A stretch of DNA of 64,000 nt from Liolophura sinensis (taxonomy: Eukaryota > Mollusca > Polyplacophora > Chitonida > Chitonidae). The stretch covers positions 73,562,028 to 73,626,027 of the forward strand of contig NC_088295.1 of assembly GCF_032854445.1 (NCBI RefSeq), in the 5' to 3' direction. The translations under genes and the position numbers were made by a program. Shown piece after piece: positions 1-64,000 of the stretch (positions within the stretch are counted from its first letter, which is position 1; each line of letters opens with the position of its first letter). Under the pieces are notes generated by a model. The model made no database searches and had not been told where the DNA came from. It saw only the letters and a list, made by a program, of their open reading frames with translations.

Positions 1-756
1 TGAAGTTTCCTTAAGATGTATACAGCTCAGAATGATTCATTATGGTATTAAATTGTTTGCTCTGGTATCGACAATTATTCTAAGCTATAACTTGTCCCAC
101 ATGCAAGGTTTCACAAGTGTTCCTCTCTCACCAAGCCGGTCAGTTTAAGACATATATCATAATTTTTTTCGTTGGGGGAAGGAGGAGGAAGAGGAGCATA
201 ATCTTCTGATCAGATCAATACTTCCGAAAGGGGCATTAAATCGAAATATAAAATACTGAGTATTGCCATATGCATGATGCAATTTAGGGAACACAATATG
301 TACAATAGATTCTCCATTTACTATAAATATGACTTCAACCCGATCACTTCCGCATCTTTTGCGGGATATATTTATACGAATTCTCACAGGTCATACCAAG
401 TATGATATGCATGTGTCTTTGACTGAAGGACAAAGATCACTTGGGAAAAGACGTATCTCTAAACTATATGATAATTGTCACAGCAATGCCTGGTAACTCT
501 CAGTAAAGCGATCAAGGTCATGATACCTGGCCAATGTAAACTTACACAATGTAAACTGTACCAAAATATAGATGTACCTCAGTGCATGTCCAGATGACCT
601 GTTAATTCTATTATGATAATAAACAGAGCCTTTGCTTAGGCAGATGATCAGAGTGGAACTGTATCCGTCAACACTATGCATGATTGGATATGAGCCACAT
701 CAAGGCAGGAATTCACGTTAAGAAATCATATGAACAGTATCATCGTTCTACCGAAC
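1..756. repeat. Duplicated flank, copy 1 (paired with 8539-9227)
   Basis: This stretch aligns almost base for base with 8539-9227, starting at the first base of the window and ending at the shared CCGAAC near 751-756. Differences are scattered substitutions plus a few indels: about 60 bases near 398-470 are absent from the second copy, a short AAC-rich insertion exists only in the second copy, and about 20 bases near 660-680 exist only here. The second copy lies just upstream of the minus-strand GPCR gene, so this copy is probably the 5' flank of a related gene lying left of the window. That last step is inference. Confidence 0.9.
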
Positions 757-1639
757 ACAAGCGATCCGGGTATGATAACTTACCATCAGCATATACTATC
801 CTGCGCTGTATTCTACACAGCCCGGCTAGCTTCATCTAGCGGAAAAACACACTTGAACTTGCTTAGTCGACCACAGACAGAGCGTTTAATTTGCCGACAT
901 TTATACTGAGCTGAAAGTCATTTGTTTTAACCTTTATGAAAGCAGTTTCATATTTACTTTCCTCACATGTTTAATATGAAATGCGCATGGCCTCCTGTAC
1001 CATAGTGGAGAGTAAACATAATCGACAACTTAATCATCACCGTTTCTTTGCAATGTGTTTATCGATGATATAATGGGGAGAAATGCATTTGATAAACCCA
1101 TTTAACTTTATCGGTCTAATAGCCTCCAACCCAAAATGATATCAACGGAAGTAGAATGATCAGAAGATTAATTCAAATGTTATGTATAGTAAATATGTTT
1201 GATAATGTCTCTTTTGACGGATTGCATTCATTAACTGAAACAGATTTGAATGCTTCGCGAACTGATGATTTTTTAAAATAGTTATATAACAGTTCTATTG
1301 TCCCTCGTAATCTGTCTGCTTGAATAACATTTCAAGAACAAAGAACATTACAAGGAGACACCCCATGAATGGTAACCATTCTAAATTATGTAGCGAAACT
1401 GAAGAGGACCTTGTTTACTTCTGACATTCATGTAACCTTGGTCGGTTTTAGTTAACACAGAAACAGTTCATCATAAAATAATAGAAATTTAAGTCCCTGT
1501 GAGGAATAGTACATGTAGTATAGAGAGTGGAGAAATCCTTAGCGGAGACGTTCCTATACTATTCCTGTATACTTGACCGTTTAGAAGTTTCCAGACATTG
1601 TGGATACTTCGTCCATACACACTCACCACCATCTGCCCT
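757..1639. other. Intergenic DNA with no supported gene
   Basis: No open frame here looks like a protein. At 829-900 there is a block that resembles 2280-2340 (a CTAGCG...CAGACAGAGC pattern), so the degenerate repeat described for 1640-2340 has an outlying member here. Nothing else is recognised. Confidence 0.6.
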
Positions 1640-2340
1640 AGCCTGTTTAGTACACTGGCTGACTTCAGATAGCGTAAAAGCGCGATGGACTTGTTCAGCT
1701 TCCCGTAGACGCACATTAAACGTTTTGAACACCCATCATACACTGTAAGGCACAAGCTTGTTTGATTTAAAAACACATTTGACTCACTCCACTGTTCGTA
1801 GACGTAAAGTGAAAGTTGACAACACCCAGCATGAAGACTCGCTTCAGATTTGACTTGCTCGGCTGATCGCAGGCGGGGGGCCTCTGTGGTTAGCGCGCAA
1901 GCGCAGCGTAACGACCCAGGAGCCTCTTACCAATGCGGTCGCTGTGAGTTTAAGTCCAGCTCATGCTGGCTTCCTCCCCGGCCGTACGTGGGAAGGTCTT
2001 CCAGCAACTTGCTGATGGTTTCCGCCGGGCTCTGCCCGGTTTCCTGCCACCATAATGATGACCGCCGTCGTAGAAGTGAAATATTCTTGAGTACGGGGTA
2101 AAACACCAATCAAATAATTAAATAAATAAATAAATAAATAAATGAGCGGAGACGTAAAGTAAAAATTGACAACACCCAGCGTGAACTATACTACGATGTG
2201 AGGTAGGCTGACTCGCTTCAGATTTAACTTGATCAGCTGTTCATAGGTGTACACTGCAAGTTTTCAACATTCATCATTCGCTAGCGTAATAAATAGCATA
2301 CTTGACTTACTCCCTTGACCTTAGACAGAGCTTTCAGTCA
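1640..2340 (+). repeat. Degenerate tandem repeat split by a SINE
   Basis: The motif CGTAGACGTAAAGTGAAAG followed by TTGACAACACCCAGC, then CTTCAGATTTGACTTG, recurs in diverged form near 1655-1735, 1795-1870, 2145-2240 and 2230-2335. Spacing is roughly 90-100 bp once the SINE at 1875-2144 is discounted. It looks like an old minisatellite that later received the SINE. No coding function is apparent. Confidence 0.55.
1875..2144 (+). mobile_element. Full-length tRNA-derived SINE, family 1
   Basis: The 5' head GGGGGGCCTCTGTGGTTAGC and the downstream box B-like GAGTTTAAGTCC are the diverged RNA polymerase III promoter of a tRNA-derived SINE. The body reads through the family core (GGGCTCTGCCCGGTTTCC...CACCATAATG) to the tail GAAATATTCTTGAGTACGG and GTAAAACACCAATCAAAT, and ends in a run of AAAT units. 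The same order recurs at 52495-52770 (plus strand) and 10581-10825 (minus strand). Box A lacks the GGCTCAGTC stretch seen in the 52-kb copy, so this one is older and probably not transcribed. Confidence 0.9.
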
Positions 2341-3704
2341 CATGTGCATATGAGTTAGGTTTTGTACGTCTGTTTCCACTTTCACAGAGGCAAACGATGG
2401 GTGACTTAATATGGATGAGTCTGAGCAGGAAAATAGTATTTGAAATAGTAACAAGGCATTTGACATCGAAATTCTAATCTAAAATACACGAACAGCCTCA
2501 AACCAAACGACAGCAGGCTATGGATTCAGTGATTTGATATTACGTGGTAAATGTGTCTTTTCATGGAGTGAATTCATTAAAAATGTTATGAACGTGTAAC
2601 TTGATTTAACTTGATGCTGTAATCTGCCTCTTTGACAGATGGCATCAGAAGATGAAGATAAATCTTTGAATAACGTAAATAACACATAATTATACCATTA
2701 GACAAGTAATAGCACTGCAAATTGCATGTGGTTGAGTGGTAAGGTGTGCTACCACCATCCGCTGGCCCACAAATATCGAATTCAATCCCGGTCTTGCGCA
2801 GACAGTTCCTGAATTCTTCTCCACCTCAGTTCGTATTGTTTGTGTGATCATGGTGACAATGAATTGTGCACTGAATGAATGGCAGTGTTCGTGGGGCCGT
2901 TTACATGGTGGTTCGATGCAGATGTCTTTAGTTAATGCGTTGTGTTGTTCTGTACGTCACCCATATGTGAGAACGTTCCAAATGTTTGACTGGCATTTAG
3001 ATAATAAGTTATCAGTGTTTCAGATTCAATAAAAATGGATTTTGAACGCAGGATGTCAAACTAGGAAAATGATGAGGTATAAAATATAAAGGACATGACC
3101 CGACATGGGTTTGCATTGATAAGTTCTAGAAACAGGAAGATCCAAGTCTTTGGGCTGTGGAGTGAGTGGTGTAATTTCATGTTATTATCAACTCTGGAGA
3201 AGGATGTTTTGACATACATGCTCAAAACGTTGAGCACTGAGAGTTGTATATGTACATAGACGCTTTAACCATAATGGATTTTGAAGCTGTTCCAGAATAC
3301 ACGAGTCAACATGTATTCAACAAAGTCAACAACTATGGTTAATTTTGTTCGAAATAATTGGGCCTGAAAACTGACGTAAATGTGGATTAAAACCCCATGC
3401 TATCAGCCATGAAGACACAGTGTTACAGGAGTTGTATTCAAAGAAGCAAATGTAGAACTTTAATATAAATGGTCATGGTAAAAAAGGTAAGGCGAGATGA
3501 ATGAAAAGTCAGGGACAACTGAGTAATAATTGTCATCCAATTGAAACTTTATTTTAATCTTAATTTTTACTATCACCTTGAGCTGAAATGTATTAGATGT
3601 GCAGTTGATCGCACCCTTTATAGTAGCTATACAAAATCGGCATCAACTAAAGATGTAGTAAGCAAAACTCTTGAAGAACAAAGCATTTCAGAAAGAAAAA
3701 GACA

Positions 3705-3710
<6 letters not shown>
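2341..3710. other. Intergenic DNA, one possible SINE head
   Basis: Mostly unique AT-rich sequence. At about 2728-2800 there is a tRNA-like stretch (TGGTTGAGTGGTAAGGTG, then GAATTCAATCCCGG about 45 bases later) that could be the promoter head of a different tRNA-derived SINE. It does not fold as a full tRNA by eye. I see no supported gene in the rest. Confidence 0.4.

Positions 3711-3777
<67 letters not shown>
3711..3777. repeat. (TA)n microsatellite
   Basis: About 33 uninterrupted AT dinucleotides. Long TA tracts can extrude cruciforms and are usually length-polymorphic. The Tyr-Ile runs in open frames on both strands here come from the repeat and are not protein-coding. Confidence 0.97.
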
Positions 3778-3779
<2 letters not shown>

Positions 3780-3972
3780 AAACTGTTCCTTTGCTTTATA
3801 GAAAGTTGTGGCCATCGGCTCAGTCCAACTGCTGCCGTACAAAACCCTCGTTACCAAATATGGGTGTCGTCATTCAGATAACATTTGTGTACAAGAATTA
3901 ACATTTCCTTGAGGCAATTTGGCCTAGATTGTATACGTCCGGACTGATGACGTCAGTGACCAGATCTTATTT

Positions 3973-4167
3973 GTGGCTGCTGGGACATCCGAATCAGTCA
4001 ACTTTGTGTCTGCTGTTGATCACGACTTCCATAACACAGGCGAAATAGTGAAGTGTGTGATTACTTGTGAAAGTGGATATATGTTCCATGGTGCAGAACT
4101 GCTACACTCTTGTGAAGTCTTTGTCGTTGACTTAAATCCCAATGGCCTTTGTTGGGTGGGGAGATGA
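3973..4167 (+). pseudogene. Possible CCP/sushi-domain exon fragment
   Basis: The open frame contains VKCVITCESGYMFHGAELL followed shortly by HSC and a GLCW. The arrangement V-x-C-x-x-GY-x(4)-G...C resembles the second half of a CCP (sushi) domain, with the central two cysteines 15 residues apart. I see no ATG, no convincing flanking splice sites, no second domain and no neighbouring exon. It could be a degraded exon, an isolated exon of a gene whose other parts are too diverged to see, or a chance resemblance. Confidence 0.25.
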
Positions 4168-4219
4168 AATCAAGAGCCTTCGTCAGTGATAAACAATGCA
4201 CTTCATAGTATATTCATCC

Positions 4220-4600
4220 TTGTGAATTATATCGCCATGTTGGAATCAAAGCGCAACTGAGATACATATTTTGATTATCGACAACTCATATATACTCTAA
4301 CATAGTACACGATCTGAATACTGATTTCAATCATTCGCCTAGATCATTCTTTGCGTCTTTACAGCATCATTGAAAACTGTTGTCTGCTTATATTTACATG
4401 GTTGAGTCCTAGTTTATATTTGAATCTTGTATAATTTCGTATTTTTTGAGGATTTGTGGGATAATAGTCGTGTTGGGAATTGGCCTTGCAGTTATTGAGT
4501 TGGAACGCCCAGTTTGGTTGACGTGTGATATGCGATTGTCTGTTTTGAAGCATAGGTTCAGACATTATGAACATGAGATGATCCTGCTGTACGGCAATAA
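4220..4600 (+). repeat. Unclassified dispersed repeat, copy A
   Basis: Shares ordered blocks with 30980-31290 (GCGCAACTNAGATAC; CTGAATACTGATTT; CATTGAAAACTGTT) and with 41700-41940 (GAACGCCCAGTTTGGTTG and GATATGCGATTGTCTG equivalents). The blocks are in the same order and strand, so this is a diverged copy of one interspersed family. No protein frame or structural ends that would class it as LINE, LTR or DNA transposon can be seen. Confidence 0.7.
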
Positions 4601-4739
4601 AAAAATAACAGTAACATCACGTGCGATATACATGTAGCTGGGACGGTAAGTGAGCTAAGTCGTAATTGTGCTACTTTATGTGTTTAACTATTTATTTGAG
4701 TGTGGTATAGTGCCATACTCAAAAATGTTTCACTTGTAC

Positions 4740-4862
4740 TATGACGGTGACTTTCATATGGGTGAAAGAAAGCCGGGTGCCCGGGTTAAACTACCAATAA
4801 GTGATCGGTGGTTTAAGTGAAATATTCTTGAGTACGACGTAAAACACCAATCAAATAAACAA
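4740..4862 (+). mobile_element. Degenerate SINE with family-1 tail
   Basis: The 3' part, AAGTGAAATATTCTTGAGTA followed by CGACGTAAAACACCAATC, is the family-1 SINE tail. Upstream, the GTGAAAGAAAGCCGGGTGCC region looks like a diverged GGAGGAAACCGG core in the opposite sense, so the element is decayed or composite. The tRNA-like head is missing. Confidence 0.7.
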
Positions 4863-5179
4863 ATATATTATATTTTTGTGCTGTATTGCACATTCATAGC
4901 TTGAAGAAAAACACAACAAAGACTTCATGAGGCTGTTCTTTCTCCTTAGATGTTATTACAGTTTATCTAGAACACAAGTCCTGCTTGATCGTGGGAGATC
5001 TATGGGGATATACTATGTACGTATATGTATATATATATTCCTCTTATCCCGTGGCTATGACCTATACAAACATGGATCAATTTTAATATCACCACTGCAC
5101 AAATACATACTTTATGCTTTTTTGTTTTATAGCAAGTTACTGCGTAAGGACCTTTTATTGTTAAACATACTGTGTTGTA

Positions 5180-5206
5180 AACTACCAGGCAAAAGAAAGG
5201 TTTCAC
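5180..5206 (+). repeat. Left terminal inverted repeat of Tc1-like element
   Basis: Begins AACTACCAGGCAAAAG and ends GGTTTCAC. Over 27 bases it is the exact reverse complement of 6705-6731. It is preceded by the TA target dinucleotide. Confidence 0.95.
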
Positions 5207-5445
5207 CCACTTCTTGAGCCCATAAAACAAAAACAAAGTCAGATATAAGAATTAAGAAGATTGGTTTATAAACAGGAATCATTGTGAAATATTCTCTCAA
5301 AAAGGCTTTAAAATATTGGCATTCAATTGGCCACAAAACACAATGAAAGAGACAAGGGGTCAGAAGAAAAAATTACACAAATGTAAAGTTAACTGGCAAG
5401 TGCATGTAAAGTCACAGTATCCACAGAAATGAAGGACTACAGTCA

Positions 5446-6456
5446 TCAGTAGCAAGTGTGGCCACCCTGGGCATCAATGCATGCAAGCACACGCCTCCGT
5501 ATTGACGTCGTCCGTCGCCGGATGACGTCAGCTGGGGTAACGTTCCATAGGTTTAACAGAGCTTGCTCAAGTTCCTGTTGGTTAGTTGGAGGAGGCACCA
5601 ACTGTCTCAAACGGCGGTCAAGGTGATCCCAGAGATGGTCAATGGGGTTCATGTCTGGTCAGTTGGCTGGCCAGGGCAACACGATGACGTTTGCGGTCTC
5701 GAGGTAGTCTGTAAAAATGCGGGCAGTGTGAGGTCTTGCGTTGTCGTGTTGCAAGATCGATCCTTTTGGCTGTCATTAAAGGAAAGGAACGACGACAGGT
5801 CTCAGTACCTCATCAAGGTATCGCTGGCCAGTCAGATTACCTCGCACAATAACCAGCTGCGTCTTCATTTGGTCACAAATCCCTCCCCAAACCATGACGC
5901 CTCCGCCTCCAAACGGATAAACCTCTCTTACGCAGTTTGGCGCGAGACGCTCGCCTCTTCGTCGGAAAACTCGAACTCTGCCATCGTTCCTGAATAGACA
6001 GAACCTGCTCTCGTCTGTAAACAGCACTCTCGCCCAGTCACGTCGCTGCCACCGACGTACAATACGTGCCCATCGCAATCTGCGTTGACGGTGTAAAAGG
6101 GTCAAGGCCATCCTACGGAAGGGGCGGTAAGGTCGTAAACCAGCTGAACGAAGACGAAGCAGTGTTGTCCTGGGTCTGATGACATGGCCTAGTGCCGTCC
6201 CCGCTGTTGACGTCGCCGTGACGAATCGGTTTCGGAGGTGGATCTGCCGGATGTAGCGATCTTCAGCCGCAGTTGTTACCCTCGGTCTTCCCGATCTTGG
6301 TCTGTCTTGGGTCTGGCCTGTCTGCTGATAGCGTATCAACAACCTCCTGATGGTGGTTTGGCTGCAGTTGAACGTTCTTGCAATGTGACGTTGCGAGACT
6401 CCCATGGTGGACATACCGATGGCCTGGCCTCGTTGCGCTTGCGTAAGTCTTGGCAT
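5446..6456 (-). pseudogene. Tc1-like transposase pseudogene
   Basis: A DDE transposase that would excise and insert the surrounding element at TA sites. The frame most likely starts at the methionine at 6456 (MPRLTQAQRGQAIGM), a typical Tc1 start, although an upstream in-frame ATG exists at 6543. In order it shows helix-turn-helix DNA-binding domains, an RPRSGRPR AT-hook-like motif, the first catalytic Asp in FTDESRF, the second in LQHDNARPHTAR, and the third position in NPIDHLWD. Spacing gives DD34D where Tc1 elements usually have DD34E. TAA at 5776-5778, TGA at 5773-5775 and TGA at 5659-5661 interrupt an otherwise single continuous frame of 336 positions. No frameshift is needed to read it, so decay is by point mutation. 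The final stop is TGA at 5446-5448. Confidence 0.93.
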
Positions 6457-6704
6457 ACTGTTGGTGTTTTTTCGGTCACTGAATGTCTGCCCTTTCGAGC
6501 AAGAGTATTTATGCAACATTACCGCACGTGCATCACGAGCCATGCCTCAAAAGGACGTTTTGCATGTTATCGCAATTTCACAATTCCAATTGCTGCGTTC
6601 GTGACGATGCGCTCTGGTAGAGGAAACGATGCAGTCATACACCATGTCCTGCTTAGAATCAAATCCGGAACCGCGCTTTTATTTTTTTTATGACAAAAAA
6701 TACC

Positions 6705-6731
6705 GTGAAACCTTTCTTTTGCCTGGTAGTT
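6705..6731 (-). repeat. Right terminal inverted repeat of Tc1-like element
   Basis: Exact inverse of 5180-5206, ending CCTGGTAGTT and followed by TA at 6732-6733. It is the end nearer the transposase start codon. Confidence 0.95.
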
Positions 6732-6733
6732 TA

Positions 6734-7127
6734 GATTACGTATGGATTTGACACATTGGATATTACACACGTATGGTTTTCCGTTTCCGACATCATTAAA
6801 AAGTTCCGACTGTTATTTTCAGGTGAATATATATCTATTCTTTAGAGATTGTGGTAATAATTTTATCAATAGAACAATAAATAACACTGTTGATCAAGCA
6901 ATAAGCTTAGTATAAGGCGATAGCATGGGTACTCCCCAACACGAAGAAATCTTTAAGTGTCAATACTTCGCATGTGGTAAAAAGCTACACAAACAGCTTG
7001 GTTGCTGGGTTTGCTCCGGAGTGTCTACGCGTTTTGTATTATACAATACAAAATATGCAAATACACTTTTGCGCAATGTTCTTGTTAAACACACAGTTAT
7101 GTAATGAATGATAAAGGCTCCAGCCAT
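6734..7127. other. Spacer between Tc1 element and GPCR stop codon
   Basis: Unique AT-rich DNA that must hold the 3' untranslated region of the minus-strand GPCR gene. I do not see a clear AATAAA on the minus strand close to the stop, so the polyadenylation site is not assigned. Confidence 0.5.
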
Positions 7128-8297
7128 TTAATTTATGTTTCTGTGTACTTGGTCTTCCTTGGACACTTCAGAACTTAACTTGGACATTTGGGTATCAAGA
7201 CCAGATTCTCCTCGAGATGAAATACTTGCGTTTTTCGCTTTAACACGTATACGCTTCAGGCATTTGTCGCACCCAAAAACTTCCAGACACTTACGACGAA
7301 ATTTTCGGCCACTCAAAAAGTAAAAGAAAAAGTTAAAAGCATGATTGAACTCATTTAAAGTATGGACAACTTCGCGCACCAAGTAGTAAATTGCTAGCTC
7401 TCTCGCTTCTGTAGGCCGAGCTTGGTGTCGGTCCACAAGATAGAAAATGGTTATAGGCAGTTGAAGAATGACAAAGGCTACAGATACCGTTACCAGCATA
7501 ACAGACAAATTAATGTGCTGTTGTGACACTGGGGGTCTAGATGAATTGGCAGTGTCACCCCTCAAAAGGTGAGTATTCATGGCCTCTCGACGCACTTTGG
7601 CTGATTTGTTTAGTTTCACAATGATGCCGCTATTCAGAAAAATAAGGATCAAGCAAGGGAGTAGAGACAACAAGAGCAAATCAACCCAAGTTATTATCCT
7701 GGAGACATCCTGAAGGGACGGTTCTTCTCCGCAGTAGATATAACCGTCGTCTATTACCTCGATATAGAGCCACAGAGCGAACGAGGCGTGAATCAGTAAA
7801 ACGAAAGCCGTTATTAAAAGGGCTAGGACAGATTTCTTCAGGCTGAAAACTCGGGATATTTTGAAAGGAAAGAAGACGGCCACGAAACGTTCCAGGGTCA
7901 TGAGAACCACCGTCCAGTTTGCCACAGGTGTCGTAAAGTTCATGAGAAAGTGTAGTGCTTTACATCCACCGTTACCGAGAGGAACTTTATAGCGGGTCAG
8001 CTGAGTGTAGAGAAAATTGAATATTATGCATAAGGTGTCTGTGACGCCCAGGTATGTCACAAACAAAACCAGAGATGTAAATGTTTTCATTTTTCTCACG
8101 GTGATAATCACAGCTCCGTTGCCCAAAACAGCCACCAGTAAGGCTATCCATGGCGTTGTTCTGTTGAGCCATGCGGCGGCCCAGTATTCCGCGTAGCTTT
8201 CCAGTTCTTGAGCACTAGAGTTGTCCGCACCATCAGCTGACAAACTGCTGTTGTAACCCATTAAAGATGTATTAGGGTATGTTTGTTCTGATGCCAT
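7128..8297 (-). CDS. Rhodopsin-family (class A) peptide-type GPCR, single exon
   Basis: A 389-aa seven-transmembrane receptor in one uninterrupted exon. The ATG at 8297 sits in a strong Kozak context (GACCATGG). The N-terminal ~48 residues carry four N-glycosylation sequons (N9, N16, N26, N45). TM1 has the GN motif (N60), TM2 the conserved Asp (D87), TM3 starts at C112 and ends in ERF (136-138) in place of DRY, C189 in loop 2 can pair with C112, TM5 has P214, TM6 has LQLP (P281), and TM7 has NHAFNFFFY (318-326) in place of NPxxY. Helix 8 (SGRKFRRKCLEVFGC) and a Ser-rich tail with possible kinase sites follow. This pattern is typical of the large lineage-specific neuropeptide-receptor-like families of lophotrochozoans (FMRFamide-receptor-like and orphan groups). 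The ligand cannot be inferred. It acts at the plasma membrane through heterotrimeric G proteins. Confidence 0.93.
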   Translation of the reverse strand: MASEQTYPNTSLMGYNSSLSADGADNSSAQELESYAEYWAAAWLNRTTPWIALLVAVLGNGAVIITVRKMKTFTSLVLFVTYLGVTDTLCIIFNFLYTQLTRYKVPLGNGGCKALHFLMNFTTPVANWTVVLMTLERFVAVFFPFKISRVFSLKKSVLALLITAFVLLIHASFALWLYIEVIDDGYIYCGEEPSLQDVSRIITWVDLLLLSLLPCLILIFLNSGIIVKLNKSAKVRREAMNTHLLRGDTANSSRPPVSQQHINLSVMLVTVSVAFVILQLPITIFYLVDRHQARPTEARELAIYYLVREVVHTLNEFNHAFNFFFYFLSGRKFRRKCLEVFGCDKCLKRIRVKAKNASISSRGESGLDTQMSKLSSEVSKEDQVHRNIN

Positions 8298-8538
8298 GGT
8301 CAGTTGCCAGCACGATCAATATGTAATCGCCTACGAAGGGTTAAAACAGAATTCGTTAAGTCCTTGGTCACACTTATCCGAACTACTTTTCATTCGTCGA
8401 AGCTGAGTAAGTGTTGTTTCTGTCTACAAAGGCGGAACCTGCAAGAGATAGGACACTGTGATTGACTATCACTGATTATGATGTTGTCAGATATTTACAG
8501 GAGAATAGCCAGTCATTGGCCGTACTGAAGTAACACTT
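8298..8538 (-). promoter_or_regulatory. GPCR 5' leader or proximal flank
   Basis: Unique in this window, lying between the GPCR start codon and the duplicated flank. It probably contains the 5' untranslated region. No upstream ATG in frame with the receptor is evident, and no splice signal is confirmed. Confidence 0.4.
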
Positions 8539-9227
8539 TGAAGTTTCCTTAAGATGTATACAGCTCAGAATGATTCATTATAGTATTAAATTGTTTGCTC
8601 TAGTATCGACAATTGTTCTAAGCTATAACTTGTCCCACATGCAAGGTTTAACAAGTGTTCCTCTCTCACCAAACCGATCAGTTTAAGACATATATCATAA
8701 TTTTTTTCGTTGGGGGAAGGAGGAGGAAGAGGAGCATAATCTTCTGATCCGATCAATACTTCCGAAAGGGGCTTTAAATAGAAATATAAAATGCTGAATA
8801 TTGCCATATGCATGAAGCAATTTAGGGAACACAATATGTACAATAGATTATAACAACAACAATTTACTATAAATATGACTTCAACCCGATCAATTCCGCA
8901 TCTTTTGCGGGATATATTTATACGAATTCTCACAGGTCATACCAAGTGATACCAAATGATAATTATCACAGCAATACCTCGTAACTCACGGTAAAGCAAT
9001 CAAGATGATGATACCTGGCCATTGTAAACTTACACAATGTAAACTGTACCAAAATAGATGTACCTCAGTGCATGCTCAGATGACCTGTTAATTCTTTGAC
9101 TATGATAATAAACAGAGCCTTTGCTTAGGTAGATGATCAGAATGGAACTGCATGATTGGATATGAGCCACATCAAAGCACGAATTCGCATTAAAGAATCA
9201 TATGAACAGTATCATCGCCCTGCCGAA
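8539..9227. repeat. Duplicated flank, copy 2 (GPCR upstream region)
   Basis: Partner of 1-756, beginning TGAAGTTTCCTTAAGATG and ending at CCGAAC. It starts about 240 bases upstream of the GPCR start codon. High similarity, with small indels and no transposon-like ends, argues for segmental duplication over an interspersed element. Confidence 0.9.
8911..8922 (-). promoter_or_regulatory. Candidate TATA box upstream of GPCR
   Basis: On the minus strand this reads TATAAATATATC, about 615 bases upstream of the GPCR start codon. The same sequence is preserved in the duplicated copy at 365-376. Preservation in both copies and correct orientation support a promoter role. AT-rich background makes chance possible. 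Confidence 0.35.
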
Positions 9228-10072
9228 CGTTGCACAGTGGTATTGTGCCCAGCCGCCAGCCAATGGTATTAAAGCTGCGGATTCATCTTCGATATAGGAC
9301 AGGGACTTTCTAGATTTCCATTTCTCACTGTACATTTGTATACCCAGTTATCCTTCACTAATATAGTTACAAGGTCAAAATTTTTCTTGACAAATTAAAT
9401 TCTGGATAAGTTATTGTAGAACAAATTTCAGGTAAAGTAATGGAAAGGAACATATGATTGAAGTTTTGACACAAGTTTAAGATCGTTTGGTGATCCCGCG
9501 GCCTAGCCTGTACATCACACTGGGGAAAATTCGTCAATACCTCGTTAAAAGTGATTTTGCACGAGCACAGTTTAATCATGTCAGTGAAATAACCATCATG
9601 GTTCAAGTATAATATATGGTTCAACAATTATTCAAATAAGTACGTAAATAAATAAATACATTAACTGTATTAAATGTACCAAATTAGAAACTTTTCGCTT
9701 TATGTAACACTTATATATATTATATGAAACACAATATATTAGTTTCATGACGCAGCATGGTTGATAGATTTCATGCAGTGAACATAGATCTTGCACACAG
9801 GGTGTCAGACGATTGTGAAATTAATTTTTGAGTCACCTTCACCGCTGTATGGATTGTGGTAGATAAAAACGGGATGCAATATTTATTACCCATTAGTGGT
9901 GTTATTCCCAACTGTTCCAGTTTCCAGGCAAGAGATAAATATAAATTTGTTATAATACGTCAGAAATTTCTTTTCATGGATGTTTCATTATCCGTTTTGA
10001 AGCCTTTTGGGAGTTTAAAAATAAGAGACATTGTCGGCTTTGAAAAGGAATAGTGAAGTCTCCAAACGTAGA
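9228..10072. other. Intergenic DNA with no supported gene
   Basis: AT-rich unique sequence with short AAAT runs near 9640. The open frames are short and show no recognisable motif. Confidence 0.6.
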
Positions 10073-10240
10073 TGAGCCACAGAGCAACCATGAAGAGCTA
10101 GTAAAGGTGAAAACATGGAAAAATGATTTAGGTCGATATTTCAGATTAATTCGAAATCATTAGCAAGATATCGACCTAAATGACGTCATTTTTCGGTGCT
10201 ATATCACTTTTGCTAGCTCTTCAAAACTTCTCTTTGGCTC
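10073..10240. mobile_element. Palindromic MITE-like element
   Basis: The outer ends TGAGCCACAGAG and CTCTTTGGCTCA are inverted, and the similarity continues inward through GAAGAGCTAGTAAAGGTG (left) and its diverged complement (right) to the inner arms ATTTAGGTCGATAT / ATATCGACCTAAAT at 10128-10184. Arms are about 70 bases around a ~28-base centre. There is no coding capacity. It could be a foldback-type non-autonomous DNA transposon. Target duplications are not clear. Confidence 0.7.
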
Positions 10241-10580
10241 ACATGAGTATATTTTTGGGGACATATGCATGTAAGTGGTCCAATAATGTTTATTACTGTT
10301 TACTGGTAGCTGTTTATTTATAATTTAAGTTTTGAAAATTGTTGTGAAAAAGCTCAAAAATTGAAACTGAAGTCAACGTTTATTCAACAGTGTCATGCAA
10401 CACCTAATTAAAAGCGACTATTTACGTGTTTAAAGAAACAGTTAGTCCTGAAAAGTAAATCTAGATCCTATTTCTATGTCATCTGACGTCACGCTGACTT
10501 ACAAGGGTTGGGCTAAAAGATGAACTTTTGTACGGCGTGAATTTTGAAGCTTTATGTAAGCAAATAAACAGAGATTTGCT

Positions 10581-10825
10581 TATTTATTTGATTGGTGTTT
10601 TACGCCGTAAACAAAGATATTTCACTTATCCGACGGTGGTCAGCATTATGGTGGGAGGAAACCGCGGTCTGGGAAAACCCATCATCATCTGCAGGCTGCT
10701 GACAGATCTTCTTACGTACGATCAGAGGGGAAGTCATCACGAAATGAACTTGAACTCACAACGATCGCATCGGTGAAAGGCAGCTCAGATATTGTACTGC
10801 GCTAGCACGCTAACCATTCGGTCAC
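10581..10825 (-). mobile_element. Near full-length family-1 SINE
   Basis: Read on the plus strand it opens with TATTTATTTGATTGGTGTTT (the inverted tail), runs through the GGTGGGAGGAAACCG core and ends near 10770-10825 with the inverted box B (GAACTTGAACTCAC) and box A region (GCTAGCACGCTAACC). Moderately diverged, with the tRNA-like head retained. Confidence 0.9.
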
Positions 10826-11722
10826 AATCATTAGAGAAGTTAATTTACTGGTTTCCGCTGCGTTGTTTGTCTTGGAGGATACAGTATGAGCCATTCTCGC
10901 ATAAATCGTTTGCTTTTTTGCAGTTTTCCGTGCTGTGTTGGAATTGTAGGCTGATTCAAGATGAGCATTGTGTCATCGATTACGGAGCTAACTTTGATTT
11001 GACTGTAACAGAAATTTTATCATTCGGAGCATTTTATTCATAGCTCGCTTTTTATACTAATATGGATAGTTTTGCTTAAAGGAAAGATTCCATAAACACG
11101 AATAAATAACTTACGTATTACGCTGTTTTGAGCATATGATTCAAACAATACCGGCGCCGTCTTCGTCAGTAGGGCGAATGGCTCGGGGCAGATCAGTGGC
11201 CAATTCTTGCTAACACACAGACATTACACGCGCTACGCTCCCTCACATCCTGTCCCAAAGCATCGAGTCTTGGATGTGACTGCCGTTAATGACACAGCTG
11301 TTATTATAGAAGTGCAACTGTCGAGTGTATGACGTCACCAGCATGAGCGTTAACATCGAGTGGACAAGCTTCTTGAATGATTTAACATGAAAGCCCTAGA
11401 GCCATTGGGCGACGATATGTCCCATGTGTGTTAAGTCATCATGAGGTCGAAAGGTATAACAATTATGTATGACTCCATATAGACATATCAAACCATGGGT
11501 GTATCGCAGGGCGATATAATGGATTTTACTCGTAATTGCGATACATTAAAAGCATCTTATTCCTCGGATACTCCATGTCAGGGCTCAATCGCCTTGCTTG
11601 TCCCCATATTGGCACTGGGTTAGTTGTTGTGTAATGTATTAACAAAAGGCTATTGGGTGTTCCAGGGCAAGTGGAACGTAGAATTGGTGTTCCTGACACA
11701 TATACCACGCCTTGTTACAAAG
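10826..11722. other. Intergenic DNA with no supported gene
   Basis: Unique sequence with no recognisable coding or RNA gene. Open frames are short and lack motifs. Confidence 0.6.
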
Positions 11723-12074
11723 CCATGATGGCTTATCTCGTTGCACATATATTTCCCCCAAGGAGAGTTAAAGGTAGGCCTAATAGGCATTTTAATTGTT
11801 TCATTTGATAAGAGGTCACAACGGTATTAGCGCATCGTGTTAGCTGAAAGGCCTAAACCCCAGGCGCGGGCTCATCCACAATCAGTCATATGTGGTTCCA
11901 TGACGGCTTTATCTTGTTGCATATACATTTCACCACAGAGTGTAAAAGGTAGGCCTGATAGGCATTTAAATTGTTTCAGCTGATAAGTGATCAGAGCAGT
12001 ATGAGCGCATCGTGTTAGCTGAAAGGTTAAAACTCCAGGCGAGGGTTCATCCACAATCAATCATATGTGGTTCC
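11723..12074 (+). repeat. Tandem duplication, 175-bp unit
   Basis: Copy 1 (11723-11899) and copy 2 (11898-12074) both run from CCATGA(T/C)GGCTT through GGTAGGCCT(A/G)ATAGGCAT and GCGCATCGTGTTAGCTGAAA to CATATGTGGTTCC. They differ by many point changes, so the duplication is not recent. Confidence 0.9.
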
Positions 12075-12810
12075 TCGTCTGGCGTAACATTAGGAATAGA
12101 TTAAGTACTGGTTGACACGGTGACGATATGCAGCGAATGAATAAAGCCTCGTGTCTGGTGTCTTCTGCATGGCATATCGGTGAGCCAGCAATAACATATT
12201 ACAGTATTATAACTGAAATCTCGAGACTCAAGAACTGCAATGGACGCCTCTGTCCTCTACGTGTAACTGGTTTCAGACCTTCAGCACACACCAAATGTTA
12301 ACGGTTTTGCATTCCTACGCCCGCCCTGTTTTGATTCAGCATAGAAGAGTAGAAGCTGAGCTTTTCAGATTATTTTGAAAAGCTCCATGAAAACCACATT
12401 GATGTCATAGATGCGACAACTTTGAGTAAAGTTATATCGCTGTTGGGGCTTTGAGAACCTATCACGATAGGCGGGCTAAAATATACTTTAGATCTGTAAT
12501 CAATATAAATCAAGCAAACTACAAAATGCCTAGACAGCTATTAAGCTTTATATGCGTCCCTGTTGTAACACTTGCACTTATGATACAAGGTTAACATCCA
12601 GCAAACACGCAATCTGATTCTTAAAAAATGCTGTCATAGCTGTGGTGTTGTGTGAAAATGAGTTTCAGTAAAATTGAACATATAATTTTGCACTTGGCAG
12701 AAAATTCTGATTGATAGTAACGTTATACGCAGGCCATATCAGAATAAGCGACCATCGAGCATTATTACGGATAATAAGCGATCATTATTACGGATGGTTA
12801 TAATAAACCA

Positions 12811-12936
12811 GCGGCCTCCATGGCGGAAGGGGTAAGGATGGACCCAGATGCATCTCACCAATCTGGTTTCCTCTCACCATAATAAGTGAAATATTCTTGA
12901 GTATTAAATAAATAAAGAAATGCATAAATAATAAAC
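12811..12936 (+). mobile_element. Internally deleted family-1 SINE
   Basis: Head fragment GCGGCCTCCATGG is followed almost directly by CTCACCAAT and the tail GTGAAATATTCTTGAGTA, then AAAT/AAAG repeats. ATAATAAAC at 12800-12808 and 12928-12936 may be the target duplication. Confidence 0.75.
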
Positions 12937-13746
12937 GATGGATAGTATTGTGTCCTAAACTATGGCTGGTACACAAGGGGGGCTTTCAATCCCAGGCTTG
13001 AACACGAAATTTCTACTCACCAGATGTTAATTGTCCCCTATCGGAATATTGAGAGACAATAGATTTTCTCCTTGGCTGCATGTAAGACAGTGCGTCATGG
13101 CCAGATAATCTGGTGTTTTTATAGCCATTCTTCGCATCTCATTGAATCATGGTACATAAATAATAATGAAGTGGCGTTATCACCACCTAAATGTATAAGG
13201 TTTCACAAAGGTCTTTGTAAAAAGTTAAAACTTAGAACATGACTTTACCATGAGTAATTTACATTTAGACTCGCTAATTATTTATAAATCATAGCGCATT
13301 ATTAAGGTGGATATTCTTTCCTCTACACAATATTTAAATGTTCAAAGTTACTGTTGGAGCTTTATTAAAGCCACTTATTTACAATTACATATCATTAGGC
13401 TGAGGGGTGATGAGTCAGAGGGGAAAGGAAGTAGCGGTAGGGGAGAACGAGAAAGGGAGAGAGGGAGGATAGAGGGTTGTAAAGCCTACACTAGTTTGAA
13501 GATCTTACTTGAGAGTGGAAGACATCACCTTCTCTGTTTAAGCATTAGTAGTGCTCAAGACAGCTTTGAGGTGTTCTCTATTTGCTTCCCTTAAACTATA
13601 ACAGGGTATAATCGATTATGTGTCTGTCTTTTCCCCACAGTGGACTAAGTAAGGCGTCAACATGAAGAGACGTATTGGAAAGCAGGCTCATGGAATCATC
13701 ACCAAATAACGAAGATGATATCTGATTACATTTTCTGCCTGTATAA
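12937..13746. other. Intergenic DNA with a purine tract
   Basis: No supported gene. A strongly purine-biased stretch (13408-13475, GA-rich on the plus strand) could adopt a triplex. The rest is unremarkable. Confidence 0.55.
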
Positions 13747-13921
13747 CTCATTGATTTAAAAGTCTTAAGCGGCGTGGGCAAACTGTGAACACTTTGTTAA
13801 AGTAATTGTTTCTGTCGATCTTATCGTCGAAAAGATACAGACGATAAGATCGACAGAAACAATTACTTTAACAAAGTGTCCACGGTTTGCCCACGCCGCT
13901 TAGAACTTTTAAATCAGTGAG
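13747..13921. repeat. Long near-perfect palindrome (82-bp arms)
   Basis: The left arm 13747-13828 and right arm 13840-13921 are inverted copies separated by an 11-base spacer (GAAAAGATACA). The inner ~60 bases of each arm match with very few differences (CTGTGAACAC versus CCGTGGACAC), and the outer ends (CTCATTGATTTAAAAGT) carry a few more. It can form a long hairpin or cruciform. It is probably a foldback-type MITE, but no target duplication is visible. Confidence 0.95.
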
Positions 13922-14645
13922 TCTTCATATTCCGGTTCTAAGGCTATGTGTAAATGTGTGTTATTATTGAGTTCTGTTACGCCTGTTATCCAGGTTACCA
14001 AAGGAAACTGACGAACTTACGACTACACAAGAATAACTTAAACACTCCAGATCGTATGACCTGCACACACGAGACTTTCTCAACAACCCGTACATTATCC
14101 AGAAGGTCAACTTTTCTGAGGTTTTTTCCGTGTAGACATATAAATGTCTAACTGGGTGGATCAATGAATAAATATGAAGTCTGAAGTAATATATACCTCC
14201 TTGTTGCAGGGCGGATTTCCACCGATCTTTTATATACTTTGTATATGCCCTATGTCGAGTGTCATGGGAGGAAGTTCCAATGTCTATAATTTGAAAAAAA
14301 AACCTCAATAACAATTTCTGATTCAACTTGGGATAGAACCTGTCACAAACGCACAATGAAGCTTTCAATCACCGCAGTGCGGTTCATGTGTATTAAGGAG
14401 GTTTAGTTTGGAAACGAAAGCTACATTTAGGTTTTTTGCATCATCAAAATCATATCTGATGCCATCATATCACACTGGTCACCTGCATAACGAAAACCAC
14501 GATCACAAAGATTAGTGATTGATATATAAGAAAACAAAGTAAAGGGATAAAAATGAATATTGAGCACTACAAATTGGCTATATCTTGTCATGAGATAGTC
14601 TACTAATAAAATCTTCATTACGAAAACCATCAATTTTGTGCTTTA
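13922..14645. other. Intergenic DNA with no supported gene
   Basis: The longest open frame (13964-14368, minus) has no recognisable domain, no convincing start and low-complexity overlap. I consider it non-coding. Confidence 0.5.
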
Positions 14646-14777
14646 ACCCTGTTTTGATTTATTTATTTTTCTTGGTGTTTTACGCCGTGCTAAAGAATAT
14701 TTCACTCATACGACGGCGGCCAGCATTATGGTGGGAGGAAACCGGGTAGAGCCCGGGGAAAACCCACCCTGTTTTGA
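14646..14777 (-). mobile_element. 5'-truncated family-1 SINE with 12-bp target duplication
   Basis: ACCCTGTTTTGA occurs exactly at 14646-14657 and 14766-14777. Between them lies the minus-strand SINE tail and core (TTGGTGTTTTACGCCGTGC...GGGAGGAAACCGGGTAGAGC), with the tRNA head missing. Exact duplications plus 5' truncation are the signature of LINE-assisted retrotransposition. Confidence 0.95.
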
Positions 14778-15516
14778 AAGATCCAACTGAACTAGAACGA
14801 ACTACAAGTTGATTTTCAGAGGTGTTGGAGTGGAAATGAATACAATAAAGATCCTTCAAATTCAAATACACCATTCACAAGAACAGTAATTTCTGTATGA
14901 TTTTTTTTTTATAAACATAGAGCCTCATTACAACAGACTGAAACAGATGTTTAAACTTCCCTCTGCCAAATAGAATCTATAAGATCCAAACTTTCCTGAA
15001 AACAAATGCTAACCAGGAATACCACTGGAATAATTATTTACGGGTGTTCCAGTAATAAAAGCTGTGTCAGCTGTGTAGTGTAAATGAACTCAAATTTCCT
15101 CGGTATTTGTTTCAGTCTTGACTAGCCAGCGATTCAATAAATAAATGTCAAATGTCTCAAGGCCCTTCTAAATTAAAATACTATGGATACATCGGTTCTT
15201 TTATAGTTAATTTTAATATCTACGTGGCATCCAGTGAGATTATCAATCAACTATGTATTCTACATAAAGTTCCAATTTATTCTGGAGAATTTTACATGTA
15301 ATGTGTGAATACCACTGTATATAACTACACACAGTGTAAATAAGGGGCGTGTAAATTAAGGCTCGAATCTGTTGATGCATTGGAATATGTCTTACTGCTT
15401 TATTGTTACGACCCAAACTGTCTGTATCATAAAGAGATGGCTTGTTCGAAATACACGACAGTTTAGCCGCACAAAAAAGTAACCAAAACCAGCAGATTTT
15501 ATTTTACAACAATTTA
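14778..15516. other. Intergenic DNA with no supported gene
   Basis: AT-rich unique DNA. Nothing recognised. Confidence 0.55.
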
Positions 15517-15616
15517 TTAGGTTTAACAAGAACAGATAACAAGATTTTTACAAATATTAAAGTACTTAGGTTTAACAAGAAAGGATAGCAGTATCTATAC
15601 AAATACTAAAGTACTT
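15517..15616 (+). repeat. Short tandem duplication, ~50-bp unit
   Basis: TTAGGTTTAACAAGAA ... AAAGTACT occurs twice in succession (15517-15565 and 15566-15616) with several substitutions between copies. Confidence 0.85.
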
Positions 15617-15985
15617 ACATGTACAACGGTGTCAAGTCCAAACGGACGCATATATTCCACAATGCTGAAAACCATACAGGCATAAATGCACATATAAGAG
15701 GGAAAATCCGCAGTATAACTGAGTGTATGACGAAATATACACAAAATTCCACAGACAGGGTCCGTGTACTAATAAGCACTGTGTACACAAGAGCACAAAT
15801 TAAATATACAAGTTCAGACTGAACAAGTGCTCGGTGATAGATAGGATATAACAAAGCCAGAGGCTATAAAGAATTAAACGCAAAACCCATAGTTACACCC
15901 ATAGTTTAGCAAAGTGTGGCACGACGTTGCAGAAGTGTCAAAGGCGCCAGATGAAAGTCATGAAATGCATCCTTAAATGCATCCG

Positions 15986-16206
15986 TTAATCAGGGGCGTA
16001 GTGTGGATCTTCACCGGGGGGCTGCGGATTTGACAAGAGCGGAACGACTATCGCAGTCTATTAGACGAAGGTCCAGGGGCCGCCTAGGCCCCGGAAGCTC
16101 CGAGATAATAGATTGCCGGAGAGAGAATTTGAATGATTTCGAAGTGTTTCGAATGCAGATTTGGCCAATGTGTACACATTCATTTCCAAAAAAAAAAATA
16201 AAATAA

Positions 16207-16239
<33 letters not shown>

Positions 16240-16294
16240 AAGAACAGCCCAAGTTCAGCTCAGCCCCGCACCCCCAGCCTATGCCCCTGTTAAT
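15986..16294 (+). mobile_element. Small non-autonomous hAT-like element
   Basis: The ends CAGGGGCGTAG (15991-16001) and CTATGCCCCTG (16279-16289) are inverted with one mismatch and have the CAGGGG start common in hAT transposons. TTAAT directly flanks both sides (15986-15990, 16290-16294). A 5-bp duplication is shorter than the 8 bp usual for hAT, so the superfamily call is tentative. The 299-bp interior has a GC-rich half and a long A-run (about 16190-16239), with no transposase. The Phe-rich minus-strand frames come from that A-run. Confidence 0.7.
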
Positions 16295-16399
16295 GATGTT
16301 AAAACATCAAACATCTTGTAAGCACTGTATCTACTGCTGAATGTCTTCCTAGCTGCATAGAGGAACTGTCTGAGAGCATTGTTGTTGTTCTCCTTGTTC

Positions 16400-16895
16400 A
16401 GGACGGTGTCATGTTATGTTAAGATTTCGACCAACGTCACAAACTGTTATTGGAAATATTGGTGTGTCAAGGTTATTCCAACAAACACCTTCAATCTAAG
16501 TTTCTTAAGTTTTAAAAAGAGTACAATTCCTCTGTAAGTGAATATGGACGGAGTGTCCAGGATCTCTGGGATGCTGCTTCATCCTGGTGCTGGGGGTCGT
16601 GTTGATTGAGAATTAGACCGCCATTTTGGATATATGAAGCGATACATATTGTGACAATCAACAACTAACATACAAACATGGTAGACGATTTAGATACCGT
16701 TTCCATCCATTCACCAAGAACATTCCTTCCCTCATCACTAAAAACTGCTGACTTTGCATGAATCCGTCTTAATTTCATACCTTTATATACTTAATTAATT
16801 CTTTGGTGGTTAGGGTTGAACGTTGTTTTGGGAATTATCCTCGCGATTACTGACCCACGGACTGTCTGTTTTGACACCTAGATTCCCCCTGCTCT
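16400..16895 (+). repeat. Unclassified dispersed repeat, copy B
   Basis: Aligns in order with 30790-31290: AAGGTTATTCCAACAAAC, GTGAATATGGACGGAGTGTC, CCATTTTGGATATATGAA, TTCTTTGGTGGTTAGG and GACTGTCTGTTTTGACACC. Its upstream part (CGACCAACGTCACAAACTG) matches copy D near 41650. Confidence 0.75.
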
Positions 16896-17712
16896 TAGTG
16901 GGTGCATTTTTGAAGTGCGTAAGCGTCACCGTTTATGTCGGCAGATAAGTCATTCTTTTTGTTCTGTAATATTTAAGTCCTAAATTGAAAACTCATATTT
17001 ATATCACATGATTTACAATTGTCTCAGCTGGTGTTGTAGTGCGTTTCACCATAAATAATGCTCAAGAATAACTTCGGGTGTCTTAGTAGAACATTTGCTC
17101 TATTTCTGATATATTTTGAACTACTTCCTCCATTCACACAGTTGATTACTTAATATCGGGTCCATGTAAACTGGCAGCTTTCTTGACAGCGAGCCACCGT
17201 TAGTTCCTGGTTGGAATCTAGGTTATCAGCCTCAGATAGTCCAGCCGGGGTAATACTGGCCTTGCTGAAAGCGTCATATTTCATGTCTTTGTCAGATGTT
17301 GAGAGTCAAGGGTTAAGCTAGGTTCGTGTCTGTTCTTAATATTCGTTCCCCAGTTGCATGGCCAATTCTCACTGCGGGTCAAGTGGATTTCAAAGGCTGA
17401 TGTGAATGGTATACAGCACCTTCAACTGGGATTTCAGTGGTCCTTCAACGCTTGTGTACACACTCGCTGTTTAAGGCAAAAAGACATACCACGATCTGGT
17501 TGCTCAGAACCGCACGGGTTTGCAGTGATAAGAGTGAGAAGCAGCGATAAGGCTGAAACAAAGTCTCGGCTGTTGCAGGCCACAGGTGTAACATAGCTGT
17601 TATAAACACTGACGTCTACATTTTTACATCCATCGCCTCAATACTTTATCTGAAATTTATAACGTTTAATTGTTTTTTATCCAGTTGTTTGCGCGTTTTA
17701 AGAGGCACTATT
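16896..17712. other. Intergenic DNA with an unremarkable 80-codon frame
   Basis: A plus-strand frame at 17354-17596 lacks an ATG and has no family motif that I recognise. No exon signals were found, so it is treated as non-coding. Confidence 0.45.
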
Positions 17713-18437
17713 AAGGCACTTAAAATATGTGTGTTCAAAAAAAGCAAGGGAACAAATTGGAAACAGTGGGGAACAGATCGTAATCATGTTCACACACATA
17801 AGGTACTTGATTCTATGTGGTGTATTTTAAAAAAATCAAGGGAACTAATTGGAAACCGAGGGAACTGTCCTGACCAAGTGACTTCACGTACACAAGGGGC
17901 TTGAAACTATATGGAGTATTTCAGAGAAGTAGGGAACAAGGGTGAAGACAAACTGGAAACAACAGGTTGTGATCAAGATGTCACATATATAAGGTACTTG
18001 AAGCTATGCGGTGTGTTTAAAAAAAGAAGACAAGGAAACAAACTATAAACCGCGGGAAAAAGGCCGTGAGACAAGTGATTTCATATACGTAGGGCACCTG
18101 ATGCTACGTGGTGTAATTAATCTGATTGGTGTTTTACGACGTACTAAAATATTTCACTTATATACGACGGCGGATGTGTGTATTTAAAAAAAAAAGAGGA
18201 CAAGGTAACAAACTGTAAACCGGGCGAACAGCTCCTGACCCAGTGATTTTCATGTACTTTAGACACTTGATGCTATGTGTGGTGTATTAAAAAAAGGAAG
18301 GAAAGCGTAAAAAATATAACACCGGTGGAAACAGATCGTGACCAAAGCACTTGATGCTATTTGTGGTGTACTTCACAAAAGAAGGAAAGGAAACAAATTG
18401 GTACGCGAGTGGGACAGGTCGTGACCATGTGGTTAAG
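17713..18437 (+). repeat. ~95-bp minisatellite, seven degenerate copies
   Basis: Units start near 17713, 17800, 17894, 17991, 18091, 18261 and 18345. Each reads roughly AAGGCACTTGATGCTATGTG, GTGTATTTAAAAAAAG, a purine-rich GGAAACAAATTGGAAAC and GATCGTGACCA. The fifth unit is lengthened by a SINE fragment at 18119-18173. Confidence 0.92.
18119..18173 (-). mobile_element. Truncated family-1 SINE inside the minisatellite
   Basis: CTGATTGGTGTTTTACGACG through TATACGACGGCGG is the inverted SINE tail, only about 55 bases long, inserted into repeat unit 5. The repeat sequence resumes (GTGTGTATTTAAAA) right after it. Confidence 0.85.
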
Positions 18438-18589
18438 ATCCGTATCTTTCAAGCTGTAGAGAAGACGAGGTGCGTGTTCAGATGACTAGCGTATCCAAGG
18501 AACTTCATTCCCCCGTCCTGACAAGAGTCCTTGGTGTTCTTTACTGGTTGTTTCAGGCATGACGTCACAGTAATTTGTTTACTCGCTTG

Positions 18590-18690
18590 GCTCTCAGCAG
18601 GAAGGGTATAGTGCAACGACTGGTTGACCCGTATCAGTATAATGGCTCGGGTGGGGCGTTAGAAATAATGGCAGGAGATTGCATATGAAG
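18590..18690 (+). mobile_element. Family-2 SINE fragment
   Basis: CTTGGCTCTCAGCAGGAAGG, then GTGCAACGACTGGTTGACCC and GTATCAGTATAATGGCTCGG match the centre of the family-2 SINE at 29515-29854. The fragment breaks off after GGGCGTTAG. Confidence 0.85.
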
Positions 18691-19103
18691 TCTTGCACTC
18701 ATGTATCTTGTTTTTTTCTATTAAAAGTGACATGGATTTGAACTTTCGAATTGAGCATTTCATTTTAAAGTTTATAATATAGCGTCTGGTTCACGGAGCT
18801 ATTGGTACCAGTCAAGAAATTGAATATTTCGGAAGGTCTTTTTCTACGCATCGACTTAATCTTTTCAGACGTTAAGAATGTGTACGTTAAGAATTTGTAT
18901 GTAATAACGTGCGTTACATGGAATTTTAAAATACACAAGAAGGCTTTATTGGTCACACCCGGGACGTTCAGCCCTCTTCCTGATAACACGTTTGGTTAGT
19001 GTATGCTGTGGGTTTAAGTACTGTCCATAACTTTCGCTCCATTATTTTGAAGGAATGGAGCGTTACTCGGGCATTTGTCTATACAATGTAGCCGCAATTT
19101 GCT
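18691..19103. other. Intergenic DNA with no supported gene
   Basis: Two overlapping opposite-strand frames (18765-18999) share the same bases, and neither has coding features. Confidence 0.5.
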
Positions 19104-19225
19104 ATAAATCTAGGCATCGAAACAGACATTCACATACCAGTCGTGAACCATAATTGACCATTAAACAAAATTAAACACAAACCACCCAAGATCTAAGAAA
19201 GTATATAAATTAAGAAAGTAGGACA
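19104..19225 (-). repeat. Unclassified dispersed repeat, copy E (3' end)
   Basis: In reverse it reads the end of the family: TTTATATACTTTCTTAG, GGGTGGTTTGTGTTTAA and GAATGTCTGTTTCGATGCC, matching copies C (31180-31280) and D (41800-41935). Confidence 0.7.
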
Positions 19226-20278
19226 GATTCATGCAAAGAGAAGCAGTCAACATTTCTCAGTGGTGACGGAAAGATGCTGGGAATATTACAGGCGAATGAA
19301 TGAAATCAGTATCCATATCGTGTACCCTGCCAGCTCTAAAACTGTCGGTAGTCAAAATATACATCCCAGTTTGATTGCTGCTGTTCATACATTCAGGATG
19401 ATCATACAGCCTCTTTCCCCGGGGTTTCCCCGCAATAAATGACCATTTTCCAGGAGTTTTATGCGGTGTGTCTTATTATATAAAAGTGGAGTTGGGACGT
19501 GTCATTTTGTGTCCCAGGCTTCAATGATCTCTGCAAGGTAAAATGTGTGGTTATAATGCCTCACAGGCAGATTAATTTTGTCCTATGGAGATTTAATACC
19601 GAACTAAGATTCTTACGATGTACATAACTGTAGGAGTATGCTCAGTATAAAAATATTATAGCCTGACGTGTACAACTAGAACAGCGAAGACAGTGTGATA
19701 ATGGTAAATGGCTAGGTGTAGGCAATGGAATACGACCTCTTCAATTTCAGTTTACCTCAGGGTTTTATTCTAGCGGGTTATACGTGAATAAATGCGGAAA
19801 TAGTAGAAAGCCATAACAAATTAATATATCAGTTACAATCCCACACAAATGATCAGATTGAGCGGACCGTGGTCTAGTGTTGAAAGGTACATACTATTAA
19901 GCAGGACACGTTCATTGAAGACGACTTGTCTTCCACTAACATTGCATAGATATATCTGTGCCCCGTGCACTCTCCGCCCATAAAACTGACGGTCATCGTA
20001 TAATTAAGTGAAAAAAAACGCTTTTTTGCGTAAAGCGTTAAACAAGAATCACTAAATCAACATTAAATTAAGTCACATATGACCAGTGTTTCTTGCCAAT
20101 CAATTGGTCAGTAAAATAAACTATACACGACCACAATTTTGTCCTTTCTGTGCAATGATTGTTTGATTCTATATGAGGTTTTCATGTGCGGGCCAAATGT
20201 AAAATTGGCTAATCAGAAGGAATAAAATTATAACAAGTGCATAGACTCTAATTTTTATTCTGAAATACTTAAAATACA
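19226..20278. other. Intergenic DNA with no supported gene
   Basis: Unique AT-rich sequence. Nothing recognised. Confidence 0.55.
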
Positions 20279-20684
20279 GTTATTTTACAGTGATCTGTAC
20301 TGTAGTAATTGGGAAAATATTGATTTAGGCAATGCCATACTGTCTCTTTGAAATGTCATCATCAAGATTGCTCGTATTTCCTATGTTCTCAGAGTTTGGA
20401 AAATGTTTTCTGCATGTTTAGATGTATTCCTCGATGGATGAATACTGCAGCCCACCTGTACTGTGGCAACAAAAACCTTTGTTGTTATTTTACAGTGATC
20501 TGTACTGTAGTAATTGGGAAAATATTGATTTAGGCAATGCCATACTGTCTCTTTGAAATGTCATCATCAAGATTGCTCGTATTTCCTATGTTCTCAGAGT
20601 TTGGAAAATGTTTTCTGCATGTTTAGATGTATTCCTCGATGGGTGAGTACTGCAGCCCACCTGTACTGTGGCAACAAAAACCTT
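20279..20684 (+). repeat. Recent tandem duplication, 205-bp period
   Basis: 20279-20479 and 20484-20684 are almost identical (GTTATTTTACAGTGATCTG ... GTGGCAACAAAAACCTT). I see only two substitutions, in CGATGG(A/G)TGA(A/G)TAC. The near identity points to a recent event or an assembly artefact. Confidence 0.96.
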
Positions 20685-22543
20685 ATACCATGGCAATAAC
20701 ATGTTCCAATCTAGTACACAATGGTTTTGATGTGGTCTAGCATCAGCAGTTTTCCCAGGGACCTTCAAAAGCGCGATGATTCTTTCGGCGTCTGGTCAGT
20801 TTCAAAATCTCACCAATCTAATCATAATTGTGCAAATAGATGGGAGATAACTCTGGCACGTTTGTGTTACGAAGAGTTACACACACTTCTGGAGGCCAAA
20901 AACTGATATCATGCATTCGATGATTGTTTGCAAATCATTGAAATATTCGTTAAATATCATGTAATCATGAATCATTGTGTATAGTTGATAATGGGTTGCA
21001 TTGTTGAAAGGATGCTCTAAGTGTAAGATGTTGGTAATTATTTGTTTGACTGTTATGCAAATTCATTTGTATGTTAACTCTGATCATGTTTTAAAAACGA
21101 CAAAAGTGTAACAGAAATATCCACAGGCTGTCTTGAAAGTTAAGACGTATTTAATGCTAAAATATCTAATTTTGTAAATACATGAGATACATTAGCTCAA
21201 CATTCTTCTACACACATCTGCATTTCATAATGCTTGGCTATTCTGAAGTTTTCTTGCGAAAGTAGAGACACATCTGCCTGGTGCAGCGAGTATGTCTTCT
21301 TGGCATAATGACAGATCGTTGACAGCCTTTACTTCTTATTCTGTGAAAAGTATTGTGATACCAAATTTTAATTTTTAAAGCTCGTCAATATGGAAAAATA
21401 TTTGTTTCGAATCTGTATTTCGTTAATATCATCAGCATTTATGTATCCATTTCACACATAAAATGTTTCCGGATCACGTTAGACAAGGCAAAGTATTTGC
21501 CCAAGGACATTCAGATTAATTGAAAAAATAAAATGAAAACATTTTAACTGACTGCGGGAACACAAACGTGCTTGTCAAAATCAAGACCTTATACATGTAC
21601 CTGGTATGTTTCTGTAAATACGCAATTACTTGATTTTTGTACTTGTCGAAAAATATCATACTTGTTCTTGCATATTTTCAGCATATATCTCCTTAATTTA
21701 GGCATCAGGTATAAATGGTAAACGGAATCTAACTATAAAGGACATAATGTACAAATGTATTTTCTATAGGCTTGGCGTCAATTTTTTCTTTAGATTCTAT
21801 TTTATATCGATTTGATCTTTGATGCTCTCATAACTGTATGAAAAAAACCATTCATTGCCTCCTGGTTTAAACGAAGTTATCACCTCTATATGGCTGAAAT
21901 ATTGGCCTTAAGCTATAATCAGCCATTCATTCAATCATTCATTCCATTTTATACCAAGTTTGGATCCATCTTTGGATGATTTCACCACGGCTTCAAGTCA
22001 GCAGATTCAATTTTTAGACGCCTGTGGAAGATCATTAATACCACATATCCGCTTTTTAGAGTTTCAAATACGGTATTTATTATCTTGTTCCTGAGACTTG
22101 AATACAAGTCAAGACTCAGTAATACTCTTCAAGTAGACTTTGGTATATATGGAGTGGCCTCTCAAAACATACCATTAGGCTGTACCTCTGAAGCTGAGGT
22201 ATGCATAACTCACGTATACAGATGTATCTGTCGTTGTTGTCATAGAATGCTTCCAGTAAATACTGTTTCTCACGCAGTAGAAATGTTGCAGATTTTTCAC
22301 GCTGAAACTTGCATGGGAGATAACTCTTACATCCTTTGACTTGGGCTGTCAGGGATGTACGAAGGTAATGTTCAATCAAATCAATTTGATAGCGTTATGT
22401 TGCAACGTTAAAAATGTTATTGTGCTATATAAGGCGGCTTGATTAAAATGACAAAAAATTCTAACTTTCTTTCTCGGTAACACTGGATACAAAGTCTAAT
22501 GATATAGACAAAAAGATAGTCGTAGACAGGAAAGCTAAAATTG
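20685..22543. other. Intergenic DNA with two copies of a 13-mer
   Basis: No supported gene. GGGAGATAACTCT occurs at 20842-20854 and 22315-22327, and again in reverse at 46329-46341. The rest is unique AT-rich DNA. Confidence 0.55.
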
Positions 22544-22697
22544 CCCTTGATAACCTTGTTTATTTGATTGGTGTTGCACGTCATAATCAGGAATATTTCA
22601 CTTACACGACGGCTGCCAACATTATGGTGGGAGGAAACCGGGCAGAGCCCGAGGGGAAACCCACGACCATCCACAGGTTGCGGCCACCCTTGATAAA
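22544..22697 (-). mobile_element. 5'-truncated family-1 SINE with target duplication
   Basis: CCCTTGATAA occurs at 22544-22553 and 22687-22696. Between them lie the inverted tail (TTTGATTGGTGTTGCACGTC) and core (GGTGGGAGGAAACCGGGCAG), ending at CCACAGGTTGCGGCC without the tRNA head. Confidence 0.93.
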
Positions 22698-23748
22698 CTA
22701 ATACCCAAAACTAAAACCCTGGATTTTCATTCCTCACATAAGTTCGTCGCCTTTTGTAAGAGTGAATAGTCTCCTCAAGTCCATAATACATTTTATGAAA
22801 TTCATTGAAATTCCTGTATTCATCTTACGTTCTGAAGAGACCAAGTAGTTTTAACCAAGTGTCGTATTTGGCGTATCAACTGAACATGTTGCACACACAT
22901 TTTAATCTCGATGGGGATACTGCTCTCGAGTGTATTATGTGTGGGGGCATAAAACTTATCCTGTTTGACTGTAAACTTTATTGTGTTAAAGGTTCTAAAC
23001 AGTCGACTCTGTATTCAAATTATTTAATACTTTCATTCATTATCTGGTCACTATTGGCATATACCAGAAAATACAGTACTTATTCAATTCTACATACAGC
23101 TTTCTAGATTATATATTAAGTATTGCGGTTGTGGAGTTTTAACTGAGGTTTGGATCTTTCTTTACAGGTTTTCATTTTGGATGTTTTCATTCTTGCACTG
23201 AAAACCATTAACTGTCTCCCAATTTGAAATGTTTTGCGCGTTTTCCAGAGTTTTATTAAAGTGTTAATACAGATGGCGTGTTCATCTGCAATTTATTTGC
23301 ATGTGTAATCCACGTTTGAGCAAAAATTTCAGTTCATCAATAAGTAATATCTGTAACTGTACCGTGCATCTTTTCAGGTAGGTCTGAATAATGCAATTAA
23401 TTTGGGGTTAATAAGAGACATCTCAAATGCATAAATGAAGATGAAGAGACGTTGAAGCTCAAATGACCTATCACAAGGAGATATATTATCAGATGTGTAT
23501 GTTACTACAACTGTTATGTGCATGTATGTATGTAAATAAATTTGGTAGTTTTGTTACAGATGTATTGGGTCTTTAATTTTTATTAAGCTGACATCACAAA
23601 TCAATACCTTATTTATATGACAATATAGGTTAGAGTTGAATCATGTACAAAGGAAATGATCTAAGAAACTAAAATGATCTTCCTGAAGTGGGATATTCAT
23701 TGATTACGCTATATTGTAAAACAGTGCGCTAAAAACAACATACCATTA
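22698..23748. other. Intergenic DNA with no supported gene
   Basis: The 100-codon plus-strand frame at 22805-23107 is AT-biased, low in complexity and has no motif. It is not supported as a gene. Confidence 0.5.
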
Positions 23749-23902
23749 TGCACGCAAGATTTATTTATTTATCCATTTGATTGGTGTTTTACGCCGTATT
23801 CAAGAATATTTCATTTATACGAAGGCGTCCAACATTATGGTGGGAGGTAACCGAGCAGAACCCGGGGGAAACCATGACCATCCTCAGGTTTGCACGCATG
23901 AT
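23749..23902 (-). mobile_element. 5'-truncated family-1 SINE with target duplication
   Basis: TGCACGCAAGAT (23749-23760) and TGCACGCATGAT (23891-23902) flank the inverted tail and core, which end at CATCCTCAGGTT. There is one mismatch between the duplications. Confidence 0.92.
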
Positions 23903-24309
23903 ACTAAAAACATGATAGTTTGGGTGCATGAGCGTACACTATTTTAGAAGTGTTGTAATATCATGATAAAAAAGGCGATTGACACCAAAAATATGTTGAT
24001 ACATAATTACTGTTGTACTTCTGATATTTCGTTTTACGTGAGTTCTTCACGCATTTATTCTTCATGTGAAATCATAATGCTAAAATACGTTTTTAATCTG
24101 TGGAGAAAACGACGCGCGACAGTTTTAATTGCATAGTGTTCACCTAACATAAAATACCACAGCGCATTATTAAATCTTCGACGTTATTACAATTAAATAA
24201 ACCAACGTTAACACACGAGGTATTGTTTCAATTCCAGTCTTGGACAGGTATTTTGGAGGAGATCAAATACCTACCACCATTATGACATATATATTGAGGA
24301 CTCCCTGTG

Positions 24310-24425
24310 GGTAAATATATATGTGGTTACATTTGGGAAAGTTCGTCAGTTTGTTGTGAATGGCCAGAGGTTTACTCCAGGAACTTTGGTTACTTTTACC
24401 CTGAAGACTCACCGCAACATAACTG
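24310..24425 (+). mobile_element. Degenerate SINE core
   Basis: GGGAAAGTTCGTCAGTTTG, then GGCCAGAGGTTTACTCCAGG and CCCTGAAGACTCACCGC resemble the GTGGGAAAGTCCGTCAG core also seen at 26035-26120. Neither head nor tail is preserved. Confidence 0.55.
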
Positions 24426-24735
24426 AGTTTATCGGTCAGTACCGATAAATTAAATCATATCCACAGAATCCCTCATTTTACTGTTTATTGTTTATGCATA
24501 AAGTAATATTTTAATTATATCTAATTACATTCATTTAACTGCTTATTTACCTCACGCTGTAACACGTTTAATATTTTTAACTAACGTTATGTTCACGTTT
24601 TCTGAGCGCCTTCAAGTTCCTTGTAGAAGACATACTCATCAGAGGAACTTCAGGTTTGTATTTCTTTACAAAAACTTTTACTTAAAATCCTGGATTTAAA
24701 AGTCTGTAGCCCCCCCCAAACACCCAGGTCTTATC

Positions 24736-24870
24736 GTGGTAACACGAAAAACAACCACGCATTGCTCACAGTGGTAACACGAAAAACAACCACGCATTGC
24801 TCAGTGGTAACACGAAAAACAACCACGCATTGCTCACAGTGGTAACACGAAAACAACCACGCATTGCTTA
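24736..24870 (+). repeat. 35-bp tandem repeat, four copies
   Basis: Units starting near 24736, 24771, 24804 and 24839 read GTGGTAACACGAAAAACAAC, CACGCATTGCTCACA, with 1-2 base length differences. The copies are nearly identical. Confidence 0.95.
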
Positions 24871-25059
24871 ATGGACAAGATGACTTAATTTCGTGTATGT
24901 TGAGATATTCGGAATTGTGCTTCTTGAAACTTTTAATAATAACATAATATTATTCATAGGTTGACATAACAAAGAGTATATCGTAACATATATAATTCTT
25001 ATAACACAATATATATCAAAGGTAAAAATGAAACTCTGATAATACAGTATTAACCATAT

Positions 25060-25187
25060 TTATTTATTTGCTAGGTGTTTTACGCCGCAGTCAAGAATGT
25101 TTGACTTATATGGTGAGAAGAAACCGCGGCCAGAGCCCGGGGGAAACCGATGGCTTTCCACAGGTTGCTGGCAGATTTTCCCACGTG
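25060..25187 (-). mobile_element. 5'-truncated family-1 SINE
   Basis: Inverted tail (TTGCTAGGTGTTTTACGCCG) and core (AGAGCCCGGGGGAAACCG), with about 20 bases deleted around the GGCCAGCATTAT block, ending at TTCCCACGTGG. No clear target duplication. Confidence 0.88.
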
Positions 25188-26034
25188 GTATTGTTTCGTA
25201 ACAGTTTGTGTCATAACTATAGTATCAAATGCCTTGATGTTTATCGTAGACTTCAGGTGTGTTCACCTATTTGTAATAACCCAACATATATCCAGTGCAT
25301 TTAATATTGAAAAATAATGACGTAAAACATGTGGTAACTTACACATTTCAGACAATGCCAAAGATGGAAACAGACGGAAAAACACGAAATCAGTGTGTCT
25401 AAAAAATGGTGTCTTAGTATTACTTACAACATGCAGACCAAGTCAGAAACGGTGAATTACGTAGTGAAGAGCTACGTAATTATTGTTCATTCCAGAGACA
25501 CCGATGCTATTAGCGGACTGCTCTGATGATTACACGAAGAATGACGCTTAGTTTACAATCGATGATCATCAAGGCGTAATTTACAACAGAACAGCACTGA
25601 TTTGCTTACGTCTTATATCATCAGCCTTTCTTGCAAGTGTTGATTTCTGTTTACAGTAAAGCTGTGGCTAAAATAAATACTTTTGAGTTTTTAAAAAACT
25701 TTTCGATACATGCTCATGGGTTAAAGTTTATTGTAAGTTTCAGCGCTTAAACGTCTTAATATATAGTACAACATTCTGTGTTAATTTTAAATCTCTAGGC
25801 ATAACCAAGGTTTGTCTCCATGTATCGGATAACCCTCGTGACCCGAAAGCAGAACCAGTTTTGGATGAATACTTAGTGCAGAGATCATAATTCTTTGTGT
25901 GGTTTTTGGTGTTATCGAATTATGTGGTCCTGGTTTCCTGGTGAGAATCTCACCAATAAGTGGGCAACGAGATTTGTGTGATCATTTTCACGGTCTAATG
26001 TTCTTTCACCAACATGGTGCGCAAATTGGCTCGT
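25188..26034. other. Intergenic DNA with no supported gene
   Basis: Contains a short hairpin, AATTACGTAG / CTACGTAATT with a 7-base loop at 25453-25479. No gene is supported. Confidence 0.5.
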
Positions 26035-26195
26035 GATACGTGGGAAAGTCCGTCAGTAACTTGTCACAGGTTCGTGGTTTTCAACGGGCACGCCGATTTC
26101 CTCCGACTTTAAAAGTGATGCCTTTGTTGCAGTGAAATATTCTTGAGTAAAGGGGTTAAACAAAAACCAAAAAATCAATCAAGCAATCAATCAAC
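26035..26195 (+). mobile_element. SINE related to family 1, with CAAT-rich tail
   Basis: GTGGGAAAGTCCGTCAGTAA, GGGCACGCCGATTTCCTCCG and AGTGAAATATTCTTGAGTA are followed by a tail built of CAATCAA units instead of plain A. The upstream tRNA-like head is not obvious. Confidence 0.75.
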
Positions 26196-27071
26196 CAGAA
26201 ATAAGCAAAAAAATGGACGGACTTGATGCATACATGTAACTGTTTAGACGTACGAATCCATCTCTATGTTGTATTCCTTCTTTTTTACAATTTATTTATG
26301 AAACAAATGTAGTTTGTCAAACATGTAACGCTAGAGAATGTCTCGTGTCTGTAGGCGATTTCTAAGGCTCTCGCCTTTTACTTGCTAGAATGATCTGCTT
26401 TATACACTGTAGGTATCTGTAGCTGACTCGGTTGTAGCTTTATGTCAGCAGATATGCGAGACTACTGGCGAGATGCAATCCTTTCCTGAGACATTGTTAC
26501 AGTACCCTCTCTCGTCTACATCGTGTCGGCGAAACGTTCATTGGCAACCTTTCGCCGATCTTCCTGGCTCTAAATGAGAAAGCATTTGTAACATAACGTT
26601 AATTTATATTTATAGGGTAGCTTGAAATCAACTAGTGACGGCAATTTGGCAAACACAGAACACGCCACAAAAGCATCGAATCTGTTTTTTTTTATTTTCA
26701 CAACGGTTTCTTGTAGAAGTAAAATGTTGCAAACCATGTGGACAAAAGTATCGATTGGTGTATGTAAAAAAGACAAAAACTAAAAAGATATCTTTTCTAT
26801 CATGAAGTTGTACATGTGACTTTTGTAACCCGTATATATACTGTTATCTTCTGCTTCTAGAACTACTTATTCTTTTATCTTTGGCTATGATTTATGATTC
26901 TCATGATTTGATTTATTTGATTGTAGTTAACCACTTTACCCAAGAATTAGAAGAGACGTGAGTAAACCACAGACATTTGTGAGACCGATGGTCCATACAG
27001 GGTCTTGGGACAAATTACAGCGGAGGATTGAACTCACGCGTCGTCTGACCAAACGTGAGTGCAATCAAGCT
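26196..27071. other. Intergenic DNA with no supported gene
   Basis: Unique sequence with no coding signal recognised. Confidence 0.55.
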
Positions 27072-27226
27072 TAAGACTATAATTTATTTGATTATTTATT
27101 TTGGTGTTTTACGCCATACTCCAGAATATTTCACTTATACGACGGCCAGCACAATGATTCGAGGAACCGGACAGAGCCAGGAAGAAACTCACGGCCATCC
27201 GCAGTTTGCTGCTATAAGACTAAAAT
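27072..27226 (-). mobile_element. 5'-truncated family-1 SINE with target duplication
   Basis: TAAGACTATAAT (27072-27083) and TAAGACTAAAAT (27215-27226) bracket the inverted tail (TTGGTGTTTTACGCCATAC) and a somewhat decayed core ending CATCCGCAGTTTGCTGC. Confidence 0.9.
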
Positions 27227-27826
27227 ATCACAACGCCACAAAACGTGGCGTTACAGTGAGGCAGCATTATAAGTGTATGTGCCTCTGCTACAACGTCGTC
27301 ATATGGCCGAAATATACTGCAAAACAACCAATGCAAGCCATTACTGCCACGCCAGGTCCTCATTATCGAGGAAACGCAATGACAAATGAAACAAACTCTT
27401 TTTGGTCACTATAGAGCAGTTCTTGGCTGTCCAGAATAACAGGTTATCAACAGGTTATTGGGTAACTTACCCGATAACAGAAGGAGATTTACCGATACGG
27501 AATCCGTACGTATTCATAATATTTATGGTGGGTCGAGCTGAATAATAATTTAATTCATTTCAGCTGACGGGAAGTTTACTATTTACAGGATAGCGAACGT
27601 TTATTATATTAATACGAGGCCTATCGCATATTCAAAATTCCTAGAACTGCCTTCACTCACACTTGGAATAAAAACTTTTTGAGTATAGAGTTAAACACGT
27701 GAATCTATATATCTGTAAGTTTCACAATCCTACGGTTTTTAGAGTGTGTTTCTTTCCGATATCAGACACCGATTCAATCATCATTAAATGAGAATTTATA
27801 CATGTACGGAAAACTAGAGATAGGCG
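27227..27826. other. Intergenic DNA with no supported gene
   Basis: Includes a short inverted motif GTTATCAACAGGTTATTGGG near 27440. No gene is supported. Confidence 0.5.
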
Positions 27827-29190
27827 AATGCGGGGTTGCAACTCTTACTGTAATAAAATACCCCTACTGAAATAAACGATAGAAGAATAACGGTTATTGA
27901 AATGTATTTAAGCGTTACATTGTAACCCATAATGAAATCAATTTTTCAATAAGTGTTGCATTGTCTCGAAATAATATTTCAATAGGGCTTATATTTGCGA
28001 CGTTTACTGAAGTGTTTGTTTCCAATGAGGCCAAATCATTTTTTTTGGCACAGGACATGAAGTGTCTTATTGAAATAATTATGGTAAATTCAGGACTTTT
28101 TCCTGCGCATGAACTTATGCACCCGCATTTAGACACAATATTGAATTCTCCCTGTTACTCAAACATGCCCAACATACAGTCAATGATAACTTATATGATC
28201 AAAGACAGCAATATGATGGATTGTAATTGAGCAATACGAAAAATTTCCGGAAAACTGTTTGGATGAAAACAATCATAGTTGTGTTCAAGTTGCACGCAGG
28301 GGGCCGAAGCTCGACAATAACTTGGAGATGTGGAGAAGCATTTTACTTGGTTTTAATGCATAAGGAAGAATCATTTTCCGTAAAAATATTTTGTCCGTAA
28401 AACTATTTGGACAAAACAATTATAATCTTATCCAAACTGGACTACGGGTAGGAAACTCAAACCTAATCTGTCATTTGCCAAGGTACAGGCATGTGCCAAG
28501 TTCCAATTCAATAGGATCCGTTTTGAAAAAGCCCCAGAAAACTGTGTGGACAAAAACCGCCATAATTTGTTAAATTTGGACATAGGTGTTCGAAACTGGA
28601 ACTCCATCTATAACTTCGCCATGACAAATGTCAATCCAGCGCAATGAACAGTTTTCAAATAACTTTTGGAAAGCTTTTGTGACAGACTGATGGAGTGATA
28701 TACCGACGGACGTGGTTCAAACATAAAATCTCCAGGCACCGGTTTGGGACTAATAAATAAAGTGTAAAGTAACACAAATACTTCAATAATCCCAGAAATA
28801 CACTCAAAATACATCCAAGTCAATACAATAGAAAGGACACAGGGAAAGTGAAATCAAGTGAAAATTATGCATGCTATGACACATGATACTGTTAGTTCCC
28901 TAGTTATACTGTTTGTTATGACATCTTGAAATGATTTAATAAGTCAATCTCACACAATCCTTCTGAGAATATTTCAGTAATCATCAATATGGCCATTAAA
29001 TATGTCTTAGTGAAATGAAATCCGTAACATTTCAATAAAGGTTGCCATTGCAGTGCTAACTGAAAAAATATTTCATTCGAGTTAATTGTAATTATTCCAG
29101 TAAGCGTTACACTTGTAATACTTGTAACGCTTACTAAAACATCTATTTCATTAAGGGTAATTTACTTCAATAAGAGTGGCAACAATGTGG
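27827..29190. mobile_element. Non-autonomous DNA element with long diverged inverted ends
   Basis: Left end GTTGCAACTCTTACTG (27835 onward) matches the reverse complement of the right end, GTTGCCACTCTTATTG (29183 backward). The match continues through TACCC-(C/T)TNATGAAATA and a module with GCGTTAC. AATGCGG (27827-27833) and AATGTGG (29184-29190) may be target duplications. Both ends are full of short TTTCAATAAG and GTTGCA modules, and the right end contains a 13-bp hairpin AGTAAGCGTTACA at 29099-29135. No transposase frame is seen. Confidence 0.6.
28240..28720 (+). repeat. Internal repeat with recurring CCGGAAAACTGTTTGGA module
   Basis: The module CCGGAAAACTGTTTGGATGA, TCCGTAAAACTATTTGGAC and CCCCAGAAAACTGTGTGGAC recurs near 28250, 28395 and 28535, each followed by an AACAAT-rich stretch, a TTGGAC or TTCAAGTTG block and then GTCGAAACT-like text. 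It is an interspersed repeat of unknown class, nested inside the 27827-29190 element. Confidence 0.6.
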
Positions 29191-29501
29191 CTGAAATAAC
29201 TAGATGTCTATGAATTAAATTGAAGTGAGCAACTGTCAGTGGTCCCAGCAAAAGGGACATTTGGGACTGACAGAGTGTAATGGTACCATGTATCAGTCCC
29301 ATCCTGAGTTGGTTGTTGTTGAATACAGGGTATTGGCATATCGCGCTAACAATGAGCACATATAGTTATCTAAGACTTGAGTATCACACACACATTTTTA
29401 ATGGACACCTTCTATAAAAAGTTTAGCACCATAAATAAAGCACTATGAACCAGTAACATATTTACAAGCCAGAAAAGTACTCAGAAAGAGGACACATTAC
29501 T
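29191..29501. other. Intergenic DNA with no supported gene
   Basis: Unique sequence. The minus-strand 65-codon frame at 29162-29359 overlaps the end of the neighbouring element and shows no motif. Confidence 0.5.
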
Positions 29502-29867
29502 CTCTTTTATTCATAGAGCGTCCGCTTCGGGACCGGTAGATCCAGGATCAATCCTTGATCGAGTCACACCTAAGACTTTAAAAGAGGAAGTTGTAATTTC
29601 CTCGCTTGGCGTTCAGCATGAAGGGGATAGTGCAACGACTGGTTGACCCGTATCAGTATAATGGCTCGGGCGGTGCGGCTTACTTGCCTTCGGTAAGTCG
29701 TCTCAGTGAAGCAGCACTAAATAAAAGAGCGGTGGAAATCCGTCCTGCAACAAGGAGGCACATTATACGTACATGCACCCAAATGATTCCTTCGTCGTCA
29801 TATGACTGAAAACTTGTTGAGTACGACGTTAAACCCCAAGCACTCACTCACTCACTCTTTTATTCAT
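29502..29867 (+). mobile_element. Family-2 tRNA-derived SINE with 13-bp target duplication
   Basis: CTCTTTTATTCAT at 29502-29514 and 29855-29867 flanks the element. It starts with AGAGCGTCCGCTTCGGGACC and GGATCAATCCTTGATCGAG, a tRNA-like anticodon arm and box B with box A truncated. It continues with the core GACCCGTATCAGTATAATGG, CCTTCGGTAAGTCGTCTCAG and GAAGCAGCACTA, and ends GAGTACGACGTTAAACCCC plus a CACT repeat tail. Other copies are at 18590-18690 and 54478-54765. Confidence 0.95.
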
Positions 29868-30088
29868 TATTTATTTATTTTATTGCTGCTGCTTCAATGT
29901 ACTATATCACCTATGATGCTTTCATTTTCATGAAAGTTGTATAATATCCATAAGATAGTGTGCGAAATATCAAATACGATATAATTAAAGGAAAAGACCT
30001 TAATAACTCGAGGTAAGCACCACTAGACATACACCATTTAAAACTATGCAGTAGTATACTTTCATTTATTTCAAAGATTTTTGTGAGA

Positions 30089-30346
30089 AGAGTTAAAGGC
30101 GTTCAAACATTTGAATGCTTAGGTGGGCTTTATGACGTTTTTTCAACTCCAATCACAACACTGAACGTTGGAATAACCCTTTTTATCCATGAATAAAAGA
30201 TAACTGAAATAGTGTTTCAAAGAAGTCCTCCCTTCTGGTGAACGTAAGGAAACAAGGTGATGTGACGTCAGAGTTCCTAGATACCGTCAGTATGGCTCAT
30301 AAAGCCCACCATACATTCAAATATTTGAATGCCTTTCAACACTCTT
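30089..30346. mobile_element. MITE-like element with ~45-bp inverted ends
   Basis: Left end AGAGTTAAAGGCGTTCAAAC to GGTGGGCTTTATGA (about 30089-30134) is inverted relative to 30298-30346. The right arm contains a perfect 18-base palindrome, CATTCAAATATTTGAATG (30314-30331). The left arm has a near-palindromic version. There is no coding capacity. Confidence 0.75.
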
Positions 30347-30749
30347 TAAAACGATCTGAAAAAAATATTATAGTATTTTTCCGCATAGCTTTCAGTTGTC
30401 TGTATAATGAACCTTACTTCATATTTTAGCCTTTCTTTTATTTTAAAAACGAACAACATAGACAGTAAGACCAGAGCTGCGAGCTTTTTGGAACAATTGG
30501 ATTTTAAGAGGGTTGTCGTGTATTCTGACCCTCATAATCTATACATACGTTATAGGATTACTTCAATATTCATGAAGCACTAGACGGTGAAAGATTTTAA
30601 AGATCTCAGTTATTGGAGGAAGTCATTTCCTATCGTAATAAGCTATTTTTGTGTGCATTTTGTGAAAAGTTGTGTACAAAGTTCCATTATACCTTGTAAG
30701 CATGAGAACATTCAGTCGCTTAAATTCGAATACGTGATGGCATTGGTGA
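30347..30749. other. Intergenic DNA with no supported gene
   Basis: AT-rich. A 107-codon plus-strand frame (30587-30910) runs into the dispersed repeat copy C and has no recognised motif. Confidence 0.5.
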
Positions 30750-31290
30750 AGGCTATAATCGTTTACAGTTTGGCGTTTAAAAATCAGCTTGTTAAGATTA
30801 TTCCATCAAACGCCTTTACTTTATTTAAGTCTCTTAAGCTTTACATTGAGGATAATTCTCTTGTCAGTAAATATGGACAGAGCGTCCAACATCTCTGGCG
30901 CTCTGTTTGATGATTGTGTCTAATTCCGCTTAACCCAGATCTGGGGGAGGGGTGGGGTTGGGATGTTTTCATCGTCTTGAATTAAGGCTCCACGTTGGAT
31001 ATATGAACAGTTGCCATCAACGCGCAACTAAGATACTATTTTATTATCGGCAACTTGTGTACATGCATGATACAGGATATGAATACTGATTTTGCTCATA
31101 CACCTATAGCATATGCTTTACAACATTATCGAAAACTGTTTATTACATCGCTTTGCATAATTCCGACCTAAGTTCTTACTTTATATACTTTCTAAGTTCT
31201 TTGGTGGTTTGTTTTGCGATTATTGACCTGATACATCCATCGTGGTTTACAGCTGGTATGTGAATGTTTCTTTCTACGCATAGATCCAAA
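30750..31290 (+). repeat. Unclassified dispersed repeat, copy C (longest)
   Basis: Holds the full set of blocks found piecemeal in copies A, B, D and E: GATTATTCCATCAAACGCC, GTAAATATGGACAGAGCGTC, CGCAACTAAGATACTA, GAATACTGATTTTGCTC, TTTATATACTTTCTAAG, TTCTTTGGTGGTTTG and a GTGAATGTTTCTTTC end. It is a useful reference copy for defining the family. Confidence 0.8.
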
Positions 31291-31435
31291 GACAACCCAT
31301 TGGATGGCTTGGCCATGATTCATGAAACAGTGTTAAATACTGTTCAGAAGCAGTGAAGACATGGAAAGTTGCAAAGTTGTAGTTAATAGATTTTTGATAT
31401 TTTTCATAATGGGAAAAAAGTTTGAATTATTCCAC

Positions 31436-31505
31436 GAACCTATGCGTCGAAACGGACATTCGCATACTAGCCGCCAACCAATAAGGACGTTCCAGGTCAA
31501 TGCTC
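31436..31505 (-). repeat. Unclassified dispersed repeat, copy F (inverted end)
   Basis: GCGTCGAAACGGACATTCGC followed by CCAATAAGGACGTTCCAGG is the reverse of the family 3' end (compare 41880-41935). It lies about 150 bases from copy C in inverted orientation. Confidence 0.7.
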
Positions 31506-32282
31506 GCAGGCCTTCCTGCTGCATCTTCACAGAATAATTAAAAACTCGAGGACTTACCGTAGTGTGGATCTACAAGAAATAGAAGGCTGTGATCGCTATT
31601 TGTCACGCTGATGACAACAGAAATACATGGTTCGGGAAATTGGTTTATTGTATGGTTATAACATGGGGACATAAGCTTACAAAAGTAACAAGTAACAACA
31701 AAACCTCAACTGAATGTTGCTACATGAGGTCCACTGAACGCAAAGTAACAAGACACATACACGTTCTGGAGAAGTCCATTCATCGGGTATAAAGTTCAAC
31801 ACGAATAAGCACAGAAACTTGTGCATTCGTGAGCGAACATTTGTATGTGGTATTCAGAAGTTCACATATCTTGAAATAAAGAAATGAAACCCACGGTTTT
31901 TCCTGATGCTCAAGAACCAATGAGTGATTGGGTTTTCACATAACCGTCAGCAAGCTTATCTGCTATAAGTTTGTGGTTCAAAACCGTCAGTGTTGATTTT
32001 CTTGCCAATATCTAATATATAACCACAATGGCACAAACACTTCGCATTGGACCACGCCAAGTGGAATACAATACAAACTACATTCCGCCAGTTGCCTTCA
32101 CGTCTTTGGCACTGTGCTTTAATTCGAGAGTAAGGCAAAATACCGTCCATGCTGGCTATGAGTATCCTTTTACTCTCCTGGAAAGGTTTTAAAACGAAAA
32201 GGACCGTTCCATTGAAATAATTTAAAAACACCGACACAAGTAAGTTGCAGCCTTGCTCAAGAATGTGACTTTTCTTTTTTCA
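31506..32282 (-). other. Probable 3' untranslated region of the Hox gene
   Basis: Follows the Hox stop codon on the minus strand. The nearest clear AATAAA on that strand is at 31649-31644, which would give a 3' UTR of about 650 bases. The open frame at 31956-32237 has no homeobox-like or other motif and is taken as untranslated. The transcript end is inferred from one hexamer only. Confidence 0.35.
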
Positions 32283-32530
32283 TTAGGTTTTGTTTTGAAT
32301 CTTTTTTTCCTTTATTCGTCTATTCTGGAACCAGATTTTAATTTGTCTCTCTGTCAGATGGATCCTTTGTGCCAGTTCCCATCTCCTGGTTTTGGATATG
32401 TAGGCGGATCCCAGGTACTCTCTCTCTAGCTCGGCTATTTGGTATTTACTGTAGGGTCGGCGTCTCTTGCGCAGCGTAATGGCCGATGGCGCTATCGTGG
32501 TAGGTGGAAGATGGGTAGATTGAGGAATGC
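32283..32530 (-). CDS. Posterior Hox gene, exon 2 (homeodomain exon)
   Basis: Encodes the DNA-binding part of a nuclear transcription factor that patterns posterior body regions. The exon starts directly after a TTTCAG acceptor (32536-32531) in phase 1, completing a Gly codon begun in exon 1. In the joined 291-aa protein the homeodomain spans residues 229-288, with the key positions Y8, L16, W48, F49, Q50, N51 and R53 present ([15 protein letters not shown], then [15 protein letters not shown]). Only three residues follow before TAA. RPYSKYQ...LERE and the KEKK end place it with Abd-B/Hox9-13 proteins. Among lophotrochozoan paralogs it should be Post1 or Post2. It lacks the YQTMVLENEF signature that I associate with Post2, so Post1 is my leaning. 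Unusual points are Ile at position 54 and Trp at 32. Open sequence continues upstream of the acceptor but is intronic. Confidence 0.93.
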
Positions 32531-34447
32531 CTGAAACAATGCAAAAGAATAAAACCTTACAGAGATGAAAACCAGAGAACCGACAGTGTAATAATAATTG
32601 ATAAATGGTCAAAAGTAACCGGTGAAATTCAGCTTCTTGTCAATTTACTTGAGTTAGGGTTTTATTCTAGCTGATCCTATAATTGCTCATAATCCTGTAA
32701 TAGTAGCAAATTACACAGCACCTAGGATCATGGTTTAAGCAAAATTAGGTAAAAAAAATAATTGCAAGTTGTTAGACGTCACTAGTTTAGAATTACTTAG
32801 AATGCTGTCTTCTCGTCATATTTAACATAGAATAACATTGATGAAATAAACAGACCAAATGATTAATTCAAAATACTGATAACCACTGCAAAATAAAATG
32901 TCATACAAAGTCTATACTAAGGGTCTGTGTCAACACTGAGTCCAATTCCAAAAGTCTATTTCAATACGTCTCTGAGAAAAGAAACCTTGCAATGATAATT
33001 GTAGAAATTACAAAAGGTTCACTAATGTATCTAATTAATTTCAAATTATAAAGTCTTTGTTTATCCGCAATAGTTCTGTTATGTAGGGCCTTTCTAACAC
33101 GAAGTCGAGCACTTAAGTATATCAACAGCAGTAAACCTATACATAATCCTAAAAATACACACACAGAGGTAGTTGTCACGGAATGAACAAAATAAATTTT
33201 TCAAATTGATAAATTTAAAAACTAAGTTTATATGACAGTATATTCTAATCACACTATATGCTTTAGAATAAAATGAGGTGATACTACAGTCGTTGGACAA
33301 ATAGAAATCGTTTCATTCTACTTTTAAACAGTGCTTGAGTAAAAAAAGTATAAATTACTGTCATTAATAGAGTAAAACACCTCAACCTCTGTTTACAAAT
33401 TCTGGTGGAAATTGAACGAGCGCCTTTAGGCAGCAGCCTGAGTTGGTGGTTTATCTTCAAGACACAATATTGTGACCTTAACTATAGTTTCTATAACCGA
33501 TCTGAATAGTAATAAAATATACTGCACTGGTCAACGAATTCTAAATGAACAAACACGGGTCATTGTAAAAAGTTGTTTCTTAAGGGATACAATAAAAGTG
33601 ATACAAACATTTGGTTTATGTGTTAGCATAAATGCATGTTTATGGCTTTTCTGATTAATTGGATTAATGGATTGGAATGGACTGTTGTATTGGATTTGAT
33701 AATATTTCCAATACTATGTGTTCCAAATCGCAAAAAAACAATAATAATAAAACCTTTTCAAAACCACCTGAACCTAGAACCTGGATTTTGCTAAATATTT
33801 CACTTGATCACTTGTAACTACAGCAAAGTTTGTGAGATTATTGCCTAATCTTGATCATTTAATGTCATCTAAATTGAAGGTCATTGGATTATTGTTTCAA
33901 CATCATGATGTTTTAATTCGGATTGGAAGCAATATCATCAGGAAATATTAAACAATTAGAGTACCGTTTAAATATCGGAGCATGTCATTCGTGATTCAGG
34001 ACGAATCGCTATGTTCATTTCTGTTTAAGTTGATCTTTACCAGGCGTGACAATAACTCGGATGTCGAAAAGATTTGCCAGCCTGCGATGGCAATCTGTTT
34101 ATACAGGACAATAAAGTTCTTTACAATGACTCGTAAATGAACGAATAAAGTTCATTACCGACATTTAATGACGGCCCGTTGACATGGCATGTATGCAAAG
34201 GAAACGATCCAGAAACATTGAGATGTGTGCCCAGGCACTTCCCTGGGAAATATGTCCGCTACTTCACATCTTTATTACCAATCTCTGTTCCGGATAAATA
34301 AAACTTCCAAGGCACTGTGTGGTATTTCCAAGGTAGAGTTACGTAAACATGTTCAAAGAAGTTTGGAACTGGAAATTTAACCATTTTGGTACACTCCTTG
34401 GTAAAACGGTAAACCACGTCAACACAGCGAGTAAGCATACACTATAT

Positions 34448-34745
34448 AGGCATAATTTACAGTTTAATGTATAGGTATAATGTTCACTTTAATGTATAAG
34501 TATTATGTGCAGTTTAATGTATGGGTATAATGTGCAGTTTTAACACAAGCAACAACTAAGCGCATGAAGTTTCTAAAGTTATACAGTTTAATGTATAGGT
34601 ATAATGTGTAGTTTAATGTATAGGTATAATGTGCAGTTTAATGTATAGGTATAATGTGCAGTTTAATGTATAGGCATAATGTGCAGTTTAATGTATAGGC
34701 ATAATGTGCAGTTTAATGTATAGGTATAATTTTATAGGTATAGGT
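34448..34745 (+). repeat. 25-bp tandem repeat in two blocks
   Basis: Unit GTGCAGTTTAATGTATAGG + TATAAT. About four copies at 34448-34535 and seven at 34582-34740. Each block is followed by the same stretch, CAGTTTTAACACAAGCAAC and AAGCGCATGAAGTTTCTAAA, so the array plus its flank was itself duplicated. Confidence 0.95.
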
Positions 34746-35389
34746 ACAGTTTTAACACAAGCAACAAGTAAGCGCATGAAGTTTCTAAAATTGTGAAATT
34801 TCTGTCTGAGATTTAAAGCTAAAAATACAAATAGCTCTAACTATGTTTAGTTTCAAAATGAAATAATCTATAGAGGATATCTTCTGAGTAAAGGTACAGT
34901 TTGACGTAGTCTAACGCTCTTGTTCGGTTTTTAGGTTTTCATAGCGCAAACATGCCGCAAACATGGTTAATTCCGTATTAGCTGAACACATAATGATTCT
35001 TATGAGGTTTGTTATGATTTATATAATTTATAAATGACTGATTGATTGATAATAGAATTGGTAGAATGGAATAAAAAAAAAACCATGAAAAAGGATATAA
35101 AATACATTGATTTATGTTGCGAGTGCCCTCAATGGATACATGATCCATACCAACAGGTGATTTGTGTACTATAGTATATCAGGAAGTCTTTAATCGATCA
35201 ACATTTTGGACAGGACTTTATCGTAAATAAAGAAGTGCCATCAAAGGCAGTAAATATTGTGATTGCAAGCAGCAGACAGTAAATTTTTTTCGAGTTCTCA
35301 AATATTTCTCTTTGATCAGCAAAAATGTAAACCTCAATATCCGACCATACAACGTTGCCATCATCTGTTGATCGTCAGGTTATCTGCAA

Positions 35390-36015
35390 ACAGGATGTCC
35401 TGAGATATAGTACCCAGGGAGAACAAAGCTGGTCGCCGCCATATTGACCTACCTCAAAGAGATCTTTATACCTGCACTCTGACTAGCTTAGATCGTAAAC
35501 GCCCTGGCACAGACAAACGCGCCCAATGTTGTCTTTTAAACTGTTTCTCACAAGGGAGTTGGAGGAATCTACACTCAGTTGTAAAACTCTCTTAAACAGC
35601 TGAAGAAAAGTGCCACATGAAAGGCGTCACAGCGTGTTTATTGGCCTTCCATGATTTGCCTGCGACCATTAGAGTTGTCTTCAAAGACAGAGGGCGTCCA
35701 GACGGTAGGCGGCGCTTTTACCGTTTTCAAATTTTTCTAGCCTATCGTAATATCTATAGTGATGATGTACCAGACCTCTGGATGCGTAGCCTGCCGATTT
35801 CCTTAAGATACTACCTTGAATTATTGTTATTTCCAGCAAATAAAATGCCCATGACATACACTGATATATGCCAGCAAACGGATTTAGCAGCTGTTGTCGC
35901 TTTTGCCAAAACACATTCGAATCAACAAAGACGAGTTCAGGGTCTTTTATATGTACTTTTGAGAATTTGCCTATTTATGGGTTTATCACTGAACAAGCGT
36001 TACATAACGTTCTGA
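35390..36015 (+). other. Relatively GC-rich, repeat-free stretch with a 132-codon frame
   Basis: Lies in the Hox intron. An ATG at 35617 opens a 132-codon frame with no recognised domain. Antisense frames overlap it. GC content is higher than in the surroundings (GGGCGTCCAGACGGTAGGC), and Abd-B-like TTTATTGG occurs at 35638. It could be an embedded exon, an antisense transcript or a regulatory element. I cannot choose between these. Confidence 0.25.
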
Positions 36016-38855
36016 TTCAGTTAAAGCTTTCAACTTCTTGACACTTGCATGCAGAGTTTAAGGCAGTGTACAACGATTTTTGCTAAGTGGAGCATACGGG
36101 CTAGTTTTCGACACAGCATTCTCCCATGCATAGACATGTGTGCAAAGAAGGATTTTTCATTAAAACGTATATTGCAAGATAAATTACTGGGTTAACGCAA
36201 AACAAACTTAGCGTGTTTCCCAATTTGCGTCATGTTGAAGTGTTTTAGTTGATACACAGATAGAACACAGGAAAGGGTTCCAAGTCGGTAAAAAGCCTTG
36301 AGTTACAGGAAAAAAATGAATGTACAGTTTGATTAGCAAAATTAGAATCACAAACCCATATAATTACTTAACCATTAAGTTTGGATTAGTGGTGAAGAAA
36401 TTGTCAGCAACTTTGACAAAGTCCAGTTTTCGGGATTTACACAGAAGACAAATAACTGGAGAAAAATGTAAACGAATGTCTACGGATAATTTTATAATTT
36501 ACCCCATTATAATTACCTGTAGTCATGTATTATGTCCGAAATGTCGTGTGTAGAATGTGATGATTAGGTTTGGCACCTTCTAGAATGAGCAAACTTATAC
36601 AGATCAGCTAACAACGGGTTAAATCAATTAAACTGTTGACAAATGAAGGGAAGCCGAGTCACTTAACGTTGACTGACGCCAGTTTGTTATAAAACAAAAA
36701 TGTTCAATATATACTGTTCGTCAGAGGTATGATTTTATCTTTTATTATATAACATTTCATTCTCACCCTCGTCAGGGTCATAATTATGATGGGAAATCTT
36801 TTGAAGTTCACAGCAAAATCCCCGAAGTTCTTACAGGTTGTGTGGATGCATGACAGACCTCTCGTAGAGACAGTTTTACACATCATGAACAAAAAAGGAA
36901 GTCAGAAGATTTTTCTTTCTTCAGTTGTCATATTTGATATATGGCGTGGGGTGATAGGGTCATTATGACAACAAAGTAACAGGCTTAATGGGACACCAAA
37001 GCGATTCATGCGATGTTTAACGTCTAAAGGTGTACATATGAGGATCACGCTGTATAGAAACTGTATTCTATTTCTTTTAGCCATCAGTCATACTCGTACT
37101 AAAACTTGCTTTTGTTCAGTGACATGTAACAACCAAAGGTCTACACACTGATATGTTGGACGTCTATATTATTACAAAGAAAATGCAGTTAGAATACTTT
37201 TTTCTAATTCATGATGTTAAACTCCCTAAACTAAGTTTCGACACCATTTATTGAACCCCTTTAGTGCATAAATGTTTACATCAATCATGATCGAATGTTG
37301 ATCAAAAAGGCGGGCGTGGAAACAGAGTTATAAGTTTATTATTAATCATAAAAAACAAGTGACAAACAATTGGCTCACACCCGGTTATTGTTCTACATGA
37401 CCGAATGCAATTCGATGACTGCATGAATGAACACCAGCTGATACTAAAAGTACACATTCTTTCCAAGATTTGTAATTTATTGTGAAACGAGAAATATTTA
37501 TGGATCTGACTGATCCAATATTTACCTAGTTTGTGTTTCTGGTTTGTGACAAAATGTACTCCGTACCACATTAATTCGTTCCTTCCTCCATCCACAATTT
37601 TAATGAGATTTTATTCACGTTACTGAACCTGTGTCGGCCCACAAATCGTTAACAAGACAGTTAAAGAGTGAGAGAGGGAGGGTGGGTGGTGGTTGTCAGT
37701 AAACAAAAGCTGTTAATTGGTTAATCGATATTTACTTGCCTCGTATAGACAAGGCAACAACTCATAACTGATTGAAAATACTTGTACAAACACGGACAAG
37801 AAATATTTATTTACTGGCCATGCGCTGTAAATGTATAAGTCACACCCTGCTTCAAATTTTATGTATGGCTCTCTGGTTCACAAGTATCGACCAATATCAA
37901 GTCTTGCTAACGACCCTTGGGAACTGGATTTTGTTATTCATAGACACATAATTCCTCTCTGTGGTTTGATGCCAGTTTTGCGTGGAGCGGACGAAATATG
38001 TTAACAAGAGGCTAATTGATTCTCGTTCTAGTGGATACGATTCCGACGGCTGACTGAAGATCGATCCCAAAGATATTATGTCCAATTGAGACGCCCCTCG
38101 GTATTTTTGCTAAATTGCAATGTGAAATTGTCATTAACAGATTGCAATTAAGACAAACACTTGCTGAATTGTGGAGCTATTTCAGTGCGTATTCACAATG
38201 AAACAATTAAGAAATAAATAGTTAAATTTAGGAGTTATCAAAGCCATGCATTCTTATATATCATTTGTGTGTATCCTCGGTGAGTCAGTCATTTCATCGT
38301 TCAGTGCACTTCAAAATAATATGACATTATTGCTTACTGAATGAATACATAATAATTTAGAGAAGTGGAAATTACGGCATCGTAAAAAAAGAAAAGTAGA
38401 CATTGATTTGACATTTAATTGGAGAATATATAAAGTTTCCATTTTAACTCTGAGCATGATGGATAATTTGTATATTAAGTACTACAAAATACTCATTTCT
38501 TACATTATTATTTGGACTACAGGATTTTATTTATTGGAAGTATTATCCAGGAAAAATCGTGTATTTCCGCAATACTCCCAGAAGTATTTACATGAAGTAG
38601 ATGCATGTTTCTGACATGGATCACCAAATTTTTCAGCCGTTATACCTCACAAATCTAACAGGAGAACAGTAAGTCACGACAAGCATTGTTTTTGGTGATT
38701 TATCAAAAAGTATTTTCGCAATATAAATAATAAAAAATATTTATATATATTCATAATCTCATAAAAAAATTATGAGAGTATTTACTGAACTACACGTTTG
38801 ATGGAACATAAACAGATGAGAATAATGCATTGCAAATATATAGGCTGCACAATAA

Positions 38856-39041
38856 ACATATAGGTTACATTTATTTATTTATTTATTTGATTGGTGTTTT
38901 ACGCACTAATAATATTTCACTTATACGACGGTGGCCAGCATTATGGTGGGATGAAACCGGGCAGAGCTCGGGGGAAACCCACGACCATCCGCAGGTTGAT
39001 GGAACGTGCGGCTAGAGAGGAAGCCAGACATATAGGTTACA
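38856..39041 (-). mobile_element. Family-1 SINE with 14-bp target duplication
   Basis: ACATATAGGTTACA is exact at 38856-38869 and 39028-39041. Between them are the inverted tail (ATTTGATTGGTGTTTTACGC), the core (GGGCAGAGCTCGGGGG) and part of the next block (GCTAGAGAGGAAGCCAG), stopping short of the tRNA head. It is the only well-preserved SINE in the Hox intron. Confidence 0.96.
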
Positions 39042-40569
39042 CGAAAAGGCTGCACAATATACATATTATCAGATAAAAATGATTGTAACTGTGATTTGAT
39101 TTGGCTTGGACCTTCCCACTTATGGCCGGAGACTGTTATATATCGTACACATGTATGTGAATATTGAGTAAGACAGAGCTATTCGGTGTAATTAATGAAC
39201 CCAACAGTTGATAATATGATATTTAAATCATTTACAACAATATGTTGACACATAAGCAATCCGAAACAAGTCTCTCTTTGTTAATACTTTTATTTCTTCG
39301 TTGTAATATAGTTAAATGAATTCAACGACAGTGATTCAAATCTAGATTTTACAAGCTTGTAGAGTATCAAGGAAAACATACGAATGATTACAATACCATG
39401 AAATAAAATTAAATGTAAAATGCGAAATTTCATCTCTGACCTGATCGAATATCTTTATTATTTTTAGTAGCAGACTATGCTTGGCTATTTTAAAACATCG
39501 AGAATTTCTGAAGAATTCCAACAGAGTTACTAAAAGTCACGAGTTAAGAATCATTTCTTTGATGTAGGCAATGCGCGACATGCTCCTCGAGGTGTCCGTC
39601 TTTTGATGAAGGTAATAAACGCTGTTAAACAACAGGGATCGGGCGGTTTAATAGCGTCGTGAGGAGTACCACAAACTAACCACACTGGGAGTAACCTCCA
39701 GAAATGTCAAAATCTGTCCGATGAAAGTCTCCGAATGTGTGAGGTCCACAACTCCTGCTAACAAACAGCTCATTTCCCTGAGCAGAAATGTTACATACAA
39801 ATGTTCCGGAGTTTTTGTAACATGAAACATTCTCAAACATATACCAGTTCACATTGGTATCATGCTGAGTCACACTTAGTGTTTCGGTTCAAGTGAGTGC
39901 TCGGAAAAAGAGACCAATAGTGATAGATGTTATCTTGGTGCATGTAAAAACTTGTTTATTATTAAAATGAAATTAAAGCTGTTTCCAATATGATATAGCT
40001 AGGAATATCAATTATCTTCATATAGACTGTTAATCCCTGAGTTGATTAAAACAAAAAGAATATTTCACAACTTGAAATGACCTGCTGCATCCGCCTTTAA
40101 TTATCGCGCACGAATGATTATGTTTGATAGTTAAAGTATTAAAAATACCAACAGCATTAATAATAGAATCTACCAGTCGTTTTCCCTGGTATAATATGGT
40201 TATAGAAGAATTACTAGATTTACAGTCACAAATTCCAGTAGTTGCCGATGTGTCCTTTATATATCACGCCTGATTATTTTCAAAACATATTAAAAAGACT
40301 ATTCATGAATTGTTCTCTCATGGATGGTGAGTACAAGGGAGAAGAAATATTTTGAAATTCTTGATTAGCAAAGTTGGCAAAAAATAAATCATTCTTATAA
40401 TCACGTGCTTGGATGATTGTACTAAAATGTTAAAATTAAGTTTTCATATGCTACAGAGCTGTCGTCGTATTGCAAACTTCGTCGAGTAAACTTCATTTAG
40501 TATCACCGACTTCGATCAGTATATATATAGTATTTCCCTCGTTCAACGTTAGTCGCTTCTTTTAACTTT

Positions 40570-41353
40570 GGCTCAGTATTGACTTTTCGCTCAATATTGG
40601 CTATTTCCCTCAGTACTGGACACTTCGCTCAGTGTTGGCCATTTCGCCCTGTGTTGAACAACTGGGCTAACATTAGGCATCCCCGTGTTACGAAAAAATT
40701 CGCATGATATTCTAAGGCCAATCACTTCGTTTAGTATTGAGAACCTATTTTAAATATATAAATCAGAAAATGTATTCAGCATTTGGTCAATATCTTTTCA
40801 ATAATGACCATTTCGTTCAGTATTGGCCACCTCGTTCAGTATGGCCACTTCATGTAATTTTAGTCATATCCTTCAGTATTGGCCAAATCGTTCAGTGTTG
40901 AAAACTTTATTCAGCATTGGCCATTTCGTTCAGTGTTGGCCACTTTTCTGTATTGGCCAAATCGTTCAGTGTTGACCACTTTATTCTGTATTGGCCATTT
41001 CGTTAGGTGTTGACGACTTTATTCTGTATTGGCTATTTCGTTCAGTGTTAACAACTTTATTCTGTATTGGCCAAATCGTTCAGTGTTGACCACTTTATTC
41101 TGTATTGGACATTTCATTCAGTGTTGGCCACTTTATTCTGTATTGGCCTTTTCGTTCAGTGTTGACGACCTTATTCTGTATTGGCTATTTCGTTCAGTGT
41201 TGGCCACTTTATTCTGTATTGGCCAAATCGTTCAGTGTTGACCACTTTATTCTGTATTGGCCAAATCGTTCAGTGTTGACCACTTTATTCTGTATTGGCC
41301 ATTTCGTTCAGTGTTGACCATTTTATTCTGTATTGGCCGTTTCGTTCAGTGTT
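40570..41353 (+). repeat. 38-bp satellite built from 19-bp half units
   Basis: The homogeneous part (about 40930-41345) repeats CGTTCAGTGTTGACCACTT + TATTCTGTATTGGCCATTT, roughly eleven 38-bp units. The two 19-base halves resemble each other (TTCAGTGTTGGCCA / TTCTGTATTGGCCA). Older, diverged single half-units lead in from 40570 (CTCAGTATTGACTTTTCGCT). The 38-bp unit is not a multiple of three, and the translated frames over it are artefacts. Confidence 0.96.
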
Positions 41354-41599
41354 AGACGCTATGGCTGTGAAGCCTCGTCTGCATGATTATTGGATAAATC
41401 ATTCCAGTGATAACTACACGAAATTGTAGAATTTCAGTCATAGCATGAGTGAACGAGTGTCCTTGACGCCTCAAGTGACCAGAACGGATTTCCCTCTCGT
41501 AGACTGTACGACAAGATGAATAGTTTCAATTTTGACATTGTAAATATCCATACTTGAACAGCAATATACCGAAGGGTGTTGCATATTGCGTGTACATGT

Positions 41600-41940
41600 C
41601 TCACCTTGTAGCATTTGTTGGACCGTGTGTGGTATGTGACGATTTCAATCAACGTCACAAGTTATTTCTGTCAAGGTTATTTCACCAAACGCCTTCACTC
41701 CAAGTTCCACTCAATCGCCTAGAACATATCTTGCGTCTTTTACATCACTGAAAATTGTTGACTGTTTCTCTTTGTATGATTCCCTCCTATCTTCGTACTT
41801 TATATACTGTCTTAGTTCTTTGGTGATTTGTGTTAAACGTCGTTTGGGGAAGTGGCATGCGATTATTGATCCGGAACGTCCATATTGTTTGACGCCTGAT
41901 ATGCGAATGTCTGTTTCGACACATAGATTATAAATTCAAA
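41600..41940 (+). repeat. Unclassified dispersed repeat, copy D
   Basis: Shares with copy B the start (CAATCAACGTCACAAG, GTCAAGGTTATTTCACC) and with copies A, C and E the end (TTTATATACTGTCTTAG, TTCTTTGGTGATTTGTG, GCGAATGTCTGTTTCGAC). It lacks the middle ~250 bases of copy C. Confidence 0.8.
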
Positions 41941-42485
41941 GCTAGTCTCATGTTCAAGCTTAGTGAAGGGTCTGACCGACAGCTCAGTCACATTTCACAA
42001 TTAATGTCAACCACATTTGACAATTTACAAATTTAAAAATTTGCATACAATAGACAAGTGTTATAGTAATTAAAATTAACAGCTTTTCAAGTTCAAGCTG
42101 TATGGAGGAGACAAGAACATTTGTATGTAAAATTATAAATGAGTTCTAATGAAGCACTACAAGTATTTTTTGTCCATCTATAATTCTTTGCTAATGTTGC
42201 TATGCAGCAAGAACATTGTTTAGAAAAGGTAAAACTGTTACCAGATTTATGTAGAAGTTCTGTACACATATAGGTAGTAGAAAAAGTGCATTCCTGCACA
42301 CTTTGCCGTATTTCAATTGAGTTTATTTTATAGGTTTAATAATTTGTAATATTTCAGCCATATCCTGGCGATGCAAACATCGTGGCAAGTCATTCCACAT
42401 TGATTTTCCATTCACCAACGCTTAAATTGCCATTCTGATATTTTGTCGTAGATTTCCAAACAAAAAGAAGTATGGATTTTTATCA

Positions 42486-42627
42486 TTATTACCATAAGTT
42501 TGACCATTATTACCATAAGTTTGTCCATTATTACCATAAGTTTATCCATTATTATCATAAGTTTGACCATTATTACCATAAGTTTGTCCATTATTACCAT
42601 AAGTTTGACCATTATTACCATAAGTTT
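42486..42627 (+). repeat. 21-bp tandem repeat, about seven copies
   Basis: Unit ATTATTACCATAAGTTTGTCC with a GACC/GTCC/ATCC alternation at the end. As 21 is a multiple of three, the reverse strand stays open and would read (M-V-I-M-V/D-K-L)n, with no other sign of coding. Confidence 0.95.
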
Positions 42628-45600
42628 TAAGTGATGGTGAAGAGTTCTAATTCAAATATTCCTGTTGGCAGAGAATGAAACATAACCCAGTAATATGTAA
42701 AATGGTGAAGTACTTTTCAATGAAGTGGAAAATAAAAGAGCATTTTGCCACGCGTTGTAGTTTTTAATATGAATATACTTATCACACAATATAAAAAACT
42801 CTACAACTGTAAGTTTCTGTATTTTTTAACCATTCCTCACGATGCAAGAAGATGTGCATGACAGCAGAAAGTATGAGCTTTCAATCAAACTCTCGAGCTC
42901 TGTATAGTGACGGTGGTGAAGTTATTGGCAAATGGGCGATTCTGCTATACTTACAGAGTTCCTTTTACGACTAGGGTAAAATGGCGGGGTAGAAAAAAAA
43001 TCCAATTATTTTCTACAAATTGCTTATCGAATTATTTTATGTGATCTTCAAATATGAACCATCGTTGGATCTCATGAAAGGAAAAACTACTGTGTGAGAC
43101 ACGACAGCCAGCCGTAAAGCGTTGACATATGAGGCAAGTTGGTTTCCCTTTCAGTACAGAACGGGCAAAGCTGTGGAATGAGACAGTCAACCATTTGGAC
43201 TAGTGTTGACATTTGAGGAAACTAAATGAGGCTTACCTGGTTGTTAGGATGCCTGGAGGCCATCAGAAATAGATTGTAAATCCGACAGATTGTTAAACAC
43301 TTTCGGTTAATGTAAACGTTCAGTATCATATGATATAGCTAAATGTCCAGTCCCGTTTGCAGCAAATCGTTTTTCTAGGTTTGAAAATCGAGAAAATAGG
43401 AAAAATTCTAACGATAATTCTTGCTGACTATTTGAGCCATTATAAACCTTCATACAAAATGTGAAAGAATAATGTAACCTGGAGACGTCAATATCGCCAC
43501 GGTTAGTTTGTACAAAATATGCGTAATTACAGTGTTAAGGAAGTACATGTATGTATGCCTTTACATTGGTTACATCGCAGGGAATGCATGAAATAAAAAT
43601 CAAAAATAAAAGAAAAACAAAACAGAAGAGTGAGTGAGTATATGGATAAATAACACATTTACACATCCATATTTTTAACGGATGGCCGACTTTCAGTTAA
43701 ATTTCAGAAAATTTCAGTTACGTGAAAAATACGAGAAGGCTTAACCACGTTATTGCACCCAATTTCACCTTGTTACATATAACATGTTAACACACAGCCT
43801 GTGTGCAATTGGCACACATCTTGATTATGCCGCATACATACAAATGTATGGATCAAAGGATCCGATGTTATCTTCAATAAGGTGGAATTATGCCATCAAA
43901 AATCAGGTTGCCATCTTCGAAATTCACCACTCGGACCTTCAGCTATATCTTTGATGTCTGTTAAACTTCTACATCTCACCGTCAAAATCACCTGTACAAT
44001 ATAATGAGGGATCGCTCCAGATACCAGTCATTATAATGTCTTTTTCAAAGACTTAACAAAGCCAAGCTTTTCCCAAGTCATAATTATAGATTTCACAATG
44101 CAAATATAATTCTTAAACTTGACATTTAAATGAGGTTTTTAGCATACATTACATTTATATTTAATTAGATTTTCTCCTTCAACATATTAATTTGGTTGAC
44201 AGCAATATGCCTTGTATGGTTGATTCTCTATAAGTACTTCATATTATCATCATGCGGAAACTGAGATTTAAATTTGTAACAGTAAGTCAATAATTAAATA
44301 TTTTGACATGGACATGAACATATACAAGACATCACAATTCAATATACCTCACTGGTATAAAACTTTTCAAAATGATGTGTTGTCATCACATTTAATAAGC
44401 AATCACATGAAAACAATGTAAAGGAGCTCGGGGATCGTAGTCCACAAGCAGAATCCTGGCTTATGCAGATAAATTTTTATCTGTACTGGATCATGTTGTA
44501 TTGTTTTACTAATTTCTCCTTTGCTGTCCCATGTTTCCTGTGCATTTGAACTAAACTATGAGTCGGTGAAAATATTTTCGACGATTGTGGGAAACATTAG
44601 ATAAATAAATAAATAAATAAATAAGTCTACTTTAATATTGTTATTGTATTTTTCAGAAGTATATTAGTGCACACTATTTTACCATAGTTACGCAGTAAAA
44701 CGGTTATAATTATTTAAATTGACAAATGTGAACCGGGTTGTTTAAACGTATATAAATATTTAAATCTTGGTTAACGAATTTTGATACAGTTTTGATTAAC
44801 CAACGTACCGTTAAAGTCTAACTAAAGCGATATTATATACAATGCCAGATTAAAAAGTATTTAAAAAGCATTAAAATCGTTGGAAATAAAAACTAAGTCA
44901 ACTTCTCATCTTACTTCTGTGACTGATGTTGAAAAGCGCAGAAGTAATGTTATACTTAATTACCTGATTTACAGTCTGATTCACGTCTTAGAGTGGATGT
45001 TGTCTAGCACGAGTGGCGGGAAAATTGTTTTGGCGTGCGGGAATTAGTGGCAGAAATAAGGATACTGATCAAAAGTGTAGGGGCATAATCAACATCTAAA
45101 TCAGAAGACGTGGTAAAAGCTGCGCAACGTTAAACCAATTTCAAAATTAAGGGGTAAAATCAATGTTTATGTCATTGCTTAGACCGTAGCAACTGACATC
45201 CCCTATACAGCCTCATGGATTAGCAGAATTAACAAATGAAATTTCTAGACGTCACAGGTTTACAAATACGCAAATGCTGAGCTGTCACCACATTTTACAG
45301 ATAACAACATAATGCAAATAATAATGCAAAGGAACCAAGTTTTGGGTAAGCTTGGTTGATCAGCAGAATCCTAGCTTGTGTGTAGTGAACATGATTCTTA
45401 AACGTAAATTTCAAGATTCATATCCCAAAATGTAAAACACAATTTTCAAACGAATCTAAAAACGAAATAATTTTCAAACGAAATAATTAAGCAACTATAG
45501 TAAACAAATCTGGTGGCAGCTAAGACAGACGCAATCATCATTTGGCTGGTATGCATGGAAAACTGGATATTTTGGGGTATGGCATCCTAATATACCTTCA

Positions 45601-47561
45601 GACTCGTGATGCGAGAATATATATGTATTTTCCACGTCCAATACATCAGCATCTCAGTCGCACTTTGACTGTAGCTGTTCATAAAAGCACCATGGTAATT
45701 AATGTAACAAACACAGATTCTTACACATCCCCTAGCCCCCAGTTTATGCAGAATAAGATACAGCTATATATGAAAACTGTGGAACAAATGGCCATATATG
45801 TTATATGTTAAACTCCCTGTCCTTATTTGCCAACAAAACAGCTACACTCACTGTAGAATTTAAGAAACTTAACGAGAGCGTGTCTTGTTGAATATCCATG
45901 TCACTGTATCCTTTTTTGAATCCATAACTTGTGGTGTAAATTGAAGTGATCGCATTGTACACATGCAATGCAACTATGTAATTCATGTATGTGCACTTCA
46001 TATACAAGACATTTTGATGTACCGGTATTACAACAGAAATGATGGTTAATTACAATCGCAAGATTAAAATTATTCATTTTGTTATAAATGTGGGGTTAGA
46101 GAAAATCTGGTCGCCATGAATTTATGATTGTAATATTTGTTATGTCATTCTGTAATTTACAGTTTAACCGTACCCATATTTCCGTTGGTATTATGTCATT
46201 TTGATAGTCTTGTCTATAATATTTAATACCGTGCAGTTCCTGTAAATCCATCTCGCAAAACTTATTTTTTTATCTTGTGAGGAAAACTGATGCAGAAAGT
46301 CATGTAATTTGATAGGTTTGTTATCACAAGAGTTATCTCCCGTGAGTCTGTCTGGCCGGCCAAGTGTCGCCATAACACTGTCGGCTAACGTCTACACGAG
46401 GCTTATTTACAAACAACGCCGTTGAGATCTGATTTATAGCCCTTTCTGCTGCAAGACAATAAAACTGTCAGGACTGAAGCTCGGAAAGGCAAGTCTCTTA
46501 CATAAAATGTTCCACAAAACTTCACTACGACGGCTGATATTTCTTTATAATAAGAGATATATGTGTTCAACAAAGAAGAGATCCGGGACTCCCATTTCTT
46601 TTTTGATGCAGCCAGTAGACGCGACCGAAAAGAAAACGACAGCCGGTAACAAACTTTACAGAGGATGGAATCTCTACATTATTTTATGGTGTCAGGGCTA
46701 CATTTTGTGCAAATGTGCCTAGAAATCTACATCTATTATTGCGATGGTGGTGCTGGCGATTTGAATGGGTGGTCCATGAGTTACGTTAACTGCACACGCC
46801 TTTCGCTAAGAATTAATCCTGCACTGAGTTGTACATGTATAGGCCTCCTTGAAGTTATTCGTTAATATCGATATATTGTTCATTGCTCGCATGTGCGAGG
46901 TAAGGGCAAATATATACTGATTGGTATGATTGTACGTCCATAATGTTATATTATGTTAATCTTGATCCGAATTGCACTGCAGATATTCCGTGTTTTGAAT
47001 GCATAATAGTTCGTTTGCTCGTTTATTTGAACGAATATTAGTCAGTTGTATAATTAGCGTTTTACAATTCGTGGGAAGTCTTACTTTTATTATCCGTGCT
47101 ACAAGTCTTTATATTCTATGCCATTATTTTACTTTTTGAGCAAATATGTATTTTTAAAATTATATTCGCGTGGACAATACAGTGAAAAAACTAGATGCAT
47201 TTTGAAAGATTGGAGGTATTTATCCATCTCGGTGTGACAGTGTAGACCTCTATGTGACAAGCACATCTACAGCATAAACCAGCATGGTTGTTGAAGAGTG
47301 GATTAAATACAGTGACAGCTCTGTGAAGCTATCGATTACCTTCACGGTTTAAGACTTCACACATCATGCTTATGCGCGTATATTTATGCCACACATTTCG
47401 GTTAATTAAGCATTTAAACACGAATTCTGAAATGACGGATGCAGCATGTACATTTATATATATGCCTACTACAAGAACAAAACCTGACCGTCGTCATATA
47501 CGTGAACAATTATCCAGTACTGTGTTAAATACTAATCAAATAAATTAAGCAAATACTAATT

Positions 47562-47815
47562 ACCTGCCAACCCAAGGTATTCTTTATCTTATGGGGTAAA
47601 AACTGCTCCATGGAAAAATTTAAACTGTGTAAATTTTCATACCATGCATAAAGCATAAATCGCATTTTGACAAACTGTACTGAACCTGCCAATACAAGGT
47701 ATTTGTTGTCTTAAGAGGTAAGAATTGCCACAAAGAAAAAATTTAAATGGCGTAAGATTTCATAACATTCATACAGAATAAATCGTATTTTAACGAACTG
47801 TACTGAAGTTATGAA
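47562..47815 (+). repeat. Diverged tandem duplication, ~127-bp unit
   Basis: ACCTGCCAACCCAAGGTATT...ACAAACTGTACTGA (47562-47690) is repeated as ACCTGCCAATACAAGGTATT...ACGAACTGTACTGA (47691-47815) with many substitutions. Confidence 0.85.
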
Positions 47816-48470
47816 TTCAAACGTGATTTTGTTTTTGAAGAATAAAGTTATATATAAATATAATTATACTGATGAATACGTGAAGGTTACCTGGCATGGC
47901 AGAAAAGCCAACCGTAAAACTGCGAGCAGTTATGGATAAATAATAATAACACGTCATGTCTTCATTTTAGATAATTTCCTGCTATATGCTATGAGAAAAA
48001 CAGAGCCACCCAGGGGAATTAGGAACTGAGACCGCCTGCACTGCACTGAAGGTTAAGACACAGGTAGCACGCTTGACATGAGCGGTATAAACGATTTGGA
48101 GAAAAATTCACTACAAACATTTCAGCTTCTAAAAATATAAATGTGTACAGATTGCACACATAAAAATGTCAGAATAAGACTGATTTTACAATCCCTTTTT
48201 TCTTTTCACTGAGTGTATATTAAATATATATTATGTCATACCAATATATGTGTGATTTTTAAAACATTTAATATAAACTCACATGAAATCCTAGTTTTCC
48301 ATTTCGACAGAACTAATATTTTACTACTACCAACATAAGCATATTTTTGTGATTAGACAAAAAAATTAGAAATAAGTATAATGGTCAAACCAGGTGAAAA
48401 GAAATAAACACCGTGTCAGGGGATGACGAGACATCTTAACTACATAATTGTTGAGCGCTTATCATTTTTA

Positions 48471-48510
48471 TATTTATTTATATTTGATTGATATTTTACG
48501 CCGTATGCTC
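48471..48510 (-). mobile_element. Family-1 SINE tail fragment
   Basis: TATTTATATTTGATTGATAT followed by TTTACGCCGTATGCTC is an inverted SINE 3' tail. Nothing of the core remains. Confidence 0.7.
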
Positions 48511-49005
48511 ATCTATATAACATCGGATATTTACGCAATGGAACTCAAGTAGGCAGTTTTCAGTTAACTCATAGTGGTTTAACACGGCTATTGCTATATT
48601 TTGTGTTCCTTCTAAGTACGTCTTACAAATATTAAATTGTAACTGGACAAATAATAAACACGTGTATTTATTTTAATATGGAAAGGGATGTGCATTCAAC
48701 GCATAAAGCTCGAGATGTGGTATGATCATGTTTTATTACATTAGCATCTTTTAGTGTTGTCAGCCTTGTTCTATTTACAAATTGTTATCAATAAATTTTT
48801 AAGAAAGAATTGATCAGGAGGAAATGCACACCACTTCTGGAATTAGTATGGAAGTATTACACCAAATACCTGCAAAAAAATAACAACAATCACCAGACTC
48901 GATTTGAATGACAAAATTTCAATTCCCTTATATAGTGCCAATAATAGCTGTCTTCTATATGCGTTTTATTTTGTGTGAATGCTATGAGGCTAACTGGGAC
49001 TTTAC

Positions 49006-49633
49006 CTGTTGCCTGAAGAAATGGATAATGATGGATTGGCACGCTGTGACCGACGGGCACGTGACTGGCCAAGTTACCGGAAACTTCAGCCATTTTCCAC
49101 AGGGAATTGTTCGTCCCGTAAGTGTGGTGGTGGTGGTGGTGTGATGGGTGGGGGGTGTACCTGTCCCCACGGCCCAACATGAACCCACCCTCCTGATCGT
49201 GAACAAAATGCCTACTGGACGGTATGGCGACATCATAGACGGCTATATGTGAGAAGTATGGATGAATCGCCCTGCGGTCCGTTACAGGGTCGAACGATTC
49301 CAAGGAAACCGATGCTCCAGTCGACGATGCAGCGCTTCCGAAGTAAGGTGAACAGGAGTTGAGCGAAGCGGCCGTGGCCGTCAGAGGGGATGTGTCAAAC
49401 CTGGTAGAGTCGGACACTGAGGTATCCGTCGGCATTCTCCGTGAAGAGTCAACTGCGCTGTTATATAATCCTAGCCCTCGTGCGTTTCTGCTACACGACA
49501 GCAGGCTAGCAGTCACTGCAGCGTCATCACTACTGCAGCCATAATCACGAAACTTCATGTCAATGGCCATTGCGGTTTGGCCAACCTGTGGGAGATGCCA
49601 GCTGGGTGCCGCTAGTGAAGCCGACGCCATCAT
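49006..49633 (-). CDS. Posterior Hox gene, exon 1 (N-terminal region)
   Basis: Encodes residues 1-209 plus the first base of codon 210. The start is the first of two adjacent ATGs (49633, MMASASLAAPSW). The open frame upstream has only a TTG, so no longer form is proposed. The exon ends ACAG|GTAAAGT, a strong donor, in phase 1, which exactly fits exon 2. The region is rich in Ser, Ala and His and likely disordered, with a six-His run at residues 165-170 and a short NSLWKM at 176-181. The YPWM-type hexapeptide is absent, as in other posterior Hox proteins, and the Trp just before the homeodomain of many Hox9/10 proteins is also missing. The assignment to the homeobox exon rests on strand, phase, composition and the lack of other exons, and has no transcript support. 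Confidence 0.85.
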
Positions 49634-51078
49634 GTATGAACACACCAACGCGGTACTTCGCTTCAAAAAGCGCTTTAACTATTAATACTCACTCTATTAC
49701 ACGACGTAAATATAGACACTTATTGCCATTCATTAATATACAGTCGCCAGTCTTAGTTCTCTGGTATGATCCCTGTTGCGCTTTTCAAGCCATGCGGCCT
49801 GGCAGAAGTTTATGATTTAAGTAAAACGCTTGTAAGTAGTCCTAAAGAGCCTGTTGATGTTACGCCTCACTTAACAGAATGCAGCCCTTCTGTCTCTCGA
49901 TGGCGCAACGTCGAGCTCTGGAAAAGACATGTACAGAAATAAAAATATCTAGTGAGAACAAGCTGGGCTTAGCCATCCGTATTTAAGCCTCCGCCATAAA
50001 ACCATGTCAAATTCGTATGATAAAAAGTTTGGGTACTTTTTTTTATTTCAGCCATGTCGGCTATCTCCGGAGGGTATAAGAGGCCAAAATACCCGAAACT
50101 CCAAAGGTCGAGGCGGATTGACAGAGAGCAATATAACCTTCTTAATTGCCATCTTATGATATAGCATAAAAGATGAACCACTTTCATGTTCGTGGCAATA
50201 GTCGGACTTTATTGCTGCCATTTGGACGGAGACCCGATATAAAACCGGCAACCGATCCCAGGTTTCCCAGTTTACCGTTTGTTCCGGGAACTACGAGACG
50301 GGGGTGGCGTCTTCGTCAGTGCAACAGCAAAGCAGTTTTCGGAAAAACTAGCCACATAGTTCTGAATTAAACGCATGCGGCTGGAGTACTGTGTGCACCT
50401 TGTAAGCACTGCCTTCTTTTCACTGTATGGAGATAATTGCTGTTTAAGTGTACTATAACCATTAGATGTGAATACAGTCATTATATGATAATCCCGCTCT
50501 ATATTTTCGCTTTTCAGGTTTAAATGGGCAACTCAGTAAGATCACCAAAGCCGTATAGCATCGCTTACATGCACAACCTAACAGATCTATCCCGCTTGCT
50601 CGAGGTCATATTTTATGACACGGCATTGCACTTGTGGCTTAACAAGAAATCTACTTGTCTACCTTCTCATTATAAATTCGTCCTTTTGCATCCAAGAACA
50701 ATAAAATAAGACAGAGAGAAAGAGAGATAGCAAATGCATTGTACTCATTAGTGGTTTATATACCTGATTGGTGCAGCCTAGCCTTTTTTTTGGTTTACTT
50801 AATTTTGTTACACATTACACTTGAGCTTATAAGTGTTAAACTTTTACAGTGAAAAAAAAAAAAAAACGTATTCAAACCTTTATAACAGTTGTAGGACATG
50901 CATAACTAATTAAGCACATCTACATTGCACCTGTCAAGCAAGAAAGAACAAGAAATCATCACCAACGAGCATGCCGAATTTAGAAAATTAGCCCACAATT
51001 AAGAAATAACAAAATAACAAATATTGTCATCGACAATAACAACAGCAACAACAAAGACATCCGGTGGAGTGTGTGTGT
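49634..51078 (-). promoter_or_regulatory. Hox gene upstream flank, candidate promoter
   Basis: On the minus strand CTTAAATACGGA (49987-49976) is TATA-like, about 340 bases before the start codon. TTTTATGGCGG (50002-49992), just upstream, matches the TTTATGGC type of Cdx/Abd-B site. Neither is proven. No open frame between 49.7 and 51.0 kb is convincing. Confidence 0.3.
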
Positions 51079-51111
51079 GGGGGGGGGGGGGTTAGGGGGG
51101 GGGGGGGGGGG
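51079..51111 (+). repeat. Twin poly-G tracts
   Basis: Thirteen G (51079-51091), TTA, then seventeen G (51095-51111), preceded by GT repeats. It could fold into a G-quadruplex. Runs this long are prone to sequencing error, so their exact lengths are unsure. Confidence 0.9.
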
Positions 51112-51190
51112 CTCCCGTGGTGGGGTGGTTAACGACCTAGTTTAGCAAAATACCTCAGGATCCTCACACGAATGCGGTGGCTTTCAATTA
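51109..51190 (+). mobile_element. SINE head fragment
   Basis: GGGCTCCCGTGGTGGGGTGG, then TTAACGACCTAG and CTCACACGAATGCGGTGGC follow the family-1 head order (GGCCTCCGTGG, GTTAGCGC, CTCACCAATGCGGTCGC). The downstream body is missing. Confidence 0.65.
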
Positions 51191-52481
51191 AATTAAAGTA
51201 ATTAAATAATTCAAAACTATCCTCTTATATAGGTTCTCGGCACTAGCAAAAATTATTTGATAACTTATGTTTAATGTTTCTGATTGCAGCGGTGCACTGC
51301 AACCAGCACAAAGATTACCTTAGCTTTCAACTCGAACAGACGGCAATTTCAGGTGTAGACACGTCACACCCGCAACGCCACAACCGCAACGTTACAGGAA
51401 GACCGACACAACTACATAGTCACAAATACAACGTCATAGCCTATACGGCTTTGTGATACACGTGTTGCGGGATTACATTTAGAATAAATACATCAGATCG
51501 TATCAAGCGAGCTTGATGGTGACAAAACATCGCGAAACACACATTCTTATGATAGTTTATTTAGCTTATACCTTTATCTTTATGTACAAAATGGTCAAAA
51601 CGCACTCGGTTTCAGTGGTCTACTTCGTCACAACTCAAGAACCTGCTTGCGCAAGGAAAAAGTAGTTCATGTCTCACAATCGTGTGACGGGAGTTGTGTT
51701 AACGTACAGAGCTACAGAAACTGTTAAAGGATTAATGAAGGCTGCAAAGAAACATATAGCTTTCAGTAAACTCAACAGAATTGCATAACTGAAAATGACA
51801 AAGCCTGACCTTTTGAAACTGAAGATCCGGACTGACTGAAAGGTTTATCCCGACTATATAGTTGTCATGGTCTGCCCATGAGAGCAGTTACATTCTCATT
51901 ACTGACTTATCTTTTGACAAATGCCAGCAAGACATATAATACATAGTTAATATTTAATGTAGAATCATGGCGCTGGTAGTGGGAAAAAGTTAAAGAAGTA
52001 TGATCTGTAGCCACGAAATATGTCAGGTTTGATGCTTTAATTGATTCGATGTCTGTCGTGTTACTGCAAAAACAATCTTACGTCACTCACATACATTTAG
52101 CTGTAACAAACTGTAATAAAAAGTTTCACCTCTGAACCTCTTATGTATTACAGTTTGACTTTCAGGCATCACTTACAAGGACTCATTGTTGTCTTTGGCC
52201 AATCAGAATTCACGTAGCAGTCAGAAGTGATATTATACAATACAGCTTTAAGTGAAAACTAGACCCACTTATTTATCAATTTCAAGCTGCTTTTTGCAAA
52301 GAAGACTCACTGTCCACATCATATACCGAAGGATTAAGTAAATGAGTATCAATTTCAGGTCTGTATTAGGTAATTATTTGTGCAACTCTTTAACCAAGAT
52401 AGTTAAGGTATTGGATCTCTATAGCCTTGTAAATATACTGACGTGTGCACATGCATGGATTTGATAAATAGCAAAATGACG
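51191..52481. other. Intergenic DNA with no supported gene
   Basis: Unique sequence. Only short unsupported frames are present. Confidence 0.55.
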
Positions 52482-52783
52482 TCAAAGAAGATTGGGGGCC
52501 TCCGTGGCTCAGTCGGTTAGCGCTAGCGCAGCGTAATGACCCAGGAGCCTCTCACCAATGCGGTCGCTGTGAGTTCAAGTCCAGCTCATGCTGGCTTCCT
52601 CTCCGGCCGCAAGTGGGAAGGTCTGACAGCAACCTGCGGATGGTCGTGGGTTTCCCCCGGGCTATGCTCGGTTTCCACCCACCATAATGCTGGCCGCCGT
52701 CGTATAAGTGAAATATTCTTGAGTACGGCGTAAAACACCAATCAAAAAAAAAAAAAAAAAAAAAAAAAAATCAAAGAAGATTG
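52482..52783 (+). mobile_element. Young full-length family-1 SINE with 13-bp target duplication
   Basis: TCAAAGAAGATTG is exact at 52482-52494 and 52771-52783. The body starts GGGGCCTCCGTGGCTCAGTC (box A TGGCTCAGTCGGTTAGC), has box B GAGTTCAAGTCC (52571-52582), the core with GGGTTTCCCCCGGGCT and CCACCATAATGCTGGCC, the tail AAGTGAAATATTCTTGAGTA and GGCGTAAAACACCAATC, and ends in about 27 A. Intact promoter boxes, pure poly-A and perfect duplications make it the most recent insertion here and the best consensus for the family. Confidence 0.97.
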
Positions 52784-54477
52784 TAAAACTAGTACTGTCA
52801 GGATGATACATATGCTCTATTATATCAGTAAACAGTGGTTTAGTCTTAATAAAAATAATTTTCATGCCCTGTAACATTACTAACTCAGTGGTTCCCAACC
52901 AGTTAATGTGATATTTTTGCACTGTTGATTCAATATACGAATTAGTTCCCAAAATACTCAAAGAGATTTTTATATCTTTTCAAATCTTTCTCTTTTTTGA
53001 ACTTCTAGTGAGTTAGAACAAAACACAATTCATTGGAATAATTTGGTATGAGCAACTTTGAGATTCCATTTCAAAGTGTTCCGTTTCCATATCTTCATTG
53101 TACACAACTAAATTAACCATATCTGCTTGAGGGATGGCACTCTACAAGATTTGCTTCGTAAACGTGTAAAATGTAGTGCTAAGTGTTGTAAACTTACTTC
53201 TTTACATTGAACTGTGTAAAGCATGTGTAGTTATTACATATACTCAAAGATAATTTCTTCATTTTAGATATTACTTGTTCATCAATCCACCACTTTTCAT
53301 CTTCTTTCAGAAAACTGTATAACGGATGAACTCATTGCTTAACAAATGGCTGATGTGTTTATTTTTTTTGATTGATGGCTTAACTGATTTACAAGGTGTT
53401 TGATTAATTCAATAATTTGTTCATTCTTTGCTTCATCATTTCTGTCTAACATTCACTGGGTAATATATGCTTTTGGTGGAAAATGCATATGTAAATGTAT
53501 TCTCCGATAATCAAGGAAGAGCTTCTATGTACATCTGCAAAGAAGTGGGTCTCGCATTCGTTTTTCGAGTAAGATACGTTAATGGATGTATAATCACTCG
53601 AGGAAGAGACCAAGGGTTGGAAACATCTTTTGTTCGTATAAACATATTACGATTATGAACGGAGGCATAATTCCAATAATTACCTTGGCAAATAAGAACA
53701 GACTATGAAAGTTTTAGCTATTGTCACAACTGGGATCAGAGACAGATCTATCCATACTGCAATAGGTGCTATGTGAAAAACGTTAGCAGTTCACAAGATG
53801 CATCGTATGCCTGGGTATCGAAATTTCCTTATTCGTAACAAGGAATTCATAACCCTGTATCAGATGGTATTATTTATTTAGTCTCATCATTGCCTTTTTA
53901 TTGTAACAGCTCCCATAAAACAGTGGCCATATTAAAACTGCGAGAACTCACTGTGAAATTAGATACACAACTGGAAGATACAATGCTGAAGGTCTTCCAC
54001 CGTGTGCTCGGTGGTTTACAATTAATGTCAGGTGTCTTGACAGAGCTTTGTGGGGCAGCACTGGAAATCGGTAATTGTTTCTGTCTTACATGATACCGAT
54101 GTCATTTTACACTGCACTCACGGTAGAAGCATGACATTTTGTTTCAGATATATAGGCTCCGTGATTTTCGGTTTGTGACAGTCTTTGCTTCAGGATCAAA
54201 CTAATTGTGGGAAGTTGGTATGACGTAGTGGAACTAACTTCTTAGACTGTTAATTGCACATAACTGTTTCATAAGCACATGGATTAAAGGCAGTTGCTAT
54301 GAGTCCATGCTTAAATAGTTAACTAGATCGTATTTCCACATCAAATAAACTTACCTGCGCTTATGCCACATGTAAAACACATCTTTCAAGAGAATTTTCC
54401 AACCCGACAGTTTAATATTTACATTAATCCGTTTTCTGAGAGTCGACAGATATAACGGTACGCTTTAAACGCTTTAA
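52784..54477. other. Intergenic DNA with no supported gene
   Basis: Plus-strand frames at 53467-53658 and 53890-54093 are open but have no recognised motif or splice context. The rest is unique AT-rich DNA. Confidence 0.5.
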
Positions 54478-54765
54478 AGCTGGAGTGGTAGATCCAGGAT
54501 CAATCCTGGGTGGAGTCACACCTAAGACCTTAAAAGAGGAAGTTGTAACTTCCTCGCTTGTCGTTTTGCATGAAGGGGGTAGTGCAACGAAAGCTTGACC
54601 CACATCAGTATAATGACTCGGGCGGGGCGGCTTACTTGCCTTCGGTAAGTCGTCTCAGTGAAGCAGCACTAGATAAAAGAGCGGTGGAAATCTGTCCTAC
54701 AACAAGGCGGTGCATCACATGCACTCTAACGATTCCTTCGTCGTCATATGACGTCATAGAGAAAG
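54478..54765 (+). mobile_element. Family-2 SINE, 3' end lost
   Basis: GTAGATCCAGGATCAATCC through GACCCACATCAGTATAATG, CCTTCGGTAAGTCGTCTCAG and TTCCTTCGTCGTCATATGAC matches 29540-29808. It breaks off before the CACT tail. Confidence 0.93.
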
Positions 54766-54999
54766 TTTTATCTAATTTCGGACGTTTTAAGCATGGTGAA
54801 CCTATGAGACGTCTTCACGCTAATCATGTTGAGATGATGTGATATAACTTTGTTTCTGGACAAAATCCTAAGATCTGAATACATTAATTTTCGATTCAAG
54901 GTTTATTACAAAGCTCGGCGCCACCAGAAAACTGTAACGAACGTATCGCTGACGGCAAAACCACATCCCAAAACAATTGAGACTTATTTCCTTCTTCGG
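54766..54999. other. Intergenic DNA with no supported gene
   Basis: Unique spacer between two SINEs. Nothing recognised. Confidence 0.5.
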
Positions 55000-55130
55000 T
55001 GCATCCGTGAACTGGTGGTTAGAGTGCTAGTGCCTTCGTTGTGAGTTCAAGTCCAGGTCATGCTGGCTTCTTCGTCTGCCATCGTATAGGTGAGTACCTC
55101 GTAAAACACCAGTCAAATAAATAAATAAAT
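55000..55130 (+). mobile_element. Internally deleted family-1 SINE
   Basis: Head-like GGTGGTTAGAGTGCTAG and box B GTGAGTTCAAGTCCAGG jump directly to GCCATCGTATAGGTGAGTAC and the tail CGTAAAACACCAGTCAAAT + AAAT units. Most of the core is missing. Confidence 0.8.
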
Positions 55131-55374
55131 ATTACCTTCTTAATTTTCAAAACATGAAGACTAAATACTATGAGGAAAACCTCCCGTTCATGTATAATTG
55201 TCCTGAAAGTTTTTGTATGAGTGATTTAGCCAACAGCAGTTGCTTCAGTTGTTGTGATCAGTTGCTTTTACAGGAAATCCTCTTTCCTTTGACCAGGTTG
55301 AAGGTTTGGATCCGTGAATCCATGCCACCAAAGTGATGTCACGCACTAAGTATTATGCCAAAGACACCAGATAT

Positions 55375-55540
55375 GAGACCCCATCCAGTCACATTATACT
55401 GACACCGGGCCAACCAGTCATATTTCCTTGTTCTAAGCTCTGTGTTGAACACCAAAACAAGACAGCAGCAAGTGCCATCTCCCGACTTCGAGGCAGACGC
55501 TCTAACCATTAGGCCAACAAAGCGGTTCAATGTTGAGAGA
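55375..55540 (-). mobile_element. tRNA-derived SINE, family 3, related core to family 2
   Basis: On the minus strand it starts GGCCTAATGGTTAGAGCGTC, TGCCTCGAAGTCGGGAGATG (a clear tRNA-like D-arm and anticodon region). Further on it has GGTGTCAGTATAATGTGACT and GGTGTCTTTGGCATAATAC, the same core arrangement as the family-2 TATCAGTATAATGGCTCGG and CTTCGGTAAGTCG. I did not find clear target duplications. Confidence 0.8.
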
Positions 55541-55784
55541 TAAATTTAAGTCCCAATCACAGTTGGCAACAAGACATGACACAAAGGGACAACCTTAATG
55601 ACATATTTCAGGGAGCAAACAGACTACAAACATAGTCAATCACTTCTGCTTCTGTGCATATCTCTATGTCACACATGGTGACACACAGGTGACATGAATG
55701 TTCGTTACTATAGAAATTTGCAAAGAAATATTAATTTATCTTAATTTTGGGATTGTCCGTTTGTTTAGTTTTTTCAGTTTTAAT

Positions 55785-55822
55785 AGTACGGCGTAAAACA
55801 CCAATCAACTAAAATAAATCAG
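55785..55822 (+). mobile_element. Family-1 SINE tail fragment
   Basis: AGTACGGCGTAAAACACCAA followed by TCAACTAAAATAAAT is only the last ~35 bases of the SINE. Confidence 0.75.
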
Positions 55823-58800
55823 TATCAATAATATGATATACCAGATAATTTATATCCATTGAAAGGTGATATACGATAGAATTTATCGAACTTTCCTAAA
55901 AAAAAAGTATGCATTGTCTTGGATCAGGCATATTTAGTTAGCCCTTGATGGACATATTTGAATAGAACTGCAATGGTTGCATTAGCCGGACAACAAGATT
56001 TCGCATGTCGGTAAATCACACTAAATTAGGCTGTAGGCTATAGTTAGACTGGGGTGTTGTGCGAGTTTCTTAACTCTGACAACTTAACACACAACAAAGG
56101 ACAGAGCAATGGAATGAAAAGGGTGCATTTAATGTAAATACAGATCCATAACAACGTTGGTCGCATAATTGCTTTGTAAAACATCTAACTAGTATGTTTA
56201 ATTGTTAATTTTAATGTTCTTTTCATTGGTTTATTCTTGGTGATAGTTATGCCGACAGCGAAATTTGTCCATGGAAAAACTGACTGAATATCGTGTGTTT
56301 CCAGCAAACCGGACTAACAAGCAAACAACTTATTAGTAAGAGATAAAATGATAAATTAACCTTCAATGTTAACGTGAATGGAAACTTGTGACCTACTACA
56401 TTCAGATACCAATTTTTCCCAGCATGAATTTCGCAGCCTAAAAGGAGCACAATAACTCAATCTACTGTTTTTATCTGGCTTATTGCTAATGGATATATAA
56501 GCTTTATTTCCATACCTCCCAAGATATGATCTAGGCATACCCCATGGCTAACGTTGTGGAGAATTTACAGTAGTGTACGTTAGAATTACCACGTGTTGTT
56601 GTCGCTGCAGTGATTCGGTATGTTTTGGCTCATTTGCAACGCTTCGTATTTCAAAGTATCAGCAGGTAAAGCTATTGCTCCATTCATATTGGAAGCTTCT
56701 TGTGGTAACTTTATACTTTATATATATGCCCTGCGCAATCTTACCTGATATATAGAAGTACGAGGTGGAACTCCAAGCATACATATATTGATGGTATCAA
56801 GAAAAACTGCATGATATATGAGTAAAGATTACACTTAATCTTGGCTTTGTAACAATAGCAAACCAAAATGGACGTTTCAGGTCAATAATCGTAAGACTAA
56901 TTTCCTACAGAGATTAAAGTACCGTGTCATTTTGTGAAAGAAGTGAAACCAGTGGCTACTCTGCACCCTCAGCGTGCATATACGAAGCAAAGCCGTGGTC
57001 TTGCGGTTTTGAATATTTCTGGCACGTGTTCATAATGGTTAAAGAAGCTATAACGTGGATATTCATGGTAAAAATCAATCACCACAAATCCAATCGAACT
57101 TTTGCTGTTTGATCTTTTCACAAAATATCAGCATTATACTTACACCTGTTACCGTTCAAATCGGTAATAAAGTTCCTAACAATATATTGCGGGTGGCTTT
57201 ATAACTTTTTCAAACTTCAAAATCAGTTTAATACTTTAAAAAGTACAAGTCTGATATTTTGTTAAAGACATTCATTTGAGCTGTTCATGGAAAAAATGTG
57301 ATTTCTTTAACGAATGCGATTTTGCCCAAAATGTCCTGTACAGCTTCTTTAATATATTCTAAACACGTTCTTTTCAAAATATAGATTGTACTTTAAAATC
57401 GGTATTAACTGTGACTAAAATAGCAATTTCCATTCCGTCATATTTGTAACCCTGTCATGCACAAAAGATTCAACAATCACGCTAAGGGGTGGTTAAGGAT
57501 ACAAAGATCACCAAACCAATTTTAAGCTTTTTTAAACTTTTGAATGGTCTCTCAGAAGTCAATGTGGAACACAGGGAATGTTGTACATGATGAAACTAAT
57601 ATCAATGCAAACTGTGAACTTCAAACTGTGAAGTGGAAACGTCTATCTCGACCATTACTCACAAACTGGAATGAAAGCTGCTCATAGAAATTATGAACAG
57701 TGTTCATAATAACCCAAACTATCAAATTGTTAAGTTTTAATACCGATACTATTTCTGTAGGATACATAGACTGTGTTGACCACTTTGGACGAACCCAATA
57801 AGCAAAGTCCAGATGTGCGTATTTTGGTAATAATGAAATGAAACGTGTCTTTACATTGCATTTCAGTTGCTTTCTAATGTACAAACGACAAAGTTTATCT
57901 TTGGGCCTACATATATGTGCGGAACCCGTCTCTACGTTTATTCACACAGGCTATATGCTACGCTCTGACACCTTCTAATCAGACAGTCTATCGGTGGTTC
58001 ATCAGAACTTCGTCACGGTCTCTCTCGTCACTGTATTGTCAAACTTGTGCGGTTTCTACTATAGCAGCGTCTAGGAACTTTAGCAGTCTTTTCACATGTC
58101 TAGACATGGCCTTAAGAAGTTCAAAGACAAGATCGATTCTGATCTAATTTTGTTTTATGATACACCGTGGTCGTGTATCTCATATATAAGAGAAAAGTAG
58201 ACAGAGACAGTGTAATCATAAAAAGGTAGTTTAATAGTCACTTTGGCCGCATGCAATATGAAGACCTTTAAAGATGTACGAATGATTAAAGACAAGAGGG
58301 TTTTCGATACTTGACTGGGCCAGAAAACAGACGAACATAACCATAGAGGCTAGAATCTTTAGTTGCTTACCTGAACAACTTATCCTAGGTACTAAGTAAG
58401 CAAAAGTAACTGCGAAGACAATCATTTTGACGTCTGTTGAACAAGGAATTTCATCCAAGTTATTTTTCCTGTTTAATAGAGATGATAACTTATCAGACGA
58501 AATTTTGTATATAGTTAACCGTGTTCTTAAACTTTAGATTTCTAAACATTTCTTCAGAGGTTTGGATCATTGACAACTGATGTAGTTTTCAGAAAAAAAC
58601 TTAATAACTGTTATTGAGATAAGTCAGCCGTCTTAATTCCTCCCTACTTATGCACATTGCTGTCATCGACGAACAGATGACTTGCATTTGGACCTTTGAG
58701 AAAAGTGCCATCCGTGTAGTTTATATCAGTTTAATAATGATATTTCATGAGTTTACAGCAGAAGAGAAATGTTTCTAAATGTTTGGTATACATCGTTACT

Positions 58801-59509
58801 TGTAGAACAGTTGTTAGCCTGTCACGTGTATATATAATATAAGAACAATATAAGATCAATTGCTATTCATTTTCCTAATATTTATTTTTGTAAAAAATGC
58901 CAGTAATATATGAATGATTCAAACTTTCACAAACTAAAGAAGACGACGAGACTCTCAACGCTTAGTGGATCCTCTTCATACTTAATCTATGTGCACAAAT
59001 TCTTGTTCGGATTTCAGAAGAGGTATTTGTTGGCTGATTCATTCATATCAATGCATGATTACTCTATCTTTGTATTCTATGTAATTTAAAACAAGTTGAA
59101 AATGTACCAGGCTGTAAATCTAACCTGTTGGTAGGTACAGGTTATGAAAAGTATATAATAAATTGAACCGTTGTTTCAGAGTGCAGGGAGAGTTGTTACC
59201 TGATTTCAAGTATATCGTATTCGTGTTGTATGGAATGGCGCTTATCGTTTATTGCTGGATTAAGCGAACAATACTCCGTTAAAAATATCTTTAATTAGCC
59301 TTTTTTTGTACTTCACGGGTTTTCATACCGGATATAAGACTATTGTTGTGAAGCAGGTTGACGTGTTAATAGGTTCCTTGTCATTATGAAGTTGTAATCT
59401 GAAACTGAAGTGAAAGTTAACTGAAACTGTTATTAGCTTCAGAGCTGTCGTCAGTATTATACATGACTGTCAATAATGCTTTGTTATCATGTGTAACTAT
59501 ACTCTGCAT
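55823..59509. other. Long intergenic stretch with no supported gene
   Basis: About 3.7 kb of mostly unique AT-rich DNA. At 56865-56905 there is a short inverted piece of the unclassified dispersed repeat (AATGGACGTTTCAGGTCAAT). Open frames such as 57621-57884 (minus) and 57917-58147 (plus) have no recognised domain. Confidence 0.5.
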
Positions 59510-59760
59510 GTATACAGAGGGCAGCATGAGCTGGATTTGAACTCAAAGCACAAATTCTGTTATGAGTATATAATGGCTGTAGGGTTTACTGGTGGAGGAA
59601 ACCGGAGTGCCGAAGTAAACTGCCGCTTAAACTAACCTCCTGACTTAAAGCCACAGTCTATGCCGAGAAATGGATTCGATAACAGGACCTAGCAGTCACG
59701 GTTAGCCAGGGTTTGAATCGCCTGATCCAGTGAGGCTCACTTAAACACCATATATGACTG
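59510..59760 (-). mobile_element. Decayed composite SINE
   Basis: On the minus strand the order is GGCGATTCAAACCCTGGC, a GCACTCCGGTTTCCTCCACC core, then TGAGTTCAAATCCAGCTC and ATGCTGCC (family-1 box B region). The order of parts differs from intact copies, suggesting two decayed or nested elements. Confidence 0.55.
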
Positions 59761-60651
59761 TGCTCTGAATGGCATACTTATCTGTACGAGATCCCAATTA
59801 GCTACCAACTGCTAAATAGATGTGAAATGCTGATGGATCTCGAAAAATGCTACCTATGTTCTCATGCTGAAGGACTGTCATACCAAACACAAATAAACAT
59901 CATACTGTGTCCTTAATTAGCTATAACGTTTATAATTATCAAAGCCCGAATCTCGTGAAGTAATTAATTTTATGCCAATAGGTGACGACGATGAGACGCC
60001 TTAGCCCTTGTCTAAGTGTCTAGGGCCAAGTGATTCGTAGCTAAAACCAGACATGGTATATTAACGATGTTCACTTTCCATCGCCTCTACAATTATTGCA
60101 TCGTTTATGTCCGTTTTATTGCCCATAAAATTCGGTAAAAATATTTACACGCGTTGCTCGAGGCTACACAATAATACCAGATTTAGCCGACCAGCTAGTA
60201 TTCTACAGCTGACGAGCTAGAGAGCTTTCGTCGGCTAAGCTAGAACATTGTTAAACTGTGCATAAAGTTATTGTATGCGAAGTGAACGACAGACCTCTGT
60301 ACGTGAAATATCCCTGCAGGTGTGTAAATGCATGTAGGACGTATCACGGATGCTCAACGGTTTCTCTTGTTTTGTCCATTCTTCCATAATTCTTGACAAA
60401 GAAAAGCAGAATTTTCACATTTCTCGTTCAGGAAGATTACCGACGACTTATTCACGTATGGATAACTTTATCACCTATATGACTGCCTCTGTCCTTTGAT
60501 CTATACCGTAGGCCTCAGGTGCTATAACTAGGCCACCCAACTTTGATAGTACGTCAGGTGGCAGTCTTCATGCCCCTTAGTGCGTATTATATAAACTGTC
60601 CTTTCTCTGGGGGAGCCGTCTATGTCATCAACACGCGATAGGGCATCTTAA

Positions 60652-60822
60652 TGGTCGGTATATCTCACAATCAAAGACACGGTGACGCTGTCACATGGCG
60701 GACAGACTGAGGTACAGCTCATGAACACATGCCATCCCATTACTCTACCACAGACTGCTGTAACAATCACAGAAGTGCTCGCCTTTAGTGGACCGGAGGA
60801 ATATATTCTCGTATCCGCATAG
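60652..60822 (+). other. Unexplained coding-like frame, 56 codons
   Basis: The frame begins right after an in-frame TAA and ends at TAG (60820-60822). It includes VYLTIKDTVTLSHGGQTEVQ and ends ILVSA. Composition is protein-like, with alternating hydrophobic residues, and third positions are more GC-rich than the surroundings, as in the last exon of an extracellular beta-rich protein. There is no ATG in a sensible place and no clear acceptor site, and no partner exon was found. It may be an exon relic or chance. Confidence 0.2.
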
Positions 60823-61155
60823 CTATAATCCATATTGATAATAAGAGATATGATTGTTGTACTAGCATATATTCTGATAACTTTATACCCATACTCCAAA
60901 CTGATAATAAGAAAACATAGATATTATTATTATGCTGGTGGATATTCACATAACTATATAGCTATAATCTAAACAGGTAATAAAAGAGCACATATATAAT
61001 TGTTATGCTAACAGATATTCTTATAACTATATAGCTGTAATCCAAACTGGTAATGAAATAACACAGATATTACTTTTATGCTAACAGATATTCACATAAC
61101 TATATAGCTATAATCCAAACTGGTAATGAAATAGCACAGACATTACTTTTATACT
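60805..61155 (+). repeat. 73-bp tandem repeat, about 4.5 copies
   Basis: ATAACTATATAGCTATAATC followed by CAAACTGGTAATGAAATAGC recurs with starts near 60950, 61023 and 61096 at a 73-base period. The earlier copies (60810-60940) are more diverged. Confidence 0.92.
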
Positions 61156-61681
61156 ACTTGGAGACTTTGCAATAAATAGAGCAATTGCTATACCAGTCAC
61201 ACTAAGGTCCAAGTCACATAAACTGTTATCTGAAGGTATACTATTAAACATGTAAGAGCCGATTTACTCACATATGACTAAAACTGGAGAAAATTACATA
61301 ATTATTTTGATGGTCCCGCATTTTGTAAGAAAGCATATATTTTACTCTCGATCATATCTTTATTAGTTCTCCAGTAAACTGCAGTGCGCCTTCTCCTGTA
61401 ATAACGAAGACAAATACGATTGGGTACAACCTTTACAAATTGAACATTCCATGAAGTTTCCAAAACACCCATTAAAATGAAATTCCGAAGAATTAATGTC
61501 CAAACCCGATTTCACAAAGACCAGTTTCAGTACTAGAATGAAATTATCAAATCAAACTATCAAATTTATCTGATTGCTTTACTCACAACAATGGCCACCA
61601 TCTGATAAAGTTAAAATTCTTGAGCATGGCGTTTTCAGAACGGTCAGATTAAAATCAAACTTATTTCAACTCGCCTTGGCT
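61156..61681. other. Intergenic DNA with no supported gene
   Basis: Unique AT-rich DNA. Nothing recognised. Confidence 0.55.
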
Positions 61682-61790
61682 CACCCCGTTTATATTTATT
61701 TATTTGATCGCCATACTCAGGAATATTTCGGTTATCATTATGGTGGAAGGAAACTGAACAGAGCCCGGTGGAAATCCACCCCGGTTATAT
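61682..61790 (-). mobile_element. 5'-truncated family-1 SINE with 14-bp target duplication
   Basis: CACCCCGTTTATAT (61682-61695) and CACCCCGGTTATAT (61777-61790) flank an inverted tail (TATTTGATCGCCATACTCAG) and a shortened core (ATTATGGTGGAAGGAAACTG). One mismatch between duplications. Confidence 0.93.
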
Positions 61791-63765
61791 GTCAGAAAGA
61801 AATAATTATGCATATAACTGAACATATATTTCAGATGCAAGTTAGCAACTCTAAGAAACTCACAGTAAACTCATTTTGCAAAAATAAAAATCAATTATTA
61901 TACAAATACGCATTTTAAGGGAGGTCTTGAGAGGTGAACTAATTTATTCACTGAGCTCCCTGTGTCGCTCATTTTCATTAGACTTTGACGTAACTGACAC
62001 AGCTTTCTCAACCTTCCTAGACAATTAGGGGATCGAATTTCTATGGTTAAGAGCCATTTAACGAGATTGTTTTAAAACAATATTCTCGTCTGTTGCACAT
62101 CTTAAAAATCTACGACAGGGTTAAGCAATTAATGTCTACTGTATGTCACAAGATTATGTTACAAAGTGCGATTAAAATTTCATTATGTCTGCACTAGCAT
62201 ATGGCGTCGCCAGCTCACATTGTAATTGAAACAGATAATATCTGTGATGCATTTCAGGGCAACAGTCGAGCAACACTCGGAGAGCTTCTGTCGTGTGATA
62301 CGTACAAGAAAGCGCATATCTATCTAAATGTCTGTTTATTGTGCATACTATATGTTCCATTCCAAATATTTGGTCAAATTCACCAAACTTTCCGTTGCAA
62401 TGCTGGTTGTTTCTTGTAACAAATAAATTTTCTTCGTCGTCCGAGGTACCTTCAAGGCATCTTGATAATGGTTGATACTGGAATGACTTCTGAATATCAC
62501 TCGTCCACCTAATACCGCTCCGATGTTTCTGAGAGGGGACATAACGATATTAGTTATTAATTCACTGGACGACAAAGCCATATTTTGGTAGTAAAGGCGT
62601 CACAATTGCAGAAGAGTAATTCTAACTTTGTCTGACTTGCCTCCAACAAGAACTAAGAAATGTCGAAAAGCTCTCAAGGCTATCAAACAATAAAGAAACG
62701 AGAAGAAATTCGGGGTTATCAGTGTGTTTTATTGTCCAAGGTGCACGGCTGGTCAGATCCTTCCAAGAAGCCTTCCTGTGAAACCCTATAAATGCATAAA
62801 TCAGAAGAATCAAGACACGAAACATTGGTGTCATAAAACGGCAATCGGTAGTAAATTATTCATCGTTACGTAACATTAACTTCCATGTCAACCTAAAACC
62901 GTCCATAACGAATAATTCATGCAGCTCTTCTAAATGGATTTGCTGTTCTATACAGCAAAAACTGATGTACCTTTGCGAATTTTGCAACTCCGTACAAACT
63001 AGAGAGTGGAGTTAACTAGTCAGGGTTTCACACTTAATCAGCTATGGACTGACCCGTTCAGATCATGCATTCTAATCATTCACAAAGTTTATGGCAACAT
63101 TAAAAAGTTAAAAGATAATAAAATGAATATTCATCTGTCAGGCTTTATATTTTTCTCTGATAATCAGATCAAAGAATCGTTAAACGTCTCATTCGTGAAA
63201 CCGTGTCATTATATTACTCTTTCAATATATTTTTACTTTATAATATATCAAATTGGGTGACAAACAATTCCTTTTTTATGACAGTCACGAACTATATTGA
63301 AATTTTAGTTATCTTTTATATAAGTGAAATGATTGTTTTAATCACTGAAATTTTCAACCGGATATCCTACAACGGTTTAAATGCATTGACTTCTGGCAGT
63401 AACATTGGTTTTATTATTTGTTTCCTTGTCTGTGAAGACAGTTTACACAATTGTTTAGACGATGAACTATTTATGTATCTATGTATCTATGAACTATTTA
63501 AAACTATTTTCGTCTCAAACTTCTCACTCTAATGTGACAAACGGAAGAATTCGATGCAGTATAGTAGAAATCCAGTTTGGGTGATTCATGCTTTAATCAG
63601 TGTTACTTTTTATAGTCTTAATAAAATATACATTATGTTATACTTTGTTAGAATGATGATTACTTAAGATCATTAATTAATTAACTGTTAAAACATTTAC
63701 ATGTATAAGATGTTGTTCAAATTTGTGGGCAAAAATGTTTTCATCCATACAATACATACTATGCA
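61791..63765. other. Intergenic DNA with no supported gene
   Basis: Unique sequence. The frames at 63006-63260 and 63203-63532 are Ile/Phe/Tyr-rich because of AT bias, overlap each other in different frames, and show no motif. Confidence 0.5.
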
Positions 63766-63830
63766 GGGGACCTCCACGCCCGTGTGGTTAGTGCTCTAGA
63801 GCAGAACTGTGACACAGGAGTCGCAATTAG
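63766..63830 (+). mobile_element. Family-1 SINE head fragment
   Basis: GGGGACCTCCACGCCCGTGT, GGTTAGTGCTCTAG and GACACAGGAGTCGCAATT follow the SINE head (GGGGCCTCCGTGG, GGTTAGCGC, GACCCAGGAGCC). The body downstream is not recognisable. Confidence 0.7.
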
Positions 63831-64000
63831 ACAAATTTCAGTGAAAACAGTTTTATCATGTAAACCATCTATATAATTACTAATACTTGTATGGCGGGGA
63901 AACTGAGTTACGCGTTAGTAGCTTGTTCAAAGCTCTGTCTCCACGACTAGAGAAAAACGTTTATATCCTTTAAAATACGTACATATATTGAATACCGGTA

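Follow-up and report, generated by a model that had tools for sequence, protein, structure and literature searches.

A probable Post1 gene, inverted beside Post2, in the Hox cluster of the chiton Liolophura sinensis

Post1 has been reported as absent from the chitons Acanthopleura granulata (in its genome paper) and Acanthochitona, its loss has been traced back to a common ancestor of either Chitonida or all chitons, and polyplacophorans are excepted for post1 in a passage of PMC12046283. Liolophura sinensis belongs to the same subfamily as A. granulata (Acanthopleurinae, order Chitonida; NCBI taxonomy), and a posterior-looking homeodomain gene in its genome raises the question of whether Post1 was lost in these animals at all. 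The genome was published under the name Liolophura japonica (PMC11068029), and the species name has since been corrected to L. sinensis (PMC12441733); PMC12005716 reports a partial duplication of the genome of this species. The gene was analysed within a 64-kb stretch of DNA (C1:73562028-73626027, hereafter the window), in which no N is present.

Gene model, posterior class and cluster context

An earlier note on this DNA had described two minus-strand exons, one open and ending in a GTAAAGT donor and one with a homeodomain, about 16.5 kb apart. The coordinates were re-derived and both exons were confirmed:

49006 to 49633, minus strand: first exon of the Post1 candidate, from the ATG at 49633 to base 49006 (209 codons and one extra base)
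32531 to 49005, minus strand: intron between the exons of the Post1 candidate, 16,475 bp, GT..AG, phase 1
32283 to 32530, minus strand: exon 2 of the Post1 candidate (first base 32530, stop ends at 32283)
32301 to 32471 (C1:73594328-73594498), minus strand: homeodomain, match to Pfam PF00046 in a profile search

The donor of exon 1 was CAACAG/GTAAAGT and the acceptor of exon 2 was ATTGTTTCAG/GC. The exon lengths of 628 and 248 nt add up to 291 codons plus the stop, and the phase-1 join, the product of 291 aa and the glycine codon split G/GC at the seam, all described before, were reproduced from the exon sequences. Exon 1 is rich in Ser and His and has no YPWM hexapeptide, while exon 2 consists of two bases and 18 linker codons, a full 60-residue homeodomain, codons for N, K and T, and the stop. 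The homeodomain matched positions 1-57 of the 57 in the Pfam profile with 73.9 bits, against a cut-off of 22.9.

The earlier claim of a posterior Hox gene was borne out by a tree of 21 homeodomains, comprising the candidate, 16 others from the chiton and four posterior PDB chains without Hox-B13; L013, L015, L016, L017 and L019, which belong to other classes by eye, were left out. The six posterior sequences, the candidate included, formed one clade at 100/98 against the 15 others, which places the candidate inside the Abd-B/Hox9-13 class. Among 60 of the 65 matches to sequences of solved structures, Drosophila Abd-B was the best (83 bits, 38/60 residues), chains of Hox-A9, Hox-C9, Hox-A13 and Hox-B13 came next, and the top twelve were all posterior and stood above the first central one (Ubx); one more Hox-B13 chain ranked below some central-class chains. 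The residues K3, R18 and V21 have been given as posterior and Y20 as the spiralian post1 signature (PMC12852818). With residues numbered on the standard 60-residue scheme, K3 and R18 are present in the candidate and V21 is replaced by L21, as in Abd-B, Hox-A9, Hox-C9 and Post2. The assignment to the posterior class (Abd-B/Hox9-13) is supported by the tree and by the ranking of the structure matches.

The assembly (609,464,459 bases, 632 contigs) was scanned with PF00046, and 150 of the 312 candidates were scored. Among the Hox homeodomains of this contig, that of the Post1 candidate was the only one on the minus strand; the ten others occupied the plus strand at 73.73-74.34 Mb, in the order, counted from the candidate, Post2, Lox2, Lox4, Antp, Lox5, Hox5, Hox4, Hox3, Hox2 and Hox1. 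These names were assigned by reading the homeodomain letters, except for Hox5 and Hox4, which are backed by the motifs HIAKNM and LPNTK following the homeodomain, in agreement with PMC5103448. The cluster thus contains 11 genes in a span of 743,336 bp and lacks none of the other ten Hox genes of molluscs, and it was the one Hox cluster seen in the genome among the scored candidates. The Post1 candidate is its outermost gene at the posterior end, beyond Post2. The distance between the homeodomains of the candidate and Post2 (137,560 bp) was the largest of the ten gaps, yet it is in line with the rest of the cluster, since Post2 and Lox2 are 120,363 bp apart. The candidate and Post2 are arranged head to head, their start codons being 111,624 bp apart, and the DNA from the window through Post2 is gap-free and without N. 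From the window to the homeodomain of Post2, nine ORFs of at least 140 codons were present, and the only gene recognised by eye among them was exon 1 of Post2.

Post1 identity

In Lottia gigantea and Magallana hongkongensis, Post1 is a posterior gene of the cluster and is transcribed in the direction opposite to the other members (PMC7566022). Both species are conchiferans whereas the candidate comes from Polyplacophora, and the likeness drawn here concerns position and orientation. The candidate carries K3, R18, Y20 and L21, compared to K3, N18, F20 and L21 in Post2 of the same genome. Post2 and the other nine Hox genes of the cluster have F20 in their homeodomains, so the candidate alone in the cluster has Y20. 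This residue is not exclusive to Post1, as it also occurs in chiton Rough and in Hox-A13; likewise, R18 is shared with Gsx, En and Hox-A13, and K3 with Cdx. Fly Abd-B, although the best structure match, lacks the Y20 and R18 of the candidate. Since position, orientation and signature agree, the candidate is very probably the Post1 orthologue. On this reading, Liolophura has kept a functional-looking Post1, the second posterior Hox gene of lophotrochozoans; the gene closes the posterior side of a single cluster of 743 kb and 11 genes, and its direction of transcription is the reverse of that of the ten others.

It is unlikely that the gene is instead an inverted, fast-diverging, chiton-specific duplicate of Post2, with the true Post1 lost as published. 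The candidate adjoins Post2, Post1 has been published as absent from chitons, and a pairing of the candidate with Post2 was not rejected by the AU test in the 21-homeodomain tree (p 0.353). However, the identity between the candidate and Post2 was 31/60, below the match of either to fly Abd-B (38/60 for the candidate and 40/60 for Post2), indicating that the candidate is probably no recent copy of Post2. It carries the Post1-type Y20 and R18, the Post2-type N18 and F20 are absent from it, and a separate Post2 is present at C1:73732058. Its inverted place is the one published for conchiferan Post1 (PMC7566022), and its exon 1 showed no similarity to exon 1 of Post2. The two genes have in common the posterior class, K3, P7, W32 and a phase-1 acceptor before the homeodomain, but they differ in strand, and Post2 has an intron of 8.2 kb. 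A genome search with the candidate homeodomain, in which all 103 candidates were scored, gave 40 matches; the next best after the gene itself was Post2 with 52% identity, and no second Post1-like copy was found.

Compared to posterior genes of other animals, the Post1 candidate resembles Hox-A13 in E-R-E-Y at positions 17-20 and K-E-K-K at 55-58, although only 31/60 residues are common to the two. The candidate and Hox-A13 were paired in the tree at 89/83, a pairing that is weak because of a very long branch; it agrees with PMC12852818, which names a post1/hox11-13 group. Capitella Post1 (CapI-Post1) is likewise a posterior Hox gene of a lophotrochozoan whose genome also has Post2. In contrast to the candidate, which lies inside the cluster, CapI-Post1 is found off the Capitella Hox cluster on another scaffold, and its table value of 177, taken as amino acids, compares with 291 aa for the candidate (PMC2603591).

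Reported absence from chitons and possible function

The transcriptome of Acanthochitona crinita contained no Post1, and its authors stated that presence or absence may need a genome (PMC4949717, PMC4524011). The Hox set of this species was called "complete or almost complete", with Post-1 excepted from the expression data (PMC5103448). For A. granulata, passages in the literature conflict, as an intact cluster of 11 Hox genes (PMC7878502) stands against the account of the genome paper. The gene may have been missed in that species, because 10.2% of the assembly is N (table in PMC11068029). No earlier report of a chiton Post1 was found in the open-access titles, abstract beginnings and passages that were examined, and no Post1 homeodomain letters were found in the text of open-access papers. 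A work by Iijima et al. from 2006, reportedly a Hox survey over the molluscan classes, could hold a chiton Post1 fragment.

A Post1 that is present but non-functional, either as a recent pseudogene or as an unexpressed relic, would explain why it was not found in the transcriptomes of A. crinita and A. granulata, and position 54 of the candidate is Ile, against Met in all ten other Hox homeodomains of this cluster. We consider such a relic decidedly unlikely, as both exons are open, the GT and AG splice sites are in place, the homeodomain is complete and without stops, and W48, F49, N51 and R53 of helix 3 are kept. A missed signal also has a precedent in Dreissena, where a Post1 probe stained nothing and the authors blamed low expression (PMC7878502). 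The product of an intact Post1 would be a 291-aa protein predicted to act as a sequence-specific DNA-binding transcription factor through Trp48, Phe49, Asn51 and Arg53. Post1 expression has been reported in the shell field and mantle margin of gastropods, in the ganglia, mantle margin and foot of scaphopods, and in annelid chaetal sacs (PMC6378612, PMC7878502, PMC2603591). By analogy, the chiton gene would presumably be expressed and might contribute to patterning of the posterior, the shell field or the mantle.

The presence of Post1 in Liolophura, a member of the subfamily of Acanthopleura, would contradict the published timing of the loss. It is likely that chitons never lost Post1 as a clade, that the molluscan ancestor had an 11-gene cluster with Post1 inverted and head to head with Post2, and that this chitonid keeps the arrangement, the reported loss then being explained by gaps, by low expression or by independent losses of much younger date. 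The inversion of Post1 would thereby be placed in both halves of Mollusca. The kind of gene was already known, and the point of interest is its presence in a chiton, reversed beside Post2.

First exon and intron

Exon 1 lies inside a stop-to-stop ORF of 262 codons, of which 247 follow from the ATG, and the ATG is preceded by an in-frame stop. When 100 windows of 64 kb were simulated with a Markov model, the longest ORF had a median of 154 and a maximum of 274 codons and reached 247 codons in one of them, and the GC content was 0.546 in exon 1 against 0.347 in the intron, so that a chance origin of exon 1 is unlikely. Candidate first exons were defined as paths of at least 30 codons from the first ATG to a phase-1 GT[AG][AGT] donor. 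The window contained 41 such paths on the strand of exon 2 and upstream of it; the longest five all started from the ATG of exon 1, and the next path with another ATG had 66 codons, exon 1 being three times longer. A codon-usage score trained on Hox exons gave 39.7 bits in frame compared to 20.6 and 23.3 in two other frames, but this is weak evidence, because one antisense frame of the same region also scored 37.3 and a GPCR gene fell outside the ten best ORFs.

The homeodomain exon could be real while its true 5' exon lies elsewhere, the ORF at 49 kb then being spurious or part of another gene. In agreement with this, no homology was found for exon 1 in three comparisons: no Pfam family matched at E 0.01, there was no second copy in the genome (2 candidates, the other match at E 0.4), and exon 1 of Post2 was dissimilar. 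A search of the whole window against Rfam at gathering thresholds gave 0 matches. We nevertheless regard a different 5' exon as quite improbable. The ATG after an in-frame stop, the GC contrast and the length of exon 1 compared to the longest compatible first exon from any other ATG in the window all argue against it. Strand, compatible phase and open frame support the splicing of exon 1 to exon 2, and the claim of the earlier note that the two exons belong together is further favoured by composition and cluster layout.

The other Hox genes of the cluster were consistent with this structure. The acceptor chosen before the homeodomain was in phase 1 in all ten, as in the candidate; the choice among the AGs listed for each gene was guided by the pyrimidine tract. 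A first exon with a phase-1 donor was found for nine of the ten. Agreement in donor phase is not an independent test, because the donor search was mostly limited to phase 1 (for Post2 and Antp, every GT in the final part of the ORF was listed), and several ORFs offered two or more phase-1 donors.

That an assembly artefact or contamination put the gene beside the chiton cluster is highly improbable: no support for it was found, the sequence from the window through Post2 is free of N on a 96.4-Mb scaffold, and about 13% of the 16,475-bp intron matches other examined DNA of the same genome or DNA elsewhere in the window.

The earlier note had the gene and its class right but laid its stress on an unusually long intron, and the likely Post1 identity and the reversed place beside Post2 went unseen there. 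The intron is indeed the longest of ten measured in the cluster. The nine others, however, ranged from about 1.0 to 14.8 kb, and intron length was rejected as an anomaly on their evidence: 8,243 bp in Post2, 12,154 bp in Lox2, 10,993 bp in Lox4, about 1,000 bp in Antp (about 0.96 to 1.0 kb, the donor being ambiguous), 5,125 bp in Lox5, 14,773 bp in Hox5, 4,355 bp in Hox4, 3,428 bp in Hox3 and 7,546 bp in Hox2; a search over 20 kb did not turn up exon 1 of Hox1. With an intron of 16.6 kb in Capitella Hox3 (PMC2603591), the length seen in the Post1 candidate is ordinary.

ParaHox genes on a separate contig

Three homeodomain loci on contig C8 were named by our own reading of the letters after the homeodomain scan:

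C8:24799394, minus strand, ParaHox Xlox (L014)
C8:24871984, minus strand, ParaHox Gsx (L050)
C8:24914264, minus strand, ParaHox Cdx (L020)

With these names, all three genes lie on the minus strand and follow one another along the contig as Xlox, Gsx, Cdx; the usual ParaHox order is Gsx, Xlox, Cdx. A published survey of the A. crinita transcriptome did not find Gsx or Xlox (PMC4949717).

Tandem homeobox arrays

The candidates scored in the scan also included two homeobox arrays:

C5:1098451-1163070, tandem array, at least 11 homeodomain matches (L052)
C9:8214551-8242802, second tandem array, 10 homeodomain matches (L051)

Many of the C5 matches were separated by 2,276 bp or a multiple thereof, and the sole unit translated contained a TALE-like homeodomain (VKKWFANKRNR). 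TALE homeobox expansions are known from spiralians, and the C5 tandem array recalls them. On C9 the spacing was mostly 2.7 to 2.84 kb, with nearly equal scores and matches that stopped at position 46 of the homeodomain profile; the homeodomain was divergent in the only unit translated.

Other features of the window

7128-8315, minus strand, rhodopsin-family GPCR in one ORF
5776-6546, minus strand, transposase-like ORF of 256 codons
near 10500, 25050, 27060 and 52700, four ORFs with a GVLR...TY-like string

The GPCR, identified by family profile and by sequence match to solved structures (top match the KiSS-1 receptor, E 1.3e-11), lies about 24 kb downstream of Post1. The transposase-like ORF matched HTH_Tnp_Tc3_2 and looks Tc1-like in sequence. 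The GVLR...TY-like ORFs overlap stretches matching DNA elsewhere in the assembly and probably represent a dispersed repeat.
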